A stretch of 64,000 nucleotides of DNA from Archangium gephyra (lineage in GTDB: Bacteria; Myxococcota; Myxococcia; Myxococcales; Myxococcaceae), in assembly GCF_001027285.1 (NCBI RefSeq), contig NZ_CP011509.1:11494501-11558500 (forward strand), in the 5' to 3' direction. Within the stretch, counting starts at the first letter, position 1. The number at the start of each line of letters is the position of its first letter. Under the pieces are notes generated by a model, which saw only the letters and a list, made by a program, of their open reading frames with translations, ran no database searches and had not been told where the DNA came from. Made by a program: the position numbers and the translations under genes. This document shows positions 1 to 64,000 of the stretch, in pieces.

Positions 1-24
1 GAGGGGCGGGCTGACGAGGCTCAC
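1..24 (-). CDS. PTS system mannose-family EIID component, N-terminal fragment
   Basis: Only the first eight codons lie in the window, starting with GTG and reading MSLVSPPL. The GTG overlaps the TGA stop of the upstream EIIC gene (GTGA, 4-nt overlap), the usual arrangement for translationally coupled EIIC-EIID pairs. The identification as EIID is inferred from gene order (EIIA-EIIB-EIIC-EIID is standard in mannose-family PTS operons), not from sequence similarity. Confidence 0.45.
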
Positions 25-737
25 CGGCACCCCCTCAGCATGACGAGGACCACGGCCAGGGTGACGAGGCCAGCGCCCAGGCCCGCGAAGAGGGGGGCGC
101 GGCGGGCATGGCTGCCCCGCGCGGCGATGGAGGCCGCCACCGAGGCCATGGCCGGGTAGGCCCACGCCAGGCCCCGCAGCATCGGCAGCGGCAGCCGCTC
201 CAGCAGCGGCCCGAGGAAGAAGCCCGCCAGCGCGCACGCGGCGGTGATCATCCCGAAGAGGACGAAGTGCGGCCACATGCCCCAGAGGTTCTGCTGCATG
301 GCGCGGGTGAGCTGGCCCGCCTCGGCCGAGGCCATGGCCTTGCGTGCCAGACGCGACGAGTAGCGCTCCAGCACCCGGTCCACCCGCAGGCCCAACCGCG
401 CCAGCCCGATGAAGAGGAGGATGGCGATGGACCAGAGGGCCGGCGTGGAGCCCGCGCCCGTGGCCGCCGCCATGGTGGCCGCGGCGGCGGAGGTGCCGGT
501 GGCCGACAGCGTGTCGTTGTCCGGCAGCGAGGCGCCCAGGTTGGCCGTACCCAGGTGGAAGAGCTCCAGCAACATGCCGACGAAGAGCCCCGAGGGGACG
601 TCGTTGAGCAGCAGGCCCATGGCGGTGGCCGCCACCAGCGGCCGGGAGAACATGGCCTGCAGGAAGGCCTTTCGCTCCACCGCGACGAGGCCGCCCCAGA
701 CGCCAGCGAGCGCCACCTGGGTCCAGCCCACGCTCAC
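21..737 (-). CDS. PTS system mannose-family EIIC component (sugar permease subunit)
   Basis: This is a 238-aa integral membrane protein. It has many hydrophobic segments and the EIIC-Man/Sor family character, with GTANLGASLPDNDTLSA near residues 62-78 and conserved Gly/Pro-rich loops. EIIC and EIID together form the membrane channel that takes up and passes on a sugar phosphorylated by EIIB. It starts at GTG four bases after the EIIB stop, and its own stop overlaps the EIID start, so the genes form one operon. The sugar cannot be told from sequence. In myxobacteria such PTS genes sit with hprK and may act mainly in regulation (inference). Confidence 0.85.
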   Translation of the reverse strand: MSVGWTQVALAGVWGGLVAVERKAFLQAMFSRPLVAATAMGLLLNDVPSGLFVGMLLELFHLGTANLGASLPDNDTLSATGTSAAAATMAAATGAGSTPALWSIAILLFIGLARLGLRVDRVLERYSSRLARKAMASAEAGQLTRAMQQNLWGMWPHFVLFGMITAACALAGFFLGPLLERLPLPMLRGLAWAYPAMASVAASIAARGSHARRAPLFAGLGAGLVTLAVVLVMLRGCR

Positions 738-741
738 GGAC

Positions 742-1227
742 TCACCCGCCCTTCCCCCAGCGCTCCTGCAGCTCCGACAGCTCCACCGGCTTCTCCGCCG
801 GCACCGCGCGCGCCTCCACCTTCACGCCCTCCTCGGCCAGCCGCTGCAGCGCCTGCAGCTCCGACTCGGCCAGGAAGACGGACGGCGACACCTGCCGCCG
901 GCCCGTCCCGAAGTGCACGTTGCCCAGGTTGAGCTGCTCCACCTTCAGCCCGTGCGCCTTGGCGAAGGGCGCCGCCGCCACGTCCCGCAGCAGCACCAGC
1001 GTCTTCACCGAGTCCTTGGAGATGCCGGCGAAGTCCACCTGCGCCAGCGGGAAGATCTGCACCTCGATGGCGCTCTGCACCGCCAGGGCCATGGCGGCGC
1101 GCACCAGCGGGCTGCTGGCCGCCTCGTCGTCAGCGACGACGACGCGCGAGACCTTCAAATGCGGGAGCCAGGCCTCGACGACCTGTCCATGAATGAGGCG
1201 GTTGTCGACGCGGACCAGGGAGATCAC
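742..1227 (-). CDS. PTS system mannose-family EIIB component
   Basis: This 161-aa cytosolic phosphocarrier begins MISLVRVDNRLIHGQV, the hallmark EIIB-Man/Fru/Sor N-terminus. The conserved phosphorylated histidine is His13 in RLIHGQV. It would take phosphate from EIIA (upstream) and give it to the sugar carried by EIIC/EIID. The start is GTG. The length matches the stand-alone EIIB family (about 160 aa), and the gene is 33 bp from EIIA and 4 bp from EIIC on the same strand. Confidence 0.9.
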   Translation of the reverse strand: MISLVRVDNRLIHGQVVEAWLPHLKVSRVVVADDEAASSPLVRAAMALAVQSAIEVQIFPLAQVDFAGISKDSVKTLVLLRDVAAAPFAKAHGLKVEQLNLGNVHFGTGRRQVSPSVFLAESELQALQRLAEEGVKVEARAVPAEKPVELSELQERWGKGG

Positions 1228-1260
1228 AGCAGTCTCGAATCGCCCACCCTCGGGGGCTCG

Positions 1261-1713
1261 TCAAGTTCGCGGCACGGCCGGCTGCGTCTGACGCTGCTGG
1301 GCCTCGCGCAACAGGGCTGAAGCACAGGTGATGTTGCGCTGACCGTAGGACGCCAGCTGGCTGGCCATCTCCGCCAGGGGCAGGTCCTCGGAGCGCAGGG
1401 AGTTGGCCTTGAGGAGCATGGGCAGGTTCACGCCCGCGAGCACCTCCAGCTTGCCCGACTGACAGCGCTCCGAGCACATCATCAGCGACTCCTTGCAGGG
1501 AGTGCCGCCAAAGAGGTCGGCCATGACGATGACGCCATCGCCCTGGTCCAATTCGGCCACCGCCTGCCGCATCTTCGCCCGGAGCTCCTCGACGGAGGTT
1601 CCAGGCTCGATGTTGCAGGTCGCCACCGCGGGCAGCTTGCCCACGATCTGCTCAGCGGTCGCTACCAGCTCGTCCGCCAGACGTCCGTGCGATGCCACTA
1701 CGAGGCCGACCAT
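1261..1713 (-). CDS. PTS system mannose-family EIIA component
   Basis: This 150-aa cytosolic phosphotransfer protein begins MVGLVVASHG, where His9 is the expected phosphorylation site. The motif VIVMADLFGGTPC, typical of EIIA-Man, follows at about residues 62-75. I chose the ATG at 1713 because a GAGAGGTG ribosome-binding site lies just before it; an in-frame GTG two codons upstream is less likely. It should receive phosphate from HPr and pass it to EIIB. It is the first of three to four co-directional PTS genes. hprK and rapZ lie upstream on the same strand, separated by about 600 bp. Confidence 0.9.
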   Translation of the reverse strand: MVGLVVASHGRLADELVATAEQIVGKLPAVATCNIEPGTSVEELRAKMRQAVAELDQGDGVIVMADLFGGTPCKESLMMCSERCQSGKLEVLAGVNLPMLLKANSLRSEDLPLAEMASQLASYGQRNITCASALLREAQQRQTQPAVPRT

Positions 1714-2127
1714 GATCACCTCTCACCAGCCCCCCAGGGCTGGATCTGACTACGCCTGAATGGTGCGATGCGCAACCCCCACCGAAAGTTTCCGTTGGCA
1801 CCCAAGCCACCACCCCACTCCCACCCACCTGCCTTCCTGATGGAAGGTAAGTCAGCTTCCGGCCCTCCGCCCGCAATTTCACCGTCTTTCGGACGAGCCG
1901 CTGTCGGCTGCCAGACGAGGAGGCAGGGACAGCCGGGAGGAGCGCCGCTTCACTGCCGCATCTTGCCACTCCTCTGGAAGAGATGCGTGAGAGGGCATGT
2001 GAGCGCGCGGGGCCGCCCCCCTCACCTGCCCCTCTCCTGGCGGGAGAGGGAGGAGTCAACCGGCGGGGAATCACCCGCTCGGCTCGAGGGCAAAGGTGTG
2101 CCCACCGGGTGAAGTGAGCGCGCCGCC
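1714..2127. other. Intergenic region upstream of the PTS operon
   Basis: About 410 bp lie between the EIIA start and the small membrane protein gene. I see no convincing coding sequence on either strand. The part nearest EIIA is the place to look for a promoter, but no clear -35/-10 or -24/-12 pair stands out. A REP-like palindrome occupies about 2016-2057. Confidence 0.5.
2016..2057. repeat. REP-like palindrome (copy 1)
   Basis: A CCCCTCACCT stretch is followed by CCCCTCTCC and the inverted GGGAGAGG. The same arrangement recurs near 27.77, 55.73, 55.84 and 63.52 kb in this window. It is an extragenic palindrome of the REP type; this copy is the most divergent of the set. Confidence 0.55.
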
Positions 2128-2226
2128 TCAGAACCCGCGGAACAGAAGGTAGAGGAGCGCGGAGAGCGCGAGCGAGACGAGCACGGAGCCCAGGCACCCG
2201 AGCTTGTTGGAGAAGAAGAAGAACAT
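2128..2226 (-). CDS. Small membrane protein (32 aa), hypothetical
   Basis: A 32-codon gene begins MFFFFSNKLGCLGS and continues as one hydrophobic helix (about residues 10-29) ending LFRGF. This fits a single-pass membrane microprotein. Short proteins with an MFFFFSNxLGCLGS start recur in bacterial genomes, so I believe it is real. No strong ribosome-binding site is visible, which lowers confidence. It lies on the same strand as rapZ, about 115 bp beyond its stop. Function unknown. Confidence 0.55.
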   Translation of the reverse strand: MFFFFSNKLGCLGSVLVSLALSALLYLLFRGF

Positions 2227-2341
2227 GCCGCCAAGCTAGGAGCACCCCGGCGGGATGCAGGCCCCTGGGAGCGGGTGGGGACACGGCGTGTACGGGAGGC
2301 GACACGGGGTGGCGCCTGCGTTGGAGCCGTGCGTCCGGGCC

Positions 2342-3204
2342 CTACTCCTTCTCGACGTCGCGGTCCCACAGCTGCACGCGCGGGTGGTCCCCCACGAGGC
2401 GCTTGCGCAGCTCCTCGGCGATGGCCACCGAGCGGTGCTTGCCGCCCGTGCACCCCAGCGCCACCGTCAGGTACGCCTTGCCCTCCTTCTGGTAGCGCGG
2501 GAAGAGGAAGCGGCAGAGGTCCACCACCTTCTCCACGAACTGCTTCGTCTCCTCGCGGTCCAGCACGTAGGAGGCCACCCGCGGGTCCTTGCCCGTGAGC
2601 CCCTTGAGCTCCGGGACGAAGTACGGATTGGGCAGGAAGCGCACGTCGAACACCAGGTCCGCCTGCGGCGGCACCCCGTGCCGGAAGCCGAAGGACATCA
2701 CGGACAGCGACGGCCCGCTCGCCGGCTCCGGGTTGAAGCGCGCCTGCACCATGCGCTTCAGGTCGTGCACGTTGAGCACCGAGGAGTCAATGACCTGATC
2801 GGCCAGCTCGCGCAGGTCCTTGAGCGCCTCGCGCTCGGCTTGAATGCCCTCGGACACGCTGCCGGTGGGCGCCAGCGGGTGGCGGCGGCGCGTCTCGCTG
2901 AAGCGGCGGATGAGGCTCTCGTCGCTCGCGTCCAGGAAGAGCACCTCCACGTGGTGCCCGGCCCGGCGCACCTCGTCGAGCACCCGCGGCGCCTCGTGCA
3001 GGAAGATGCCCTCGCGCGCGTCCACCACCAGCGCCAGGTGCGAGAACTGCCCGCCTCCGGCCAGCTCCGTCAGCTTGGGCAGGAGCAGCACCGGCAGGTT
3101 GTCGATGCAGAAGAAACCGACATCCTCCAGCGCGCGGATGGCGGTGGACTTGCCCGAGCCGGACATGCCCGTGATGATGACGACGTGCTTGGCGGGGTCC
3201 GTGT

Positions 3205-3208
<4 letters not shown>
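2342..3208 (-). CDS. rapZ: RNase adapter / nucleotide-binding protein RapZ
   Basis: The 288-aa protein has an N-terminal P-loop GMSGSGKS (residues 14-21) and the conserved RapZ/YvcJ C-terminal half, including [11 protein letters not shown]. In enterobacteria RapZ binds GlcN6P and steers RNase E to the small RNA GlmZ; in other bacteria the partner is less clear. The start is GTG and overlaps the hprK stop by 4 nt (GTGA), so the two are translationally coupled. This hprK-rapZ-PTS clustering is common in proteobacteria and suggests a role in PTS or amino-sugar signalling here (inference). Confidence 0.95.
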
Positions 3209-4170
<962 letters not shown>

Positions 4171-4221
4171 CGGCAAGGGTGGAATATCACCCCCGCCGGA
4201 CTTTTTGCGTGGTGATCCCTC

Positions 4222-5688
4222 ATGTCCGCGTCCCCTCCCCCCCCCGAAACGCCCGCCGAGCGGCTCCTCGCCCGGGCTGTCCTCGTCCTGATGCTCGGGG
4301 TGGGAGCCACACTGCGAGTGTGGTTGGCGCTCACGGATGACGGCGTGTCCTGGCCGGATGAGATCTACCAGAGCCTGGAGCCGGCCCACCGGCTCGTCTT
4401 CGGCTACGGGATGCAGGCCTGGGAGTTCCTCGAGGGGGCCCGCAACTGGACCCTGCCGGGGCTGGTGGCCTTCCTGTTCAAGCTGTCGGCGCTGGTGGGG
4501 CTGGAGGAGCCGCGGGGATACCTGGGCCTGACGCGGGGCGTCTTCGGGCTGGTGGGGGCCGCCACGGCCTGGGGGAGCTGGAGGCTGGCCCGGGCGTACG
4601 GGGCTTCTCCGCTGGCGGCCAGCGCGGGGGCCTCGCTCTTCGCGCTGGCGGCCGTGCCCCTCTACTTCGGCCCCCGGGCCATGAGCGAGAACGCCTCCGC
4701 GCTGCCGGTGGTGCTGGGACTGGGGCTGGCACTGGCCCCCGGGGCCTCGCGCCGCATGGGGGTGGCCGGGGCCTCGCTGCTGGGACTCGCCGTCCTGTTG
4801 CGCCTGCAGAATGGCGTCTTCTGCGTGGGCCTGCTCGCGGTGCTGGCGGCACGGCGCGACTGGCGGGCCGTCCGCGACGCGCTGGCCGTGCTCGCCGGGT
4901 GGGCCTTCCTCTTCGGACTGCTCGACCGGCTCACCTGGGGCCGCTGGTTCCACTCGGCGCTGGTGTACCTGGACTTCAACGTCGTGAAGAACGGGGCGGC
5001 CACGTTCGGCACCGAGCCCTTCAGCTTCTACAACCGCGTCCTGTTCCGGGCCATGGGCGGCGTCACGCTGGTGATGGCGGGGCTGGCGCTGCTCGCGGCG
5101 CGCAGGGCCCCGGGCCTGCTCGGGGTGGCCGCCGCCTTCTACCTGCTCCACGCCCTGCAGCCCCACAAGGAGCTGCGCTTCCTGCTGCCCGTGCTGCCCC
5201 TGTTCGCCGCGCTCGCCGGCGTGGGGTTGGACACGGTGCTGCGCCACCTGCCGCCCTCCCCCCTCCGGAGCGCCCTGCCGCTGGCGGTGATGGCGGTGGC
5301 GGGCCTCTCCGGCCTGCGCGTGGGAGGGCTCACCTTCCGGGATCTCGGGCAGTACCCGGGGCCGAAGGCCCTGCAGAACGCCTGGGATGACTTCGGCCCC
5401 GCCAACCGGCTGCTCATCACCGCCGGCAAGCTCCCGGACGTGTGCGGCCTGAAGGTGGAGGGGGTCCACCTGGCCTGGACGGGTGGCTACAGCTACTTCC
5501 ACCGGGACGTGCCCCTCTACGCGAGCCACGGGCCCGGGCGCGGCTCCGGCCTCTACAGCCACGTGCTCACCGTATCGGGCGCGGTGGCCAACGGCGAGGT
5601 GGTGGCCTCCGAGGGCCCCTTCGTCCTGGTGCGTCTGCCGAATGGCCGCTGCACGCCGGACCCGGCCTGGTCCTCGCGCCTTCCGTGA
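4222..5688 (+). CDS. GT22-family (mannosyltransferase-like) membrane glycosyltransferase
   Basis: The 488-aa protein has about ten hydrophobic segments. It carries features of the dolichyl/polyprenyl-phosphate-mannose-dependent GT22 family: an acidic first loop, SWPDEIYQSLEPAH (about residues 43-56), and the late motif PHKELRFLLPVLPL (about 313-326). It probably transfers a sugar from a lipid-linked donor on the outer face of the inner membrane. It is divergent from hprK with a 50-bp gap. The acceptor is not predictable; envelope glycan or glycoprotein assembly is likely. Confidence 0.8.
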   Translation: MSASPPPPETPAERLLARAVLVLMLGVGATLRVWLALTDDGVSWPDEIYQSLEPAHRLVFGYGMQAWEFLEGARNWTLPGLVAFLFKLSALVGLEEPRGYLGLTRGVFGLVGAATAWGSWRLARAYGASPLAASAGASLFALAAVPLYFGPRAMSENASALPVVLGLGLALAPGASRRMGVAGASLLGLAVLLRLQNGVFCVGLLAVLAARRDWRAVRDALAVLAGWAFLFGLLDRLTWGRWFHSALVYLDFNVVKNGAATFGTEPFSFYNRVLFRAMGGVTLVMAGLALLAARRAPGLLGVAAAFYLLHALQPHKELRFLLPVLPLFAALAGVGLDTVLRHLPPSPLRSALPLAVMAVAGLSGLRVGGLTFRDLGQYPGPKALQNAWDDFGPANRLLITAGKLPDVCGLKVEGVHLAWTGGYSYFHRDVPLYASHGPGRGSGLYSHVLTVSGAVANGEVVASEGPFVLVRLPNGRCTPDPAWSSRLP

Positions 5689-5703
5689 GCCAACGTTTTC
5701 CCG

Positions 5704-5745
5704 CCGAGGGCATTTTCCCTCGGGCACGGCGCTGCTAAGCCGTGC
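5704..5745 (+). terminator. Tandem hairpins between the GT22 and HIT genes
   Basis: Two perfect 7-bp stems lie back to back: CCGAGGG/CCCTCGG (5704-5710 with 5717-5723) and GCACGGC/GCCGTGC (5724-5730 with 5739-5745). There is no clear T-tract, so this could be an imperfect terminator or an mRNA-processing structure just ahead of the HIT gene. Confidence 0.4.
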
Positions 5746-5750
5746 CGCCT

Positions 5751-6095
5751 ATGTCCGACTGCATCTTCTGCAAGATTCGCGACGGTCACATTCCCGCGAG
5801 GCTCGTCCACCGGGATGACCACTGTCTGGCCATCGAGGACATCAACCCCCAGGCCCCCACGCACCTGCTCATCATCCCGCTCGAGCACATCCCCACGATG
5901 AATGACGTCACCGTGGAGCATCGCGAGCTGGTGGGCCACCTGCACCTCACCGCCGCGAAGCTGGCGCGCCAGCGAGGCCTCGCCGACAGCGGCTACCGGC
6001 TCGTCTTCAACACCCGCCGCGACGCCGGCCAGACGGTGTTCCACATCCACCTGCACCTGCTCGGTGGACGCCCCATGGAGTGGCCTCCGGGGTAG
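5751..6095 (+). CDS. HIT family nucleotide-binding hydrolase (HinT-like)
   Basis: The 114-aa protein has an N-terminal CxxC (SDCIFCKI) and the histidine triad HIHLHLLGGR, with His98, His100 and His102. HinT-type proteins hydrolyse purine nucleoside phosphoramidates and related aminoacyl-AMP adducts in the cytosol. I chose the ATG at 5751; an upstream in-frame GTG at 5742 falls inside a hairpin and would only add MPP. Length matches the family. Confidence 0.95.
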   Translation: MSDCIFCKIRDGHIPARLVHRDDHCLAIEDINPQAPTHLLIIPLEHIPTMNDVTVEHRELVGHLHLTAAKLARQRGLADSGYRLVFNTRRDAGQTVFHIHLHLLGGRPMEWPPG

Positions 6096-6125
6096 TGGCG
6101 TCAGACTCGGGTGTCACCGCGTACC

Positions 6126-7028
6126 TCAAATATCCGGGTCACACGCCCAGGGATATTTCTCGGAGTAGCGGTGACACTTGTAATGGGGTCCGCAGGCATC
6201 GGGGACGGCCGGGTCACAGGACTTCCTGCACGCCCCGATGCTGCAAACGAAACCCTCGGGACAGGAAGCGGGGTTCTCCTCGTCACAGTAGAGAATACAT
6301 GTTCCCCAAGCCTCGTACGGGTGGCTGAAGGTGTTCCACATGGAGCACTTCTGCCCCTCGGGGCAAGGCGTCTCCTGGCAGTTCTGCCCATGCACCTGCG
6401 CGCACACCGACACGCCCTTCTCCATGTCGGGCTGGATGCAGACCTGGCCCTCGGGACACGCTCGGCCCTCACACGTGGGCAGGCAGGAAGGACCATTGAG
6501 GCCCTCGCGGCAGAAGAAGCCCTCGGGGCAACTCCCGGGCGCTTCCACCCGGCACGGCCGACCGCACCGGCGGTCCTGGCACAGCAGGCCCCGTTCACAG
6601 GCCGCTTCACGCAGGGACGACATGTCCGAGCAGGGCTCGCCCTCCTTGCGTACCCCCACCAGTGTGCACTGGCGGAGCCGAGGCCCCCCCTTCACCGTCT
6701 CCAACGTGCGGCACACCATGTCCTCCGCACATTGCTGGTCCGTCATGCACCGGCTGTCAGTGCAGTACCTCCATTTCGAGCGCGCATTGAAAAAACAGGC
6801 CAGCGGTGGGTCGCAATCCTTGCGGCCCGAGCAGGGGCGCTCATAGGACATCAGGCTCTGGCGTTCTCCGGGCGAGAGCATGGGAACGAGCGTCGCCGCA
6901 GGAACCGGCCGCAGACCTCCCAGCATGGCCATATGGAGGGCCCAGGCCAGCGGTAGGAGCAGGAGAAGGCCCAGCAGTGAGGCCATGAGGGGGCGCCAAC
7001 GCATCACGGGCTGGTCCTGGACTGACAT
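6126..7028 (-). CDS. Cys-rich membrane-anchored exported protein, hypothetical
   Basis: The 300-aa protein has one N-terminal hydrophobic segment (about residues 12-36), followed by a long extracytoplasmic part with some 30 cysteines in repeated CPEGxxC and CxxxxxCxxGxxC units, a style abundant in myxobacterial surface proteins. The domain probably folds as disulfide-rich EGF-like repeats; function is unknown. An alternative start at 7004 (MRWRPLMASL) would form a TGATG overlap with the stop of the upstream small lipoprotein gene and is equally plausible. The two genes are probably one operon. Confidence 0.7.
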   Translation of the reverse strand: MSVQDQPVMRWRPLMASLLGLLLLLPLAWALHMAMLGGLRPVPAATLVPMLSPGERQSLMSYERPCSGRKDCDPPLACFFNARSKWRYCTDSRCMTDQQCAEDMVCRTLETVKGGPRLRQCTLVGVRKEGEPCSDMSSLREAACERGLLCQDRRCGRPCRVEAPGSCPEGFFCREGLNGPSCLPTCEGRACPEGQVCIQPDMEKGVSVCAQVHGQNCQETPCPEGQKCSMWNTFSHPYEAWGTCILYCDEENPASCPEGFVCSIGACRKSCDPAVPDACGPHYKCHRYSEKYPWACDPDI

Positions 7029-7243
7029 TCATGAGGGCACCCTTTGCTCTCCCACAACTCAGGGGGAACTTCACATTTCGCCAACCACTCCGCCTCACTC
7101 AAGTGGCAGTCGTGCCGATGCAGCTCCTCCGCGAGGTCCTTCGCCATCGCCCGGTCGATGGTGCCACCTTCCCGCCAGGTCTCCGGGCATCCCGTCCCCG
7201 CCGCCAGCCACACCGTGAACGCGAACACCCGTCGCCAGCGCAT
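7004..7243 (-). CDS. Small exported protein, probable lipoprotein, hypothetical
   Basis: The 79-aa product has an N-terminal positive patch and hydrophobic stretch ending AAGTGC (MRWRRVFAF...), a slightly atypical lipobox. Four further cysteines follow. It overlaps the start of the downstream Cys-rich gene and is likely co-expressed with it. No family recognised. The ATG at 7243 gives a proper signal sequence; an upstream in-frame ATG at 7276 would bury it. Confidence 0.6.
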   Translation of the reverse strand: MRWRRVFAFTVWLAAGTGCPETWREGGTIDRAMAKDLAEELHRHDCHLSEAEWLAKCEVPPELWESKGCPHECQSRTSP

Positions 7244-7306
7244 GTGCCCTTCCCGTGGACGAGGTATCCGCCCCACGCGCCGGCAGCATAGCCCTTCGCT
7301 TCACCC

Positions 7307-9358
7307 CTAACGCGGAATCTCCGTGGCGGAGACAGCGGGCTCGACCTGGAGCTTGCGCTGCTCCCTGCGCAGGAAACGCTCGAGCCCCACGCGCGTCACC
7401 ACCCCCACCTGCCCGTCTCCCTGCACCGGCAGCGCATCAACCAACTGGATGTCCATGGCCGCGAGCGCCTCGCCCACCGTCGTGTCCACGGACACCGCGG
7501 GCGCCTGGTCCGCCAGCGCCTCCACCGTGGACTCATCCCCCACCTGCCGCCAGCGCTCACCCAGCGTGCTCGCCGTCACCACGCCCACCAGCTGCCCTCC
7601 CGCGTCCCGCACCGGCAAGGCCGCCACCGGCGCGGTGAGCAGCCGCTCGCGCAACGCCGAGGCCGGCAGCTCCGGTCCCACCGGCTCCATCCACACCACC
7701 AGCGCCCTCACCGGCGCGCGCCGCAGCGAGTGCGGCTCCACTCCCGCCTTCCGCTCCACCAGCGTGTGGCACAGCGCCGAGGCCAGCGTGCACGTCACCA
7801 TCAACGGCAGGATGATCGCGTAGTTGCCACTCAGCTCGTACACCATCATCAACCCCGTGAGCGGCCCGCGCGTGAGCGCCGCCACCGCCCCGCCCATGCC
7901 CACCATCGCGTAGGCCCCGCTCGGCGCGGTGATGCCCGGCATGGCCGCGTGCAGCACCTCCCCGAACGCTCCTCCCGCCAGCGCCCCCATCACCGTCATG
8001 GGGAAGAACGTCCCTCCCGAGCCTCCCGAGCCCAGCGTCAGCGCCGTGGCCACCAGCTTCAGCGCGAAGCCCGAGGCCAGCATCACCAGGGGCAGTGCCC
8101 GCAGGGCCGCCTCGTTGATGGACTCGTGCCCCGTCCCCCACACCACCGGATGCACCAGCGCCAGGCATCCCACCAGCAATCCGCCCAGTGCCGCCCTCAG
8201 CGGCAGCGGCTGCCGCCCCAGGAAGGCGCTCAGCCGTCCCCGCTTCTTCCCGTGGAAGAAGTCCTCCACCCCGTGCATCAGCCGGATGAAGACGTACGCC
8301 AGCAGCCCCGTCACCAGCCCCAGCACCGCGTAGAAGACGATCTCCCAGCCGCTCACCATGCGGTAGGACACGCGTTGAATCATCGCCGCGTTGCCCATGA
8401 CGCCCCGGCCCACCATGGTGGCCGTGACGCTGGCGAGGATGATGGGAGAGAAGACGCGCAGCTGGAACTCGCGCAGGATGATCTCCATCGCGAAGATGGC
8501 ACCCGCGATGGGCGCGTTGAAGGAGGCGGCGATGCCCGCGCCCGCCCCGCTCGCCAGGAGGATGGCCAGCTCGCGCCGGGTGAAGCCCAGCGTGCGCCCC
8601 ACCGCCGAGCCGAACGCCGCGCCTCCAAACACGATGGGCCCCTCGCGCCCCGCCGAGCCTCCAGTGCCGATGGTGATGGCGCTCGCCACCAGCTTCAACA
8701 CCCCGTCCCGCCCGGACAGCCAGCCCTCGCGCTCCACCGCCTTCACCACCTCGGGCACGCCGTGGCCATGGGTCTCGGGCCGGTTGCGCAGCACGTGCCC
8801 CACCAGCAGGCCCCCCACCATGGGCAGCAACGGCACCAGCCAGGGCTGCAAATGTTGGATGCTCCGCCCCAGGTCGTGCATGTGGCCCAGCACCGAGTTC
8901 ACCGCCGCCAGCGCCACCAGCGGGTAGTAGAGCGACAGCGCCCCCAGCACCAGCAGCCCCAGCACCTGCAACCGCCGCTTCACCTCGTCCCGAGGGCCTC
9001 CAGGCAGGATGAGCCGCGCGAGCACCAGTGCGCCCATTCCCAGGGGGACGCCGACGATGAGGTACTCGAAGTGCCAGCTCGCCTCGGAGAAGGCCCGGGT
9101 CAGCGCCTCGCGCGTGCCGGACTCCGGCAGGAACGCGTTCAGCACCCGGGGAAAGCCCAGGGACAGCCCGCTGACGAGCGCGATGAGATTGGCGAAGAGG
9201 CCCGCGGCCAGCCCGCTGTAGAGGCCCACCACCGCGCCCGCCACGGGCAGCACCGAGGGCCCTGGCAATCGGAGACGGTTGGTGGCCGCCAGCAACTTCA
9301 ACAGCTGGCGCTCCAGCCTGGCGCGCACCGTCCTGCCCGATTGAGAAGAAGAGTCCAT
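7307..9358 (-). CDS. ClC-family chloride channel/transporter with C-terminal CBS domains
   Basis: The 683-aa protein comprises a membrane ClC core (about residues 30-460) and a cytoplasmic tandem CBS region (about 530-670). Motifs are GHGVPEV (usually GSGIP), GREGP with the gating Glu239, GGTFFP, and NYAIILP carrying the conserved Tyr. The residue equivalent to the E. coli internal proton-pathway Glu203 is Ile293, while the preceding Glu is kept. By analogy with channel-type ClCs this argues for passive Cl- conduction rather than H+/Cl- exchange (inference). The start ATG at 9358 gives MDSSSQSG; the long upstream extension has non-coding character. Confidence 0.92.
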   Translation of the reverse strand: MDSSSQSGRTVRARLERQLLKLLAATNRLRLPGPSVLPVAGAVVGLYSGLAAGLFANLIALVSGLSLGFPRVLNAFLPESGTREALTRAFSEASWHFEYLIVGVPLGMGALVLARLILPGGPRDEVKRRLQVLGLLVLGALSLYYPLVALAAVNSVLGHMHDLGRSIQHLQPWLVPLLPMVGGLLVGHVLRNRPETHGHGVPEVVKAVEREGWLSGRDGVLKLVASAITIGTGGSAGREGPIVFGGAAFGSAVGRTLGFTRRELAILLASGAGAGIAASFNAPIAGAIFAMEIILREFQLRVFSPIILASVTATMVGRGVMGNAAMIQRVSYRMVSGWEIVFYAVLGLVTGLLAYVFIRLMHGVEDFFHGKKRGRLSAFLGRQPLPLRAALGGLLVGCLALVHPVVWGTGHESINEAALRALPLVMLASGFALKLVATALTLGSGGSGGTFFPMTVMGALAGGAFGEVLHAAMPGITAPSGAYAMVGMGGAVAALTRGPLTGLMMVYELSGNYAIILPLMVTCTLASALCHTLVERKAGVEPHSLRRAPVRALVVWMEPVGPELPASALRERLLTAPVAALPVRDAGGQLVGVVTASTLGERWRQVGDESTVEALADQAPAVSVDTTVGEALAAMDIQLVDALPVQGDGQVGVVTRVGLERFLRREQRKLQVEPAVSATEIPR

Positions 9359-9567
9359 CTCCGCCACGCCCACCTTCGAGTCAAAGCCCTCAGCGTCGCA
9401 CGCCCCCCCGCCCCGGACACCTGTTCCGCTGTCCCGGTGTGGAGTCTCCGACTTCCGACAGGAGGGCCGGGCGGGCGGGCGGGCCCTCCTGCCCGGTGTG
9501 CTCGCTCCCCGCCCCATCCCTACCTTCGAGGCACAACAGGACACGCATTTCCGTCAGGAGGGCGACG

Positions 9568-9954
9568 ATGAAGCGCTGGGTGGGATGGACGATCGTTCTG
9601 GGGCTGGGTGGGGCGCTCGCCACGGGCTGCGTCTCCCGTCAGGAAGAAGGGGCGCAGCAGGCGAGCAAGCCCTATGACCCCATCAACCAGAAGTACAAGA
9701 GCCCCTCCGCCTCGGAGGCCGAGAACATGGGAGGCACCGGCGGAGCGGGTGGCGCGAGCACGGGCGAACGGGGCGTCGCCATGCCCGAGAACTGGAAGGA
9801 GCACCCGGCCTCGTTGGACCGCGAGGACGTCGGCCCCTACCAGTTCGGCGGTCCACAGGCGATTCCCCGTGAGCGCCGCGCCGCGCCCCTGGGCGTGGGC
9901 GGAGGCCCGGACAACGCCCGGAGATTGGCCCAGGAGCAGCTCAAGCCCCAGTAA
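9568..9954 (+). CDS. Lipoprotein, hypothetical
   Basis: The 128-aa protein has a signal peptide and lipobox ALATGC (Cys21). The mature part is polar, Gly/Glu/Pro-rich and without recognised domains. A GGAGGG ribosome-binding site lies 5 nt before the ATG at 9568. It converges with the ATPase gene on the other strand, leaving only 4 bp between the stops. Confidence 0.75.
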   Translation: MKRWVGWTIVLGLGGALATGCVSRQEEGAQQASKPYDPINQKYKSPSASEAENMGGTGGAGGASTGERGVAMPENWKEHPASLDREDVGPYQFGGPQAIPRERRAAPLGVGGGPDNARRLAQEQLKPQ

Positions 9955-9958
9955 GGCC

Positions 9959-10753
9959 CTAGCGCCCCTCGGCCGTCCACCGCGTACGCGGGGCGAACAG
10001 GCGCGCTCCCGAGGGCGCGCTCGCCATCTCCATGGGCACGCCATAGAGGGCCTCGAGCCGCTCGCGCTGGAGCACCTCCGGCGCGGGCCCCCGGGCCAGG
10101 ACGTGCCCGTCGCGCAGCAGCAACACGTGCGTGGCGAAGGCCGCCGCCAGGTTGACGTCGTGGAGCACCGCCACCGCGCCCAGGCCCGCGTCCACCCGCG
10201 CGCGCACCCGCTCCAGCGCGCCCACCTGGTGCGCCACGTCCAGGAACGCCGTGGGCTCGTCCAGCAGCAGCAGCTTCGGTTGCTGCACCAGCGCGCGCGC
10301 CAGCAGCAGCATCCGGCGCTCGCCTCCCGACATCGCCTCGCAGGAGCGCTCCGCCAGGTACGCCACCCCGAGCTCCTCCAACACCTCGCGCGCCACCGCC
10401 TCGTCACTCGCCGAGGTGAGGCCCCACAGGCCCAGGTGCGGACTGCGCCCCATCAACACCAGCTCCAGCCCGCTGAAGCCCTCGGCGGGCTCGAAGCCCT
10501 GCGGCACCCACGCCACGTTCCGGGCGAGTGCCCGCGCTTCCCACTCGCCCCGCTCGCGCGCCAGCAGGTGGATGCGGCCCCGCGTCCACGGCATGGCGCC
10601 CAGCACACTCTTCAGCAGCGTGCTCTTGCCGGTGCCATTGGGCCCGAGCACCACCCACAGCTCTCCGGCCCGCACCGCGCAGTCCACGTCGCGCAGCACG
10701 GGAGCCGGCCCATACCCGGCGCTCAAGCCCTGGATGTCGAGGAGCGTGTCCAC
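9959..10753 (-). CDS. ABC transporter ATP-binding protein, FecE/BtuD type
   Basis: The 264-aa ATPase has Walker A GPNGTGKST (37-45), signature MSGGERRM (141-148), Walker B LLLLDEP (161-167) and a switch histidine in VLHDVN. Architecture and length match ATPases of iron-siderophore/cobalamin importers. No permease is adjacent. The btuC-like permease at 24.2-25.3 kb and btuF-like binding protein lack an ATPase, so this may be their partner (inference). I placed the start at GTG 10753, 22 bp after the upstream kinase stop; a longer reading frame upstream overlaps the kinase gene. Confidence 0.85.
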   Translation of the reverse strand: MDTLLDIQGLSAGYGPAPVLRDVDCAVRAGELWVVLGPNGTGKSTLLKSVLGAMPWTRGRIHLLARERGEWEARALARNVAWVPQGFEPAEGFSGLELVLMGRSPHLGLWGLTSASDEAVAREVLEELGVAYLAERSCEAMSGGERRMLLLARALVQQPKLLLLDEPTAFLDVAHQVGALERVRARVDAGLGAVAVLHDVNLAAAFATHVLLLRDGHVLARGPAPEVLQRERLEALYGVPMEMASAPSGARLFAPRTRWTAEGR

Positions 10754-10775
10754 GGCGCGTGGGGAGGGCCCCGCC

Positions 10776-13667
10776 TCAGGAGCCCTTCTTCCTTCTCTGG
10801 ATTTCCCGCTGCAGCGCCCGCACCTTGCCGAGCAGCTCGGCGCTCTCGACATCCCCCATGCCCACCACCTCGGACTCGAGGTCCTCGTAACGGCTGCACA
10901 GCAGGTCGAGGCTCTCGCACGCGTAGATGCGGGTGAGCGCCTTGTAGGCAGTGCGCGTGCGGACCCACTCCTTCTGCAGCATCGACTGGCCGCGCGAGGA
11001 CGTGCGCTTGCGCTGGACCTGGCGCTTGCTCGAAGCCGAGGCCGTGGCGCTGGACGGAGCCGCGAGCGGGGCGAGCAGGGACTCGTCCGGGGACAGCTCA
11101 CCCACGGGGGCGCTCGTGTCTCCCGTGGGCGCGGCACCAGGCGCGGCACCAGGCGCCGCGGCGAGTGCCTCCGCCGGAGCGGTGTCCGGGACGGGAGCGG
11201 GGGCCGGCGTGCCAGGGTTCTCCGTGTTCGCGGCGGAAGCCGCCGGCGCGGAATCGGCCACGGCGGGAGGCTCCCCAGCCGCGGGAGCCGGAGCTTGGGC
11301 CGCCTTCTTCTCCTGGAAGAGCGGACGCGCGGGCGGAGGCTCCACCGGCGCCTCTTCATGAGGCGCCTGCATGAAGACGGCGGCGCTCAGCCCACCGCCC
11401 ACCAGCAGCAGGATGACCACCACGGTGAGCAATCCCCACGGGAAGGGCCGTGCCGGCACGGACGTGCGGCGGGTGATCTCCGGCCGCACGGGCGGCTCCG
11501 CCTCAACGCGCCGGCTGTTGGGGGCCTCGCGCTCCTCGTGGTTGCGGGCGGTGACGGGCGCCATCCTCGGCGTGGAGCCCGTCGTCGGGCGCGGGGACAC
11601 CACGGGAGTGCCCGTCGACGTCACGCGGCGGCGAGGCCGCTTCGTCTTGCCCCCTTGAGACACCTCCTCGTCCGAGTCGCGGGTGAGCGACTCATCGAGC
11701 ACCACGCGCGGCTGGGTGTCCTGGCGATAGACGTCCTGCAGGACCACGCGCGGCTGGGTGTCCTCGTGACCTGAAGGCCTCTGCATGCGCGGATTCGTGT
11801 CCGCCAGGCCGATGTCCTCCGAGTCCCCGAGCGCCTCCCCGGTCACGGTGGACACTCCCCCCTCGTCCTCCTCCGGCGCCGCGTCCGGCTCCTGTCCGGA
11901 GGCTTCCCACCCGGGCTGGGACTCCCACGCTCCCGCCTCCTGCTCACCCGCCTCGTAGGGCAAGGGCGGCGCCGGGCGGGAGTCGCTCGAGGGCTCGATG
12001 GCGCTCAGGTCCTCATCCGAGCGGAGCGGCTCGGACCACATGGGCGTGTCCTCGATGCGCACGGGCCCGAGGTCTTCCGGAAGCGCCTGCTCCGCCATGG
12101 GCACGGCGTGCGGTGCGCCCGGCCCGGAGGACGCCACCAGCTCGCGCGTCGGGGCCATGGAGCCGGAGACCGGAATGGCCGGCGTGAGCGGGACACGCGG
12201 CGCGGACGGCATCGCCCCGGGCTGCGGGGAAGGCCGGAGAGAAGCGCCCGCGGCCCGGAGCGCCCCCGAGCCCGGCTCCGCGGAGAGCACCGGAGACGCG
12301 GCGGGAGCACGGGGAGCCACCGGAGCGGGAGCGGGACTCCTGGGCGCGACCGGAGCCGAGAGCCCCGAGATGTCCACCGTGGGCGAGCCTCCCGGTGGCG
12401 AGAGCCGCTCCTTGCGCGACTCCTCGATGGCCTCCACGGCGACGGCGGGCCGGGTGGGCTCGTCCATGGACGAGGTGGGCACGGCCGGGCGTGTCTCGCC
12501 GTCATCGCGCACGGGAGCCCCCTCGCGCGTGCGCGGCGTGGGCCGGAAGGAGAGCGGCTCGAAGGAGCCCTCCGGCCGGCCCGTCTTCGACGACGGCTCC
12601 GCCGAGAGCCTCGGTGCGCCACCCTCCGGCGCGCCCATGCCCCCGGACTCCGGCTCGGGCGGACGCGCCGCTTCCCGGAGGCTTGCCAGCAGCCGCCGCT
12701 CTCCCTGGTACTCCGGGCCGAACAGCTCGTGCATGTACCGGCTGACGCTCTCCGGTCCCGAGGAGGGATCCAACTCCAGCAGGCAGGCGTTCAGCTTGCC
12801 GCGCAGCTCCTCCGCCGTCTGGAAGCGCTGGGCCGGGTCCACCGCCAGCGCCTTCATCACCAGCTGCGTCACCGCGGGTGGCGCGGACGGCACCACCTCG
12901 CCCAGTGGCTGCACGGTGGGCTGGGCCACCGCGGACATCAGCTCGCCCGGAGGCAGCAGATCGAAAGGGTTCCTCCCGGAGATGAGCTCGTACAGACACA
13001 GGCCCACCGCGTACAGGTCGCTGCGCCGGTCCACCGGCTGGTGCCGGGCCTGCTCCGGCGACATGTAGAGGAACTTGCCGAGGATGATGCTCGGGTTCGT
13101 CTTCGCCGCGCTCAGCCGGCTCTTGGCCAGGCCGAAGTCGATGACCTTCACCTCCCCCTCGTAGGAGATGAGGATGTTCTGCGGCGAGATGTCCCGGTGC
13201 ACGAGGTTCAGCTCGCCCTCGTCATCCCCCTTCTTGCGGTGCGCGTAGGCGAGCGCGTCCAGCACCCGGCCCATCACGAACAGCACGAAGGTGAGCGGCA
13301 GCGGCTTCTGCCGGTCCCTCGCCCGCGCCGCCACCTTGCGCAGGTCCTTGCCGTCCACGTACTCGAGGGCCATGTACGCATCGCCCTCGTGCAGCCCCAT
13401 GTCCAGCACCTGCGCGATGGAGCCGTGCGACAGCTTCACCAGCGTGCGCGCCTCGCCCACGAAGCGCTCGACGAACTCCGGGTCCGCCGCCAGCTGCGGC
13501 AAGATCTTCTTGATGACGCACAGCTTCTCGAAGCCCTGGGCGCCCTCCAGCCGTGCGAGGAAGATCTCTCCCATGCCGCCGGTGGCCAGCTGGGACAGCA
13601 GCGTGTAGCGGCCGAACGGCACCGGCCGGAACGGACGCAGTCGAGCGGTCGATGACGACGGATTCAT
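10776..13667 (-). CDS. Ser/Thr protein kinase, membrane-anchored
   Basis: The 963-aa Hanks-type kinase has glycine loop ATGGMGE (29-35), Lys53, HRD (157-159) in VHRDISPQN and DFG (177-179), all intact, so it should be active. After the kinase domain (about 18-285) comes a long Pro/Ala/Ser-rich linker, one transmembrane helix near residue 740, and a periplasmic tail with a short Lys/Arg-rich C-terminal region. This is the usual myxobacterial PSTK layout. It sits between an FHA-cyclase protein (upstream) and an ABC ATPase; substrate unknown. Confidence 0.93.
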   Translation of the reverse strand: MNPSSSTARLRPFRPVPFGRYTLLSQLATGGMGEIFLARLEGAQGFEKLCVIKKILPQLAADPEFVERFVGEARTLVKLSHGSIAQVLDMGLHEGDAYMALEYVDGKDLRKVAARARDRQKPLPLTFVLFVMGRVLDALAYAHRKKGDDEGELNLVHRDISPQNILISYEGEVKVIDFGLAKSRLSAAKTNPSIILGKFLYMSPEQARHQPVDRRSDLYAVGLCLYELISGRNPFDLLPPGELMSAVAQPTVQPLGEVVPSAPPAVTQLVMKALAVDPAQRFQTAEELRGKLNACLLELDPSSGPESVSRYMHELFGPEYQGERRLLASLREAARPPEPESGGMGAPEGGAPRLSAEPSSKTGRPEGSFEPLSFRPTPRTREGAPVRDDGETRPAVPTSSMDEPTRPAVAVEAIEESRKERLSPPGGSPTVDISGLSAPVAPRSPAPAPVAPRAPAASPVLSAEPGSGALRAAGASLRPSPQPGAMPSAPRVPLTPAIPVSGSMAPTRELVASSGPGAPHAVPMAEQALPEDLGPVRIEDTPMWSEPLRSDEDLSAIEPSSDSRPAPPLPYEAGEQEAGAWESQPGWEASGQEPDAAPEEDEGGVSTVTGEALGDSEDIGLADTNPRMQRPSGHEDTQPRVVLQDVYRQDTQPRVVLDESLTRDSDEEVSQGGKTKRPRRRVTSTGTPVVSPRPTTGSTPRMAPVTARNHEEREAPNSRRVEAEPPVRPEITRRTSVPARPFPWGLLTVVVILLLVGGGLSAAVFMQAPHEEAPVEPPPARPLFQEKKAAQAPAPAAGEPPAVADSAPAASAANTENPGTPAPAPVPDTAPAEALAAAPGAAPGAAPTGDTSAPVGELSPDESLLAPLAAPSSATASASSKRQVQRKRTSSRGQSMLQKEWVRTRTAYKALTRIYACESLDLLCSRYEDLESEVVGMGDVESAELLGKVRALQREIQRRKKGS

Positions 13668-13772
13668 GCCGGACGCTGGGCGCTCATGCTCGCAAGGGGG
13701 GCACCCATGCTCGCATTGTTCCGGGTCCGAGCGCGAGCCTCCGCCCAACCTTTTTCAGCACACCGTCCCACT

Positions 13773-15443
13773 TCAGCGCACACCGGGATTGGTGAGCTGG
13801 GGGATGTCCTCGTCCATGACCTCGAAGGCGGCGACCTTGTCGCGGGGGGCGCGGATGAGGCGCTCGCCGAGGGGGACGACGTCGAAGCGGGCGCCGATCA
13901 CCGCGAGCGTCTTGCCGGTGATGAGCACCTGGCCGGGCATGCCGGTGGCCGCGAGCCACGAGGCCACGTTCACCCCCTCGCCCACGGCGGAATAGGAGGG
14001 GCGGGACTCGGGGCCCACGAAGCCCGCCAGGACGCGGGCGGTGTTGATACCGATGCGCAGCTCGCACCGCTCCTCCGCGGGGCGGCGGGCCATGTGGCGA
14101 TCCCAGTCCTCGCGCAGGGCGAGCGCGGCCCGTACGGCGCGCACGGCGTCGTCCGGCTTGTTGGAGGCACCGAAGAGGCCGCGCAACGACTCGCCGAAGA
14201 AGGCCTCCAGGATGCCCTCGAAGCTGAAGACGAGCCCGCCCAGGCGTGCGTGGAAGTCGTTGAGCAGCTCGGTGGCGCGCACGGCGCCGAGCTTCGTGCT
14301 CAGCGCGCCGAAGCCGACGAGCTCGGCGTGGACGATGGTGAGGTTGCGCTCCTCCAACCCGGGCAGCTTGCCCCCGGTGCGCTGGGCCTCGGCCGCGCGC
14401 CGCTCGGCCAGCTCATGCCCGAGGAAGCGCTCCAGGTGGTGGCGCAGCGGAGAGGGCCCGGCCGAGGGGACGGAGAACTTCTGCACGCCCGAGGCCACCA
14501 GGTGGGCCACGGCGGTGCAGGTGTCGAGCATGATCTCCAGCTCGGTGTCGTTCTTCGCGGAGGTGTTGACGTAGAGGACGCCGGCGAAGGGAGACTCGAG
14601 CCCGATGGGGATGCAGAGCACCCGGTCCACCCCATAGAGGATGACGCTCTCGCGGCCGGCGAAGCGGCGGTCGTCGCGCACGTCCCCCACCACGAGCGCA
14701 CGGCCCTCGCTGAGGGCCTGCTCGATGATGCCATCGGAGACGGGCACCTCGCCCTTGGCGAGCTTGCCGCGGTGGCGCACGGCGGCGGGCACGAGGACAC
14801 CGGTGGAGTGGCGCAGCAGCACCACGGCGGTGGTGGCGTCGATGCGCTCGAGCACCCGGTCCATGGTGGCCTCGAGGAAGGCCGTCAGGGTGGTGGAGGT
14901 GGCGAGCGCCTCGGCGGTGTGGAAGAGGAGGAGGAGCGTCTCGTAGGCGCCGCGGGGAGCCTGGGGCGCCACGGGCGCGATGGGGGCGGCGGTGTCGAAG
15001 GGGCTGGAGAAGTTGTCGAGCGCCCTCAGCAGGTCCACGTTCTTGATGTTCTTGGCGAGGATGACGGAGGGCGCCACGTCCTCGCCATGGCCGAAGCGGC
15101 GCACGCCTCCGGCACCCAGGTCCACCATCTCGGTGGCGGCGTTCTCCACCTGGTTGGGCTGGCGCACCGAGAGGGTGTTCTCGCCCAGGGAGATGGTGTC
15201 GCCGGGGTGCAGGTCGATGGTGCCCTGCAAGGGCGCGCCGTTGACGCGGCTGCCGTTGCGGCTGCCGAGGTCCTCGATGCGCAGGTTGTCCCCCTCGGCC
15301 ACGAGCCGGGCGTGCCGGCGCGAGACGAGATCGCCGCCGAGAACGATGTCGTTCTCATCCGCGCGGCCGAGGTGCGTGACGCCCTCGGGAAGCTCGTAGG
15401 CAGTGTCGAAGTAACCCGGGCCGTTGATGATGATCTGCCACAT
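13773..15443 (-). CDS. FHA-GAF-class III nucleotide cyclase domain protein
   Basis: The 556-aa cytosolic protein has an FHA domain (about 15-100, with GRADEN, SRRHA and GSRNGSRVN for phospho-Thr binding), a GAF domain (about 165-310) and a C-terminal class III cyclase-like domain (about 350-520). The two metal-binding aspartates expected in the cyclase appear as Glu (AELVGFG and GESLRG), so it may be inactive or have altered chemistry. The neighbouring Ser/Thr kinase could supply the FHA ligand. I used ATG 15443 (MWQIIINGPG), where the FHA domain begins; 20 extra upstream codons look non-coding. Confidence 0.85.
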   Translation of the reverse strand: MWQIIINGPGYFDTAYELPEGVTHLGRADENDIVLGGDLVSRRHARLVAEGDNLRIEDLGSRNGSRVNGAPLQGTIDLHPGDTISLGENTLSVRQPNQVENAATEMVDLGAGGVRRFGHGEDVAPSVILAKNIKNVDLLRALDNFSSPFDTAAPIAPVAPQAPRGAYETLLLLFHTAEALATSTTLTAFLEATMDRVLERIDATTAVVLLRHSTGVLVPAAVRHRGKLAKGEVPVSDGIIEQALSEGRALVVGDVRDDRRFAGRESVILYGVDRVLCIPIGLESPFAGVLYVNTSAKNDTELEIMLDTCTAVAHLVASGVQKFSVPSAGPSPLRHHLERFLGHELAERRAAEAQRTGGKLPGLEERNLTIVHAELVGFGALSTKLGAVRATELLNDFHARLGGLVFSFEGILEAFFGESLRGLFGASNKPDDAVRAVRAALALREDWDRHMARRPAEERCELRIGINTARVLAGFVGPESRPSYSAVGEGVNVASWLAATGMPGQVLITGKTLAVIGARFDVVPLGERLIRAPRDKVAAFEVMDEDIPQLTNPGVR

Positions 15444-15539
15444 CGCGCCGGAGACATTACACGACCCGGCCGCTCCATTCGCCTGGAGGCGGCGCATTGA
15501 CACGCGGAGTCAAATCCACCTCAGGGTGGCGCCAGGCCT

Positions 15540-16046
15540 TCAGCGGGGCCGGTGGATCCACACCGAGTCGTCCACCCGAGCCACCTTGAAGCTCTGCAAT
15601 GGACGGGTGGCGGGACCGAGCAGGACCCGGCCATCCTCGCCGAAGCGCGAGCCGTGGCAGGGACACTCCAGGAGGGCCTGCCCGGGCACGTGGGTGACGT
15701 GGCAGTCGCCGTGCGTGCAGATGTGCCAGACGGCGGAGAAGCAGCCCGACGCGGTGTGAATCACCACCACGTCGAGCAGGGCCTCGGGGACGCGCACCAC
15801 CGCGGAGCCGCCCCGCTTCCTCAGCGCCGGGTACTCGGTGAGCCTCACCTCCACCCAGCCCTCCTCGGGACGGCCAGGGGTGACGCCGCAGGCCTCGGCG
15901 TCGGAGAACGGGAGCACGGTGGCCTCCCGCCACTCGGGACCACAGCCGGAACAGAGCGCGGCGAGCGCACAGGTGCCGTGCAGCAGCGAGCCGAGCACGG
16001 CGCGCCGGTCCATTCCGGGGGTCTCTGGAGGCGGGGGCACGTGCAT
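15540..16046 (-). CDS. Rieske [2Fe-2S] domain protein, exported
   Basis: The 168-aa protein has a twin-arginine-like N-terminus (MDRRAVLGS) followed by a hydrophobic stretch ending in SGC, so it is probably an exported lipoprotein. The cluster ligands are C110-T-H112 and C128-P-C-H131, matching CxH...CxxH. Rieske proteins transfer electrons at high potential. The ATG overlaps the stop of the upstream surface lipoprotein (TGATG). It is the third gene behind a cobalamin riboswitch, so an electron-transfer role in corrinoid handling is conceivable, but this is inference. Confidence 0.85.
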   Translation of the reverse strand: MHVPPPPETPGMDRRAVLGSLLHGTCALAALCSGCGPEWREATVLPFSDAEACGVTPGRPEEGWVEVRLTEYPALRKRGGSAVVRVPEALLDVVVIHTASGCFSAVWHICTHGDCHVTHVPGQALLECPCHGSRFGEDGRVLLGPATRPLQSFKVARVDDSVWIHRPR

Positions 16047-16735
16047 CACTTCCACTCGCAGAGGGGAGAGCCGTTCACCACCGCGACGGCGTCCAGGTCG
16101 AACCCGCCAGAGGTGAAACCGTAGCCGTTCTGCCCGCTGTCCCGGATGCGGATGAAGCGGGCCCGGGCCACACCGAGAGTGGACAGGTCGAAGCCGTCTC
16201 CCCCCGCCACGGACGGGTCCGTGGGGCTGATGCCGTTGTCCGGCGTGGAGAACACGTGCTTCACGCCCGCGCAGCCGGGGTAGCCGTGGGTCCCATCCGT
16301 GGGGTCGCAGGGGAACTCCCGCCACGTCTGGCCGTCCTCGCTCACCGCCACGAAGGCCGTCTCCGCGTAGTTGCTGAAGGCGTTCTCGAAGACGAGCAGG
16401 TCCACGCCGGGCCCATCCACCACACCAATATCGGTGAGCTCGAGGACGATCTCCCCCCGCTCACCGAGCGAGAGCACGTCCAACGAGCCCATGCCGGAGC
16501 CACCACCGCGGGGCGGTCCGAGCACGATGGTGGGGTAGCCGTCCTGGCCGAAGCCGGCGGAGTCGCCGGGCAGGAAGGAGACCACCTTGTCGGCGAACGG
16601 GTTGTTCTCACTCGCGCAGGCCACCGGGGCCACGGGGTCCTCCTTCTCCTCCTCGGAGGGACCCCCGCAGCCCGCGGCGAGCAGGCACAGGACGAGACAG
16701 GCGCTCGAGCGCGCCAGGGTGCCGTGCGTCTTCAT
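16046..16735 (-). CDS. Surface lipoprotein of the type found in B12-regulated operons
   Basis: The 229-aa protein has lipobox LLAAGC (Cys23). The mature part carries VSFLPGDSAGFGQDG, LGPPRGGGSG, SLDVLSLGERG and DLLVFENAF. From memory, similar 'cell surface protein' sequences with the LGPPRG/GSxDVLSLG/VFENxF signature occur beside btuB in Bacteroidetes and Deltaproteobacteria. The molecular function is not known to me; a corrinoid-capture or ligand-binding role would fit the riboswitch upstream. It lies 5 bp after the propeller lipoprotein gene. Confidence 0.75.
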   Translation of the reverse strand: MKTHGTLARSSACLVLCLLAAGCGGPSEEEKEDPVAPVACASENNPFADKVVSFLPGDSAGFGQDGYPTIVLGPPRGGGSGMGSLDVLSLGERGEIVLELTDIGVVDGPGVDLLVFENAFSNYAETAFVAVSEDGQTWREFPCDPTDGTHGYPGCAGVKHVFSTPDNGISPTDPSVAGGDGFDLSTLGVARARFIRIRDSGQNGYGFTSGGFDLDAVAVVNGSPLCEWK

Positions 16736-16740
16736 GGCCC

Positions 16741-18045
16741 TTAGCGCTGCTGCAGGCGGACGAGCCGGCGGCCGTTCTTGTCCTTCACGCCGACGAGCAG
16801 ATCCTCACCCATGGGAGCCATCGTCACCACGTTGGTGCAGGTGTTGCTGGTGGTGAGCACCGGCGTGAGGTCACCCGCGGTCACGGTGCTGGGGGTGATG
16901 CCGCCCAGCGTCAGCTCGATGCGGGAGACCTCCTTCGTGGCCGTGTAGGAACCGCGGTGCAGCGCCACACCCTTGCCGAAGCCCGCGACGCCCTGGAGGT
17001 CGTTCCTCGCGAAGATCTCGATCGCGTTGGGGTTGGTGAGCGCGAAGGTCGTCCCGCCCGTGATGGCCGGCGAGTAGACCGCAGGAGCCACGGCGGTCAG
17101 GTAGTTGATGCTGTCCCACGGATCAGAGGTCGAGGTATCGGAGGCCGCGTAGCCGAGCACGGCGACGTTGTCGCTCGTGACGGCCGAATAACCGCTGAAG
17201 GCGCCGGAGACCGGGAAGGTCGCCAGCTTCGAGCCCTGGAAGGGCTTGGTGTCCGTCCGCAGGGCATAGATGGCGTTGCCCCCCTCGGCCACGTCCTGGA
17301 TGCCCACGCCGTTGATGAGGAAGGCGCCAGGCACGGCGGCGGCGGAGAAGTTGCCCGCGGCGGAGACGTAGCTGGTCTCGGCCGGAGTGACCGTGTCGTA
17401 CACGAGGACCTTGCCGGGGAAGCCGGCCTCGCCCTTGGTGTAGCCGGTCAGCAGCCGGGTGCCATCGTTGGTGAGGTACCCACTCGGGAACGCGCCCATG
17501 TCCGCCTCGGGGATGACGGCCTGGAGGGGCGTGGTGCTGGAGGCGATGACCGGCCAGGTGCCGAGCGCGTAGAGGCTGTCATCGGCGCCATTGAAGCCGT
17601 ACAGCTTGAAGTCGCTCCCACTGCGCACGGCGGTCACCGCGCCAATGCCGTCCGGGAGCGTCACGGACTCGGCGGCGACGAAGCCCGTCTGGAGCTGCAG
17701 CGTGCCGAGCTTCACGTCATGCGGCAGGTTCGTGCACGTGACGCCCGCGTCGGTGCCCGCATCCGTCCCGGCATCGGTGCCCGCGTCCGTCCCGGCATCG
17801 GTGCCCGCATCCGTCCCGGCATCGTTACCGGCATCGGTGCCCGCGTCGGCGATGTCCCGCTGCACGCAGCGGTTGTCCACGCACTCGTAGCGCTTGCCCT
17901 CGGCGGGAGCACCCTGCTTGTTCGCGCAGTCGGTCTGGTCGACGCACTCCTCTTCGCAGCCCGTGACCAGCACCCCCAGCGACAGGGCACCCAGCACCAC
18001 CACGAAGCGGCCTAACCGCCCCGAACCCATCGTTCCCGTCTTCAT
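16741..18045 (-). CDS. Propeller-like surface lipoprotein under cobalamin riboswitch control
   Basis: The 434-aa protein has lipobox LVTGC (Cys30), a short Cys-containing head (residues 30-60), a nine-unit xDAG linker (mostly TDAG; about 66-101) and a C-terminal region of repeated beta-type segments (about 105-434). These resemble quinoprotein/YncE-like propellers by composition. It is the first gene after the riboswitch at 18.17-18.40 kb. A comparison with Bacteroides BtuG, a propeller lipoprotein that captures B12 for BtuB, is attractive but is based on architecture and context only. The start is ATG 18045; alternatives upstream run into the leader RNA. Confidence 0.75.
   Translation of the reverse strand: MKTGTMGSGRLGRFVVVLGALSLGVLVTGCEEECVDQTDCANKQGAPAEGKRYECVDNRCVQRDIADAGTDAGNDAGTDAGTDAGTDAGTDAGTDAGTDAGVTCTNLPHDVKLGTLQLQTGFVAAESVTLPDGIGAVTAVRSGSDFKLYGFNGADDSLYALGTWPVIASSTTPLQAVIPEADMGAFPSGYLTNDGTRLLTGYTKGEAGFPGKVLVYDTVTPAETSYVSAAGNFSAAAVPGAFLINGVGIQDVAEGGNAIYALRTDTKPFQGSKLATFPVSGAFSGYSAVTSDNVAVLGYAASDTSTSDPWDSINYLTAVAPAVYSPAITGGTTFALTNPNAIEIFARNDLQGVAGFGKGVALHRGSYTATKEVSRIELTLGGITPSTVTAGDLTPVLTTSNTCTNVVTMAPMGEDLLVGVKDKNGRRLVRLQQR
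17746..17853 (-). repeat. 12-bp tandem repeat encoding (TDAG)n
   Basis: Nine consecutive 12-bp units, alternating between a 'gcatcggtgccc' and a 'gcatccgtcccg' form on the plus strand, encode nine xDAG units: ADAG, TDAG, NDAG and six further TDAG. The low-complexity linker between lipidated head and propeller is probably prone to length variation. Confidence 0.8.
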
Positions 18046-18171
18046 TCGCGTCCTGCTCCTCGCCCCCTCGGGCGGAATGCCTTCGAGAGGAGCGGAAGCG
18101 GGATGCGGACCGGACACGGCCTGACGAGGACGCACACGGCGGCGCACCCGCTGCCTCCCCTCGGAGACCTC

Positions 18172-18398
18172 GGTGTAGTCCGTGCCACCGGCACGGGTCC
18201 TCGGCAGGTTTTCGGACTCACGGGCAGCGTGGCCTCGCGCGGAGGACACCTTGCCTACTGGCCGTCGCTTCCCAGCCCTCGGGTGAGGACCAGTGCATCC
18301 TGACGGTTTTCGTTCCCGTTCACCGCTGCGGGGCAGTCCCGGACTCGCACCGGGTTCCCTCGAGTCCCCACCAACAGGTGGAGGAACCGAAGACGGGG
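18172..18398 (-). promoter_or_regulatory. Cobalamin riboswitch A
   Basis: On the minus strand, in order, the RNA shows AGGGAACCCGGTGCGAGTCC, GACTGCCCCGCAGCGGTGA, GCACTGG, CTGGGAAGCGACGGCCAGTAGG split by a stem, and finally GAGTCCGAAAACCTGCC. These are the conserved core elements of the cobalamin riboswitch, including the B12-box-like 3' segment (AACCTGCC). It ends about 125 nt before the propeller lipoprotein start at 18045. Binding of cobalamin would be expected to shut off this operon. Confidence 0.88.
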
Positions 18399-18401
18399 GG
18401 C

Positions 18402-18431
18402 GGGATATGGCGGCGGGGCATCTCTTGTCAA
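18402..18431 (-). promoter_or_regulatory. Sigma-70-like promoter for riboswitch A
   Basis: The minus strand carries a perfect TTGACA (18431-18426), an 18-nt spacer and TATCCC (18407-18402), placed directly before the riboswitch core. The -35 begins 8 nt beyond the end of the last tRNA gene of module A, so the two transcription units abut. Confidence 0.55.
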
Positions 18432-18438
18432 CTGCGAG

Positions 18439-18513
18439 TACCGCGGGCGGGATTCGAACCCGCAACCTCTGCGTTCTGAGCGCAGCACCTCTACCAGGTT
18501 GGGCTACCGCGGC
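18439..18513 (-). tRNA. tRNA-like gene, anticodon CAG (Leu), module A
   Basis: This 75-nt cloverleaf has acceptor GCCGCGG/CCGCGGT (G1-U72 pair), T arm GCGGG-TTCGAAT-CCCGC, discriminator A and anticodon stem CTGCG/CGCAG with loop CTCAGAA. U33 is present and the anticodon CAG reads CUG. The D stem is short (3 bp). The variable region is only 5 nt, whereas ordinary bacterial tRNA-Leu has a long variable arm. No CCA is encoded. It is last in the module A array. Confidence 0.75.
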
Positions 18514-18541
18514 ATGTGCTTCCACTGCTGGGACTGCGAAG

Positions 18542-18613
18542 AGCGGTCGGCGGGAGTCGAACCCGCGTTCTCCTGAGTGGCGCTCAGGGGCCTCACCTCT
18601 CGGCCACGGCCGC
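18542..18613 (-). tRNA. tRNA-like gene, anticodon GCC (Gly), module A
   Basis: The 72-nt cloverleaf has a GCGGCCG/CGACCGC acceptor with one C-A mismatch (the module B copy pairs perfectly), T arm GCGGG-TTCGACT-CCCGC and anticodon arm CCTGA-GCGCCAC-TCAGG. The anticodon GCC reads GGC/GGU. Position 33 is C rather than the near-invariant U. Discriminator U73 fits glycine identity. The D arm is shortened. Confidence 0.7.
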
Positions 18614-18625
18614 ATGTTGCTGGAG

Positions 18626-18696
18626 CGCTCCCGCAGGGAATCGAACCCTGTTCACACGGTAGACGGCCGTGCTGCGATCCAATCGCATCCGAGAGC
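18626..18696 (-). tRNA. tRNA-like gene, anticodon GTC (Asp), module A
   Basis: The 71-nt cloverleaf has acceptor GCTCTCG/CGGGAGC, T arm CAGGG-TTCGATT-CCCTG, a strong D stem TGCGA/TCGCA and anticodon arm CACGG-CCGTCTA-CCGTG. The anticodon GTC reads GAC/GAU. Position 33 is C and position 8 is G, both unusual. Discriminator G73 agrees with aspartate identity. Confidence 0.7.
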
Positions 18697-18708
18697 TTGT
18701 GCTGCGTG

Positions 18709-18780
18709 TACCCCGTACGGGAGTCGAACCCGTCTTTCCGCATTGAGAGCGCGGTGTCCTCGCCGATAGACGAACGGGGC
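18709..18780 (-). tRNA. tRNA-Glu-like gene, anticodon CTC, module A
   Basis: The 72-nt cloverleaf has acceptor GCCCCGT/ACGGGGT (G1-U72), the D-arm sequence TTCGTCTATCGGCGAGGAC typical of tRNA-Glu, anticodon arm CCGCG-CTCTCAA-TGCGG with U33, and T arm ACGGG-TTCGACT-CCCGT. The G1-U72 pair with discriminator A73 is also seen in chloroplast and cyanobacterial tRNA-Glu. It is first in the array, about 95 nt after the peptide gene. Confidence 0.85.
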
Positions 18781-18795
18781 GGCAGAGCAGGACCC

Positions 18796-18864
18796 GGAAA
18801 AGCGAAAGGCCGGGTCCCTTTCTGGGAGCCCGGCCTCTGAGTCCACGCCTCGTCTGGGACGAGG
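18796..18864 (-). terminator. Paired hairpins between peptide A and its tRNAs
   Basis: Two stems follow the peptide stop on the minus strand: CCTCGTC/GACGAGG (18864-18858 with 18854-18848) and GGCCGGG/CCCGGCC (18835-18829 with 18814-18808), the latter followed by TTTCGCTTTT. The second looks like a weak intrinsic terminator or attenuator. Module B has the same structure with a better T-run. It may limit read-through into the tRNAs or serve as a processing site. Confidence 0.55.
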
Positions 18865-18875
18865 TCGCGAAAGCT

Positions 18876-19028
18876 TCAGAGTCCGGGCGGTAGACCACCC
18901 GTCGGCTCCAGGCCGAGCAGGAGATCCAGAGCGGTATCCAGACCGGGACGCGTCAGCGCGTCGATGCCAGCGTCAGTGTCGTTGAGGTGCTTGAGGTTCA
19001 TCGGGCTGTTCTTCGTCACCGTCGTCAT
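18876..19028 (-). CDS. 50-aa peptide of the peptide-tRNA module, copy A
   Basis: The 50-aa peptide begins MTTVTKNSPMNLKHLND and ends in a Leu/Gly-rich part containing ALDLLLGLEPTGGLPPGL. An AAAGGAG ribosome-binding site precedes the ATG at 19028. It differs from copy B (23971-24123) at six bases, four synonymous, so the amino acid sequence seems conserved. The TGG|LPPGL end could be a double-glycine processing site (inference). No known family. Five tRNA types found in the modules read exactly the residues in LDLLLGLE. No modifying enzyme is recognisable nearby. Confidence 0.75.
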   Translation of the reverse strand: MTTVTKNSPMNLKHLNDTDAGIDALTRPGLDTALDLLLGLEPTGGLPPGL

Positions 19029-19085
19029 GGTCACCGCTCCTTTCATTCAGAAATGACGCGGCTCGAATTCCTTCCTGACAACGCC
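19029..19085 (-). promoter_or_regulatory. Conserved upstream region of peptide A
   Basis: About 55 nt before the peptide start are shared with copy B: TTGTCAGGAA, then GCCGCGTCATTTCTG, then ATGAAAGGAGCGGTGACC. TTGTCA would serve as a -35, but no convincing -10 is visible at 17-18 nt. The conservation ends just beyond TTGTCA, which marks the edge of the duplicated module. Confidence 0.45.
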
Positions 19086-19103
19086 CGCTCACGTCTGGAG
19101 CGA

Positions 19104-19132
19104 TTGACAAAAGGACCTGCCCCCACTACCGC
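19104..19132 (+). promoter_or_regulatory. Sigma-70-like promoter of the 786-aa protein gene
   Basis: A perfect TTGACA (19104-19109) is followed by a 17-nt spacer and TACCGC (19127-19132). The AGGGAGG ribosome-binding site lies at about 19141-19147. Transcription would be divergent from peptide gene A. Confidence 0.45.
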
Positions 19133-19151
19133 TCGCGCGCAGGGAGGCCCC

Positions 19152-21512
19152 TTGCCGCAACGTTCGCAGCTCTTCGCCATTCGTGCTTCTCCAGGGTGGG
19201 TTGCCCTGCTCGTCGCGTGGTCGCTCCTCGGCGGCGCGGCCTGGGCACAGACCCCCGTCGTGCAGGCGCCCCTCGGGGGCAACCCCCTGCTCCTTCCAGG
19301 CAGGGTCGTCTGCGGCCCGGCGACGGAGGGCTGGACCGTGGGCGAGGATTCACGCTCCGTCCGCCCGCCCCGGGCAGGCAGTGGGCGCGTGGGCCAGCCG
19401 GTGATGCTCCAGGTGGCGCCGGCCGCGAGCGGTTGCACGGGCACCCAGGAGACGCTCACGCTCGTGGCCACGGGGGCCTTCCCCGAGGTCGAGCCGGCGA
19501 GCGTGCTGCTGGCCGCGGACGAGGGGCGGCTCGAGCTGCGCGGGCGGGGGCTCGCGGGAGCGCAGGTGTTCTGGCCGGGCCCCACTCGCGATGCGCGGCT
19601 GGAGCACGAGGCGTGCATCGACGCCGGACCCTCGGAGCTTCCGCAACCGTGCGTGTTGCCGGTGCGCCGCGGTGTGCCGGCGGACGTGCCGCTCTTCCTG
19701 CTGCCGGCGGGGGCGCGCTTCGGTGACGGCGTCCTCACGTTCAACGCCTCGGGCCGGCAGCTCGAGCCCTCGGAGCTGCAGTTGCGCCCGAGCCGCGTCA
19801 TCCTGGCCTCGGTCCTGCCGGGAGTGCCCGCCCTGGATCTCTCCACCGGAGAAGGGCGTCTGGCGCTGCCGCACCCCGAGGCCATCGCCGCCGTCGACTG
19901 TGGCCCCGCCCGCTGCGAGCTGAGCGAGGGCGGCGTCTTGGTGCGCGCCGTGCCGGGCCTCGTCACGAGCCTGGGCCTCCGGGTGCGCCTGGTGCCCCGG
20001 GTGTTCGTCTCGCGGGGGGAGGCCCTCGAGAGCAACGCCTCCGCGGTGCTGCAACTCCTGCACTGCCCGGTGGAGCTCGTGTCGGGGCCGCCGCTGAGAA
20101 GCGCGGAGGACATGCGGGTGGTGGTGCGGGTGGACCCGCGCTGCGCGTCCGAGGCCCGGTCCTTCCACTGGCGCGCCAACGGCGAGCCCGCCGAGGTGTC
20201 CCAGGTGGTCCGGGAGGAAGAGGCGGCCTTCGTGCTGCTGCGGGTGGGACGCCTGGGCGCGGACCGGCTGACCCTCACGGCCACCCGCTCCGAGGTGGAC
20301 CCGACCGTGATCGCCACCACCGCGGCGGACACCATCACGGCGCCCTACCCTCGCGCGAGTCTCGAGCTTCCCGGTTTCGGCAAGGTCGACTTCATCCCCA
20401 CCAACCGGGAGTCGGTCCTCTCGGTGGCGTCTCCGGGTGAGCGCGCGAGGCTCGTGCCGCTGCCCGTCGAAGGGGCCTACTCGGTGCGGACCGAGCAGGG
20501 ACGCTTCCGGGTGAGAGGCGATGAGAACAACAGCGGCTTCGTCCCGCTGCGCTTCGGCTATCGCGTCGAGGGGCTGCCACAGGCCTTGCGCTCGGTGGAC
20601 CTCGCCGTCGTGTACGAGCGGACCCAGCGGGCGCTGCGGGAGGCCTCGGTGCCCGCGCCGTTCAGTGCGTCGGCCGAGTCCGAGGAGCCGCTCATCGAGT
20701 TCCTGTGCTCGGATCGGGACGGGAAGCCCCAGCGCATCCAACCCGGCAAGCCAGCGCGCATCCCCTTCGAGGCACGCGACAGCTGCCGGATCGTCATCCA
20801 CCGGGAGCGGCTGCGGCCCGAGGATGGCCTGCAGGAGATCATCCTCGAGGTGGACGTCACCAGCGCCAGCGGGTCGTCGCGAGAGGCCGCGCGGGTGAAC
20901 GAGCGCATGGTGCTCCAGCCCGGCGGCGAGCCCCGGACGTTCTGGCTCAAGAATGTCCTGGAGCAGTTCGATCGCATCGTCGTGCGCGTCAGCCACGTGG
21001 TGGACGAGTCGCGCTACCTGCTGGCGGCGCCCTCGTCCCGGGCCAGCCTGCCCTCGGTGCAATGGTCAGCGACCGTCGAGGGCTCGCGGCTGCGCCTGTA
21101 TGCCACCGCCACCATCCCCAGCGGCCTCTACCGGCTGAATCAACCGACGGGGCAGCTCACGCTGAACTTCGGCCTGCTGTCCCGGCTCACGTTGTTGGAT
21201 GAGCACGGCAAGGAGGGGCTGTTCGGGCTGGAGCTGGGACTGATGGGCGTGGGGCTCGTGCAGACGGGAGGCCTGCTGAATGACTATCCCCCCACGCTGG
21301 CCGCCGTCACGGGACTGGGCATCCGCGTGCCGCTGGGAGGCGGCCCCGCGGGTGGGCAGGCCGCCTTGAGCATCCACATCTGGGGAGCCTACGAGTTCCG
21401 CGAGGCCTACTTCACCAAGCCCACGGACGGCTCACCCGGGAAGGAGGTGGGCCGCTGGGCGCTCATCTTCGGGCCCAGCATCTCCCTGGGAAACATCGGC
21501 ATGAACCTCTAG
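19152..21512 (+). CDS. Large secreted protein with C-terminal beta-barrel-like region, hypothetical
   Basis: The 786-aa protein has a signal peptide (WVALLVAWSLLGGAAWAQ) and a long mature region of beta-rich segments resembling Ig/bacterial surface repeats. Its last 130 or so residues alternate in the manner of an outer-membrane barrel (LTLNFGLLSRLTLLD to LGNIGMNL). I chose TTG 19152 because AGGGAGG lies 4 nt before it and it places the signal peptide at the N-terminus; an ATG at 19053 would precede the promoter. It lies between the two peptide-tRNA modules. Function unknown. Confidence 0.7.
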   Translation: MPQRSQLFAIRASPGWVALLVAWSLLGGAAWAQTPVVQAPLGGNPLLLPGRVVCGPATEGWTVGEDSRSVRPPRAGSGRVGQPVMLQVAPAASGCTGTQETLTLVATGAFPEVEPASVLLAADEGRLELRGRGLAGAQVFWPGPTRDARLEHEACIDAGPSELPQPCVLPVRRGVPADVPLFLLPAGARFGDGVLTFNASGRQLEPSELQLRPSRVILASVLPGVPALDLSTGEGRLALPHPEAIAAVDCGPARCELSEGGVLVRAVPGLVTSLGLRVRLVPRVFVSRGEALESNASAVLQLLHCPVELVSGPPLRSAEDMRVVVRVDPRCASEARSFHWRANGEPAEVSQVVREEEAAFVLLRVGRLGADRLTLTATRSEVDPTVIATTAADTITAPYPRASLELPGFGKVDFIPTNRESVLSVASPGERARLVPLPVEGAYSVRTEQGRFRVRGDENNSGFVPLRFGYRVEGLPQALRSVDLAVVYERTQRALREASVPAPFSASAESEEPLIEFLCSDRDGKPQRIQPGKPARIPFEARDSCRIVIHRERLRPEDGLQEIILEVDVTSASGSSREAARVNERMVLQPGGEPRTFWLKNVLEQFDRIVVRVSHVVDESRYLLAAPSSRASLPSVQWSATVEGSRLRLYATATIPSGLYRLNQPTGQLTLNFGLLSRLTLLDEHGKEGLFGLELGLMGVGLVQTGGLLNDYPPTLAAVTGLGIRVPLGGGPAGGQAALSIHIWGAYEFREAYFTKPTDGSPGKEVGRWALIFGPSISLGNIGMNL

Positions 21513-21517
21513 CGCCG

Positions 21518-23290
21518 TCATCTCGACAGCGCGGCCATCTGGCCCTCGGGCTCATCGCTCACCACGAACATCACCACGTACCGCGACCAGGGTTCGCCGC
21601 GCGGGTGGTAGTGCGCGATGCTCACCACCACGTGCACCGGTGAGGCGCTCAGCATCGGCTCCGGAAAGGTCAGCTCGTCGAGGGAGCTGGTCTCCATGAC
21701 CCAGCCCTGCAACGGCCGGTTGAGGCTCTTCTGCGTTTCCTCCAGCAGGTAGCGCAGGGCCGCGGCCGGCTTCTCCTGGCCCTTGCCGAGCATCTGGGCG
21801 ATGCGCGCGTTGGCTCCCGGCGGCGCCTCCCCCCACAGCGCGCTGGCCGCGCCCTTCTGCGTCCGGGCCTTGTTCAGCCGGCCGATGAGCTGCTTCTCGG
21901 CCCGCGAAAACTCTTGCTCGTCCACGAACGCGTAGGTCGAGTACACGGTGCCCACGCCGCCCGACGCGCTGTTCGACACCAGGCCCACCGCCAGGGCTCG
22001 CGAGCGCTCGTCCAGGAGCGCGGCCCGTCCCTGCGGCATTTCGAGCACCCGTGTCAGAAGCAGCCGCAGATCCTCGGTGGACCCGACCCAGGCGGAGCCA
22101 AAGGTGCCCTCGAGCACCGCCCCCTCGACGTCCCAGCCGGCTTGCATCCCCATCGCGATGGTATCGGCCACCATCGTGGGCGCGTTTCCGGAGAGGGCGC
22201 GGAAATAGTGTGGGGCAACCCGCCCCGCCACCTCGCTCTGGCGTCCTTCGAGGTGTAGCGGAGCAATCCCCGCGCGTTGACGAACCTGGTTCACCAGGCC
22301 GAGGAACGCCTTCACGTTGTCGACCCCGTTGGCCGTCAAGGCCGCGGGCTGCCCCTCGAGCGGCCGACGCTGGTAGACCTTCTGAGCCTCGCCGCTGGGA
22401 AAGAGCAGCACGCGGACGACGCCATCGCCGAGGAACCGTCCCGGGGGGAAGACGGCGATGGACAACCAGGCCATCGTGTCTGTCTTCGCGGGCGTGCAGG
22501 TCACCGAGAACCGGGGGAGCTTGATAGCCGGGTCGGCCTCGCACCGCCCGAAGCCGAACTCCCCCTGATTGACCAGTGCACCCATCCGCTCGGTCGAGAC
22601 CAGCAGCTCCCCCCGAATCCGCACGTTCCCGCTCGCATCGGGGATTTGTGACACGCCCTCGAGCAGCACTCGACGCAAGCTGGTCGCGGCGATGAACACC
22701 ACCTGGCCCTTCTTCCGGCCATACCAGACCCCCGCCGCTTGATTACCGCCAGCCGGGAGCTCGGCCAACATCTTCTCGAGCTGGGGCCGCCACTGGCGGA
22801 AGAGCTCATCGTCCGAGACGTTTTCCGGCACTTCGCCGGTGAACCAGGACGTGCCGACATCGTAGGCCGCGGCGCCACAGCGGCCGTGGATGAAGTCTTC
22901 CAGGTCCTCGGTCGGCCAGCCGCCGTGCGCGAGGTAGAAGCGGCCACTCTCGCGGGCAACGCAGTGCATGTCCTCGGTGGCCAGGAGCACACCGGGTTTC
23001 GCCTTGGCCTGCACGGCGAGCAGCTCCTCCCACCGGTTGGCCGCCTCACGGGGGAGGGTCGCCACCTTGTCGGGAAAAGGCCCGGCCAGCTCCCACCGGT
23101 CGACCATCACCCGCTTGATGCGCGGCGGCACATCGCTGACCTCCTCGGTGGCCAGCTCGAGCAACGCCTCACGGGGAGGAAACCGATGTTGGGGAGCCTC
23201 CTCGGGTTGTCTCTCCACCGGGCGAGAGGCAGCGCACCCGATGAGCGTACTCACCACCAAGACGAATGACGGAACCCAATGAACACGCAT
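21518..23290 (-). CDS. Lipoprotein with a possible CAP/SCP-like domain, hypothetical
   Basis: The 590-aa protein has lipobox LIGC (Cys19). The middle part, from about residue 320, has the pattern LVNQVRQRAGIAPLHLEG and later AxAVGLVSN, loosely resembling CAP/YkwD-type domains, but the match is by eye only. It converges with the 786-aa gene (5 bp between stops). It lies directly downstream of tRNA module B on the same strand, with a 140-bp gap. Confidence 0.65.
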   Translation of the reverse strand: MRVHWVPSFVLVVSTLIGCAASRPVERQPEEAPQHRFPPREALLELATEEVSDVPPRIKRVMVDRWELAGPFPDKVATLPREAANRWEELLAVQAKAKPGVLLATEDMHCVARESGRFYLAHGGWPTEDLEDFIHGRCGAAAYDVGTSWFTGEVPENVSDDELFRQWRPQLEKMLAELPAGGNQAAGVWYGRKKGQVVFIAATSLRRVLLEGVSQIPDASGNVRIRGELLVSTERMGALVNQGEFGFGRCEADPAIKLPRFSVTCTPAKTDTMAWLSIAVFPPGRFLGDGVVRVLLFPSGEAQKVYQRRPLEGQPAALTANGVDNVKAFLGLVNQVRQRAGIAPLHLEGRQSEVAGRVAPHYFRALSGNAPTMVADTIAMGMQAGWDVEGAVLEGTFGSAWVGSTEDLRLLLTRVLEMPQGRAALLDERSRALAVGLVSNSASGGVGTVYSTYAFVDEQEFSRAEKQLIGRLNKARTQKGAASALWGEAPPGANARIAQMLGKGQEKPAAALRYLLEETQKSLNRPLQGWVMETSSLDELTFPEPMLSASPVHVVVSIAHYHPRGEPWSRYVVMFVVSDEPEGQMAALSR

Positions 23291-23429
23291 CGCGACAGCC
23301 CCCCCGGTTTGTGTCGACGTCTGACCTCCTAGGCCCGCGTGGAGGGGCCCGTCAAGCCAGCATGAAGCCAGGGCATGCGGGAGCTTGGAGTGTCTGACAA
23401 AACCGGACGGGTGCACGGGGGACTGCGAG

Positions 23430-23504
23430 TACCGCGGGCGGGAGTCGAACCCGCAACCTCTGCGTTCTGAATGCAGCGCCTCTACCAGGTTGGGCTACCG
23501 CGGC
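23430..23504 (-). tRNA. tRNA-like gene, anticodon CAG (Leu), module B
   Basis: This 75-nt gene matches the module A CAG gene in acceptor, D arm and T arm. The anticodon stem CTGCA/CGCAG has an A-C mismatch at the loop end; the loop TTCAGAA keeps U33 and anticodon CAG. Short variable arm, discriminator A, no encoded CCA. Confidence 0.72.
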
Positions 23505-23531
23505 ATGTGCTTCCACTGCTGGGACTGCGTG

Positions 23532-23606
23532 TGCCGGAAGCGGGAGTCGAACCCGCAACCTCCAGACTCTCGATCTGGCGCCTCTACCAGGTTGGGCTAC
23601 TCCGGC
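23532..23606 (-). tRNA. tRNA-like gene, anticodon GAG (Leu), module B only
   Basis: The 75-nt cloverleaf has acceptor GCCGGAG/TTCCGGC, discriminator A, the same D arm as the CAG gene (GCCCAACCTGGTAGAGGC) and T arm GCGGG-TTCGACT-CCCGC. The anticodon arm is CCAGA-TCGAGAG-TCTGG; GAG reads CUC/CUU. Position 33 is C. The variable loop is 5 nt, not class II as usual for Leu. It is absent from module A; the spacer on each side is the same repeated sequence, so it looks like a tandem duplicate of the CAG gene with a changed anticodon arm. Confidence 0.72.
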
Positions 23607-23633
23607 ATGTGCTGCACTGCTGGGACTGCGAAG

Positions 23634-23707
23634 AGCGGCCGGCGGGATTCGAACCCGCGTACACCTGAGTGGCGCTCAGGGGCCTCGTGCCTCTCGGCCA
23701 CGGCCGC
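23634..23707 (-). tRNA. tRNA-like gene, anticodon GCC (Gly), module B
   Basis: The 74-nt cloverleaf has a perfect acceptor GCGGCCG/CGGCCGC, discriminator U, T arm GCGGG-TTCGAAT-CCCGC and anticodon arm CCTGA-GCGCCAC-TCAGG (C33). The D loop is two bases longer than in the module A copy. Confidence 0.75.
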
Positions 23708-23720
23708 ATGTTGGGTGGAG

Positions 23721-23791
23721 CGCTCCCGCAGGGAATCGAACCCTGTTCACACGGTAGACGGCCGTGCTGCGATCCAATCGCATCCAAGAGC
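23721..23791 (-). tRNA. tRNA-like gene, anticodon GTC (Asp), module B
   Basis: The 71-nt cloverleaf is the same as the module A copy apart from one acceptor base (GCTCTTG/CGGGAGC). Anticodon loop CCGTCTA (C33), discriminator G, position 8 G. Confidence 0.7.
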
Positions 23792-23803
23792 TTGTGCTGC
23801 GTG

Positions 23804-23875
23804 TACCCCGTACGGGAATCGAACCCGTCTTTCCGCATTGAGAGCGCGGTGTCCTCGCCGATAGACGAACGGGGC
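23804..23875 (-). tRNA. tRNA-Glu-like gene, anticodon CTC, module B
   Basis: The 72-nt cloverleaf differs from the module A copy by one T-loop base. U33 present, G1-U72, discriminator A. First tRNA after the peptide gene. Confidence 0.85.
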
Positions 23876-23890
23876 AGGAGAGCAGGACCC

Positions 23891-23959
23891 GGTAAAACAA
23901 AAGGCCGGGTCCCTTTCTGGGAGCCCGGCCTCTGAGTCCACGCCTCGTCTGGGACGAGG
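23891..23959 (-). terminator. Paired hairpins between peptide B and its tRNAs
   Basis: As in module A, a CCTCGTC/GACGAGG stem is followed by GGCCGGG/CCCGGCC (23930-23924 with 23909-23903). Here the 3' side reads TTTTGTTTTACC, a better intrinsic-terminator T-tract than in module A. Confidence 0.6.
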
Positions 23960-23970
23960 TCGCGAAAGCT

Positions 23971-24123
23971 TCAGAGTCCGGGCGGTAGACCACCCGTCAG
24001 CTCGAGACCGAGCAGGAGGTCCAGAGCGGTTTCCAGACCGGGACGCGTCAGCGCGTCGATGCCAGCGTCAGTATCGTTGAGGTGCTTGAGGTTCATCGGG
24101 CTGTTCTTCGTCACCGTCGTCAT
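23971..24123 (-). CDS. 50-aa peptide of the peptide-tRNA module, copy B
   Basis: The 50-aa peptide differs from copy A only by D31E and P42L, giving ALDLLLGLELTGGLPPGL near its end. AAAGGAG precedes the ATG. The gene starts 80 bp after the btuC stop on the same strand, and its tRNA array follows. In LDLLLGLE the codons are CTG GAC CTC CTG CTC GGT CTC GAG, all readable by the five tRNA types of this module. It could be a processed or modified peptide (RiPP-like) or a scaffold for tRNA-dependent amino acid addition; neither is proven. Confidence 0.75.
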   Translation of the reverse strand: MTTVTKNSPMNLKHLNDTDAGIDALTRPGLETALDLLLGLELTGGLPPGL

Positions 24124-24179
24124 GGTCACCGCTCCTTTCATCCAGAAATGACGCGGCGAAAATCCGTTCCTGACAACGC
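24124..24179 (-). promoter_or_regulatory. Conserved upstream region of peptide B
   Basis: It shares TTGTCAGGAA, GCCGCGTCATTTCTG and AAAGGAGCGGTGACC with the region before peptide A. It lies in the short gap after btuC, so the peptide may be transcribed from here or by read-through from the cobalamin-regulated operon. Confidence 0.45.
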
Positions 24180-24203
24180 CCACGCACTCGGGCCGCCTGC
24201 CCC

Positions 24204-25268
24204 TCAGCCCGCCGTGAGCCGCCCGCTGCGGTACAGGAGCGCCAGGAACAGGGGCCCGCCGAGCAATGCCGTGACGGCGCCCACGGGAATGGACTGGTTG
24301 AACACGGGATAGAGCAGCCGCGCCAGCAGGTCCGCGAGCGTGAGAAACGCCGCGCCCCCGAGCGCCGAGAGCGGCACGAGCAGCCGCTGATCCGGCCCGA
24401 GCGTGAGCCGGAGCAGGTGGGGCACGAGGAGTCCCACGAAGCCAACGAGCCCCGAGAGCGTCACGACCCCCGCCACACTGGCGCTCGCCGCGAGCAGCAG
24501 CCACCGCCGGGTCCGGACCACGGGCACTCCGAGCGAGGCCGCGTCCTCATCCCCCAGTGTCAGCAGGTTGAGCCGACCCGAGAGCGCGATCATCACCCCG
24601 ATGGCCACGGCCTGGAGGAGCGCGGACAGGACGAGCGTACCGGGTTCCTCCGAGCCAAGGTCACCGGCGAGCCAGGAGAGGATCGCCTCCAGCCTGTCCC
24701 GGCCGGCCAGGGTCTTGATGAGGGTGATGGCCGCCGCGGCGAAGGTGTTGAAGATGACGCCCGTGAGGAGCACGGCATGGGGAGCACGGCCACCGTGCCC
24801 ACGGCTGATGGCGAGCACGAAGACCATGGCCGCCACGGCTCCGAGAAAGGCGAACAAGGCGGGCGCGGAGAGGCGCGCCAGTCCCCCTCCGAGTCCCGGG
24901 GCCACCTCCTCCACGCGAGCCAGACCCAGGGCGAGGGCCAGGGTGGCCCCGAGCGCCGCGCCGCCCGAGACTCCGAGGATGAAGGGATCCGCCAGGGGAT
25001 TGCGCAGCACGCCCTGCAACGTGGAGCCGGAGGCGGCGAGCCCCGCTCCGACGATGGCCGCCAGCAGGACATGGGGCAGCCGGACGGACCAGAAGACATG
25101 GCTGTCCGTGGACCCGGGGTGGACGAAGACCTTGAAGAGGGACACGGGCCATTCCCCGAAGGTGACGGCCGGTACGAACGAGGCGAGCACCAGGACGAGG
25201 AACGCACCGCACAGCCCGAGCACCCGGGCGGGAGTGAACCCCTTTCTCACGATGTGACGGTGGCCCAT
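24204..25268 (-). CDS. btuC: BtuC/FecCD-type ABC permease (probable cobalamin importer)
   Basis: The 354-aa permease has about ten hydrophobic helices and FecCD family motifs: VRLPHVLLAAIVGAGLA, GVLRNPLADPFILGVSGGAA and GFVGLLVPHLLR. It lies 16 bp after the btuF-like gene in an operon headed by a cobalamin riboswitch, which points to corrinoids as substrate. No ATPase follows; peptide gene B occupies that place. I used ATG 25268 (MGHRHIVRKG); an in-frame start at 25304 would overlap btuF. Confidence 0.85.
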   Translation of the reverse strand: MGHRHIVRKGFTPARVLGLCGAFLVLVLASFVPAVTFGEWPVSLFKVFVHPGSTDSHVFWSVRLPHVLLAAIVGAGLAASGSTLQGVLRNPLADPFILGVSGGAALGATLALALGLARVEEVAPGLGGGLARLSAPALFAFLGAVAAMVFVLAISRGHGGRAPHAVLLTGVIFNTFAAAAITLIKTLAGRDRLEAILSWLAGDLGSEEPGTLVLSALLQAVAIGVMIALSGRLNLLTLGDEDAASLGVPVVRTRRWLLLAASASVAGVVTLSGLVGFVGLLVPHLLRLTLGPDQRLLVPLSALGGAAFLTLADLLARLLYPVFNQSIPVGAVTALLGGPLFLALLYRSGRLTAG

Positions 25269-25284
25269 GCCTCGTGCTCCACGC

Positions 25285-26163
25285 TCAGCGCGGGGTGCCC
25301 GCATCCGGTTTCGCCGCCGGATGCAGCAGCTCGAACAGCTCTTCCAGCCCGCGCCCCAACGAGGGGCCCGGCTGTAGCAGCGCCATGGACGGCACCTCGA
25401 CCCACCGGGCCTGTGAGAGCAACGGGAGCGAGGCCACCTTGTCCTTGCCTACGTCCACATCCGCGGCATCCACCACCACCTCCGGCCGCGAGGCCACCGC
25501 ACGTTCGAGCGAGTAATTGGCGTACGCCGAGCCCGCCTCGGCCGCGACGTTGATGGCGCCCGCATCGCGCAACAACTCATCCGCGAAGGAACCCGGCCCG
25601 GCGACGATGAGGGGCTCGAAGCCGTAGACGAACAGGACGCGAGGCGCCCGGGAGCCCTTGGCCCGCTCACGGATGCGGGCCCGGGTGGACTCGATGCCCT
25701 GGACGAGGGCCTCGGCCTCCTTCTGCTTCCCCAGCGCCTTGCCCACCGCACGCAACGCCTCCAGGGTATCCGCGACGGTATGCAGCGGCAGCAGCAGGAT
25801 GGGCACCCCCACCCTGGCCATCGTCTCCACCGCGCGCTGATTGCCAGGACCGGGCTGGACGAGCACGAGGTCCGGCTCGAGGCCCACCACCCTCTCGATG
25901 GAGGGGTTCACGAACCCTCCCACCCGGGGAACGCCGGCCACCTCCTTCGCCTCATCGAAGCTCGAGACGCCCACCAGCGTGCTCCCGGCGCCCAGGGCGA
26001 TCACCGTCTCCGTGAGCGACGGAACGAGCGTCACCACGCGCTTCACCTTCTCGGGGGGCTTGGGGCCCAGGAAACGGGGTCCTCCCTGAGGAGGAGCCGC
26101 GTGCACGGCGGTGACGAGGCACAGCGCGGCGAGCAGGACGAAGGGAGCGAGACGGGTCTTCAT
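25285..26163 (-). CDS. btuF: BtuF-like periplasmic cobalamin-binding protein
   Basis: The 292-aa class III solute-binding protein has signal peptide 1-22 (cleavage near VHA|AP). It shows the BtuF/FepB pattern VVTLVPSLTETVIALGAG, GGFVNPSIERVVGLEPDLVL and a late AGAINVA. It would deliver corrinoid to the BtuC permease encoded next. Substrate assignment follows from the riboswitch upstream of the operon. Confidence 0.85.
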   Translation of the reverse strand: MKTRLAPFVLLAALCLVTAVHAAPPQGGPRFLGPKPPEKVKRVVTLVPSLTETVIALGAGSTLVGVSSFDEAKEVAGVPRVGGFVNPSIERVVGLEPDLVLVQPGPGNQRAVETMARVGVPILLLPLHTVADTLEALRAVGKALGKQKEAEALVQGIESTRARIRERAKGSRAPRVLFVYGFEPLIVAGPGSFADELLRDAGAINVAAEAGSAYANYSLERAVASRPEVVVDAADVDVGKDKVASLPLLSQARWVEVPSMALLQPGPSLGRGLEELFELLHPAAKPDAGTPR

Positions 26164-26170
26164 GGGAGGC

Positions 26171-27796
26171 TCAAGGAATCGCGACGACATCACCGACGAG
26201 GGAGGGCCCACGGCTGCGTGGGCAGGCGAGGATGGGGGGCTCGGCACCGGGTCCCAGCCCGCGCCGCTCCACGAGCGAGTCACCCACCACCTCGATGACG
26301 AAGACGCGGCCCGCGTTGTTGTCGCCCACATAGGCCCGGCTGCCCACCACGGAGAAGCGGCCGGCGGAGGCAAGCGGGCACGAGGTCCCCGCGGGGCACC
26401 GCAGCGCGAGCGAGGCCACCACGCGGCCGTCCGTGCCGAGCAGCACCAGACCCGTGCCCTCCACGCCGATGAGGTTGAAGTTGCGGTCATAGATGCCCGA
26501 GCCGCCGCAGCTCACGAGCAACCGCTCCCCCACGGGGGCGAGCCAGAACGGGTTGAGGCAGTCCGCGCCGAGCTCGATGAGCTCCACCGCGCCCGTGGCG
26601 GGGTCGATGCGGGCCAGCAACCCGGGGCCTCCGACGGAGAAGTCCCGGGGGTCCAGGTTGCCGAGCGCGGCGTACACTCCGCCCTGGTGCACGGCGATGC
26701 CCGCGGGCGTGGGCTCGGAGGTATGGCCCGGGAAGGGCTTCAGGGCCTCGCCCGTGGGCAACTGGAAGGTGGCCGTGACGGTGGGCGCGGTGGGGTCCGC
26801 CACCGAGACCCGGACCACCTTGCCGCCCGCGGACGCATCCGTCTGCAGGTTGCCCAGCAGCGTGACGTACGCGTCCGAGCCCTCCAGCACGAAGCCATAC
26901 GGGTTGGTGTTCGCACCGAAGTTCACGCTGCCCACGTCGGTGAGCGACAGGCCGTTGGGGAAGCGCGGGCCAGGCGCTTCCGCGGGCTCCCCGTCGCGCC
27001 GGAGCACCTGCAACGTGTTGCTCGTGGAGTTGAGGACGAAGACGTAGGGCTCGCGCACGAGGAGGTGGTTGGGAACCAGGCCCGTGCCGTTCCAGGCGGG
27101 CAGCTCGCCATAGTCGGAGAGCCGGGCCTGGCGCAGCCGCATGGACGCATCCAGCACCAGCAGCACGTCCTGCATGCGCGCGACGGTCTGGGGACTGGTC
27201 CCCACCGCCACCGAGGGGCCCTTCACGTCCGTCCCGGCCTGGATGCCCACCACCTGCCCGGTGTTGAAGCACGCGGCGATGATGTCATAGGTGCAGGTGC
27301 CGCCCCGGCAGCTCCGCGAGTCCGCGCACACGGTGCCGCAAGCGCCGCAGTGGAAGGCATCCGTGTCCAGGTCCACGCACGAGCGGTCACAGCGCTCGGA
27401 GGACGCCAGGGCGCAGGCCGCCTTGCACTGCCCCTGCTCGCACACCTGGTCCGGAGCGCAGGCCGTGCCGCCCGCGCCCGCGCAGCCTCCACAGTGGGCC
27501 GGGTCCGACGCGGTGACGACGCACGCGTCCCCGCACCGCGTGGCGCCCGAGCGGCACTGACAGCCGCCCTCGACACACACCTCCGTGGAGGAGCAGACCA
27601 CGCCACAGGCCCCACAGTGGGCCGAGGTGCTGGCGAGGTCCACGCACGTGTCGCCACAGCGCGTCTGTCCCTCGGAGCACAAGGCGCCTTCGTCCGGGCA
27701 GCCCGCCAGCAACAGCGCCAGTGCGACCAGGAGCAGCGCCGTGGAGGCCCCTTCTCCCCCTGGGAGAGGACTGGGGTGAGGGTCTTTCCTGATCAT
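26171..27796 (-). CDS. Cys-rich, propeller-type surface lipoprotein of the B12 operon
   Basis: The 541-aa protein has lipobox LLLAGC (Cys33). Residues about 34-165 hold three Cys-rich units (CGDTCVDL...HCGACG), and the rest has YncE-like propeller blades (for example VFVLNSTSNTLQVLRR). The start ATG overlaps the stop of the TonB receptor (ATGA). By position (after btuB, before btuF) and fold type it may capture B12 at the surface like BtuG (inference). The first 18 codons contain PHPSPLPGGEG, which is translated from a REP-like element inserted in the signal-peptide coding region. Confidence 0.78.
   Translation of the reverse strand: MIRKDPHPSPLPGGEGASTALLLVALALLLAGCPDEGALCSEGQTRCGDTCVDLASTSAHCGACGVVCSSTEVCVEGGCQCRSGATRCGDACVVTASDPAHCGGCAGAGGTACAPDQVCEQGQCKAACALASSERCDRSCVDLDTDAFHCGACGTVCADSRSCRGGTCTYDIIAACFNTGQVVGIQAGTDVKGPSVAVGTSPQTVARMQDVLLVLDASMRLRQARLSDYGELPAWNGTGLVPNHLLVREPYVFVLNSTSNTLQVLRRDGEPAEAPGPRFPNGLSLTDVGSVNFGANTNPYGFVLEGSDAYVTLLGNLQTDASAGGKVVRVSVADPTAPTVTATFQLPTGEALKPFPGHTSEPTPAGIAVHQGGVYAALGNLDPRDFSVGGPGLLARIDPATGAVELIELGADCLNPFWLAPVGERLLVSCGGSGIYDRNFNLIGVEGTGLVLLGTDGRVVASLALRCPAGTSCPLASAGRFSVVGSRAYVGDNNAGRVFVIEVVGDSLVERRGLGPGAEPPILACPRSRGPSLVGDVVAIP
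27755..27790. repeat. REP-like palindrome (copy 2), inside a coding region
   Basis: TTCTCCCCCTGGGAGAG is followed by GACTGGGGTGAGGGT. It matches the copies near 55.73 and 63.52 kb. It encodes residues 6-16 of the propeller lipoprotein, immediately before the hydrophobic core of its signal peptide. Confidence 0.7.
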
Positions 27797-29790
27797 GGTG
27801 TCTCCGTCCCGGAGAAAGCCCCGGCCACCGACAGGTACACGGCGCGGCCGGGGAGCGGGTAGCCGACGAAGTCCTCGGCGCGCGCATCGAAGAGGTTCTT
27901 CACCTCGCAGGAGACCGTGAGCTCCGGGCGCGAGCCGAAGGTGCTGGAGAGCCCGGCATGCACGAAGGCGCGCCCGGGCAGCGACATCGAGCCATCCCGG
28001 GTGAGGGCATGGGCCGACTGCGCCACCACCTCCATGCGCCCCGTGAGCCACCGGGGTCCCCCCATCACCCGCGCCGCCAGCTTGTGCCGGGGCCGGTAGG
28101 GCAGCTCGCGCAGATAGAAGCGCTCATCCCGTTGCAGGTCGCTCGACACGGTGAGCGTGTAGCTGAAGGCCCCGGAGAGCAGCGGGTGCGGCCGCCACTC
28201 TCCCTCGGCCTCGAGTCCCACCACACGCGCGTTGGCGAAGTTGTACGGCCGGGCCGCGCCGGGCGGGTAGGCCTCGTAGGAGATGAGGTCCTCGTAGAGA
28301 CTCGCGAAGCCGCCCACCGAGGCGAAGGACTCCTCCGAGCGGTGCACCACCGCCGCGTCCGCGTACAGGGCGCTCTCGGGGCGCAGGTCCGGGTTGGGCA
28401 GCAGCGTGCCCTGGCGCACGTACAGCTCCAGGAAGGAGGGCGCGCGGTGGGCCCGGCCGGCGTTGGCGCGCAGCTCGAAGTCCGCGGGCAGCTCCACGGT
28501 GACGCCCACCTTCGGGGACAGCAGCGTGTACGGTCCCGCCCGCTCCACGCGCAGCGAGGGCGCGAGGGTGAGCTGCCCGTCCCACAGCAGCACCTCGTCC
28601 ATCGCCATCACGCTCGCGCGCGGCCACGCCGGGTCTCCGCCGGAGGCCTCGTTCGTGTCCGCGGCCGTCACGGACTCACCGCCCACGCTCACCAGCGCGG
28701 ACAGCGCGTGCCACCCGCCCAGCAGCACCCGCCCCTCCAGCTCCACCCCGCCCAGCTGCTGCACCTGCGGCTCCGATTGGCTCCAGAGGCCCCCCGCCAG
28801 GGCAATCCGGTCCCGGCGGTAGTACGCGCGCGCGTTCGTCCGCACGCCGCCCGGCAGCGTCCCCATCACCCGCAGGCTCGCCGAGCCGCGTCCTCCCGAC
28901 TGCCGCGCGTCCGCGCTCGGGTTCTGCGCCGTGCCCGCGAGGCCCCGCTCGTCGAAGGAGAGCTCCCCCATCAGGTCCGCGGAGAAGCCCCCGCCCAGCT
29001 CGCGCCGCAGCCGCAGCAGGCCCCCTGCCCCGCGTGCGTCGTTGTTGGTGCGCCGCTGCTCGACGAGCGCATCACCGGGCAGCGTGGGGCTCGGATCGAA
29101 GAGGTATGGGAAGCGCCCGCTGGAGGTACCTCCGTGGACGAGCACCAGCGCCTCGCCCCCCGCGAGCGGACCCGAGGCGGACAACCACCCGAGCGCCGTG
29201 TCCCAGCTGCCGTAGGACAACTCCCCCGCCACGCGCGCCTCCGCACCGGGACGGCGGGTGATGATGTTGACGACGCCGCCCAGGCCTCCCGAGCCGTAGC
29301 GTGCGCCCGCGCCACCGCGCAGCACCTCGAAGCGCTCGGCCATCGCCGCGGGCACGCGCGACAGGTCCGCGATGCCGCCGGGTCCATTGAGGGGAACACC
29401 ATCGAGCAGCACCAGCGTCGCGTTGGAGGACGCGCCCCGCACCACGAGGCTCTTGCTCTGCCCGTAGCCCCCCACGTCCTGCAGCGTGACGCCCGGAGCG
29501 GTGGACAGCATCGCCGCGGTGTCCCGGGCCGCGCCGCCGAACCCGTCCACGTGGATGACGGTGAGGGCGCCGCTCGGATCCCTCCGCGACGCGGAGTCCG
29601 GGGGCGCGGGAGCCTCGGCCGTCTCCACCACCTGCACGGTAGGGACGCGGAAGGGCTCGCCTCCCGGCGCATCCGGGGACGGCGGAGCCGGAGTCTCCTG
29701 GGGAGGCGGCGGCGCCTGCTGCGCCAGCGCGGAACCACTCGTGCTGAGCGCCAGGCAGAGCCACCGCCCGGCGAGGTGCGACCGCCGCAT
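27793..29790 (-). CDS. btuB: TonB-dependent outer-membrane receptor, BtuB-like
   Basis: The 665-aa protein has a signal peptide (ending SALAQQ), a probable TonB box region (VPTVQVVE), a plug domain with GGYGQSKSLVVRG, LDGVPLN and YGSGGLGGVVNI, and a beta-barrel ending AVYLSVAGAFSG. The cobalamin riboswitch directly upstream assigns it to corrinoid uptake. It is translationally coupled to the propeller lipoprotein. I used ATG 29790 (MRRSHLAGRW), which gives the signal peptide; 45 further codons upstream fall in the riboswitch. Confidence 0.88.
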   Translation of the reverse strand: MRRSHLAGRWLCLALSTSGSALAQQAPPPPQETPAPPSPDAPGGEPFRVPTVQVVETAEAPAPPDSASRRDPSGALTVIHVDGFGGAARDTAAMLSTAPGVTLQDVGGYGQSKSLVVRGASSNATLVLLDGVPLNGPGGIADLSRVPAAMAERFEVLRGGAGARYGSGGLGGVVNIITRRPGAEARVAGELSYGSWDTALGWLSASGPLAGGEALVLVHGGTSSGRFPYLFDPSPTLPGDALVEQRRTNNDARGAGGLLRLRRELGGGFSADLMGELSFDERGLAGTAQNPSADARQSGGRGSASLRVMGTLPGGVRTNARAYYRRDRIALAGGLWSQSEPQVQQLGGVELEGRVLLGGWHALSALVSVGGESVTAADTNEASGGDPAWPRASVMAMDEVLLWDGQLTLAPSLRVERAGPYTLLSPKVGVTVELPADFELRANAGRAHRAPSFLELYVRQGTLLPNPDLRPESALYADAAVVHRSEESFASVGGFASLYEDLISYEAYPPGAARPYNFANARVVGLEAEGEWRPHPLLSGAFSYTLTVSSDLQRDERFYLRELPYRPRHKLAARVMGGPRWLTGRMEVVAQSAHALTRDGSMSLPGRAFVHAGLSSTFGSRPELTVSCEVKNLFDARAEDFVGYPLPGRAVYLSVAGAFSGTETP

Positions 29791-29855
29791 GAACCCGCCT
29801 TCCGCTCTCTCCGTCGAAGAGAGAAGGCAAACGCGGGCAGCTCGCGCCCACACCC

Positions 29856-30068
29856 CTGGGCAGGTCTCCTGGCTGTCGGACTCCGGCCGAGACGCACGCC
29901 GCGTCTCCCAGAAGGGCTCCTCCACCTTCCCCCGGTTGCAACACCGGAGTGGCGACTGCCGAGGACCCCTGCCCTGACCTCAGGGCTGCCCGATCACAGT
30001 GGCGGGACCGCGCCGGACTCGCACCGGCTTCCCTCTTGAAGGCCCGGCATGGGCACCCAAGGGCAGGC
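29856..30068 (-). promoter_or_regulatory. Cobalamin riboswitch B
   Basis: On the minus strand the element shows GGGAAGCCGGTGCGAGTCC, GCGGTCCCGCCACTGTGA, GCCACTCCGG, CGGGGGAAGG and the exact B12 box AGCCAGGAGACCTGCC. It ends about 70 nt before the btuB-like start. It should repress btuB, the propeller lipoprotein, btuF and btuC when cobalamin is plentiful. Confidence 0.95.
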
Positions 30069-30081
30069 CCTTCCTAGGGGC

Positions 30082-30513
30082 TCAACCCCCGCGCGTCAAG
30101 CCACCCTCGGTGGCGTGCGTCGCCGCCCGGCCAGCGCGGGAGTGGCGCGCCAGCCAGTCGAGGATGAACTGGTTGAAGGCGGAGAAGTCGACGAAGGTGG
30201 CCAGCACGTCCCCGAAGCGCAGCGAGGCCCGGTCGAACAACGGCGTGGGCCGCCCCGGAATCAACAGCGTGCCGTTGTGCCACGTGCCGTTGTGGCTGCC
30301 GTCGTCGGCGACGTACCAGACGCCCGTGTGCTTCTCCTCGCTGAAGGTGGCGTGCACCCGCGAGACCGTGGGGTCCTCGACGATGATGTCGTTGTCCGGT
30401 GTACGCCCCAGCGTGATGCCCGGGACCGGCGTGGTGATGCCCTGTGGGCGCTTGCGCACCTCGAGCACGAGCGGCTCGGCGAGCGTGGGCCGGCGCAGCG
30501 ACAGGCCCGTCAT
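30082..30513 (-). CDS. FHA domain protein
   Basis: The 143-aa product carries an FHA domain (about residues 25-110) with GRTPDND, SRVHA and DGSHNGTWHNG, which binds phospho-threonine targets. The short C-terminal tail has no recognised domain. The start is uncertain: ATG 30513 puts the FHA domain near the N-terminus, while the frame stays open to 30900. A nearby Ser/Thr kinase gene (31.6-33.2 kb) is a possible partner. Confidence 0.75.
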   Translation of the reverse strand: MTGLSLRRPTLAEPLVLEVRKRPQGITTPVPGITLGRTPDNDIIVEDPTVSRVHATFSEEKHTGVWYVADDGSHNGTWHNGTLLIPGRPTPLFDRASLRFGDVLATFVDFSAFNQFILDWLARHSRAGRAATHATEGGLTRGG

Positions 30514-30911
30514 GGTGCTTCGGGTGAAGAGGGGACGCACTCCCATGGGAGGCGCCTCCCACACGAGCACCGGCCAGCGCACGGCGTGTCGCACGGAGTG
30601 CGGGTCATCGAGAAACTGAGAGGCGAGGGCGGAGAACTTCAGATGCACGGGACTGCCCTCCAGCACACGAGGGGGGTACCGGAGAGGGTGTGCATGGAGG
30701 CTGATCCGGACCAGTCCCCCCTCGGCCGGTGCGGGCGAGGAGGACAGCCACGCTGGAAGTGCGCGCCCGTCCCGTAACACGGACACACGAAGCGTTGCTG
30801 TACGCCTCGCGCGAGCGTGCTCCGAGGAAAACACCGCTGGCACGGCAGCTGCTCTGTGCAGCAGACAACCGCGCCATGGAGGCGCGAAGGAGAAGGACAA
30901 AGGTGGTCGAG
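30514..30911. other. Divergent intergenic region
   Basis: About 400 bp lie between the chosen FHA start and the next plus-strand gene. Open frames exist on both strands, but none shows family features I recognise. The FHA protein may start further upstream in this stretch. Confidence 0.35.
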
Positions 30912-31166
30912 ATGCTGACGGCGGGGAAGCGGTTGGCGGTGTTCTCCATCCGCGAGGGCAAGGGCGGGAGCATCTGGGTGCGGGCGGGGAGCGCGTTCGT
31001 GAACAAGGACGGCTCGCTCAACGTGCTGCTGGATGTGCTGCCGCTGGATGGGAAGCTGCACGTGCGCGAGGCGGGGGACAAGAAGGACACGGTGCAGGCG
31101 GGAGGGGGTGGGCGCTACGGGCTGGACGGCGGGCTGGACTCGCTGCCGGTGGGGGGCCACTCGTGA
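30912..31166 (+). CDS. Conserved small protein, hypothetical
   Basis: The 84-aa protein begins MLTAGKRLAVFSIREGKGG, with SIWVRAGSAFVNKDGSLNV in the middle. It looks like a compact beta protein. AAAGGTGG precedes the ATG at 30912; an in-frame ATG at 30876 is an alternative. Its stop overlaps the start of the ComEA-like gene by 4 nt (GTGA), so they are coupled. Confidence 0.65.
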   Translation: MLTAGKRLAVFSIREGKGGSIWVRAGSAFVNKDGSLNVLLDVLPLDGKLHVREAGDKKDTVQAGGGGRYGLDGGLDSLPVGGHS

Positions 31167-31537
31167 GCGGACGGGTGATGCAGGTGACGGCGGTGCTGGG
31201 GCTGTTGTTGCTGCTGGGGCCCGCAGGCGCGGGAGCCGCTCAGGCGAAGACGCGGACGCAGTACACCGGGGTGGTGAACCTCAACGAGGCGACGGTGGCG
31301 CAGTTGGATCTGCTGCCGGGCGTGGGCGGGAAGGCCGCGCAGCGCATCATCACCTGGCGGGAGAAGCGGGCCTTCAAGCGCATCGAGGAGTTGGTGCGCG
31401 TGAAGGGCTTCGGCAAGAAGCAGTTCCTGAAGCTCAAGCCGTACCTGACGCTGCAGGGCCCGACGACGCTGAAGGTGGAGAAGGTGCCGGTGCGGGCCGA
31501 CGAGGTCCGCATCACCGGCTCCGTCGCGAAGCGCTGA
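31163..31537 (+). CDS. comEA: ComEA-like helix-hairpin-helix protein
   Basis: The 124-aa protein has an N-terminal signal or anchor (residues 5-27). The ComEA-type helix-hairpin-helix domain follows: VNLNEATVAQLDLLPGVGG, AQRIITWRE and KGFGKKQFLKLKPYL (about 38-93). ComEA binds DNA in the periplasm for uptake during transformation; short HhH proteins of this kind can also have other DNA roles. The GTG start overlaps the upstream stop. Confidence 0.85.
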   Translation: MSGRVMQVTAVLGLLLLLGPAGAGAAQAKTRTQYTGVVNLNEATVAQLDLLPGVGGKAAQRIITWREKRAFKRIEELVRVKGFGKKQFLKLKPYLTLQGPTTLKVEKVPVRADEVRITGSVAKR

Positions 31538-31550
31538 GAGTCCGGGCAGG

Positions 31551-31577
31551 GAGGGTGCCCATCCCGTGGGCATCCTC
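31551..31577. terminator. Hairpin between convergent comEA and kinase genes
   Basis: GAGGGTGCCCA and TGGGCATCCTC form an 11-bp stem (one G-T pair) around a 5-nt loop. There is no clear T-tract, but the position between two stop codons fits a bidirectional terminator. Confidence 0.5.
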
Positions 31578-31588
31578 TCGTCCCGCGC

Positions 31589-33226
31589 TCACCGGCCGGT
31601 GGCGCGGGGCGGCAGCGAGATGGCGTCGGCCCGCTCGGTGAGGGCCATGTCGGGCGTGAGCTGGAGCGGCTGGACGGGCGCGGAGGTCAGGGTGGTGGCC
31701 TCGCGCATGGCCTCGACGAGCTGCTGCCGGCCATGGGGATAGGGAGCTTCCGCGCCGGTGAGCAACAGGAGCTGGTGCTGCAGGGCCTCGCCCGAGGGCG
31801 TGCGCTGCTCCGGGTCGTGCTGGAGCAGTCCCATGATGATGGCGTCCAGCATGGGCGAGATGCCGGGCACGGAGTGGGAGGGCGGCAGCAGCTCCTGGCG
31901 GGTGGAGGCGACCATCAGCTCCGCCTCGTTCTCGCCCTGCAGGACGCGCTGGCCGGTGAGGGCCTCGTGGAGGGTGAGGCCGAGGGCGAAGAGGTCCGCC
32001 CGGCCATCCAGGGGCTTGCCGTAGGCCTGCTCCGGCGCCATGTAGCCCGCCTTGCCGCGCACCGTCTGCGCCTGGGTGAGGGCGATCTGGTTGGCCGCGC
32101 GCGCGATGCCGAAGTCCGACACCTTCACCTCGCCGATGCGCGAGAGCAGGACGTTGGGTGGGTTGAGATCGCGGTGCACCAGGCCCAGCGGCTCGCCCTT
32201 GGGGCCGGTGCGGCCGTGCATATACGTCAGCGCGGAGGCGACCTCCACGCCGATATAGGCCACCGCCGCCGGAGGCAGCCGCTTCCAGGACACGCGCCGC
32301 AGCAGCGCGCTCAGCGGCATGCCGTCCACGAACTCCATGGCCAGGAAGACGGTGCCCTGGTGCCGGCCCAGGTCGAGCACCTGGACGATGTTGGGGTGGA
32401 TGAGCAGCGAGCCCAGCTCGGCCTCGCGCCGGAACAGGCCGAGGAACTCCTCGTTGTCCGCGTACGCCGGGAGGATGCGCTTGATGGCCACCTGCTTCTC
32501 GAAGCCGCCCTCGGGGCTGTAGGTGGCGCGGAACACCTCGGCCATGCCGCCCACGCCCAGCCGCTCGTGGAGGAAGTACTTCCCCATGACGTCCTTCTCA
32601 CGGATGGCGCGCAGCGCGTCCTCGGCCTTGCCCACGATGACGCTGGCCAGCGTCGCCGCCAGCGGCCCGTAGCAGAAGAGGAACACGCAGCGCAGCAGCA
32701 CCATGGGGAACGTCAGGGTGCTCAGGGACTCGGGCGGGAGCCGGGGCTGGGCCACCAGCAGGTACAGCGCCATGTACTCCAGCGCCACCAGCGCCGCCGC
32801 CGCGTAGGCCAGCTTCTTTCCCGCGCGCAGCGCACACACCACGATGAGCGCGCCCCAGGCCACCAGGGGCGGCGTGGTGAGCGCGTACACGGCGCCATGG
32901 GAGTACACGTCCATGACGAACACCGCCGCCGGAATGGACACGGTGATGGCGCTGTCCACCCACTGCATCGCCGGGTGGAAGCCGCCCCGCCGCAGCTCCC
33001 GCAGCATGAACGTGTAGTAGAGGCTCAGTCCGCCCGTCAGCCCCGCGATGCCCAGCGCCAGCCGCCAGCCGATCACCCCGCCGAGCAGCACCGCGGCCGT
33101 ACAGCTCAGCAACGTCATTCCCCGCATGAAGCGCGCGATGGACATCTCGCGAGGGACGACGTCCTGATCCAGGTACTCCTGCAGCAGGCGTGCGGAGTGC
33201 GATGCGCGGGGGGCGGCGGCTTCCAT
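31589..33226 (-). CDS. Ser/Thr protein kinase with N-terminal multi-pass membrane domain
   Basis: The 545-aa protein has about six hydrophobic helices (residues 35-205), followed by a Hanks-type kinase domain (about 218-480) with GVGGMAEV, AIKRIL, VHRDLNPPN and DFG, and a short C-terminal tail. The membrane domain preceding the kinase is unusual compared with single-anchor PSTKs and may sense an envelope signal. Kinase motifs are complete. Confidence 0.92.
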   Translation of the reverse strand: MEAAAPRASHSARLLQEYLDQDVVPREMSIARFMRGMTLLSCTAAVLLGGVIGWRLALGIAGLTGGLSLYYTFMLRELRRGGFHPAMQWVDSAITVSIPAAVFVMDVYSHGAVYALTTPPLVAWGALIVVCALRAGKKLAYAAAALVALEYMALYLLVAQPRLPPESLSTLTFPMVLLRCVFLFCYGPLAATLASVIVGKAEDALRAIREKDVMGKYFLHERLGVGGMAEVFRATYSPEGGFEKQVAIKRILPAYADNEEFLGLFRREAELGSLLIHPNIVQVLDLGRHQGTVFLAMEFVDGMPLSALLRRVSWKRLPPAAVAYIGVEVASALTYMHGRTGPKGEPLGLVHRDLNPPNVLLSRIGEVKVSDFGIARAANQIALTQAQTVRGKAGYMAPEQAYGKPLDGRADLFALGLTLHEALTGQRVLQGENEAELMVASTRQELLPPSHSVPGISPMLDAIIMGLLQHDPEQRTPSGEALQHQLLLLTGAEAPYPHGRQQLVEAMREATTLTSAPVQPLQLTPDMALTERADAISLPPRATGR

Positions 33227-33297
33227 GGAGCGCCAGTCTATCCGACTTCCTGGCGCGCCATTGCCGTGCCCCCTGCCCCTCCGGGCAAGCCCGGCCC

Positions 33298-33921
33298 CTA
33301 GCCGAACGTCATGTTCATCAGCTTCACGATGGGCTCATCCCCATAGAAGTCGATGATGTTCACCGACGCGTACCCCTGCTCCATCCGGAACAGGTTGGCG
33401 TCCGGCATGCCCAGCGCCTCGGACAGCAGCGTCCGGTTCACCCCGCCGTGCGACACCAGCACGAACGTCTCGCCCGCGTGCCGCGTCCGCAGCTCCCGGC
33501 CCGCCGCCAACACCCGCTCGCGCATCTCCGGGTAGCTCTCCCCCTCCGGGAAGCGCACCCGCGTCGGATGCGCCATCCACTCCGCGTACACCTGCGGATA
33601 GCGCTGCTCCGCCTCCTCGTAGCTGAGCCCCTCGAAGAGACCGAAGTCGATCTCCCGGAACGCCGCCTCCGTGTCCACCGACATGCCCTTCAGCTCCGCC
33701 AACGGCGCCGCGCTCTCCCGGGCCCGCTGCCGGGGGCTCGTGTAGATGCGCAGCAGCGGCGCCTCGGACAGGAACCGCGCGGCACGCTCCGCCTGCAACC
33801 GGCCCGCGGACGACAACCCCACGTCCAGCCGCCCGTAGCACCGGCCCCGCATCTCCTCCACGGGCTGCCCGTGGCGCACCAGCACCATCCGCGTCACACC
33901 CTTCGGAAGCCGCCAGTCCAT
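33298..33921 (-). CDS. cobC: Histidine phosphatase, probable alpha-ribazole phosphatase
   Basis: The 207-aa phosphoglycerate-mutase-like enzyme has LVRHGQPVEEMRGRCYGRLD, in which RHG carries the catalytic His, and a second His in VSHGGVNR. CobC removes phosphate from alpha-ribazole phosphate in the late cobalamin pathway. The adjacent cobS relic, coupled by TGATG, supports this assignment over a general phosphatase. Motifs are intact, so it may persist for another role or for salvage. Confidence 0.78.
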   Translation of the reverse strand: MDWRLPKGVTRMVLVRHGQPVEEMRGRCYGRLDVGLSSAGRLQAERAARFLSEAPLLRIYTSPRQRARESAAPLAELKGMSVDTEAAFREIDFGLFEGLSYEEAEQRYPQVYAEWMAHPTRVRFPEGESYPEMRERVLAAGRELRTRHAGETFVLVSHGGVNRTLLSEALGMPDANLFRMEQGYASVNIIDFYGDEPIVKLMNMTFG

Positions 33922-34250
33922 CACCCCTCCCCCAGCCCGAGCAGCACCACGAACACCCACGTCTCACATACTTCCGTGTTCGCTCCCATCGTCTCTCCCG
34001 TCATCCCCCCCATCCTTTGCATCCACCAGACGCCCTGGATCGCCGACACCGCCGTCACCCCACCGAGTATCACGCCTCCCCGCCCTCCGAGCACACCCAC
34101 CGCCCGTGCGAGCACCCGCAGCCCCCCGCGCAGCGCCCCCATCAGGGAAAACCCCCACGTCGCACGGCCCACGTCCGCCGCGTCGAACGCGGCCGCCCCG
34201 GGCACGGGGATGCGGCTGAGGTAGGTGATGCCGGCGAACAGGCGCCTCAT
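33921..34250 (-). pseudogene. cobS: cobS relic with internal deletion (adenosylcobinamide-GDP ribazoletransferase)
   Basis: The 109-aa reading frame begins MRRLFAGITYLSRIPVPG, a typical CobS N-terminus, and ends with QRMGGMTGETMGANTEV, the typical CobS C-terminal motif. About 140 central residues, including the DGLADTADG active-site segment, are missing, since the family is about 250 aa. The join is in frame and the stop still overlaps the cobC start. It is probably non-functional; a very short functional variant cannot be excluded by eye. Confidence 0.72.
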
Positions 34251-34316
34251 GGGGAGCGCGCCTCTTGCCACGTTTTCAGGCGAATGGCACCCCCACTCGA
34301 CACCCCACTCGACGCC

Positions 34317-35120
34317 TCAGCGGGCCGCGCCTACCCGCGCCGACACGTCCGTCCAGGCGGCGACCGCCCCCCGGACCACGGCCACCAGGGCCGAGTCCAC
34401 TCCGCTCCAGGGCACCAGCCGTCCCGCCACCAGCCCCAGCACGAACGTCAACACCACCATGCGGCTCCCCCACCCCCGGCGCCCCCGGGCCCCGGGCACC
34501 GGACCGCCCCCCTCCACCGCCTGGGCCTGCTTCAGCGCGACCCCCTCCTCGTCCAGCACCAGCACGCGGACCTTGATGCCACCGGAGAGCAGCGTCTCCA
34601 CCAGCGTCTCCAGGAAGCGCTCGTAGTGCTCCGGCGAGAGGTCCAACTCCATGCCGTGGTGGGACGCGTAGCGCAGGGCCACCGACTCGTAGCAGCGCAG
34701 CTGCGCCTCCTGCTTCGCGGTGTCCACCCAGCCGCAGACGACCGAGGGCGCCGACCCCTCCCGCGCCACGAGCGAGATGGACTGACGGGCCAGGAGCCCT
34801 CCCGCCGTGCTGGGCCCCTCGGGCTCGTCCACCCGGAGCACCCGGTAGGGCGCGCGGCCGAAGAACCGCCGGGAGAACGTGTCCCGCAGCAGGTCCGCGA
34901 TGAGCACCGCCCGCGTCGAGAACGCCGTGCGCAGCTCCGGCTCCTCATCGAGCGGGGCGATCAGCTTGCCCGTCGTGTCCTCATCCGGCACGGGCGGAGC
35001 CGTGCGCGTCGCCCCCGTCAGCTCCAGCTCCGGGTACTGCCAGGACGCGTCCCCGTTGTTCTCCAGGGTCGAGAAATCCAGCTTCCGCTCGCGCCCGAGG
35101 TTCATCTTCCTGTCCGCCAT
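34317..35120 (-). CDS. Conserved hypothetical protein with C-terminal membrane segment
   Basis: The 267-aa protein has a polar N-terminus (MADRKMNLGRERKLDF), a mixed alpha/beta central part (about 60-205) and one hydrophobic helix near residues 221-240 (SRMVVLTFVLGLVAGRL). No family recognised. It is divergent from the sulfate operon; the 330-bp gap holds the attenuator region of that operon. Confidence 0.65.
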   Translation of the reverse strand: MADRKMNLGRERKLDFSTLENNGDASWQYPELELTGATRTAPPVPDEDTTGKLIAPLDEEPELRTAFSTRAVLIADLLRDTFSRRFFGRAPYRVLRVDEPEGPSTAGGLLARQSISLVAREGSAPSVVCGWVDTAKQEAQLRCYESVALRYASHHGMELDLSPEHYERFLETLVETLLSGGIKVRVLVLDEEGVALKQAQAVEGGGPVPGARGRRGWGSRMVVLTFVLGLVAGRLVPWSGVDSALVAVVRGAVAAWTDVSARVGAAR

Positions 35121-35196
35121 GCGCTGCTCCCTTCCAGTCCCTGGAGTCCGGGCGCGGCACAATAGAGGGGAAGGCACACCTTTGGGTACCCACCGG

Positions 35197-35220
35197 GTAT
35201 CCGTCCGCTATAACGGATAC
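35197..35220. promoter_or_regulatory. Inverted repeat upstream of the sulfate operon
   Basis: GTATCCGT and ACGGATAC form a perfect 8-bp inverted repeat around CCGCTATA, 6 nt before a TTGACA. It is a candidate operator for a dimeric regulator. Confidence 0.45.
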
Positions 35221-35225
35221 ACTGC

Positions 35226-35254
35226 TTGACAAACGGAGGGCCCCCGGGCACTTT
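35226..35254 (+). promoter_or_regulatory. Promoter of the sulfate operon leader
   Basis: A perfect TTGACA (35226-35231) is followed at 17 nt by CACTTT (35249-35254), a weak -10. Transcription would begin at about 35261-35266, at or just before the ATG of the leader peptide. Confidence 0.45.
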
Positions 35255-35265
35255 GTGAATCGTTC

Positions 35266-35346
35266 ATGCCCACCCTCCGACCCCCGCACATGAAGGTGTG
35301 TTGCCGCCGGTCCACGGGGGTGGGTGCTCGCCCGCCGGAAGCCTGA
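35266..35346 (+). CDS. Leader peptide with tandem Cys codons (candidate cysteine attenuator)
   Basis: The 26-codon frame contains MKVCCRRSTGVG, with adjacent TGT-TGC at 35299-35304, and stops at 35344-35346. Cys-Cys leader peptides ahead of sulfur-assimilation operons are known cysteine-responsive attenuators in actinobacteria, often leaderless; here the ATG nearly coincides with the predicted transcript start. GGTGGG at 35319-35324 can pair with CCCACC of the downstream terminator, giving a mutually exclusive antiterminator. Confidence 0.55.
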   Translation: MPTLRPPHMKVCCRRSTGVGARPPEA

Positions 35347-35372
35347 AGGCCGACGGTCGCGAACTCTTGAAG

Positions 35373-35410
35373 AGCCCACCACCCCGCGAGGGACGGTGGG
35401 CTTTTGATTT
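35373..35410 (+). terminator. Intrinsic terminator in the sulfate operon leader
   Basis: AGCCCACC (35373-35380) and GGTGGGCT (35395-35402) form an 8-bp stem, followed by TTTTGATTTT. It lies 39 nt before sbp, so it would stop transcription before the operon unless prevented. Confidence 0.75.
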
Positions 35411-35448
35411 TCAAGGGTCGCCGCCCTCGCCCGCACCGAGGTCCCCAG

Positions 35449-36498
35449 ATGAAGTCGCCGTCCACCCGCAAGCTCACCGCCGCCCTGCTGTCGCTGCTTC
35501 TGTCCGCCGTGCCCGCCCTGGGAGGCTGCTCGAAGCCGGGGGCCGCGCAGGGCGAGCCCATCACCCTGCTCAACGTCTCGTATGATCCCACGCGCGAGCT
35601 CTACACGGACCTCAACGCCGCCTTCGCGAAGCAGTGGGAGGCGAAGCACGGGACGAAGCTCGTCATCAAGCAGTCCCACGGCGGCTCCGGCAAGCAGGCG
35701 CGCGCCGTCATCGATGGACTGGACGCGGACGTGGTGACGCTGGCGCTCGCGTACGACATCGACATGCTCCACGACAAGGGCCAGCTCATCCCCCCGGACT
35801 GGCAGAAGCGGCTGCCGAGCAACAGCTCGCCGTACACCTCCACCATCGTCTTCGTGGTGCACAAGGGCAACCCCAAGGCCATCCGCGACTGGGAGGATCT
35901 GCTGCGCGAGGGCGTGTCCGTCATCACCCCCAACCCGAAGACGTCCGGTGGGGCGCGCTGGAACTACCTGGCGGCGTGGGGCTACGCGCTGCGCAAGTCC
36001 GGCGGTGACGAGGCGAAGGCGCGGGAGTTCATCGGCCAGCTCTTCAAGAACGTGCCGGTGCTGGACTCGGGGGCGCGCGGCGCCACCACCACCTTCGCCG
36101 AGCGGGGGCTCGGGGACGTGCTGATCGCCTGGGAGAACGAGGCCTTCCTGCTCACCGAGGAGGTGGGCAAGGACAAGTTCGAGATCATCGTCCCCTCGGT
36201 GAGCATCCTCGCCGAGCCGCCGGTGGCGCTGGTGGACCGGAACGTGGACCGCAAGGGTACGCGCGCCGCGGCCGAGGCCTACCTGCAGTACCTCTATACG
36301 GAGGAGGGCCAGGAGCTCGCCGCGAAGCACCACTTCCGGCCCCGCTCCCAGACGGTGGCCGCGAAGTACGCCAGCCGCTTCCCCACGGTGAGCCTCTTCA
36401 CCATCGACGAGGTGTCCGGCGGCTGGAAGCAGGCGCAGAAGAAGCACTTCGACGACGGCGGGTCCTTCGACCAGCTCTACGTCCCCCAGGCGAAGTAG
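35449..36498 (+). CDS. sbp: Sulfate ABC transporter substrate-binding protein
   Basis: The 349-aa protein has a lipoprotein signal with lipobox LGGC (Cys27). It has Sbp/CysP family motifs [24 protein letters not shown] and [19 protein letters not shown]. It binds sulfate or thiosulfate outside the inner membrane and delivers it to CysTW. It is the first gene of sbp-cysT-cysW-cysA. I used ATG 35449, which gives the signal peptide. Confidence 0.95.
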
Positions 36499-36516
36499 TC
36501 CGGAGCCGCGCACACC

Positions 36517-37359
36517 ATGCACAGCCGCGCACGACGCCGCGTCCTGCCGGGCTTCGGGCTGACCCTGGGGCTCAGCTGGTCGTACCTGGGCCTCATCGTC
36601 CTCCTTCCGCTGTCCGGACTCTTCCTCAAGACGTTCTCCCTCTCCTGGGCACAGTTCTTCGACACGGTGGCCTCGCCGCGCGTGCTGGCCGCGTACCGGC
36701 TCAGCTTCGGAGCGGCCTTCCTCGCCGCGCTGCTCAACGCCGTCTTCGGCCTGCTGGTGGCCTGGGTGCTGGTGCGCTACCGCTTCCCGGGCAAGGCGCT
36801 CGTGGACGCGCTGGTGGACCTGCCCTTCGCCCTGCCCACCGCCGTGGCCGGACTGACGCTCACCACCCTCTACTCGCGCAACGGCTGGTACGGGCAGCAC
36901 CTGGAGGCGCTCGGCTTCCAGGTGGCCTTCACGCCGGTGGGCATCGTCATCGCGCTCACCTTCATCGGGCTGCCCTTCGTGGTGCGCACCGTACAACCGG
37001 TGCTGGAGGACATCGACGCGGACGTGGAGGAGGCCGCCGCCACGCTCGGCGCCACGCCCTGGCAGGTGTTCACCCGTGTCCTCTTCCCCAGCGTGATGCC
37101 CGCCCTGCTCAGCGGCTTCACCCTCGCCTTCGCCCGCGCCATCGGCGAGTACGGCTCCGTCGTCTTCATCTCCGGCAACATGCCCATGAAGACGGAGATA
37201 GCGCCGCTGCTCATCATCACCCGGCTCGAGCAGTACGACTACGCGGGCGCCACGGCCATCGCCGGGGTGATGCTCGCGGCGTCGTTCGCGCTGCTGCTCA
37301 CCGTCAACCTGCTGCAACGCTGGACCCACCGCCGGTTCGAAGCCCGGCCCGGGACCTAG
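36517..37359 (+). CDS. cysT: Sulfate ABC transporter permease CysT
   Basis: The 280-aa inner-membrane permease has six helices and the EAA motif region EEAAATLGATPWQVFTRV. It lies 18 bp after sbp. It pairs with CysW to form the sulfate/thiosulfate channel. Confidence 0.95.
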   Translation: MHSRARRRVLPGFGLTLGLSWSYLGLIVLLPLSGLFLKTFSLSWAQFFDTVASPRVLAAYRLSFGAAFLAALLNAVFGLLVAWVLVRYRFPGKALVDALVDLPFALPTAVAGLTLTTLYSRNGWYGQHLEALGFQVAFTPVGIVIALTFIGLPFVVRTVQPVLEDIDADVEEAAATLGATPWQVFTRVLFPSVMPALLSGFTLAFARAIGEYGSVVFISGNMPMKTEIAPLLIITRLEQYDYAGATAIAGVMLAASFALLLTVNLLQRWTHRRFEARPGT

Positions 37360-37371
37360 GACGCGCGCCTC

Positions 37372-38220
37372 ATGCACCCCACCTCGCACGCACCCCGCCG
37401 CAACCGGCGCCTCGTCTCGGGGCCCGCCGCCGTGCGCTGGCTGCTCATCGCCGTGGCGCTCGCGTTCCTCGGCTTCTTCCTCGTCGTGCCGCTGGTGGCC
37501 GTCTTCACCTACGCCCTGCAGAAGGGCGTGGGCGCCTACTTCGCCGCCATCCTGGAGCCCGAGGCCTGGAGTGCCATCCGCCTCACGCTGCTGGCCGCCG
37601 CCATCGCCGTGCCGCTCAACCTGGTGTTCGGGCTCGCCGCCGCGTGGCTCATCGCCCGCTTCCGCTTCCCCGGCCGGGACGTGCTGCTCACGCTCATCGA
37701 CCTGCCCTTCAGTGTCTCGCCCGTCATCGCGGGGCTCATCTTCGTGCTGCTCTTCGGCAGGCAGGGGTGGCTGGGGCCGTGGCTGGCCGAGCACGACATC
37801 CACATCATCTTCGCGGTGCCGGGCATCGTGCTGGCCACGGTGTTCGTGACGTTCCCCTTCGTGGTGCGCGAGGTGCTGCCCATCATGCAGGCGCAGGGGC
37901 ACGACGAGGAGGAGGCGGCCCTGTCGCTGGGCGCGAGCGGCTGGCGCACCTTCCTGCACGTGACGCTGCCCAAGGTGAAGTGGGGCGTGCTCTACGGCGT
38001 GCTGCTGTGCAACGCGCGGGCGATGGGCGAGTTCGGCGCCGTGTCCGTGGTCTCCGGGCACGTGCGCGGAGTCACGAACACCCTGCCGCTGCACGCGGAG
38101 ATTCTCTACAACGAGTACAACCTCGCCGGTGCCTTCGCCGTGGCCTCGCTGCTCACGGTGCTCGCGCTGGTGACCCTGGCCGTCAAGAAGTACGTCGAGT
38201 GGAAGGCGGAGTCCCCATGA
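37372..38220 (+). CDS. cysW: Sulfate ABC transporter permease CysW
   Basis: The 282-aa permease has six helices and the EAA-type motif DEEEAALSLGASGWRTFL. It lies 12 bp after cysT, and its stop overlaps the cysA start (ATGA). Confidence 0.95.
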   Translation: MHPTSHAPRRNRRLVSGPAAVRWLLIAVALAFLGFFLVVPLVAVFTYALQKGVGAYFAAILEPEAWSAIRLTLLAAAIAVPLNLVFGLAAAWLIARFRFPGRDVLLTLIDLPFSVSPVIAGLIFVLLFGRQGWLGPWLAEHDIHIIFAVPGIVLATVFVTFPFVVREVLPIMQAQGHDEEEAALSLGASGWRTFLHVTLPKVKWGVLYGVLLCNARAMGEFGAVSVVSGHVRGVTNTLPLHAEILYNEYNLAGAFAVASLLTVLALVTLAVKKYVEWKAESP

Positions 38221-39278
38221 GCGTCATCGTCGAGCAACTCACCAAGCGCTTCACCACCGGGGGCACACCCGCCGTCTCGGACGTGTCCTTCCACGCTCCG
38301 TCCGCGGCCATCACCACCCTGCTGGGGCCCTCGGGCGCCGGCAAGTCCACCCTGCTGCGCCTCATCGCCGGGCTGGAGCTGCCGGACTCCGGCTCCGTCC
38401 GCATCGAGGGCGTGGACTGTACCCACCTGCCCGTGCAAAAGCGCGGCATCGGCGTCGTCTTCCAGAGCTACGCGCTCTTCAAGCACATGACGGTGCGGCA
38501 GAACATCGCCTTCGGGCTGGAGACGCGCAAGCAGCCGCGCGGAGAGATCGAAGCGCGCGTGGACGAGATGCTGAAGCTCGTGCAGCTGGAGGAGCTGGGC
38601 AAGCGCTACCCCGGACAGCTCTCGGGCGGACAGCGGCAGCGCGTGGCCTTCGCGCGGGCGCTCGCCATCCGGCCCAAGCTGCTGCTGCTGGACGAGCCCT
38701 TCGGCGCGCTCGACAGCCGCGTGCGCATCGAGCTGCGCGAGTGGCTCCAGTCCCTGCACGAGCAGACGGGCGTCACCACGCTGCTCGTCACGCATGACCA
38801 GGAGGAGGCGCTGGAGATTTCGCAGCACGTGGTGGTGCTCTCGGATGGGCGCGTGGCCCAAGCGGGGCCGCCGGAGGAGATCTACGACCGGCCGGCGACA
38901 CCGTTCGTCGCGTCCTTCGTGGGTGGCACCAGCGTCCTGCACGGGAGCGTGCGCTCGGGCCGCGCCGAGGTGGGCACGCTCGTGGTGGCGGCTCCCCAGA
39001 GCGCCCGCGAGGGCGAGGCGGTCCAGGCCTTCGTCCGGCCGCATGACATCAAGATCGCCAAGCCCGCGCACGGGAGCAACGAGCTCACCACGGGCCGGGT
39101 GGAGCGGCTGAAGTCCGTGGGCGGCTACGTGAAGGTGCTGCTCAAGCTGCCCTCGGGAGAGACGGTCACCGTCGAGGTGCCGCGTGCCGAGTTCGATGAC
39201 CTGGGCGTCGTCGAGGGAGACCATGTGCATGCGGACGTGCGCATGGCCAAGGTGTTCCTCGGCGACTTCGCCATCTGA
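38217..39278 (+). CDS. cysA: Sulfate ABC transporter ATP-binding protein CysA
   Basis: The 353-aa ATPase has Walker A GPSGAGKST (37-45), Q-loop VFQSYALF, signature LSGGQRQR, Walker B LLLLDEP and a C-terminal TOBE domain (about 240-350). It energises sulfate import. The ATG overlaps the cysW stop. Confidence 0.95.
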   Translation: MSVIVEQLTKRFTTGGTPAVSDVSFHAPSAAITTLLGPSGAGKSTLLRLIAGLELPDSGSVRIEGVDCTHLPVQKRGIGVVFQSYALFKHMTVRQNIAFGLETRKQPRGEIEARVDEMLKLVQLEELGKRYPGQLSGGQRQRVAFARALAIRPKLLLLDEPFGALDSRVRIELREWLQSLHEQTGVTTLLVTHDQEEALEISQHVVVLSDGRVAQAGPPEEIYDRPATPFVASFVGGTSVLHGSVRSGRAEVGTLVVAAPQSAREGEAVQAFVRPHDIKIAKPAHGSNELTTGRVERLKSVGGYVKVLLKLPSGETVTVEVPRAEFDDLGVVEGDHVHADVRMAKVFLGDFAI

Positions 39279-39281
39279 GCG

Positions 39282-39602
39282 TCAGCGCGTGGCGGGCGCC
39301 GAGGGGATCTGCTCCTCACGGCGCAGCCGCGCGTCGAGCACGAACGTGCCGAAGGGCAGCAGCGACGCGATGAACGCGCCCAGGATGCGCACGAGCGGCC
39401 AGCGGTGCACCACTGCCACCTCCACGAGGAGCAGGAGGTAGAGCACGAAGAGCATCCCGTGCGCCCAGCCGACCATCTTCACGCCCAGGGGTATGCCCGC
39501 GAGGTACTTCAGCGGCATGGCGATGAAGAGGAGCAGGACGAAGGAGAGTCCCTCGAGCAGGGCGATGGCACGGAAACGGCTGAGGGGAGTGGTCTTCAGC
39601 AT
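39282..39602 (-). CDS. DUF3817-family integral membrane protein
   Basis: The 106-aa protein has three hydrophobic helices and the family hallmark RAIALLEGLSFVLLLFIAMP followed by GWAHGMLFVLY. Function unknown. It converges with cysA, with only 3 bp between the stops. Confidence 0.85.
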   Translation of the reverse strand: MLKTTPLSRFRAIALLEGLSFVLLLFIAMPLKYLAGIPLGVKMVGWAHGMLFVLYLLLLVEVAVVHRWPLVRILGAFIASLLPFGTFVLDARLRREEQIPSAPATR

Positions 39603-40085
39603 GGAGCCTCGTCTCGTATCCCTTGGAGACTTGAGTCACCGCATCTGCTTGATGCGCCGCACACAAACTCGCCGTGTGTCCAGGCGCACTCTGGATAAGA
39701 GCGCCCTTAAACGCGAAACCAATGACCTCCTTGGGTCTTTTCACAGGGGGCATCGTGCTACGACTTAACCCCTTAGTAAATTTACAAATTTAATCCTGAA
39801 ACCAAAAAAAGTTTCTTGACCGCTTTTCAAGGGGCCAGAACAACTGCATATTATGGACCTTGACGGATTTACACCCCGCTCCCAGCTCTGCATTTTTTAC
39901 ACGCTGTATGCATTCGCCAACCATCGAGTTCCCCCAAGCATGCTGGGGAAACATCAAGATGCGCCAATGACCCACGCGCCGTAACAGCTGTACGCCGAAA
40001 TCCCACCACATGCCTGCGGTGGGTCTTTGGGAGCTTCTGACAGCAACAGCCACTCCTCTTCAGCCCCCCTACGTCGGAGGTCAAC
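39603..40085. other. AT-richer intergenic region
   Basis: About 480 bp with a clearly lower GC content than the neighbouring genes, especially 39.72-39.96 kb (runs such as AAATTTACAAATTTAA). No convincing gene. The composition suggests acquired DNA or a relaxed region next to an orphan gene; TTGACC near 39817 could be part of a promoter. Confidence 0.5.
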
Positions 40086-40460
40086 GTGACCAATGGCATC
40101 AATGGTCCGCCCCAGAGGCCGAAGCCGCCAAACACCCCGCCCACCCGCTACCACGAGGAGTTGGATCGAGAGATCAACACCTTGATGGTGGAGCATAAGA
40201 GTGCTGCCGAGAAGATCAGAGTTGCACTCGCGGACGTGAAGCACCGCCTTGCGAACCTGAGCAAGAACGTCTCGCGGAGCAATCCTCCGGTGGATGTATT
40301 CGTGTCCAACCCACCGCCTCAAAAAAGCACGAATACCTCCAAGCAAAGCGCCAAAGACATCAAGCGGGATACCCAGGGCCCAGGCACCAACACGCAGCAC
40401 AAGACCCCCTCAGAGGAGGATGTGTTCGAGCCCAGCACGTCCCCTCCGAAAAAGAAGTGA
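40086..40460 (+). CDS. Orphan hypothetical protein, Lys/Pro-rich
   Basis: The 124-aa protein has a predicted helical segment (about residues 22-62, YHEELDREINTLMVEHKSAA onward) and a disordered Ser/Pro/Lys C-terminus ending SPPKKK. A strong GGAGG ribosome-binding site lies 5 nt before GTG 40086. Codon use is less GC-biased than its neighbours. No family recognised; no signal peptide. It could be a recent acquisition. Confidence 0.6.
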   Translation: MTNGINGPPQRPKPPNTPPTRYHEELDREINTLMVEHKSAAEKIRVALADVKHRLANLSKNVSRSNPPVDVFVSNPPPQKSTNTSKQSAKDIKRDTQGPGTNTQHKTPSEEDVFEPSTSPPKKK

Positions 40461-40506
40461 GCCGCTCAGGCCACACGGTCTTCCAGGCGAGTGGAAACAA
40501 GTCCTG

Positions 40507-40866
40507 TCAGGGGGAACTTTCGGGCACGCGTAGGAGTAATCGGTCCGGTGGCAGGGTTGGCCCCCCCGCGCCCACCGCCAGCGCTGCCCGTACCTGCTTG
40601 AGCGTCATCGGCAGCCCCCGCACGAAGTTCGCAACCATCTGCCCCGTCATCTCCGCTACCACCCCCTGGTCCGCCGCCTCCTCTACCTGCTCCGGCAGCG
40701 GCGGCACCGGCCTGCCCGTCAGGGCGGCGAACTGGCAGGCCAGTTCCTCCTACCTCCCCAGGCCTCCTCTCGGCTTCGTCTTCTCGTCCCCCAGCGCCCG
40801 ATACCGCGCCGCCGCCCTGGCATCTGGCTCCAAAATGGCCGAAAGTATGGAGTCAAACGAAGGCAT
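40507..40866 (-). pseudogene. cobT: cobT relic (NaMN:DMB phosphoribosyltransferase)
   Basis: The frame from ATG 40866 reads ...DEKTKPRGGLGR-stop-EELACQFAALTGRP... with TAG at 40750-40752, then AADQGVVAEMTGQMVANFVRG before ending at 40507. The TKPxGSLGRLEELA and AADHGV...QMVxNFxRG patterns are characteristic of CobT. Only about 119 of roughly 350 codons remain, with an internal deletion and a premature stop. It is a decayed late-cobalamin gene, about 6 kb from the cobS relic. Confidence 0.72.
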
Positions 40867-41012
40867 GGCGTCTCCCTTGGAGGGAGCGCGCGCGCCCTAG
40901 CCCGCCCAGGCTCGCCGGGCAATGCATTTTCCAGGCAGGGAAGGCCTGGATGAACTACCTGTCCAGGATGGAGTACGCGACAGGAAGGTAGAATTTGGGG
41001 GACACTGTAGAA

Positions 41013-41600
41013 ATGAAGCCCACTGACGAGGCCACCGAGCCGTCCGCCGCGGACAAGTCCAAAGGCCCTCCACTTGGCGAAGTGTTGGAATTCATGCGCC
41101 TGCTCTGGGCGGTGGATCACGGCCTACAGTCCACGTCGAAGCGCATGGAGTCCACGCTCGGGCTGACGGGCCCTCAGCGGTTGGTGCTCCGCCTGGTGGG
41201 CCGTTTCCCCGGTATCACCGCGGGCCGGCTCGCGCAGATCATGCACGTGCACCCCAGCACCCTGACGGGTGTGCTCAAGCGGATGGAGAAGCGCGGGCTG
41301 CTCGAGCGCAAGTCGGATCCGCTCGACGGGCGCAAGGCGCTCTTCGCCCTCACCGAGGCGGGCCGCGTGCTGGACGTGCCCTCCGAGGGCACCGTGGAGA
41401 ACGCCGTGCAGCGGGCCATCTCCCGCCTGCCGCGCGCCCGCCTGGAGAACGCCCAGGAGGTGCTCATGGCGCTCGCCCAGGAGCTGGGCGCCGGTGAGCC
41501 CCAGCCGGACAACCCCAACGGCGGCTCGAGCAAGGACGACGAGCACGTGATGGGGGCGGAGGCCGGCGAGAAGACCTCGTCCAAGACCGCCAGCCGCTGA
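41013..41600 (+). CDS. MarR-family transcriptional regulator
   Basis: The 195-aa protein has a winged helix-turn-helix at about residues 45-125 (GLTGPQRLVLRLVGRFPG, LAQIMHVHPSTLTGVLKRME, KRGLLERKSDPLDGRK), flanked by a charged N-terminus and a polar C-terminal tail. MarR proteins are dimeric repressors or activators often responding to small ligands. No obvious target gene; the DUF4175 operon follows after 170 bp. I used ATG 41013. Confidence 0.9.
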   Translation: MKPTDEATEPSAADKSKGPPLGEVLEFMRLLWAVDHGLQSTSKRMESTLGLTGPQRLVLRLVGRFPGITAGRLAQIMHVHPSTLTGVLKRMEKRGLLERKSDPLDGRKALFALTEAGRVLDVPSEGTVENAVQRAISRLPRARLENAQEVLMALAQELGAGEPQPDNPNGGSSKDDEHVMGAEAGEKTSSKTASR

Positions 41601-41768
41601 ACCCCGCGGCCTCCTGGTGAGCCTTCAAGCTTCCACCGGCGGACACCCGGCACCGGAAGCACCCCCCTCGGAAACCGGGGGGACGCGCCGCGCGCTCGGG
41701 CCTGCTACAGATTTGGGAAATAGGCGGCCCGGCCATGGGTTGCCACGCGACCCAGCGGACGTGACAGC

Positions 41769-44700
41769 GTGAACCTCGAATCCCCGCAGACCCCAGGCGC
41801 GGAGCTCCCGCCGCCTCCTCCCCCGCAGCCCCCCGCTCCGCCGCCGGAGCCCGAGGCGGAGCCGCGCTCGCCGGGCGTGGAGCGGCTGCTCGCCGCGGTG
41901 CGTGCCCGCCAACGCCGCCAGCTCTGGCTGCAGGGCGCGCTGCTCGGCACCGCCACCCTGCTCGTGCTCGCCGTGGCCGGTGGCTTCCTGGCCCTCGTCG
42001 CCCCGGCCGCCGGCCGTTGGTTGCTCCTGCTCTCCCCGGTGGCGGGCGCGCTCGTGGCGTGTGCCTTCGGCGTGGGGCTCTCCCTGCGCACCGTGGGAGA
42101 TGACCTGCGCACCGCGCGCCTCATCGGCGAGCGCCAGCCGCAGCTCTCCCTGGACGTGCTCGCCGCGGTGGAGCTGTCGCGCGAGCGCGGCCAGCAGCCC
42201 CAGCACTCGGCGGAGCTCGCGTCGGCCTTCCTGCGGCAGATGGATCTGCGCGCCGCCCAGGTGGACCCGGGCACGGTGGTGGACTCCACCCGCCTCAAGC
42301 GCACGGGCCTCGCGGTGGGCGGCGTGGCGCTCGCGCTGATGGGGGTGCTGGGCCTGGCCGGCGCCTCCTGGCGCGCCGGGTGGGACAAGGCGCTCGCCTC
42401 CGCGCGGCAGATGGTGCAGGCCGAGCAGCGCGAGCCCATCACCGGCGACATCGAGCTGACGTACCGCTACCCCGCCTACACGGGGCTCGCCCCGCGCACC
42501 GTGCCGGGCACCAACGGAGAGATCAGCGCCCCGGCCGGCACCGAGGTGCAGCTCAAGACGCGCTCGGATCGCGAGGTGGAGCGCGCGGAGCTCGTCGTCA
42601 ATGGCGAGACGCTCCCGCTCACCGTCAACGACAAGCGCGAGCTCACCGGCACCTTCGTGACGAAGAAGAGCGGCAACTACCACTTCGTCTTCTACGGCAC
42701 GGGCCGCAAGGCCATCGCCACCGGTCCGGACATCCCGGTCAACGTGGAGGCGGACACCCCGCCCCAGGTGACGCTGCTCACGCCCGCGGCGGAAATCGAG
42801 ATCGACCCGGGCCAGAAGGTGACGCTCAAGTACGAGGCCAGCGACGACTACGGCCTCAACGGCCTGGCGCTCGTGTTCCGCACGCCGGGGGCGAAAGAGG
42901 AGACGCGCCTGCCGCTGCCCCGCGAGGACGGCCGGCGCGACAAGGGCACGTATACGTGGGACCTGGGCTCGCTGAAGGTGGAGGCGGGAGACCGCATCTC
43001 CTACTACGTGGAGGCCAGGGACAACGACGCGGTGGAGGGCCCCAAGCGGGGCGTGAGCCGCACGCAGGTGCTGCGCGTCTACAGCGCCGCCGAGCACCGC
43101 CGCGCCGCCCTGCAGAAGGCCGAGGCGCTCTGGGGCCGCATGGTGGACCACCTGGCGGACCGGATGGAGGGCCCGGACCGGGACAAGACGAAGGACGTGC
43201 AGAAGGTGACGGCGGCGCAGACGGCGGACACCAGTGGCCAGACGCTGGTGGCGGACATGCGCGCGCTCGCCCAGGAGCTGGGCCGCGAGCGGGACAACCC
43301 CGCCGAGCTCGTCGCCGCGCTCGCCAACGTGGCGCAGACGCTGGGCCCCAAGGTGCGCGCCACGGCGGACCTGCGGCGCATCTACCTGCGCACCCAGCAG
43401 CGCCGCACGGGCGATGACTTCGGCACCGGGGCCCGCCTGGGCGTGCTGGTGGAGGAGGAGATCGCCGAGCTGGAGAAGGACATCCTCTACCTGGAGTCGC
43501 TGCTGGACCGGCAGAAGCTGGAGGCCCTGCAGGAGCTGGCCAAGCAGCTGGCCTCCGAGCGGCGCGAGCTGGCCAACCTCATCGAGCAGTACAAGCAGAA
43601 CCCGGATGAGCAGGTGCGCGAGCAGGTGATGCAGCAGATTCAACAGGTGCGCAAGCGCATCGACGAGCTGATGCAGCGCATGGCGGAGATGCGCCAGGGC
43701 ATCCGCGACGAGCACCTCAACGCCGAGGCCCTTCAGGAGATGATGAAGGACCAGGACATGCAGAGCGCGCTCGACGAGGTGGAGCGGCTGATGCGCGAGG
43801 GCAAGACGGACGAGGCGCTCGCGAAGCTGCAGGAGCTGTCCATGCAGATGGACGAGATGCTCAACGGCCTGAACGAGGCGCAGGACGAGTTCGGCAACGA
43901 GCAGTACCCGGAGCTGGCCAAGAAGTTCGGCGACTTCATGGACGAGCTGCAGAAGACGGCGCAGGAGCAGCAGCGCGTGGCGGACGCCACCAAGGCGCTG
44001 CGCGACCAGGCGCGGCAGCAGAACAAGGATCGGCTGGCGGAGAAGGGCCGGGCGATGAAGGAGGAGCTGCAGCGCCAGCTGGAGCAGGTGCAGAAGAACT
44101 ACAAGGAGCTGCGGCCGGACGAGCTCAACAGCCGCGCCTCGCGTCCGCTGGAGGAGGCCCAGGCCGAGCTGGAGAACGCGAGGAACGCGCTGAAGGTGGA
44201 TGACTTCGACCTGGCGGCGGAGGCGGCGCAGCGGGCCTCGGAGGCGGCGCAGCAGCTGTCCAGCTACGGGGAGCAGCAGCGCGCGCTGGACGAGCTGTAC
44301 GGCAACCCGGACGACGTGCGCCAGCAGTCGGCGAAGCTGGCCGAGCAGCTGGAGAAGGACGCGAAGACGGTGGAGGACGTGAACCGCAAGCTGCAGTCGC
44401 TCTTCCCGCCGCCGGGCTCGCAGATGGGGCCGCAGGAGAAGCAGCAGTTGCAGCAGCTGGCCCAGCAGCAGCAGTCGCTGGAGCAGAAGGCGCAGGAGCT
44501 GCGCCAGCAGATGCAGGACATGGAGCAGATGGCGCCCATCTTCGGCCAGGAGGCGGGAGACCAGATGGACGAGATTGGCCGGCGGATGGGCGAGGCGGCG
44601 CAGCGGATGCAGGGCAAGGACGCGAACCGGGGCTACGGCGAGCAGCAGGCGGCGCTGGAAGGGCTGAAGCAGTTCCAGCAGCAGATGAAGGAGAGCCAGC

Positions 44701-44918
44701 GGGGCCGGGGCAAGGGACGCGGACTGCCGTTGCCGATGGGCATGGGCCGTCAGCAGGGCAACGGGAGAGACCCACGCGACAAGGTGGAGATCCCGGACGA
44801 GGAGGCCTACCAGGCGCCCAAGGAGTTCCGGAAGGATCTGCTGGACGCGATGAAGGAAGGGACGCCGGAGAAGTACCAGGACCAGGTGAAGCGCTACTAC
44901 GAGGAGCTGGTCAAGTGA
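41769..44918 (+). CDS. DUF4175-family membrane protein with long coiled coil
   Basis: The 1049-aa protein has a Pro-rich N-terminus, two or three membrane helices (about residues 55-100 and 180-200), a beta-type region (220-430) and a very long Gln/Glu-rich coiled coil (about 450-960). It belongs to the family annotated DUF4175, often encoded near proteases or BatA-like proteins. Function unknown. Starts at GTG; its stop overlaps the start of the MA peptidase gene (TGATG). Confidence 0.85.
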   Translation: MNLESPQTPGAELPPPPPPQPPAPPPEPEAEPRSPGVERLLAAVRARQRRQLWLQGALLGTATLLVLAVAGGFLALVAPAAGRWLLLLSPVAGALVACAFGVGLSLRTVGDDLRTARLIGERQPQLSLDVLAAVELSRERGQQPQHSAELASAFLRQMDLRAAQVDPGTVVDSTRLKRTGLAVGGVALALMGVLGLAGASWRAGWDKALASARQMVQAEQREPITGDIELTYRYPAYTGLAPRTVPGTNGEISAPAGTEVQLKTRSDREVERAELVVNGETLPLTVNDKRELTGTFVTKKSGNYHFVFYGTGRKAIATGPDIPVNVEADTPPQVTLLTPAAEIEIDPGQKVTLKYEASDDYGLNGLALVFRTPGAKEETRLPLPREDGRRDKGTYTWDLGSLKVEAGDRISYYVEARDNDAVEGPKRGVSRTQVLRVYSAAEHRRAALQKAEALWGRMVDHLADRMEGPDRDKTKDVQKVTAAQTADTSGQTLVADMRALAQELGRERDNPAELVAALANVAQTLGPKVRATADLRRIYLRTQQRRTGDDFGTGARLGVLVEEEIAELEKDILYLESLLDRQKLEALQELAKQLASERRELANLIEQYKQNPDEQVREQVMQQIQQVRKRIDELMQRMAEMRQGIRDEHLNAEALQEMMKDQDMQSALDEVERLMREGKTDEALAKLQELSMQMDEMLNGLNEAQDEFGNEQYPELAKKFGDFMDELQKTAQEQQRVADATKALRDQARQQNKDRLAEKGRAMKEELQRQLEQVQKNYKELRPDELNSRASRPLEEAQAELENARNALKVDDFDLAAEAAQRASEAAQQLSSYGEQQRALDELYGNPDDVRQQSAKLAEQLEKDAKTVEDVNRKLQSLFPPPGSQMGPQEKQQLQQLAQQQQSLEQKAQELRQQMQDMEQMAPIFGQEAGDQMDEIGRRMGEAAQRMQGKDANRGYGEQQAALEGLKQFQQQMKESQRGRGKGRGLPLPMGMGRQQGNGRDPRDKVEIPDEEAYQAPKEFRKDLLDAMKEGTPEKYQDQVKRYYEELVK

Positions 44919-46645
44919 TGAACCGGGTCACGGTCTTCGCCCTGCTGTCCCTGTTCCTCGTCACGAGCGCCCAGGCCCAGGACGCCCTGAAGACGGAAGC
45001 CAAGGAGCGGCTGGGGAAGGTGGAGGCGGCGCTGGACGCCTGGGACGTGCCGGGAGCGCGCCGGGAGTTGCAGGCGCTGGAGGGAATCATCCCGGAGGAC
45101 ATGGAGCCGCTCAAATACTTCCAGGGCCGGGTGGCCTTCGAGGAGGGCCGCTACGACGAGGCCATCGAGCTGTTGCAGGGGGCCCACATCGAGGACAAGC
45201 CGGGCAGCTACCTGCGCCTGGCGAAGGACACGCGCGCCATCGTGAAGGACTACGCGCGCGCGGAGAGCGAGCACTTCATCTTCTTCTACCCCAAGGGGAA
45301 GGACGAGGTGCTGGTGCCCTACGCGCTGGAGACGCTCGAGTCCATCCACCGCGCCCTCGCCGAGGACCTGGGGCACCGGCCGCCGGGAGGCAAGATTCGC
45401 GTCGAGGTGGTGAACAACGCGCGCGAGCTCTCCAAGGTCAGCACCCTCACCTACCAGCAGATTCAAACGACGGGCACCATCGCCATCTGCAAGTTCAACA
45501 AGCTGATGGTGACGAGCCCCAAGGCGGTGGCGCGGGGCTACGACTGGCAGGACACGCTGGCGCACGAGTACATCCACCTGGTGGTGAGCCAGATGAGCCG
45601 CAACACGGTGCCCATCTGGCTGCACGAGGGACTGGCCAAGTTCCTCGAGTCGCGCTGGCGGGGTGAGCCGGGGCTGGCGATGACGCCCTCGACGCAGGCG
45701 CTGCTGGGGCGGCGGGTGAAGGAGGACAAGCTCATCCCCTTCGAGAAGATGCACCCGTCCATCGCGATGCTGCCCACGGCGGAGGACGCGGCCACGGCCT
45801 TCGCCGAGGTCTACTACGCCATCGACTACGTGCACGAGACGCAGGGCAACAAGGGCCTGCGGGAGATCATCCTCGGCCTGCGCGATGGGAAGCCGGACCG
45901 CAAGGCGGTGGAGTCGGCCACGGGGATGGCCTTCCCCCAGTTCGAGAAGAACTGGCTGGCGCACATCAAGAAGCAGCCCTTCCCCCAGGAGCTGCTGCCG
46001 CAAGAGAAGGTCGTCCTCAAGGAGAACGCGAAGGAGCAGGACGAGAAGAAGAAGGGGCGGGAGATCTCCTTCGGTGACTTCGCGGAGGTGACGGAGGTGC
46101 CGGCGCGCAAGTTCGCGCACCTGGGCGAGCTGATGCGCGAGCGCAACCGCATCAAGGCGGCGGCGGAGGAGTACGCCAAGGCGCACCGGCTGGTGGGCGA
46201 CAAGTACGAGTCCGTGTCCAACAAGTACGCGCTGGCGCTGCTGGAGCTGCGGCGGCTGGACGAGGCGGAGAAGGTGCTGCGCGGCTCGCTGCGCGTGCAC
46301 CCGGGCTCGCCGAGCACCAGCGTGCACCTGGGCCGCATCCTGCTGTTCCGCAAGGACTACCCGAAGGCCAAGCAGGCCTACCTGGAAGCCCTCGCGGCGG
46401 ATCCGTTCGACCCGGAAATCCACATCGCCCTCATGCGCATCCACGGGGCGCTCGGGGAGACGGCGCTCGTCACGCGCACCAAGGCGGCCAGCGTGGTGCT
46501 CACCGGCCTGAAACCCGAGGACGTGGAGCAGGTGTCCCGCGAGTTCATGCGCGAGGACAAGGAGCTCATCCAGACCGGGGAGATGAGCACCCCCGCCGGC
46601 AAGGACGCCGCGCCCGCGGCCCCCGCGAAGGACGGCGGCAAGTAG
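44918..46645 (+). CDS. Peptidase MA-like metalloprotease with TPR repeats
   Basis: The 575-aa exported protein has a signal peptide (ending SAQAQ). An MA-like gluzincin domain carries HEYIH (216-220) and the downstream Glu in WLHEGLAKFLE, flanked by helical TPR-like repeats at both ends. It is predicted to be a periplasmic zinc protease. Coupled to the DUF4175 gene, with which it probably works. Confidence 0.85.
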   Translation: MNRVTVFALLSLFLVTSAQAQDALKTEAKERLGKVEAALDAWDVPGARRELQALEGIIPEDMEPLKYFQGRVAFEEGRYDEAIELLQGAHIEDKPGSYLRLAKDTRAIVKDYARAESEHFIFFYPKGKDEVLVPYALETLESIHRALAEDLGHRPPGGKIRVEVVNNARELSKVSTLTYQQIQTTGTIAICKFNKLMVTSPKAVARGYDWQDTLAHEYIHLVVSQMSRNTVPIWLHEGLAKFLESRWRGEPGLAMTPSTQALLGRRVKEDKLIPFEKMHPSIAMLPTAEDAATAFAEVYYAIDYVHETQGNKGLREIILGLRDGKPDRKAVESATGMAFPQFEKNWLAHIKKQPFPQELLPQEKVVLKENAKEQDEKKKGREISFGDFAEVTEVPARKFAHLGELMRERNRIKAAAEEYAKAHRLVGDKYESVSNKYALALLELRRLDEAEKVLRGSLRVHPGSPSTSVHLGRILLFRKDYPKAKQAYLEALAADPFDPEIHIALMRIHGALGETALVTRTKAASVVLTGLKPEDVEQVSREFMREDKELIQTGEMSTPAGKDAAPAAPAKDGGK

Positions 46646-46704
46646 CCGACACCGGGGCACGAAACCGTTCCTCCAGGTGTGCGGGTCCTCTAGTGTCCCG
46701 CCGC

Positions 46705-47625
46705 ATGAATGCCCGGCTTCCGACCCTCTCCCTCGCCGCCGCCGTATTCCTCCTCGCCTCCCCCGTGGAGGCCAAACCCTACCGGGCCATGGTGACCCGC
46801 ACCGCCGAGACGACGCGGAGCGGGAACCTGGAGCTCGGCCTGCGCTACCAGGGCTTCTTCAACCTCGAGTCCGAGCGCTCCCTCCCCTACCAGCAGCTCT
46901 CCCCGAGCATCCGCTGGGGCATCCTCGACAACCTCGAGGCCAACGTCTATTTCGAGTTGCTCGGGCTCGGCCTCCCCGGAGACAGCGACTTCCAGCTCGC
47001 CTTCGGTGACATCCCCCTCGGCCTGCAGTGGACGTTCCTGGAGACGCGCCCCTTCGCCCTCGCGGCCTACGCGCGCGTCACCTTCCCCACCGGGCCGAGC
47101 AACCAGGACGCCATTCCCCCCCACCTGTCCGACGGCACCTGGGACTACGAGGGAACGCTCGTCGGCGAGCTGCGGGTGAGCAAGGACCTGCGCTTCATGC
47201 TCAACGGCAGCTACCTCCACCAGGGAACGCGTGACCGCGGCGCGCTCGCGGACTTCGACGTCCCGGATGCCGTCCAGCTGGGGCTCGCGGGCACGTACAA
47301 CCTCGACAACTTCACCCTGGTGGGCCTGGAGGTCATCGGCCGCATCTACTTCGAGCCCGCCATCACCCCGGTGTGGACGAACAACGCCAACCAGGTGGAA
47401 ATCGTCCCCGTGGTGCGCCGCGAGGTCTTCCCGGGGCTGGTGCTGGAGGCGGTGGCCGGCATCTCGGTGACGCCGGACCTCTCCAACATCTACCGCTTCC
47501 GCGCGCTCGTCGGCGGCACCTACGAGTTCGACCTCGCCTCGGGCCCGCGCCTGCCCGAGGACGATGACGACAAGGACGACAAGCCCACGCCCAAGAAGAA
47601 GAAGCCCTCGACGCGCAAGCGCTGA
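46705..47625 (+). CDS. Outer-membrane beta-barrel protein, hypothetical
   Basis: The 306-aa protein has a signal peptide (ending SPVEAK). A regular pattern of alternating strands such as GNLELGLRYQGFFNL and NLEANVYFELLGLG suggests a barrel of about 12 strands. The C-terminus is an acidic then Lys-rich tail (EDDDDKDDK...KKKKP). Substrate or role unknown. Confidence 0.75.
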   Translation: MNARLPTLSLAAAVFLLASPVEAKPYRAMVTRTAETTRSGNLELGLRYQGFFNLESERSLPYQQLSPSIRWGILDNLEANVYFELLGLGLPGDSDFQLAFGDIPLGLQWTFLETRPFALAAYARVTFPTGPSNQDAIPPHLSDGTWDYEGTLVGELRVSKDLRFMLNGSYLHQGTRDRGALADFDVPDAVQLGLAGTYNLDNFTLVGLEVIGRIYFEPAITPVWTNNANQVEIVPVVRREVFPGLVLEAVAGISVTPDLSNIYRFRALVGGTYEFDLASGPRLPEDDDDKDDKPTPKKKKPSTRKR

Positions 47626-47632
47626 GCCGGGC

Positions 47633-48826
47633 TCAGGCCGGGGTCACCTCCACGGGCAGCCGCGAGAGCCCCCGCAGCTGGATGGAGGGAGTCCATTGCA
47701 GCGGCTCCGGTCCACGGGACAGGCGCTGGATGCGAGGCAGCAGGGCCTCCAGCGCCACGCGTGCCTCCATCCGCGTCAGGGCCGCTCCCAGGCAGAAGTG
47801 GGCCCCATGGCCAAAGGCCAGATTGCCCCGCTGCGGACGCTCCAGGATGAAGCGCTCCGGCTCGGGGACATACGCCTCGTCCCGGCTGGCCGAGCCCAGG
47901 AGGAGGATGAGCACGGAGTGCTGGGGCAGCCGCACCCCGCCCAGCTCCACCTCCTCCAGCGTCAGCCGGAAGGTGGACTGCGCGGGTGACTCGTAGCGCA
48001 GCACCTCCTCGATGAACGCGGGCACCAGGGCCGGCTCGGCGCGCAGGCGCTCCAGCAGCCCCGGTTGGTCCGCCAGCAACACGGCGCCATTGCCCAGCAG
48101 GTTCACCGTCGTCTCGAAACCGGCCACCAGCAGCAGGAAGAGGAAGGCCATCAGCTCCGCGTCATTGAGCGCCTCGCCGTCCACCCGGGCCTGGAGCAGC
48201 GCACTCACCAGGTCCTCGCGAGGCGCACGGCTGCGCTCCGCCACTACCTCCCGCAGGTAGTGCTCCATCTCCTGGATGGTGTGGCGGATGCGCTTCTGGC
48301 CCTCATGGTCGGACTCGGAGGTGGCGCTGACGGCCCCGAGATCATCGGACCAGCGCTTGAAGCGCGGGAAGAGAGAGGGGTCCAACCCCAGCAGCAGGCC
48401 CACGGCGGCGGCGGGCAGCGGCAGGGCCAGCGCGGGAAGGAAGTCCACCGTGCGCTGGGCCACCAGGGCGCTGACGAGCTGCTCGGCGGTGGTGCGGAGC
48501 GCCGGCTCGAGCCGGGTGAGCATGGACGTGCTGAAGGCGCGGCTGACGAGCGCCCGGGCCCGCCCGTGCTGGGGCGCGTCCATCACCAGCAGGGAGTGGG
48601 CGATGGGGTTGTGTTCCAGCCAGGACGGCAGCATGGAGCGCTGGAGCCCCGCCGAGGAGAAGACCTGGGGGTTCTTCAGGACGTGCATCACGTCCGCGTA
48701 GCGCGTGACGGCCCACAGCCCACCCGGCTCCACCTGGCACACGGGCGAGTCACGCCGCAGCCGCGCGAAGTGCGGGTAGGGATTGGACAGGACCTCGGGA
48801 AGCACCAGATTCAAGCGCCCGCTCAT
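47633..48826 (-). CDS. Cytochrome P450
   Basis: The 397-aa soluble P450 has the I-helix AGFETT motif, ExxR in EEVLR and the heme-binding loop FGHGAHFCLG (Cys near residue 345). All key residues are present. It is a bacterial class P450 needing a ferredoxin partner, none of which is nearby. The substrate is unknown; no biosynthetic cluster surrounds it. I used ATG 48826, which gives MSGRLNLVLP. Confidence 0.95.
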   Translation of the reverse strand: MSGRLNLVLPEVLSNPYPHFARLRRDSPVCQVEPGGLWAVTRYADVMHVLKNPQVFSSAGLQRSMLPSWLEHNPIAHSLLVMDAPQHGRARALVSRAFSTSMLTRLEPALRTTAEQLVSALVAQRTVDFLPALALPLPAAAVGLLLGLDPSLFPRFKRWSDDLGAVSATSESDHEGQKRIRHTIQEMEHYLREVVAERSRAPREDLVSALLQARVDGEALNDAELMAFLFLLLVAGFETTVNLLGNGAVLLADQPGLLERLRAEPALVPAFIEEVLRYESPAQSTFRLTLEEVELGGVRLPQHSVLILLLGSASRDEAYVPEPERFILERPQRGNLAFGHGAHFCLGAALTRMEARVALEALLPRIQRLSRGPEPLQWTPSIQLRGLSRLPVEVTPA

Positions 48827-48904
48827 GCCGTCTTTCCACCTTTGTGTCGGGGAGAGCACGGCATGCTAGGGGAGCGGGGCCGGAGGCTCCAGCCCCGGCG
48901 GACC

Positions 48905-50062
48905 TCAGGCCTCGACGCCCACGCCCACCAGCGAGCCGGTCTCGTTCGAGGCCGGCTGGGGCGCCCGGACCCGGCGCGGCTCCGGAGCACGCGGGGAGCC
49001 CTCGCGCCAGTCGAAGCGGCCCTTGAGCTTGATGAACCAGCTCTCGAAGTAGCGGTGGCTCAGCGTGGCGGCCACGACGCTCACCGCCAGCGTCAGCATG
49101 AAGTAGACGGCCACACCCTGCCCCGGCAGCGCCTTGCGCACCACGTTGAGCGCGAGCATGTGCAGCAGGTAGACGCCGTAGCTGACCGTGCCCACGTAGC
49201 GCACCCAGGCGTGGCCCAGCACCGGCGCCAGCGCATGCTGCTCACGGATGCAGGTGGCCACCACCAGCGCCGTCATCACCAGCGAGATGAGCCAGTTGGG
49301 CGCCTCGTGCCACACCACGACACCGGCCAGCAGCACCGCCATGAGCGGCACGCTCCACGCCTGGCCCAACACCCGGGCCACCCAGGCGAAACCCTTGGGC
49401 GAGTGCGTCAGGTGCGCGGCCAGGCACCCCATGCAGATGGACGCCGAGACACTGGTGAGCACGCGCACGCCCAGGTGGCTCGCGTCCAGCAGCCCCGCGG
49501 AGACGGCCCACGGCGCGACCATGGACACCGCGAGCAGCCCGCCCATGAAGAGCACCGGCGTCCAGGTGCGCCGCGACAGGGCCATCACCAGCGGCCACAG
49601 CAGGTAGAACTGCTCCTCGGTGGCCAGCGACCAGGCGAAGTAGAAGATGACGCGCTTGTCCGCGGCCGGCGGGACGAACCAGTTGGACGTGTACGTGAGG
49701 AAGGCCGGCAGGTTGGCGAAGAAGTCCCCGCGCACCACCGCGTCCTTCTCCGACACGAACACCAGCGCCGCGTACAGGCCGAGCACCGCGTAGTACAGCG
49801 GGAAGATGCGCAGCGAGCGCCGGGCGAAGAAGCCGCGCAGCGAGATGTGCCCCGCCTTGTCACGCTCGCGCAGCAGCAGCGTGGTGATGAGGAAGCCGCT
49901 GATGGCGAAGAAGAGCGAGACGCCCAGGTAACCCCGGCCCACCAACCCCTGGTGGCTCCCCGCCACGTGGTAGGCCACCACCGCCACGATGCTCAGGCAC
50001 CGCAGTCCGTCCAGTCCGGAGAAGAAGCGGGCATTCAGGAAGGCGTTATGGGCGTTTGACAT
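48905..50062 (-). CDS. Acyltransferase family 3 (OafA/YrhL-like) membrane protein
   Basis: The 385-aa protein has about ten membrane helices and family motifs GLDGLRCLSIVAVVAYH (with catalytic His) and GVSLFFAISGFLITTLL. These enzymes O-acylate cell-surface glycans. I used ATG 50062 (MSNAHNAFLN). Confidence 0.92.
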   Translation of the reverse strand: MSNAHNAFLNARFFSGLDGLRCLSIVAVVAYHVAGSHQGLVGRGYLGVSLFFAISGFLITTLLLRERDKAGHISLRGFFARRSLRIFPLYYAVLGLYAALVFVSEKDAVVRGDFFANLPAFLTYTSNWFVPPAADKRVIFYFAWSLATEEQFYLLWPLVMALSRRTWTPVLFMGGLLAVSMVAPWAVSAGLLDASHLGVRVLTSVSASICMGCLAAHLTHSPKGFAWVARVLGQAWSVPLMAVLLAGVVVWHEAPNWLISLVMTALVVATCIREQHALAPVLGHAWVRYVGTVSYGVYLLHMLALNVVRKALPGQGVAVYFMLTLAVSVVAATLSHRYFESWFIKLKGRFDWREGSPRAPEPRRVRAPQPASNETGSLVGVGVEA

Positions 50063-50190
50063 GGAGTTCCCGTTTCGTTGGGACTCCACGTTTAGCAGCA
50101 TTCCCGCTTTCTGGAAGAATAAATGTTGAACCCCAACTACGAAATTTCAACGGTTGTACATTTCGTGACAGCCCTGTTGCACCGCGCCGC

Positions 50191-52236
50191 TCAGGGCTTC
50201 GAGGCGCCCACCTGGAGCCGCGGCCCGGAAGCGAAGGTGCTCCAGTCCGGGCAGGACACCTGACGCGGCGCGTAACGCTCGTTCCGGGCGCCCTGGGGGG
50301 AGTGGTACTGCAGTTGGGCCTCGAGCTGGGCCGTCAGCACCTGGAGCAGCGCGGCCGGGATGGGGGCCTCGGGGCTGTAGAGGTCGCGCGCCTCGCCCGG
50401 GTCCTCCTCGAGGTTGTAGAGCTCGTAGTGCTGGGCGGAGCGGTCCAGCGTGAGCTTCCACGGCCAGCACACCACCCCATCCCCGAGCCGGAGCCCATGC
50501 AGGGTGAAGAAGATGCCCGGGGCGGAGGCGCCCGGGCGCTCCAGCTCCGTCAGCGGCCGGCCCTGGAAGGACGGGTGCGGCGCGAGGCCGAGCAACTCCA
50601 GCACCGTGGGCATGACGTCCAGCTGGGAGAGCGGTACCGCCACGTCGCGGCTCGCGACACGCCGGGGCCAGTGCATGAGCAGCGGCACGCGCAGCTGGAT
50701 GTCACTCAGGGACTTGCCGTGGGTGATACGGCCGCTCTCGTAGAAGTGCTCGCCATGGTCCGAGGAGAGGATGATGAGCGTGTCCTCCAACTGGCCGCTG
50801 GCCTCGAGGTGGCTCATGAGGCGGCCCACCTGCGCGTCCACGTACTCCAGGGCGTTGTCGTAGCGGTTGAGCACCACCTCGAGCTCCTCGCGCGGGTAGT
50901 GCAGGAAGCCGAAGGTGCTGGGATTGGGCGCGGAGGGCTGGTGGCGTCCGGTGAAGCCCGGCGGAAGCTCGTACGGGAAGTGGGTCCGCTGGAAGTTCAC
51001 GTACGCGGCCCAGGGCGCCTTCGACTGCTTGCCCAGCCACTCGAGGAAGACGTCCACCGTGAGGTGGTCCGGGAGTTTGCGCTCCTCGCCCTCGCCCATG
51101 TGCGGGCCCGGGTGATCGTTGGAGTCCCGGTAGAAGGTGGGCGTGCCCGTGTTCTGGAAGCGGCGCATGCCCTGCCAGTTCTCGTTCTGGCTGGAGACGG
51201 TGGCGGTGTCGTAGCCGAGCGTGTGGAAGACGTCGTGGAAGAGCATCCGCGGATAGTTGAGCTGCTCGTACTGCTCCAGCCACGGCCGGCGGCGCGGGAG
51301 CAGCGAGGACAGCAGCGCCATCTGCGAGTAGGCGGAAGCGGGGGCGGTGCTCCACACGCGGTGGAAGCGCAGGCTCCGGCTGGCGAGGCGATCGATGTTC
51401 GGCGTGGCGGCCCGCGAGTAGCCGGCGTAGCCCAGGTGATGGGCCGGCACGGACTCCAGCAGGATGAGGAGGACGTTGGGCCGGGGTCCCTTCCACTCCC
51501 GGGCGGACGCGAGCCAGGCCTCGCCCGCGGAGAGCGGTGGGCCGGGCGGCACGGACGGAGGAGGCCGCGCATCCGGCCGCGCGGAGGCCGCGGCGTCCCC
51601 GGTCTCCCCGCCGAACGAGCTCAGCAGCGTCAACTCCGGACAGGAGTCCCCCACGGAGCGGAAGCCCGGCGTGGTGGCGAGCACGAACAGGACGGCGCCG
51701 CCGCCCAGGCCCACGGCCGCGAGCAGCGCTGGCGGGTACGGCCGCTGCTTCGCGGAACGGCGGACGAGGAGCAGGAACAGGAACGCCGCCAACACCAGGG
51801 CGGACGCGCCGAGGGAGAAGATCTCGGCCCGGTGCCCCACCAGCGCGGCATGGAAGAACTGCGAGGGGCTGGCGAGGAACATCTCCAGGCCGGAGAACGT
51901 CGGCAGCGTGCCCGAGAGGATGCGCACGCCCGTGGCCATCACGTGGTGCGCGGCGGTGAGCGTGAGCCCCGCCGTCACGAGTCCCGCGGCCACCGGGCGG
52001 CCACCGCGCAGGTGAATCCAGGGAGACGTGAGCGCTCCGCCCAGCAGGCCCACCAGCGCGAAGACGCCCGTGGACACCAGCACGGCCGCGGCCCCCGCGT
52101 CCTGGCCCAGCCACACCATCCCCACCTGCCCCAGCACCGCCAGGACCAGCCCCAACCCAGCCCCCACCTGCAACGAGCGCGTACACCACACCGCGCGGGA
52201 GGGCCTCTGGGCTGCGAACACCTTCGGGGTCGTCAT
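50191..52236 (-). CDS. Sulfatase-family phosphoethanolamine/phosphoglycerol transferase-like membrane protein
   Basis: The 681-aa protein has about five N-terminal hydrophobic helices (residues 15-215) and a large extracytoplasmic alkaline-phosphatase-fold domain with NVLLILLESVPAHHLGY, the nucleophile region and SDHGEHFYE. Similar proteins transfer phosphate-containing groups onto surface glycans or act as sulfatases. I used ATG 52236 (MTTPKVFAAQ). Lies 128 bp upstream of the acyltransferase on the same strand; both may decorate envelope polymers. Confidence 0.85.
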   Translation of the reverse strand: MTTPKVFAAQRPSRAVWCTRSLQVGAGLGLVLAVLGQVGMVWLGQDAGAAAVLVSTGVFALVGLLGGALTSPWIHLRGGRPVAAGLVTAGLTLTAAHHVMATGVRILSGTLPTFSGLEMFLASPSQFFHAALVGHRAEIFSLGASALVLAAFLFLLLVRRSAKQRPYPPALLAAVGLGGGAVLFVLATTPGFRSVGDSCPELTLLSSFGGETGDAAASARPDARPPPSVPPGPPLSAGEAWLASAREWKGPRPNVLLILLESVPAHHLGYAGYSRAATPNIDRLASRSLRFHRVWSTAPASAYSQMALLSSLLPRRRPWLEQYEQLNYPRMLFHDVFHTLGYDTATVSSQNENWQGMRRFQNTGTPTFYRDSNDHPGPHMGEGEERKLPDHLTVDVFLEWLGKQSKAPWAAYVNFQRTHFPYELPPGFTGRHQPSAPNPSTFGFLHYPREELEVVLNRYDNALEYVDAQVGRLMSHLEASGQLEDTLIILSSDHGEHFYESGRITHGKSLSDIQLRVPLLMHWPRRVASRDVAVPLSQLDVMPTVLELLGLAPHPSFQGRPLTELERPGASAPGIFFTLHGLRLGDGVVCWPWKLTLDRSAQHYELYNLEEDPGEARDLYSPEAPIPAALLQVLTAQLEAQLQYHSPQGARNERYAPRQVSCPDWSTFASGPRLQVGASKP

Positions 52237-52291
52237 CACGTGGAAACCAAAACAGTATGACCCATGGTCTCGTCGGATACCATTCACGCCC

Positions 52292-53311
52292 ATGACCGAG
52301 CGAGTCCTCAAGTGCCCTCAGTGCAATGCACCGATCGCGCCTGCCCGCCTGGCTCGCTCGGCCGTCTGCTCCTTCTGCGGCGCCACGGTGCAGGTGGACC
52401 CCACTGCCGTCTCCGCCGCCCGCTTCCGGGAGGCCTTCCAGGCGTGGAACCAACCGTCCCACCACGGCTACACGGCCTGGTGGACGCTCGGCGACAGCCA
52501 CTGGGCGCCGGGACAGCTCCTCGCACGCGGTGAGCTCTCCACGGTCTACGTGGCGCAGAGGGCTCGCTGGCCCACCGAGCGAGTGCTCCTGAAGGTGCTG
52601 CGAGACCCGGACGACGCGCCGCTCTTCGACCACGAGTGGGACCTCCTCGAGGAGCTCCAGCGGAGCACCTCGGCCGGAGCCGCGACCTTCACCACCCGGC
52701 TCCCCCAGCCCGTGGCCCGCGGAGTGCTGCGCGATGGGCCGCACGCCGGCTCGCGCGCCATGGCCCTGCGGTGGCATGCGGGCTTCGTCCACACCTTCGA
52801 GGCCGTGCGGAACGTGTACCCGGGAGGTGTCGACCCGCGCGTGTCCGTCTGGATGTGGCGCCGGATTCTCGAGACGCTCTCATTCCTGCACAGCTCGGGA
52901 GTCGTGCACGGCGCGGTGCTCCCTCAGCACCTGCTGGTCGAGCACGGAGAGCATGGGGTGCGGCTCGTGGGGTTCAGCTGCGCGGGCCGCGCCGGGGGGC
53001 ACCTGCGCGGGGTATGCACCCGCTTCAAGGACTTCTATCCCGCGAACTTCCTCCGCTCGGAGACGCTCACGCCCGCGGCCGATCTGAAGATGAGTGCGCG
53101 CTGCATCGCCGCGGTGCTCGGAGGTGACCCTTCACGGGGCTCGGTGCCGGGCTCGGTGCCGGGTCCGCTGGCGGCGCTCATCCGGCGTGTGGCCGCGGGG
53201 GACGGGGTCGAGGAAACAGGGGAGGATGCCTGGACACTTCGCGAGCGCGTTGGTGAAGTGGGACACGCGGCCTTTGGCCGCCCGAGCTTCAATCCGCTCG
53301 TGATGCCGTGA
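52292..53311 (+). CDS. Zinc-ribbon protein with degenerate protein-kinase domain
   Basis: The 339-aa protein has an N-terminal zinc ribbon (CPQC...CSFC, residues 8-34) and a kinase-like domain (about 65-330). The beta-3 lysine survives (LLKVLRD), but the catalytic loop reads HGAVLPQH instead of HRDxxxxN and DFG is replaced by GFS. It is likely a pseudokinase. It is the first gene of a three-gene operon with a VWA protein and a PurA-like enzyme; the arrangement recalls VWA-kinase partner systems of the TerY-P kind, but this is an inference. Confidence 0.8.
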   Translation: MTERVLKCPQCNAPIAPARLARSAVCSFCGATVQVDPTAVSAARFREAFQAWNQPSHHGYTAWWTLGDSHWAPGQLLARGELSTVYVAQRARWPTERVLLKVLRDPDDAPLFDHEWDLLEELQRSTSAGAATFTTRLPQPVARGVLRDGPHAGSRAMALRWHAGFVHTFEAVRNVYPGGVDPRVSVWMWRRILETLSFLHSSGVVHGAVLPQHLLVEHGEHGVRLVGFSCAGRAGGHLRGVCTRFKDFYPANFLRSETLTPAADLKMSARCIAAVLGGDPSRGSVPGSVPGPLAALIRRVAAGDGVEETGEDAWTLRERVGEVGHAAFGRPSFNPLVMP

Positions 53312-53348
53312 GGGCGCGGCCGCTCGCGGAGATGAAGGAGCACTGACG

Positions 53349-54323
53349 ATGGGACACGGCAATTACAGCAGCGAGGCACACGAGGCACTCCTTCGCGGGC
53401 GCGCCCAGCTTCCGACGCAGCAGGTCTTCCAGCAGAAGTCCTGTCACCCGCTGATGAATCCCAAGGGCGTCCGCCTTCGCGAGAGCCGCGACAGCGCCGA
53501 GCATCCCAACTCGCTGGGAGTCGTCTTCGCGCTCGATGTCACGGGCTCGATGGGGACGATTCCCAAGCTGCTGGCCACGCAGCTGCTGCCGAAGTTCATG
53601 AAGGTGCTCACGGACTGCCGGGTGCCGGATCCCCAGCTGCTCTTCATGGCCGTGGGCGATGCGACGAGCGACAACGCGCCACTGCAGGTGGGCCAGTTCG
53701 AGTCCACCGCCGAGCTGATGGACCAGTGGCTGACGTGGAGCTTCCTGGAGGGAGGAGGCGGAGGGACGGGCCACGAGACGTATGAGCTCGGCCTGTACTT
53801 CCTGGCCCAGCACACGGAGATGGACTGCTGGGTGAAGCGGAAGAAGAAGGGCTACCTCTTCATGACGGGCGACGAGCTGCCCTATCCGAGCCTGTCCAAG
53901 CACATCGTCGACGGAATCATCGGGGACAGGCTGGACGATGACCTGAAGACCGAGGAGATCGTCGCCGAGTTGCAGAAGACGTTCGTGCCGTTCTTCGTCA
54001 TCCCGGACCTGGAGCGCCGCAACAAGTGCGAGCGGCGGTGGAGGGACCTGCTCGGAGACCACGTGCTGTGCATGGAGTCGCCGCAGGACATCTGCTTCGT
54101 GACGGCGGGAGCCATCTGCCTCTACGAGGGACTGGTGAAGGACGTGGACGGGCTGGGCCGCGTGCTGAGAGAGGCGAACGTGCCTGGAGACCGGCTGACG
54201 GCGACCCTCCGTGCGCTGACGCCCCTGGCCGAGGCGCTCGGACGCACCGGGGGCCCCGCCCTGTCCGGTGCTCCGTCGGAGGGAGGGGGCCTGCAGAAGC
54301 TCATCCGTAGCGTCTTCAAATGA
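53349..54323 (+). CDS. von Willebrand factor A domain protein
   Basis: The 324-aa cytosolic VWA protein (no signal peptide) has the MIDAS motif DVTGSMG near residues 60-66 and GGGTGHETYE further on. It contains conserved Cys and Trp residues around WVKRKKKGYLFMTGDELPYP. VWA domains usually organise protein complexes. It lies 37 bp after the pseudokinase gene, and its stop overlaps the start of the PurA-like gene (ATGA). Confidence 0.85.
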   Translation: MGHGNYSSEAHEALLRGRAQLPTQQVFQQKSCHPLMNPKGVRLRESRDSAEHPNSLGVVFALDVTGSMGTIPKLLATQLLPKFMKVLTDCRVPDPQLLFMAVGDATSDNAPLQVGQFESTAELMDQWLTWSFLEGGGGGTGHETYELGLYFLAQHTEMDCWVKRKKKGYLFMTGDELPYPSLSKHIVDGIIGDRLDDDLKTEEIVAELQKTFVPFFVIPDLERRNKCERRWRDLLGDHVLCMESPQDICFVTAGAICLYEGLVKDVDGLGRVLREANVPGDRLTATLRALTPLAEALGRTGGPALSGAPSEGGGLQKLIRSVFK

Positions 54324-55744
54324 AGGCGGCGGGCGGGCGGCGAGCCTCCATCGTCATCGACCTGGGTTTCGGTGACTGCGGGAAGGGGCTGCTGACCGAC
54401 TTCCTGGTGCGGCGGACGGGAGCGTCCGTCGTGGTGCGGTACAACGGCGGCGCTCAGGCGGGACACAACGTCGTCACGCCCGAGGGCCGGCACCACACCT
54501 TCGCGCAGTTCGGTGCGGGGACGTTCGTTCCGGGTGTCCGGACGTTCCTGTCCCGGCATGTCGTCATCCACCCCACGGCCCTGCTCGTGGAAGGCGAGGC
54601 GCTGCGCGCCAAGGGCGTGGGAGAGGTGTTCTCGCGCATCCGCATCAGCGAGCGCGCACGCGTCATCACGCCCTTCCATCAGTCCGCGAATCGACTGCGC
54701 GAGCTCGCCCGCGGTGAGTCGAGGCACGGCAGTTGCGGTGTCGGCGTCGGAGAGACCGTCCAGGATGCGCTGGAGCATCCGGAGGAGACGCTGCTCGCCG
54801 GGGACCTGCGCGATGCGGCGCTGTCACGGAGGAAGCTCCAGCGCATCCGCGAGCGCAAGTACGCGGAGCTGCGCGCGCTGTGGAGCGCCCTTCCCGCTGG
54901 AGGCCCCGCCGGACGCGAGCGCACCCTCTTCGAGCACGAGGGCGTCATCGACGCGTGGCTCGAACAGGCGACGCACCTGGTGAAGCTCGGCCTGGTGGTG
55001 CCCGACACGACGCTGAGCGCATGGATGACGGAGTCCCCGGCCACGGTGTTCGAGGGGGCGCAGGGTGTGCTGCTCGACGAGTGGCATGGCTTCCATCCGT
55101 TCACGACGTGGTCGGACTGCACCGCCACGAATGCGCTGACTTTGATTGCCGAGAGTGGGCTGGACGTAGAGGTGGAACGGATCGGCGTCATGCGCAGCCA
55201 CATGGCCCGGCATGGCGCGGGGCCGCTGCCCACGGAGACGGAGCTCCTGCGGCCCGTGCTGTCCGAGCACAACACCCACAATGCGTGGCAGGGGAACGTC
55301 CGCTACGGCTGGTTCGACGCGGTGCTCGCCCGGTACGCGCTCGATGTGGTGGGCGGAGTGGATGCGCTGGCCATCACGCACCTGGACCTGCTGAAGCAGC
55401 TGCGCACCTGGAAGGCCTGTGCCGGCTACCAGCGGGAGCCGATGGCCGGAGACTCCGAGCTCATCGCGCACCGGAGCGAGGCCGGGCTCGTCACGCGGCT
55501 GGGCGTTGCCTCGGCGCCATCACTCGACAGACAGGAGCGGTTGGCCGGGTGGCTCGGGCACGTGACGCCGTCGCACGAGGAGTGTGCCGCGAACGATGAC
55601 GCCGTCCTGGAACACCTCGAGCGGCTTCTGGGCAGGAGCGTGGACCTTGTGTCACACGGACCCCGGGCCAGCGACGTCACCCTCCGGAACCAGAACACCC
55701 CAGGGACGACTGCCCCCTCTCCCCTCGGGAGAGGGTCGGGGTGA
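54320..55744 (+). CDS. Divergent adenylosuccinate-synthetase (PurA)-like enzyme
   Basis: The 474-aa protein has the PurA GTP loop as DLGFGDCGKGLLTDFL (catalytic Asp kept) and GGAQAGHN (catalytic His kept). The IMP-binding stretch is altered (GSCGVGVGETV). The aspartate-binding loop, normally TTTGRPRR, appears to be NAWQGNVRYG. So the GTP-dependent activation step seems intact but the substrates may differ from IMP and aspartate. Coupled to the VWA gene. The last dozen residues (TTAPSPLGRGSG) are encoded by a REP-like element, so the native C-terminus may have been replaced. Confidence 0.8.
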   Translation: MKAAGGRRASIVIDLGFGDCGKGLLTDFLVRRTGASVVVRYNGGAQAGHNVVTPEGRHHTFAQFGAGTFVPGVRTFLSRHVVIHPTALLVEGEALRAKGVGEVFSRIRISERARVITPFHQSANRLRELARGESRHGSCGVGVGETVQDALEHPEETLLAGDLRDAALSRRKLQRIRERKYAELRALWSALPAGGPAGRERTLFEHEGVIDAWLEQATHLVKLGLVVPDTTLSAWMTESPATVFEGAQGVLLDEWHGFHPFTTWSDCTATNALTLIAESGLDVEVERIGVMRSHMARHGAGPLPTETELLRPVLSEHNTHNAWQGNVRYGWFDAVLARYALDVVGGVDALAITHLDLLKQLRTWKACAGYQREPMAGDSELIAHRSEAGLVTRLGVASAPSLDRQERLAGWLGHVTPSHEECAANDDAVLEHLERLLGRSVDLVSHGPRASDVTLRNQNTPGTTAPSPLGRGSG

Positions 55745-55752
55745 GGGTGCCT
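55712..55752. repeat. REP-like palindrome (copy 3a)
   Basis: CCCCTCTCCCCTCGGGAGAGGG is followed by TCGGGGTGAGGGT (split here for length). It forms the end of the PurA-like coding region. Inverted relative to copy 3b 65 bp downstream, giving a BIME-like pair. Confidence 0.7.
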
Positions 55753-55817
55753 GTCCCCGTTCTTCAACCCGTGGCCCCCAGTATGGACAACGGGTTCAAC
55801 CCGGGTGCACCCGAAAC

Positions 55818-55855
55818 CCTCACCCCGTCCCTCTCCCGGAGGGCGAGGGGAAGTG
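55818..55855. repeat. REP-like palindrome (copy 3b)
   Basis: AAACCCTCACCCCGTCCC is followed by TCTCCCGGAGGGCGAGGGG. It is the inverted partner of copy 3a in the gap between the PurA-like gene and cbs. Confidence 0.7.
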
Positions 55856-55970
55856 TCCCAACTGTCTATTCCCGTGGCCGCGAGCGCATGCTCGAGGGCG
55901 ATGTTCGCTAACGCTTCGTCATCGACATCGCCAGTCTGCGTTGGACCGCCCTCGTGTACAGTGCGCCGCC

Positions 55971-57347
55971 ATGCGCTCCGCACCTCTTCCCACCGATCTG
56001 ATCGGCCTCATCGGCAACACCCCCATGGTGAAGGTGACCCAGCTCGACACCGGCCCGTGTGAGCTCTACCTCAAGCTGGAGAGCCACAACCCCGGCGGCT
56101 CCATCAAGGACCGCATCGGCCTGTCGATGATCTCCGCCGCCGAACAGGCCGGACAGCTCGGTGCCCACCAGAAGCACCTCGTCGAGGCCACCGCCGGCAA
56201 CACCGGCCTGGGCCTCGCGCTCGTCGCCGCCCAGAAGGGCTACCGGCTCACGCTGGTGATTCCGGACAAGATGAGCCAGGAGAAGGTGCTCCACCTCAAG
56301 TCGCTCGGCGCCGAGGTGGTCATGACCCGCTCGGACGTGGAGAAGGGCCACCCGGACTACTACCAGGACATGGCCGAGCGCATCGCCCGCGAGCTGGGCG
56401 GCTTCTACGTCAACCAGTTCGCCAACCCCGCCAACCCCCTGGCCCACGAGACCACCACCGGTCCGGAGATCGCCGCCCAGCTCGGCAACCGCCTGGATGC
56501 CATGGTGTGCGGCGTCGGCTCCGGCGGCACCATCGCGGGCCTCTCGCGCTACTTCGCCAAGGCGATTCCCGGGTGCGAGATGGTGCTCGCCGACCCCGAG
56601 GGCTCCGTGCTCGCGGAGTACGTGCAGACGGGCAAGATGGGCAAGGCCGGCTCCTGGGTCGTCGAGGGCATTGGCGAGGACTTCCTCCCGCCCAACGCGG
56701 ACCTCACCCGCGTGAAGAAGGCCTACACCATCTCCGACAAGGAGAGCCTCGATACGGCGCGCATGGTGCTCAAGAAGGCCGGCATCCTCGCGGGCTCGTC
56801 CTCCGGCACGCTCATCGCCGCGGCGCTGCGCTACTGCCGCGAGCAGACCACACCCAAGCGCGTGTGCACCTTCGTCTGCGACAGCGGCAACAAGTACCTG
56901 TCCAAGATGTTCAATGACTTCTGGATGGCGGACCAGGGCTTCCTGCCCCGCCAGGCGCATGGAGACCTGCGCGACGTCATCACCCGCCGCTACGCCGAGC
57001 GGGCCGTCGTCACCCTGTCCCCCAGCGACACGCTGCTCGTCGCCTACGGGCGCATGAAGCTCTACGAGGTCTCCCAGCTCCCGGTGCTCGAGGGCAGCAA
57101 GGTGGTGGGGATGATCGACGAGTCGGACCTGCTGCTCGCGGCCATCGACGACGAGACGCGCCTGCGCCTGCCGGTGCGCGACATCATGACCACGCGCTTG
57201 CAGACGGTGGATGTCCGCACCCCCGTGCGCGAGCTGCTCCCGCTGCTCGACAAGGGCTTCGTGCCCATCGTCGTGGAGGGTGAGGAGTTCATCGGCCTCA
57301 TCACCCGCATCGATCTGCTCAACCACCTGCGGCGCAAGCTGCGCTGA
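55971..57347 (+). CDS. cbs: Cystathionine beta-synthase with C-terminal CBS domains
   Basis: The 458-aa PLP enzyme has its lysine at K46 in NPGGSIKDR and TAGNTGLGLA in the cofactor site; the C-terminal tandem CBS domains (about 335-458) may sense an adenosyl ligand. It condenses serine and homocysteine to cystathionine in transsulfuration. Length and two-domain layout match the CBS family; O-acetylserine sulfhydrylases lack the CBS pair. Confidence 0.92.
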   Translation: MRSAPLPTDLIGLIGNTPMVKVTQLDTGPCELYLKLESHNPGGSIKDRIGLSMISAAEQAGQLGAHQKHLVEATAGNTGLGLALVAAQKGYRLTLVIPDKMSQEKVLHLKSLGAEVVMTRSDVEKGHPDYYQDMAERIARELGGFYVNQFANPANPLAHETTTGPEIAAQLGNRLDAMVCGVGSGGTIAGLSRYFAKAIPGCEMVLADPEGSVLAEYVQTGKMGKAGSWVVEGIGEDFLPPNADLTRVKKAYTISDKESLDTARMVLKKAGILAGSSSGTLIAAALRYCREQTTPKRVCTFVCDSGNKYLSKMFNDFWMADQGFLPRQAHGDLRDVITRRYAERAVVTLSPSDTLLVAYGRMKLYEVSQLPVLEGSKVVGMIDESDLLLAAIDDETRLRLPVRDIMTTRLQTVDVRTPVRELLPLLDKGFVPIVVEGEEFIGLITRIDLLNHLRRKLR

Positions 57348-57406
57348 GCGGGCCGTACGAGCCCCCTCGTACCCGGCGTCAATCCTGACGATGAGGGGGG
57401 CCCGCT
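57347..57406 (+). terminator. Inverted repeat after cbs
   Basis: AGCGGGCC (57347-57354) and GGCCCGCT (57399-57406) bracket a C- and G-rich interior. There is no clear T-tract. Possible terminator of cbs. Confidence 0.35.
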
Positions 57407-57478
57407 CTCACCAGGAGCGGGTGGTCCTCCCAAGCGCATGGATGGTATGTGCTCCGCCCTTTTCTGGAGGAGACATCC

Positions 57479-58246
57479 ATGCGTACCCTGAGCATCGCCC
57501 TGCTCGTCCTGGCCATCACCGGTTGTGAGACGACGTCGGGCACTGGCCGGAAGACCGCCGCCGAGCGCGCCGAGGAGATCCAGCGCTACCGCGAGCAGCA
57601 GGCCGCCGAGCAGGAGGCCCGCAAGAAGGCCATCGCCGAGGGCCGTGACCCGGATGAGGCCGTGAGGGAGATGAGGGCCGCCCTGAAGCCCGCGACCCCG
57701 GAGACGCCCGCCACGCCGGCCACGGCCGAGACGCCCGCCACGCCGGCTGCCGCCCCCCTGGCTCCGGCGGCTCCCGCGCTCCCGGTGGGGCCGCGCACGG
57801 GCATGTTCGGCCTCCGGGCTTCGCTGCTCGGCAACACCCTGGGCCTGGGCGAGTCCGCGGGCACCAGCTCCACCGTGGGCATCCGGTACTTCTTCACCGA
57901 GACGGTGGGTGTCGACCTGGATGCGGGCTTCGCCTACGCCTCGGTGGGCGAGACCTCCCTCACCGGCCTGTCGCTGGGCCTCGGGGTGAACGCTTATGGC
58001 GGCGCCCCGGGCAAGGCGCTCCGTCCCTTCTTCTCGCTGGCGGGCTCGCTCGCCCAGGTGGGTGCCGCGAAGACGAGCACCACCGCGGTGACACTGGCAG
58101 CCGGTGGCGGCCTGGAGTACTGGCTCGCGCCGCAGCTCTCCGTGAGCACCAGTCTGCTGTTGGGTCTGGCCACCGTGCCCAACGGCGACACGCTCGCCAT
58201 CGGCACCTTCCGGCCCGGACTCGGCGTGACGCTGTATACCGAGTAA
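57479..58246 (+). CDS. Lipoprotein with C-terminal barrel-like domain, hypothetical
   Basis: The 255-aa protein has lipobox AITGC (Cys16), a charged helical segment (about 25-65), an Ala/Pro/Thr-rich linker with ETPATPAT repeats, and a C-terminal beta-rich region (about 105-255) resembling small outer-membrane porin-like barrels. TGGAGGAG lies 8 nt before the ATG. Confidence 0.72.
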   Translation: MRTLSIALLVLAITGCETTSGTGRKTAAERAEEIQRYREQQAAEQEARKKAIAEGRDPDEAVREMRAALKPATPETPATPATAETPATPAAAPLAPAAPALPVGPRTGMFGLRASLLGNTLGLGESAGTSSTVGIRYFFTETVGVDLDAGFAYASVGETSLTGLSLGLGVNAYGGAPGKALRPFFSLAGSLAQVGAAKTSTTAVTLAAGGGLEYWLAPQLSVSTSLLLGLATVPNGDTLAIGTFRPGLGVTLYTE

Positions 58247-58272
58247 GGCGTGCCATACTGGCCGTCCCCCCC

Positions 58273-58722
58273 ATGCTCTCCCGGCCGCTCGAGAATGGAA
58301 CCCGGACGTGGACCTCCCCCAACGGGGAGCTGCGTCAGTGGAACCCCGCTCCCCATGTCCTCGTGTTGAGGTTCCGCGGCCCTCTGTTCGAGGCCGAGTT
58401 CTCCCGGATCGCCGTGGCGGTCATCAACGAGTTCGCCTCCAGCAACCTGGGGAAGATGGACATCTTCCACGACTGGGAGGGCATGGCGCTCTACACCACC
58501 GAGGCGCGCACCGAGCTGACGGAGCTGGGCGTGCGCCTCATGCCGCGGCTCAGCTCGCTCAACGTGCTGTTCAGCTCGAACGTCGTCGAGATGGGCGTGA
58601 CGATGGCCAACATCACGTTGGGTGGCATCCGCATGTTCAACCAACGTGAGGAGTTCGAGCGGGCCATCCGCCAGGCCGTGGAGACCCGGGGCTGCACCTA
58701 TACGCCGCTGCCTCCGCGGTGA
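58273..58722 (+). CDS. Conserved hypothetical cytosolic protein
   Basis: The 149-aa protein has mixed alpha/beta character (for example VLVLRFRGPLFEAEFSRIA and MDIFHDWEGMALYTTEAR). Its size and pattern suggest a STAS-like or similar small regulatory fold, but no motif confirms this. It lies 26 bp after the lipoprotein gene. Confidence 0.6.
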   Translation: MLSRPLENGTRTWTSPNGELRQWNPAPHVLVLRFRGPLFEAEFSRIAVAVINEFASSNLGKMDIFHDWEGMALYTTEARTELTELGVRLMPRLSSLNVLFSSNVVEMGVTMANITLGGIRMFNQREEFERAIRQAVETRGCTYTPLPPR

Positions 58723-58766
58723 CCCTCCGCGCTCCGGGCACCGGGCGCTACGATTGAAAGGCGGGC

Positions 58767-59159
58767 ATGGACTTCACGGCATGGGTAGCGCTCTCGGCGC
58801 GCCTCTTCGAAGGTGCGGGCGTGGCGGTGATGGTGGTGGGCACGCTCGTGTCCATCGTGCTGGTGCTCGCCAACTACCGCCGCCTGGGAGGTGAGCACGC
58901 CTTCCGCAGCTTCCGGGAGAAGGTGGGCCGCTCCATCCTGCTCGGGCTGGAGCTGCTCGTCGCCGCCGACATCATCCGCACCGTCAGCGAGGAGCCCACG
59001 CTGCGCGGAGTCATCGTGCTCGGGCTCATCGTCCTCATCCGCACCTTCTTGAGCTTCACCCTCGCCGTGGAGCTCGAGGGGCATTGGCCCTGGAGGAGCG
59101 CGGAGCTCCGCGGGGTGGAGGCCCGGCCGTCCGAGCCACGGCCCCCCCGGGAGCAGTAA
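58767..59159 (+). CDS. DUF1622-family membrane protein
   Basis: The 130-aa protein has three hydrophobic helices and the DUF1622 pattern REKVGRSILLGLELLVAADI followed by LIRTFLSFTLAVELEG. Function unknown. Confidence 0.85.
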   Translation: MDFTAWVALSARLFEGAGVAVMVVGTLVSIVLVLANYRRLGGEHAFRSFREKVGRSILLGLELLVAADIIRTVSEEPTLRGVIVLGLIVLIRTFLSFTLAVELEGHWPWRSAELRGVEARPSEPRPPREQ

Positions 59160-59171
59160 GCGCCCCTGCTG

Positions 59172-60380
59172 TCAGGCCGCGGCCCGGGCGGCAGAGGCGC
59201 GAGCGGCGGCCACGGCGGCGTCGAGGTCCAGCTTGCCGCTGGTGCTCACCTTCCCCTTCAGGTCCGGATCCAGCTCCACCGTCTTCACCAGCAGGTCACG
59301 CACCTGGGCGGCCGTGAGCTCCGGGTTCTCCGCGAACATCAGCGCCGCGGTGGCCGCCACGCGCGGGGTGGCCATGGAGGTGCCGCTCATCTCCTCCCAG
59401 CGGTTGCCGGGCACGGTGCTCAGCACGTCCTCGCCCACCGCGGCCAGCTCCACCACCTTGTCGCCATGGGACGAGAAGCTCGCGAGCTTGTCGTTGCGCT
59501 TGTCCATGGACGCCACGGTGAGGACGTTGGGCAGGTCCAGGTTGGCCGGGAAGTCCGCCACCTTGTTCATGTTGCTGCCGTTGCCGTTGGCGGTGGCCGC
59601 CACCAGCAGGATGTCCGCGTCCGCCAGCTTCTGCACCGCGCTCTTCCAGCGCGCCTGTGAGGCCGCGTCCCGGTACTCGTCACCGAAGCTCGCGTTCACC
59701 GCGCGGATGTTGGCGCCCTTGGACTTCAGGTCCACCACGTAGTCCACCGCGCGCTCGAAGTTCGTCAGCAGATCCTCGCCGTCGTACAGGCCGCCCACCG
59801 AGAGGACTTGCGCCTTGCCCGCGGCCACGCCGGTGTTGCCCTGCCCGTTGTCCTCGGCGGCGATGATGCCCGCCACGTGCGTGCCATGGTCCGTGCCCTC
59901 GCCCTGCATCGGCTCGCCCGTGCCGAAACCCACGTTGAAGCCGTGGAGGTCGTCCTTGATGCCATTGCCATCGTTGTCGAGGCCGTCCCCCGCCACCTCG
60001 CCCGGGTTCGTCCACATGGCCCCGTCCAGGTCCGTGTGCCGCGTGTCCACCCCACCGTCGAACACGGCGATGACGGGCACGCCCGCCGGCGTGGGCCTGG
60101 GCTCCACCGGGCCCGTGGGCTCCGTCTTGCGGGCGGTGGACGGCGGCACCACGGGCGGGTTCCCCAGCAGGCCCAACGGCCGCGGGCCCGGGCGCTGGCC
60201 CGTGGGACGGTCCACGAAGTTCGAGCGCGCGGGGGCCGGCTCGAAGCCATCCACCGGGCGGCGCACCTCCGCGCGCGCGGCCACGGGCGCCGCGGGGGCG
60301 GCCTGGGGAGACGTCACCTCGGAGGAACGCGAGGCCTTCACGGAAACAGAGGGGCTGGAGAGCTTGGAGACAGTCGTCAT
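59172..60380 (-). CDS. Subtilisin-family (S8) serine protease
   Basis: The 402-aa protease has the triad Asp108 (VIAVFDGGVD), His165 (GTDHGTHVAG) and Ser335 (SGTSMATP), all present. The N-terminal 95 residues are Pro/Ala/Arg-rich and lack a signal peptide, so it is cytosolic or exported without a classical signal. It converges with the DUF1622 gene. Confidence 0.9.
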   Translation of the reverse strand: MTTVSKLSSPSVSVKASRSSEVTSPQAAPAAPVAARAEVRRPVDGFEPAPARSNFVDRPTGQRPGPRPLGLLGNPPVVPPSTARKTEPTGPVEPRPTPAGVPVIAVFDGGVDTRHTDLDGAMWTNPGEVAGDGLDNDGNGIKDDLHGFNVGFGTGEPMQGEGTDHGTHVAGIIAAEDNGQGNTGVAAGKAQVLSVGGLYDGEDLLTNFERAVDYVVDLKSKGANIRAVNASFGDEYRDAASQARWKSAVQKLADADILLVAATANGNGSNMNKVADFPANLDLPNVLTVASMDKRNDKLASFSSHGDKVVELAAVGEDVLSTVPGNRWEEMSGTSMATPRVAATAALMFAENPELTAAQVRDLLVKTVELDPDLKGKVSTSGKLDLDAAVAAARASAARAAA

Positions 60381-60564
60381 GGCGTGTAGGCCTTTCAGCT
60401 GAATTATCGGCGCATGACGCAGGGTGTTGCCTCCGCCCCTACGAATCATCCCTCCGCACCACATTACTGGCTTCAAGAGAAATCCGGGACTTTCTCAATG
60501 ATTGGGTCTGCAAAGAGGGCGTACTGTTGAGAAACAAGAACTCCCGCTCGAGAGAGGCCGCGCC

Positions 60565-62811
60565 ATGCCGTTGCCCCGCCGTCCCTCCTCCTTGTCCCGC
60601 TCGACGCTCCTGCAGATGGGGGCGCGCATCGCGGGAGTGGTGGCCCTGGCCACGCTCTTCAGCTACCTGCACGTGCTGCAATCGGTGCGGGCCGAGAATC
60701 TCGCGAGGCTGGAGCGGTACGTGGTGGAGCGCAGCCAGCGCGAGCAGGGCATCTTCGTGCTGGCGCAGGACAACCACGCCGTGCTGCGTCAGGCCCTGGA
60801 GGAGCGGCTCGGCGCCCTCTCCGAGGAGGAGGTGGGCACACGTTTCGACACCCTCTTCGTCCAGCTGCCCGACGGCAGCGTCCGCAACCGGCCCGAGCGC
60901 TTCGACGGCACGAGGATGCCGGGCCTCATCGTCCCCAAGGGCATCCCGCTCGAGGCGGGACTGCGCCGGCGCATCCTGGCCTCGTATGACGTGCTCGCCC
61001 AGTACGGGCCCGCCCTGCACACGCGCTTCACCAACACCTACGTCCTGCTGCCCGACGACGTGCTGGTGCTCTACTGGCCGGAGCGCCCCACGTGGACGCA
61101 GGAGGCCGCGAGCGACATGTCGTTCCTCGGGCTCGAGTTCTACGAGCTGAGCCTGCCCGGGAAGAACCCCCGGCGCGAGACGGTCTGGTGCGGCATCTAC
61201 TCGGATCCGGTGGACCGGAGCTGGATGGTCTCGGTCTCCACGCCGCTGGACGTGGACGGCCGACATGTCGCGACGATCGGCCACGACGTGCTCATCCACG
61301 AGTTGATGACGCGGACCATCAACGACCACCTGCCGGGCGCGTACAACCTGCTCTTCCGCGACGACGGTCAGCTCATCGCCCACCCCCAGTTCACCCGGGA
61401 GGGCAACACGGGCCTCTATTACCTGCCGGGCAGCGCGGGGCAGAACAAAGCAGACGCCCCCCGCATCCCCGAGGAGCAGCAGCGCGACCTGCGGAGCATC
61501 TTCGAGCACGTGCGCCACGGGCCGTCCGGCCAGACGGTGACGGAGCTGCCGGAGCATGACGAGTACATCGGCGTGTCCCGGCTCAAGGGTCCCGGGTGGA
61601 ACTTCGTCACGGTGCTGCCCGAGCGCGTGGTGTCCCAGCCCGCGCTCCAGGCCGCGCGCCAGGTGCTGCTGGTGGGCATCATCGCGCTGGTGGCGGAGCT
61701 GGCCATCATGTCCTGGGTGCTCCGGCGGCAGGTCACCCGCCCGCTGCTGGCCTTCAGCCAGGCCGCGGAGCGGGTGGCCGCCGGTGACTTCCACGTCGAG
61801 CTGGACACCTCACGCGAGGACGAGCTGGGGCAGCTGGCGCGGGCCATCCGCTCCATGGCCGACAAGGTGCAGCATCGCGAGGAGGCACTGCGCCAGGCCA
61901 ACGAGCACCTGGAGCAGCGCGTGGAGGAGCGCACGCGTGAGCTCCAGGACGTCCATGCCCGGCTGGTGCAGACGGCGCGGCGCGCGGGCATGGCGGAGGT
62001 CGCCACCAACGTGCTGCACAACGTGGGCAACGTGCTCAACAGCGTCTACACCGCGGCGCAGCTCGCCCGGGAGCGGATGGGCCGGATGCGGCTCGAGCAG
62101 GTGGGACGGGTGGCGAACATGCTCCAGGAGCACCAGGCCGACGCCGGCACCTTCCTCACGCAGGACGAGCGCGGCCGGCATGTGACGCCCTTCCTGAGCA
62201 AGCTGGGAGAGAGTCTGATGAGCGAGCGCAAGGAGCTGCTCTCGCTGCTCGAGGACGTGGGCCGGTACACCGAGCACATTGGCGACATCGTCAAGGTGCA
62301 GCAGAACTACGCCCGGACGCCGCGGATGCACGAGCCCGTGCACCTGGAGGAGTTGCTGGAGGACGCGCTGCGCATCAACGCGGCCGGGCTCAGCCGCCAA
62401 GGGGCGCGGGTGGAGCGGCACCTGACCGCGCTGCCGCCCATGCTGACGGACAAGCACAAGCTGCTGATGATCCTCGTCAATCTGATCAGCAACGCCAGCC
62501 ACGCCCTGGAGCGTGCGACCACCGGGGAGCGGCGGTTGATCGTGAAGCTGGAGCGAGACCCCGGCGACTACATCCGCATCGAGGTGCGGGACACCGGCAT
62601 GGGCATCTCACGGGAGATGCTGCGGCGCATCTTCCAGTACGGCTTCACCACCCGGGAGGACGGGCACGGCTTCGGCCTGCACTCGAGTGCCCTGGCGGCA
62701 CAGGAGCTGGGAGGCTCGCTGAAGGTCCACAGCGAGGGGCCGGGACACGGGGCCACGTTCACGCTGGAGATTCCCTGCCCCCTGGCCGAGGCCCCTGGAG
62801 ACGCGGCCTGA
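60565..62811 (+). CDS. Membrane sensor histidine kinase
   Basis: The 748-aa kinase has two membrane helices bracketing a dCache-like extracytoplasmic sensor (about 40-365), a HAMP domain (about 392-445), a coiled coil, a dimerisation region with His485 in NVLHNVGNVLNS, and a HATPase domain (about 630-740) with NLISNASHAL, DTGMGIS and GHGFGLH. No response regulator is adjacent, so it is an orphan kinase, as is common in myxobacteria. Confidence 0.93.
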   Translation: MPLPRRPSSLSRSTLLQMGARIAGVVALATLFSYLHVLQSVRAENLARLERYVVERSQREQGIFVLAQDNHAVLRQALEERLGALSEEEVGTRFDTLFVQLPDGSVRNRPERFDGTRMPGLIVPKGIPLEAGLRRRILASYDVLAQYGPALHTRFTNTYVLLPDDVLVLYWPERPTWTQEAASDMSFLGLEFYELSLPGKNPRRETVWCGIYSDPVDRSWMVSVSTPLDVDGRHVATIGHDVLIHELMTRTINDHLPGAYNLLFRDDGQLIAHPQFTREGNTGLYYLPGSAGQNKADAPRIPEEQQRDLRSIFEHVRHGPSGQTVTELPEHDEYIGVSRLKGPGWNFVTVLPERVVSQPALQAARQVLLVGIIALVAELAIMSWVLRRQVTRPLLAFSQAAERVAAGDFHVELDTSREDELGQLARAIRSMADKVQHREEALRQANEHLEQRVEERTRELQDVHARLVQTARRAGMAEVATNVLHNVGNVLNSVYTAAQLARERMGRMRLEQVGRVANMLQEHQADAGTFLTQDERGRHVTPFLSKLGESLMSERKELLSLLEDVGRYTEHIGDIVKVQQNYARTPRMHEPVHLEELLEDALRINAAGLSRQGARVERHLTALPPMLTDKHKLLMILVNLISNASHALERATTGERRLIVKLERDPGDYIRIEVRDTGMGISREMLRRIFQYGFTTREDGHGFGLHSSALAAQELGGSLKVHSEGPGHGATFTLEIPCPLAEAPGDAA

Positions 62812-62837
62812 GGGGCGCCAACCCCGCGCCCATGGCC

Positions 62838-63422
62838 TCAGGGCAGGTTGCCCAGATCGTTGTCGAGGAGCGCATCGAGCAACGAGGGTTCTCCTCCATT
62901 GAGGAAGTAGACGCATCGGCCGGGAACAGGCTCATTGGCCAGCTCGAGCGGGAATGGCTGGTAGCCGAGTTCCCGCTCCAGGTGCTGCACGAGCAGTTCC
63001 GCGTGGGGCCTGAGCTCGTCCGGCGGCTGCAAGAAGAGCTGGGGCCGGGTCCATGTGTCATCGGCCCGGATGTGCTGCACCGTGGCGTAGACGAGATAGA
63101 GAGGGGCGAGCACGCTCACGGCGCCCGCCAGACGGGTCAGAACCCGCCCTCCTTCCGGTAGAGGGCGCTCCAGGTATATGCAACACCGAAGACAGGCGGA
63201 CATCCCGGGCTGGGTCACGTTCCCGACGGGACGGCCGGGAAACGCAGCCCTGAGCTCACTGAGAAGAGAGGCCCAGCGCTCCCAGGCCAGCGCCGTCTTC
63301 CAGGCAGCGGACCAACGCTGGAATTCGGGAGTGGATCTGTCGATGTCAACGAAGACGGTGCTTCCGGGAGGATAGTGCTGGTGCGCGATGCGGATGAGCT
63401 CCGCTCTCGTGAATGCCTTCAT
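62838..63422 (-). CDS. Hypothetical protein with one hydrophobic segment
   Basis: The 194-aa protein begins MKAFTRAELIRIAHQHYP and contains LTRLAGAVSVLAPLYLVYAT (about residues 105-124), which could be a membrane helix or a buried strand. The composition is otherwise soluble. No family recognised. Confidence 0.65.
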   Translation of the reverse strand: MKAFTRAELIRIAHQHYPPGSTVFVDIDRSTPEFQRWSAAWKTALAWERWASLLSELRAAFPGRPVGNVTQPGMSACLRCCIYLERPLPEGGRVLTRLAGAVSVLAPLYLVYATVQHIRADDTWTRPQLFLQPPDELRPHAELLVQHLERELGYQPFPLELANEPVPGRCVYFLNGGEPSLLDALLDNDLGNLP

Positions 63423-63499
63423 GATTTGGAAGGCCTCGGGATGTCGAAGGGAACCGTTTCGATGCCGAGGAGCTTCACGAGTTGAACCTGGGAACCGAA

Positions 63500-63545
63500 A
63501 TACCCTCACCCTGTCCCTCTCCCGAAGGGAGAGGGGTTGTTGGGA
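63500..63545. repeat. REP-like palindrome (copy 4)
   Basis: ACCCTCACCCTGTCCC is followed by TCTCCCGAAGGGAGAGGGG. A clear stem TCTCCC/GGGAGA. It lies between two minus-strand genes. Confidence 0.7.
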
Positions 63546-63560
63546 CGAGTGGGTGCACGG

Positions 63561-64000
63561 TTACGCCTTGCCCACGACCTTCTTCAGGAAGCCCCAGAAG
63601 CGGCCCGAGCGCTCCTTCAAATCCTGCCCGCGCCGCTCCTCCGCCGCCCGCGCCGCGTCCGAGGCCACGCCCAACCGCTGCCGCAATTCCTCCGGCGTGT
63701 AGCGCGTCGCCAACGTGGCCTTCATCTCCTTGCGCGTCGAGTACTCCTGCGCCGTCACGTGCAGCACGCACTCGGAATCCAGCCGCAGCGTCACCGCCAC
63801 CCGCACCGACCCCTTCGGCCCCCTCGGCAGGCCCTCCAGCCTCACCGTCCCCAGGTACTCGTTCGCCGAGATGTGCGTGTCCTCTCCCTGGAAGATGGAC
63901 AACTCCATCACTTCTTCGTTGTCCCGCGTCGTGGAGATCGCGAACGAGCGCTGCGCCGGCAGCGGCGTGTTGCGCTCGATGACCCGCGTGAACGCTCCCC
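63561..64000 (-). CDS. Hsp70/DnaK-family protein, C-terminal part
   Basis: The partial gene is cut by the window edge. The visible 145 or so residues contain the DnaK substrate-binding domain pattern RVIERNTPLPAQRSF, FQGEDTHISANEYLGTVRL and VTAQEYSTRKE. After the beta-sandwich there is only a short tail (YTPEELRQRLG... to KKVVGKA), so the helical lid of classical DnaK is mostly missing. It is probably a divergent Hsp70 paralog, not the main chaperone. Confidence 0.8.
   Translation of the reverse strand, partial: GAFTRVIERNTPLPAQRSFAISTTRDNEEVMELSIFQGEDTHISANEYLGTVRLEGLPRGPKGSVRVAVTLRLDSECVLHVTAQEYSTRKEMKATLATRYTPEELRQRLGVASDAARAAEERRGQDLKERSGRFWGFLKKVVGKA

Follow-up and report, generated by a model that had tools for sequence, protein, structure and literature searches.

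The leaders of the trp, his, leu and phe operons are ribosome-mediated transcription attenuators, a class in which not every member needs a protector hairpin. T-boxes control synthetase and amino-acid genes by binding uncharged tRNA itself, with no translation involved. In the open-access papers that were searched, we found no description of leader-peptide attenuation of a tRNA operon. For phage-encoded tRNAs with mutations in the anticodon loop, evasion of tRNA nucleases has been proposed (van den Berg et al. 2023, PMC10264068), and mycobacterial tRNA array units, comprising 26-27 variant tRNAs for 19-20 amino acids, were suggested to have an antidefence role (Yano et al. 2026, PMC12803027). 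In addition, the Myxococcus xanthus toxin SitA3, once expressed in E. coli, cleaves tRNA-Ala(UGC) there (PMC5562445).

The window, a 64,000-nt stretch of the Archangium gephyra genome (GCF_001027285.1, NZ_CP011509.1, positions 11,494,501 to 11,558,500, forward strand), contains two modules, copy A and copy B, both on the minus strand and each consisting of a 50-aa leader ORF followed by a tRNA array. The array order is Glu-CTC, Asp-GTC, Gly-GCC and Leu-CAG in copy A and Glu-CTC, Asp-GTC, Gly-GCC, Leu-GAG and Leu-CAG in copy B, and the copies are 97% identical across an ungapped stretch of 300 nt. The modules, their coordinates, ORFs and tRNA genes are as the initial annotation gave them, and the copy B codons CTG GAC CTC CTG CTC GGT CTC GAG are, as it stated, all readable by the copy B array. 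The copy A array has no GAG tRNA, which leaves its CTC codons uncovered. The features of the two modules are listed below.

Copy A, all on the minus strand (-):
19055..19080 (-), promoter-like element TGTCAGG-N15-CGTC (conserved motif)
19037..19043 (-), Shine-Dalgarno sequence AAAGGAG (pattern search)
18876..19028 (-), putative leader peptide ORF, 50 aa
18876..18887 (-), candidate antiterminator strand (pairing, fold)
18848..18864 (-), first hairpin, predicted tip of the antiterminator stem (fold)
18829..18841 (-), candidate switch strand (pairing, fold)
18799..18835 (-), terminator-like hairpin and T-rich tail (-26.3 kcal/mol, z -3.5)
18708..18780 (-), tRNA-Glu(CTC) (ARAGORN, Rfam)
18625..18696 (-), tRNA-Asp(GTC), C33 (ARAGORN; absent from the Rfam list at gathering score)
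18541..18613 (-), tRNA-Gly(GCC), C33 (ARAGORN, Rfam)
18438..18513 (-), tRNA with Leu anticodon CAG and short variable loop (ARAGORN, Rfam)

Copy B, all on the minus strand (-):
24150..24175 (-), promoter-like element TGTCAGG-N15-CGTC (conserved motif upstream of leaders)
24132..24138 (-), Shine-Dalgarno sequence AAAGGAG, within the conserved context AAAGGAGCGGTNNNNATG (pattern search)
23971..24123 (-), putative leader peptide ORF, 50 aa, with candidate test codons LDLLLGLE near the 3' end (ORF and match statistics)
23971..23982 (-), candidate antiterminator strand CCCGGACTCTGA, ending on the stop codon (pairs with the 5' arm of the terminator-like hairpin)
23943..23959 (-), first hairpin, predicted tip of the antiterminator stem (fold)
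23924..23936 (-), candidate switch strand CTCAGAGGCCGGG, both terminator 5' arm and partner of the antiterminator strand (pairing, fold)
23894..23930 (-), terminator-like hairpin and T-rich tail (-28.0 kcal/mol, z -4.5)
23803..23875 (-), tRNA-Glu(CTC) (ARAGORN; Rfam tRNA, 53.9 bits)
23720..23791 (-), tRNA-Asp(GTC), C33 in the anticodon loop (ARAGORN; absent from the Rfam list at gathering score)
23633..23707 (-), tRNA-Gly(GCC), C33 (ARAGORN, Rfam)
23531..23606 (-), tRNA with Leu anticodon GAG, short variable loop and C33 (ARAGORN, Rfam)
23429..23504 (-), tRNA with Leu anticodon CAG and short variable loop (ARAGORN, Rfam)

The genome holds core tRNAs for all five anticodons of the window arrays, which are therefore redundant with the core set. 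The modules lie among cobalamin-type transport genes: a Pfam scan of seven neighbouring proteins identified FecCD, Peripla_BP_2, a TonB receptor, an ABC ATPase and three proteins without a family, with no PEARL/LanB-type or other RiPP enzyme family among the seven. The 50-aa peptide itself has no Pfam match. At gathering score, Rfam matches in the window are confined to tRNAs and cobalamin riboswitches, T-box riboswitches being absent, and seven of the nine array tRNAs are recovered, both Asp genes being missed.

Leaders of this kind are widespread in one family of myxobacteria, which are predatory and live in soil. A profile of the peptide detected 81 loci in 54 of 96 family genomes; ARAGORN predicted a tRNA downstream in 80 of them, and the remaining locus (G104) carries a degenerate Trp-like tRNA recognized by its T-arm. 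Thus, the expectation that tRNA genes always follow the peptide in relatives is borne out at all 81 loci. The Shine-Dalgarno context AAAGGAGCGGTNNNNATG is likewise present in 54 of 96 family genomes (reversed control, 0 in those genomes), at 105 sites, of which 59 are profile matches and 46 are not. Among the latter, 41 are leaders with tRNAs, bringing the family total to 122 leaders; the five dropped sites comprise four ORFs that are ordinary or very short and have no tRNAs, and a leader-like ORF lacking its stop, with no ARAGORN tRNA behind it (G100:C111). Many of the 41 motif leaders have unrelated peptide bodies, and their ORFs range from 22 to 62 aa. At the sequence level, a short predicted ORF with a Shine-Dalgarno sequence upstream of a tRNA operon is what an attenuator would be expected to have. 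The pN/pS of the leaders (0.65-0.75, 217 non-independent pairs) hints at weak protein-level constraint. Outside the family, the context occurs in 2 of 99 genomes, as does the reversed control (195 phylum genomes), so that a spread beyond the family is not supported.

The match between leader codons and array anticodons is real, general and far from chance. Anticodons of four degenerate tRNAs missed by ARAGORN (three Trp, one Asp) were added by hand before the tracking tests, and the member with the largest array stood for its cluster, except in the within-genus test, which used the first member. Since large arrays match almost anything, those with at least 15 anticodons were excluded from the main homologous-tail and per-position tests, and those with at least nine from the mixed-set, paired-contrast and within-genus tests. 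In 14 clusters of homologous tails, 0.316 of the tail codons are readable by the leader's own array versus 0.184 after permutation (p<=5e-5), confirming the suggestion that anticodons co-vary with peptide residues; in the N-terminal half of the same clusters the values are 0.148 and 0.133 (p=0.11). With finer clustering (36 clusters), the tail reaches z 8.7 and the N-terminal half is weaker yet significant (z 3.7); with 14 or 7 clusters there is no head signal and the tail is still significant. When large arrays are included, the tail test gives p<=5e-5 for 40 and 14 clusters and p=0.03 for 7 clusters.

The position of the match is equally informative. Enrichment is seen at ten of the 13 positions between -6 and -18 (p<=0.002) and at none of -2, -3 and -5. 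In the mixed leader set, codons -5 to -18, a window picked after the per-position test (the homologous-tail boundary was fixed beforehand), on average match their own array better than swapped ones at 52, 31 and 17 clusters (z 11.2, 7.8 and 5.0, each p<=5e-5). Moreover, permutation within genera, with one representative per cluster, gives z 8.9, 6.3 and 3.9, and contrasts between paired relatives, which are not fully independent, yield 35 pairs with more matches, 38 ties and 6 with less. The tracking tests thus tie the test codons before the stop to the regulated function, as in attenuators. However, tracking extends to the upstream part of the leader (36 homologous clusters and the mixed set), and isolated upstream codons (-28, -34 and -40) are enriched as well, indicating that part of the signal reflects shared ancestry. 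The initial annotation had allowed that the match might be partly chance: chance is refuted by permutation, and the caveat survives in the form of this ancestral component. Codon choice beyond the amino acid adds no signal (0.78 versus 0.76), and among small arrays of the mixed set, Val, Lys, Asn, Gln and Phe tRNAs are poorly mirrored in the leader core.

The RNA segment surrounding the stop codon can base-pair with the 5' arm of the terminator-like hairpin lying ahead of the tRNA genes. Of the offsets compared, the stop-side strand gives this arm its strongest pairing (mean -16.7 kcal/mol; -16.3 for the overlapping offset +3, -14.5 for -3 and between -8.1 and -12.7 for the rest), and a leader's own strand pairs better than swapped (z -5.4) and shuffled (-11.5) strands, showing that the switch strands co-vary. 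The conserved C-terminal PG-stop of the leader is accounted for by this pairing. In both window copies the antiterminator folds at -40.8 kcal/mol (z -5.0). Among 123 records, some of them duplicates, 108 distinct leaders carry both arms of the terminator-like hairpin. The T tract behind it is T-rich and interrupted, and a simple terminator scan lists the hairpin in neither copy. Exceptions also occur: the second G004 copy retains its tRNAs but neither of the two hairpins, 5 of 41 motif leaders are without the GGCCGGG arm, the Glu/Arg/Val leaders of G117 and G118 are without the 3' arm, and the stop-side duplex is weaker than -13 kcal/mol in 5 of 80 cases.

In the folding model, the probability of the antiterminator rises with the distance of the ribosomal A-site from the stop codon, from 0.08 at -5 to 0.36 at -6, 0.76 at -7 and 0.86 at -8. 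With the ribosome sitting on the stop codon, the terminator is the one structure that can form, and stalling at -7 or earlier allows formation of the antiterminator, so that a shortage of cognate charged tRNA should turn on the spare copies. In silico, the antiterminator and terminator exclude each other: stalling exposes the former, and a ribosome positioned on the stop codon masks it. Without a ribosome, the modelled antiterminator probability is 0.80; the default would thus be ON, unlike in trp-type attenuators, which argues against a trp-like protector hairpin keeping the operon off when the leader is untranslated. In full-length free RNA at equilibrium, the terminator reaches 0.93, implying that timing must matter.

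Of 121 distinct regions upstream of leaders, 120 have a GTCAGG-type motif at -36 to -38 from the Shine-Dalgarno sequence, and GCGTC is conserved in at least 75% of such regions. The element resembles the published ECF41 promoter, TGTCACA-n16-CGTC (PMC3426412), in its TGTC-type -35, CGTC -10 and spacing of about 16 bp. Compared with that published sequence it is similar, not identical, the -35 being TGTCAGG and the spacer N15. A search of the A. gephyra genome for further regulon members returned 12 sites versus 8 for the control, so the motif is weak when used by itself. The 12 include both window copies, a site ahead of another odd tRNA array and a site ahead of tRNA-like sequence.

The array tRNAs themselves are unusual. 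Compared with 46 distinct core tRNAs from one genome, they frequently carry C33 (122/644 versus 0/46 in the core) and rarely encode CCA (15/644 versus 16/46). The variable loop is 5 nt long in 83 of 84 tRNAs with Leu anticodons, and some Trp tRNAs have a very short D-arm, with the anticodon at position 29-30. In 440 of 630 cases, the discriminator base is one carried by a core tRNA of matching amino acid (233, sd 45, with shuffled amino acids; 157 others unparsed). Both small isotype-specific sets and whole-set arrays of up to 26 anticodons occur. The arrays are thus clusters of extra tRNAs with altered anticodon loops, one feature of phage-type tRNA arrays. At several loci (G099, G054, G034 and G104), a Tyr codon is kept in the leader without an ARAGORN tRNA-Tyr.

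Judging from sequence and structural modelling, the module is very probably a spare-tRNA operon under ribosome-mediated transcription attenuation, with the 50-aa ORF as its leader peptide. In this scheme, a ribosome would translate the short leader closely behind RNA polymerase. With the cognate tRNAs of the test codons (about -6 to -18) plentiful and charged, it would reach the stop codon and hide the antiterminator strand, the terminator hairpin would form and the tRNA genes would stay silent. Should one cognate tRNA be scarce or uncharged, the ribosome would stall upstream of the stop, the stop-codon region could pair with the 5' arm of the terminator, and the polymerase would read through to produce tRNAs whose anticodons match the test codons. 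Termination and antitermination presumably take place in the cell, and the array tRNAs are presumably charged and used. The earlier idea that tRNAs are sensed through translation of the peptide came close with respect to sensing; it missed the terminator/antiterminator logic and the tRNA genes as the likely output.

Loss of tRNAs, e.g. to tRNase toxins or to nucleases of phage defence, would seem to be the natural trigger, and not simple amino-acid starvation. The system may even amount to an inducible, self-calibrating immunity, in which a tRNA lost to a rival's toxin, a phage or defence nucleases switches on its own cleavage-resistant spare, an interpretation we put at slightly under an even chance. 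It is less probable, although the idea deserves weight, that the same attenuator responds to amino-acid starvation or codon demand and that the extra tRNAs retune translation in starvation or development. A stalled ribosome cannot distinguish an uncharged tRNA from a missing one, nor do the tracking, position, contrast, modelling and pairing tests separate the two. However, an extra tRNA would be useless when its amino acid is absent, and sets of up to 26 anticodons with altered anticodon loops fit the replacement of damaged tRNAs better. The excess of C33, the scarcity of encoded CCA, the short D-arms, the 5-nt variable loops and the window Asp tRNAs below the Rfam cut-off could also suggest, under the same attenuator, decoys that play no part in translation and instead sequester tRNA-cutting enzymes or other proteins that bind tRNA. 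We regard this as unlikely, since the discriminator bases agree with those of core tRNAs far beyond shuffled expectation and altered loops would be expected of cleavage-resistant tRNAs, not of bait.

The originally proposed match between a peptide and the tRNAs for its residues is real and general. A compositional match, with viral or plasmid-derived arrays descending behind a conserved leader, is highly improbable: shared ancestry does inflate part of the signal, as the significant head in 36 clusters and in the mixed set indicates, but the within-genus permutation, the contrasts between relatives, the tail signal without a head signal in 14 or 7 homologous clusters and the co-varying switch strands all speak against it, and a chance match is rejected on the permutation tests. 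Even less probable is that the peptide is itself the product, either a ribosomal natural product or a PEARL substrate with dedicated tRNAs. Its residues match the array tRNAs and PEARLs use aminoacyl-tRNAs, but the many unrelated bodies, as short as 22 aa, the tracking concentrated at -6 to -18, the pN/pS values and the lack of a Pfam match in the peptide argue otherwise. The same body diversity and match position, together with a PG-stop explained by RNA pairing, count against the earlier proposals of tRNAs dedicated to making the peptide or donating residues to it. For these proposals and for the peptide as product or PEARL substrate, the seven scanned neighbours, among which no PEARL/LanB-type family was found, weigh in addition, and the latter reading is rejected on these grounds.

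If the attenuation model is correct, translation gauges the supply of tRNA, and the correction is made in the transcription of tRNA genes, through matching codons and anticodons. Such a circuit would give a reason for odd-looking extra tRNA arrays and predict the tRNAs whose shortage each species anticipates. It is directly testable, as the family includes a strain of M. xanthus, a species that makes the tRNA-cutting toxin SitA3. As in the trp, his, leu and phe attenuators, there is a short leader ORF with its own Shine-Dalgarno sequence and test codons near the 3' end, and a predicted switch in which the position of the ribosome would decide between mutually exclusive antiterminator and terminator. 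By contrast, the regulated genes are the tRNAs reading the test codons rather than biosynthesis genes, the array determines the mix of test codons, and the operon is predicted to be ON when the leader is untranslated. Like T-box riboswitches, the leader RNA would sense tRNA shortage and control terminator formation, although sensing here would proceed through translation of an ORF. Clustering of extra tRNAs and altered anticodon loops are shared with the phage tRNAs (PMC10264068); the present arrays are bacterial and chromosomal, consist of small isotype-specific or whole sets, and each has a matching leader. Finally, the myxobacterial whole-set arrays resemble the mycobacterial tRNA array units, which in the strains of that report reside on large linear plasmids and are presented in a main text that does not use the word 'leader' (PMC12803027).

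Two minus-strand copies of a module lie in the window (copy A, 18439-19028; copy B, 23430-24123), each comprising a 50-aa ORF preceded by a strong Shine-Dalgarno sequence, two hairpins and four or five tRNA genes; the coordinates and codons that the initial annotation had assigned to them are correct. The genome of A. gephyra (12.49 Mb, one contig) has 79 Rfam tRNA matches, and among the tRNAs read from it ordinary core tRNAs cover each of the five anticodons present in the window arrays (Glu-CTC, Asp-GTC, Gly-GCC, Leu-CAG and, in copy B, Leu-GAG). The array tRNAs are therefore extra. This genome has four leaders: those of the two window copies, one that precedes a whole-set array and another, with the C-terminal end SPWRRYRRLF, that precedes tRNA-Tyr and tRNA-Trp. 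The whole-set-like array, about 15 spare tRNAs with their own leader at G000:C1:3631435-3633040 (-) in the same genome, resembles in gene order the whole-set arrays of other genera. Both modules lie within a cluster of cobalamin-type uptake genes (FecCD permease, periplasmic binding protein, TonB receptor, ABC ATPase); copy A immediately precedes one of two cobalamin riboswitches:

Window 18186-18406, minus strand: cobalamin riboswitch
Window 29842-30075, minus strand: cobalamin riboswitch

No Pfam family was found for the two large proteins predicted between the copies (window 18987-21512, plus strand; 21518-23416, minus strand).

The peptide profile matches 81 loci in 54 of the 96 genomes of the myxobacterial family. 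ARAGORN places tRNAs downstream of 80 of these leaders, and a degenerate Trp-like tRNA follows the remaining one. Searching by Shine-Dalgarno context yielded 105 sites in the 96 genomes, compared with 0 for the reversed control; of the 46 sites lying outside the profile matches, 41 are additional leaders with tRNAs behind them, and many of these have unrelated bodies, the shortest of 22 residues. Arrays range from one tRNA to 26 different anticodons. At G100:C111:138218 (-), in another family genome, a leader-like ORF lacks the usual stop codon and its frame continues through the hairpin region, possibly representing a natural mutant.

On average, the array anticodons track the leader peptide. 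For example, Gly/Ala/Leu/Pro/Asp arrays stand behind tails with many A, L, P, G and D residues, a Glu/Arg/Arg/Val array behind EPEPVPDELEWLDGIASFR, and a Tyr/Trp array behind CRWRDFASYRLAS. Among homologous leaders, with whole-set arrays excluded, the own array reads 0.316 of tail codons versus 0.184 for permuted arrays (14 clusters, z 5.3), with no tracking signal in the N-terminal half of the same clusters (p=0.11). With 36 clusters, z is 8.7 for the tail and 3.7 for the N-terminal half, and with 7 clusters the respective p values are 0.0005 and 0.21. All 122 leaders, small arrays only, gave z of 11.2, 7.8 and 5.0 for 52, 31 and 17 clusters, or 8.9, 6.3 and 3.9 when permuted only within genera. 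The upstream part of the leader is likewise significant in this mixed set, implying that ancestry contributes to the signal. Furthermore, for 79 tRNA types present in only one of two paired relatives, the tRNA-bearing leader has more cognate codons in 35 cases, equal numbers in 38 and fewer in 6. Synonymous codon choice added no match beyond the amino acid.

Tested position by position, counting back from the stop, the stretch from -6 to -18 is above expectation (p<=0.002) at 10 of its 13 codons, whereas codons -2, -3 and -5 are not enriched and codons -1 and -4 are borderline (p about 0.03); isolated enriched codons occur farther upstream (-28, -34, -40). The constancy of the final codons, usually PPG plus one, stems from their RNA rather than from a codon match. 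The RNA at the ORF end, CCCGG-nn-CTGA, base-pairs with CAGAGGCCGGG, the 5' arm of the second, terminator-like hairpin. This arm is found in 80 of the 81 profile leaders, the other having lost both hairpins, and duplex energies in the 80 lie between -6.7 and -25.7 kcal/mol, with five weaker than -13. When the partner window is slid, pairing is best at the stop codon (-16.7 kcal/mol), compared with -8.1 to -12.7 kcal/mol once the offset exceeds 3 nt (n up to 114) and -11.5 kcal/mol for shuffled strands. Moreover, own strands pair more strongly than swapped ones (z -5.4), indicating that the stop-side strand and the 5' arm changed together. The alternative stem of the window copies, which has the first hairpin at its tip, reaches -40.8 kcal/mol, compared with -28.0 and -26.3 kcal/mol for the terminator-like hairpins.

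We applied to 108 distinct leaders a simple model in which the RNA under the ribosome is blocked, assuming that the ribosome covers 12 nt counted from the first base of the A-site codon. For A-site positions -1 to -4 the mean modelled antiterminator probability is 0.00-0.02; it is 0.08 at -5, 0.36 at -6, 0.76 at -7 and 0.80-0.86 at -8 to -22. Given this rise, the stalling zone that frees the antiterminator would start where the codon-anticodon match starts. When a ribosome occupies the stop codon, the modelled terminator probability is 1.00; without a ribosome the model also favours the antiterminator (0.80), and in the free full-length RNA the terminator is predicted to prevail at equilibrium (0.93).

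Position 33 is C in 122 and U in 519 of 644 array tRNAs, compared with U in 46/46 core tRNAs of the window's genome. Each anticodon-loop change is particular to an isotype and is found repeatedly in different genera: the loop is GCGCCAC in 34 Gly-GCC tRNAs, CCGTCTA in 36/37 Asp tRNAs and CTGTAGA in 27/27 Tyr tRNAs (core, CTGTAAA), and C33 occurs in 16/16 Leu-GAG tRNAs; in other isotypes, e.g. Thr, Cys, Pro-GGG and Asn, loops are mostly unaltered. The variable loop has 5 nt in 83/84 tRNAs with Leu anticodons. Arrays also contain tRNA-Arg(GCG), an anticodon unusual in bacteria and absent from the 46 core tRNAs. The discriminator base equals that of a core tRNA for the same amino acid in 440/630 (157 of the remainder unparsed), versus 233 (sd 45) with shuffled amino acids. 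Together with the loop changes, this agreement makes many array tRNAs look chargeable but remodelled.

Immediately upstream of the leader lies a promoter-like element, TGTCAGG-N15-CGTC, and 120/121 distinct upstream regions carry a GTCAGG-type motif at -36 to -38 relative to the Shine-Dalgarno sequence; a simple scan of this region found no sigma-70 site. The element resembles the ECF41 promoter, given as TGTCACA-n16-CGTC (PMC3426412), a likeness suggesting that the arrays may form a stress regulon. The window's genome holds further occurrences. An Ile, Val, Ala, Ala array of odd tRNAs at G000:C1:8185468-8185828 (+) stands directly behind a TGTCAGG-N-CGTC element without leader peptide or hairpins, and no other tRNA-Ile(GAT) occurs among those read from the genome. 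At G000:C1:1126374-1126686 (-) the element precedes two T-arm sequences, one in a tRNA-like structure with anticodon loop CTATTAA and about 100 nt separating anticodon arm and T-arm; the Rfam tRNA match spans 163 nt, and ARAGORN finds none. An apparent leader relic follows the element at G000:C1:9249282 (-), with no tRNA close downstream.

Sensing by translation would provide a readout of the functional charged-tRNA supply, and extra production of the missing tRNA would be useful if that tRNA were destroyed. Toxins with tRNase activity are exchanged among myxobacteria; M. xanthus SitA3 is described as cutting tRNA-Ala(UGC) upon expression in E. coli (PMC5562445). We infer that the arrays may answer such attacks. 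In their remodelled loops, array tRNAs are similar to phage tRNAs with altered anticodon loops, for which evasion of anticodon nucleases has been proposed (PMC10264068). Ribosome-mediated attenuation is an already known kind of control; its proposed application to tRNA genes reading the leader's own test codons, of which our searches of an open-access library yielded no description, would be the new element.
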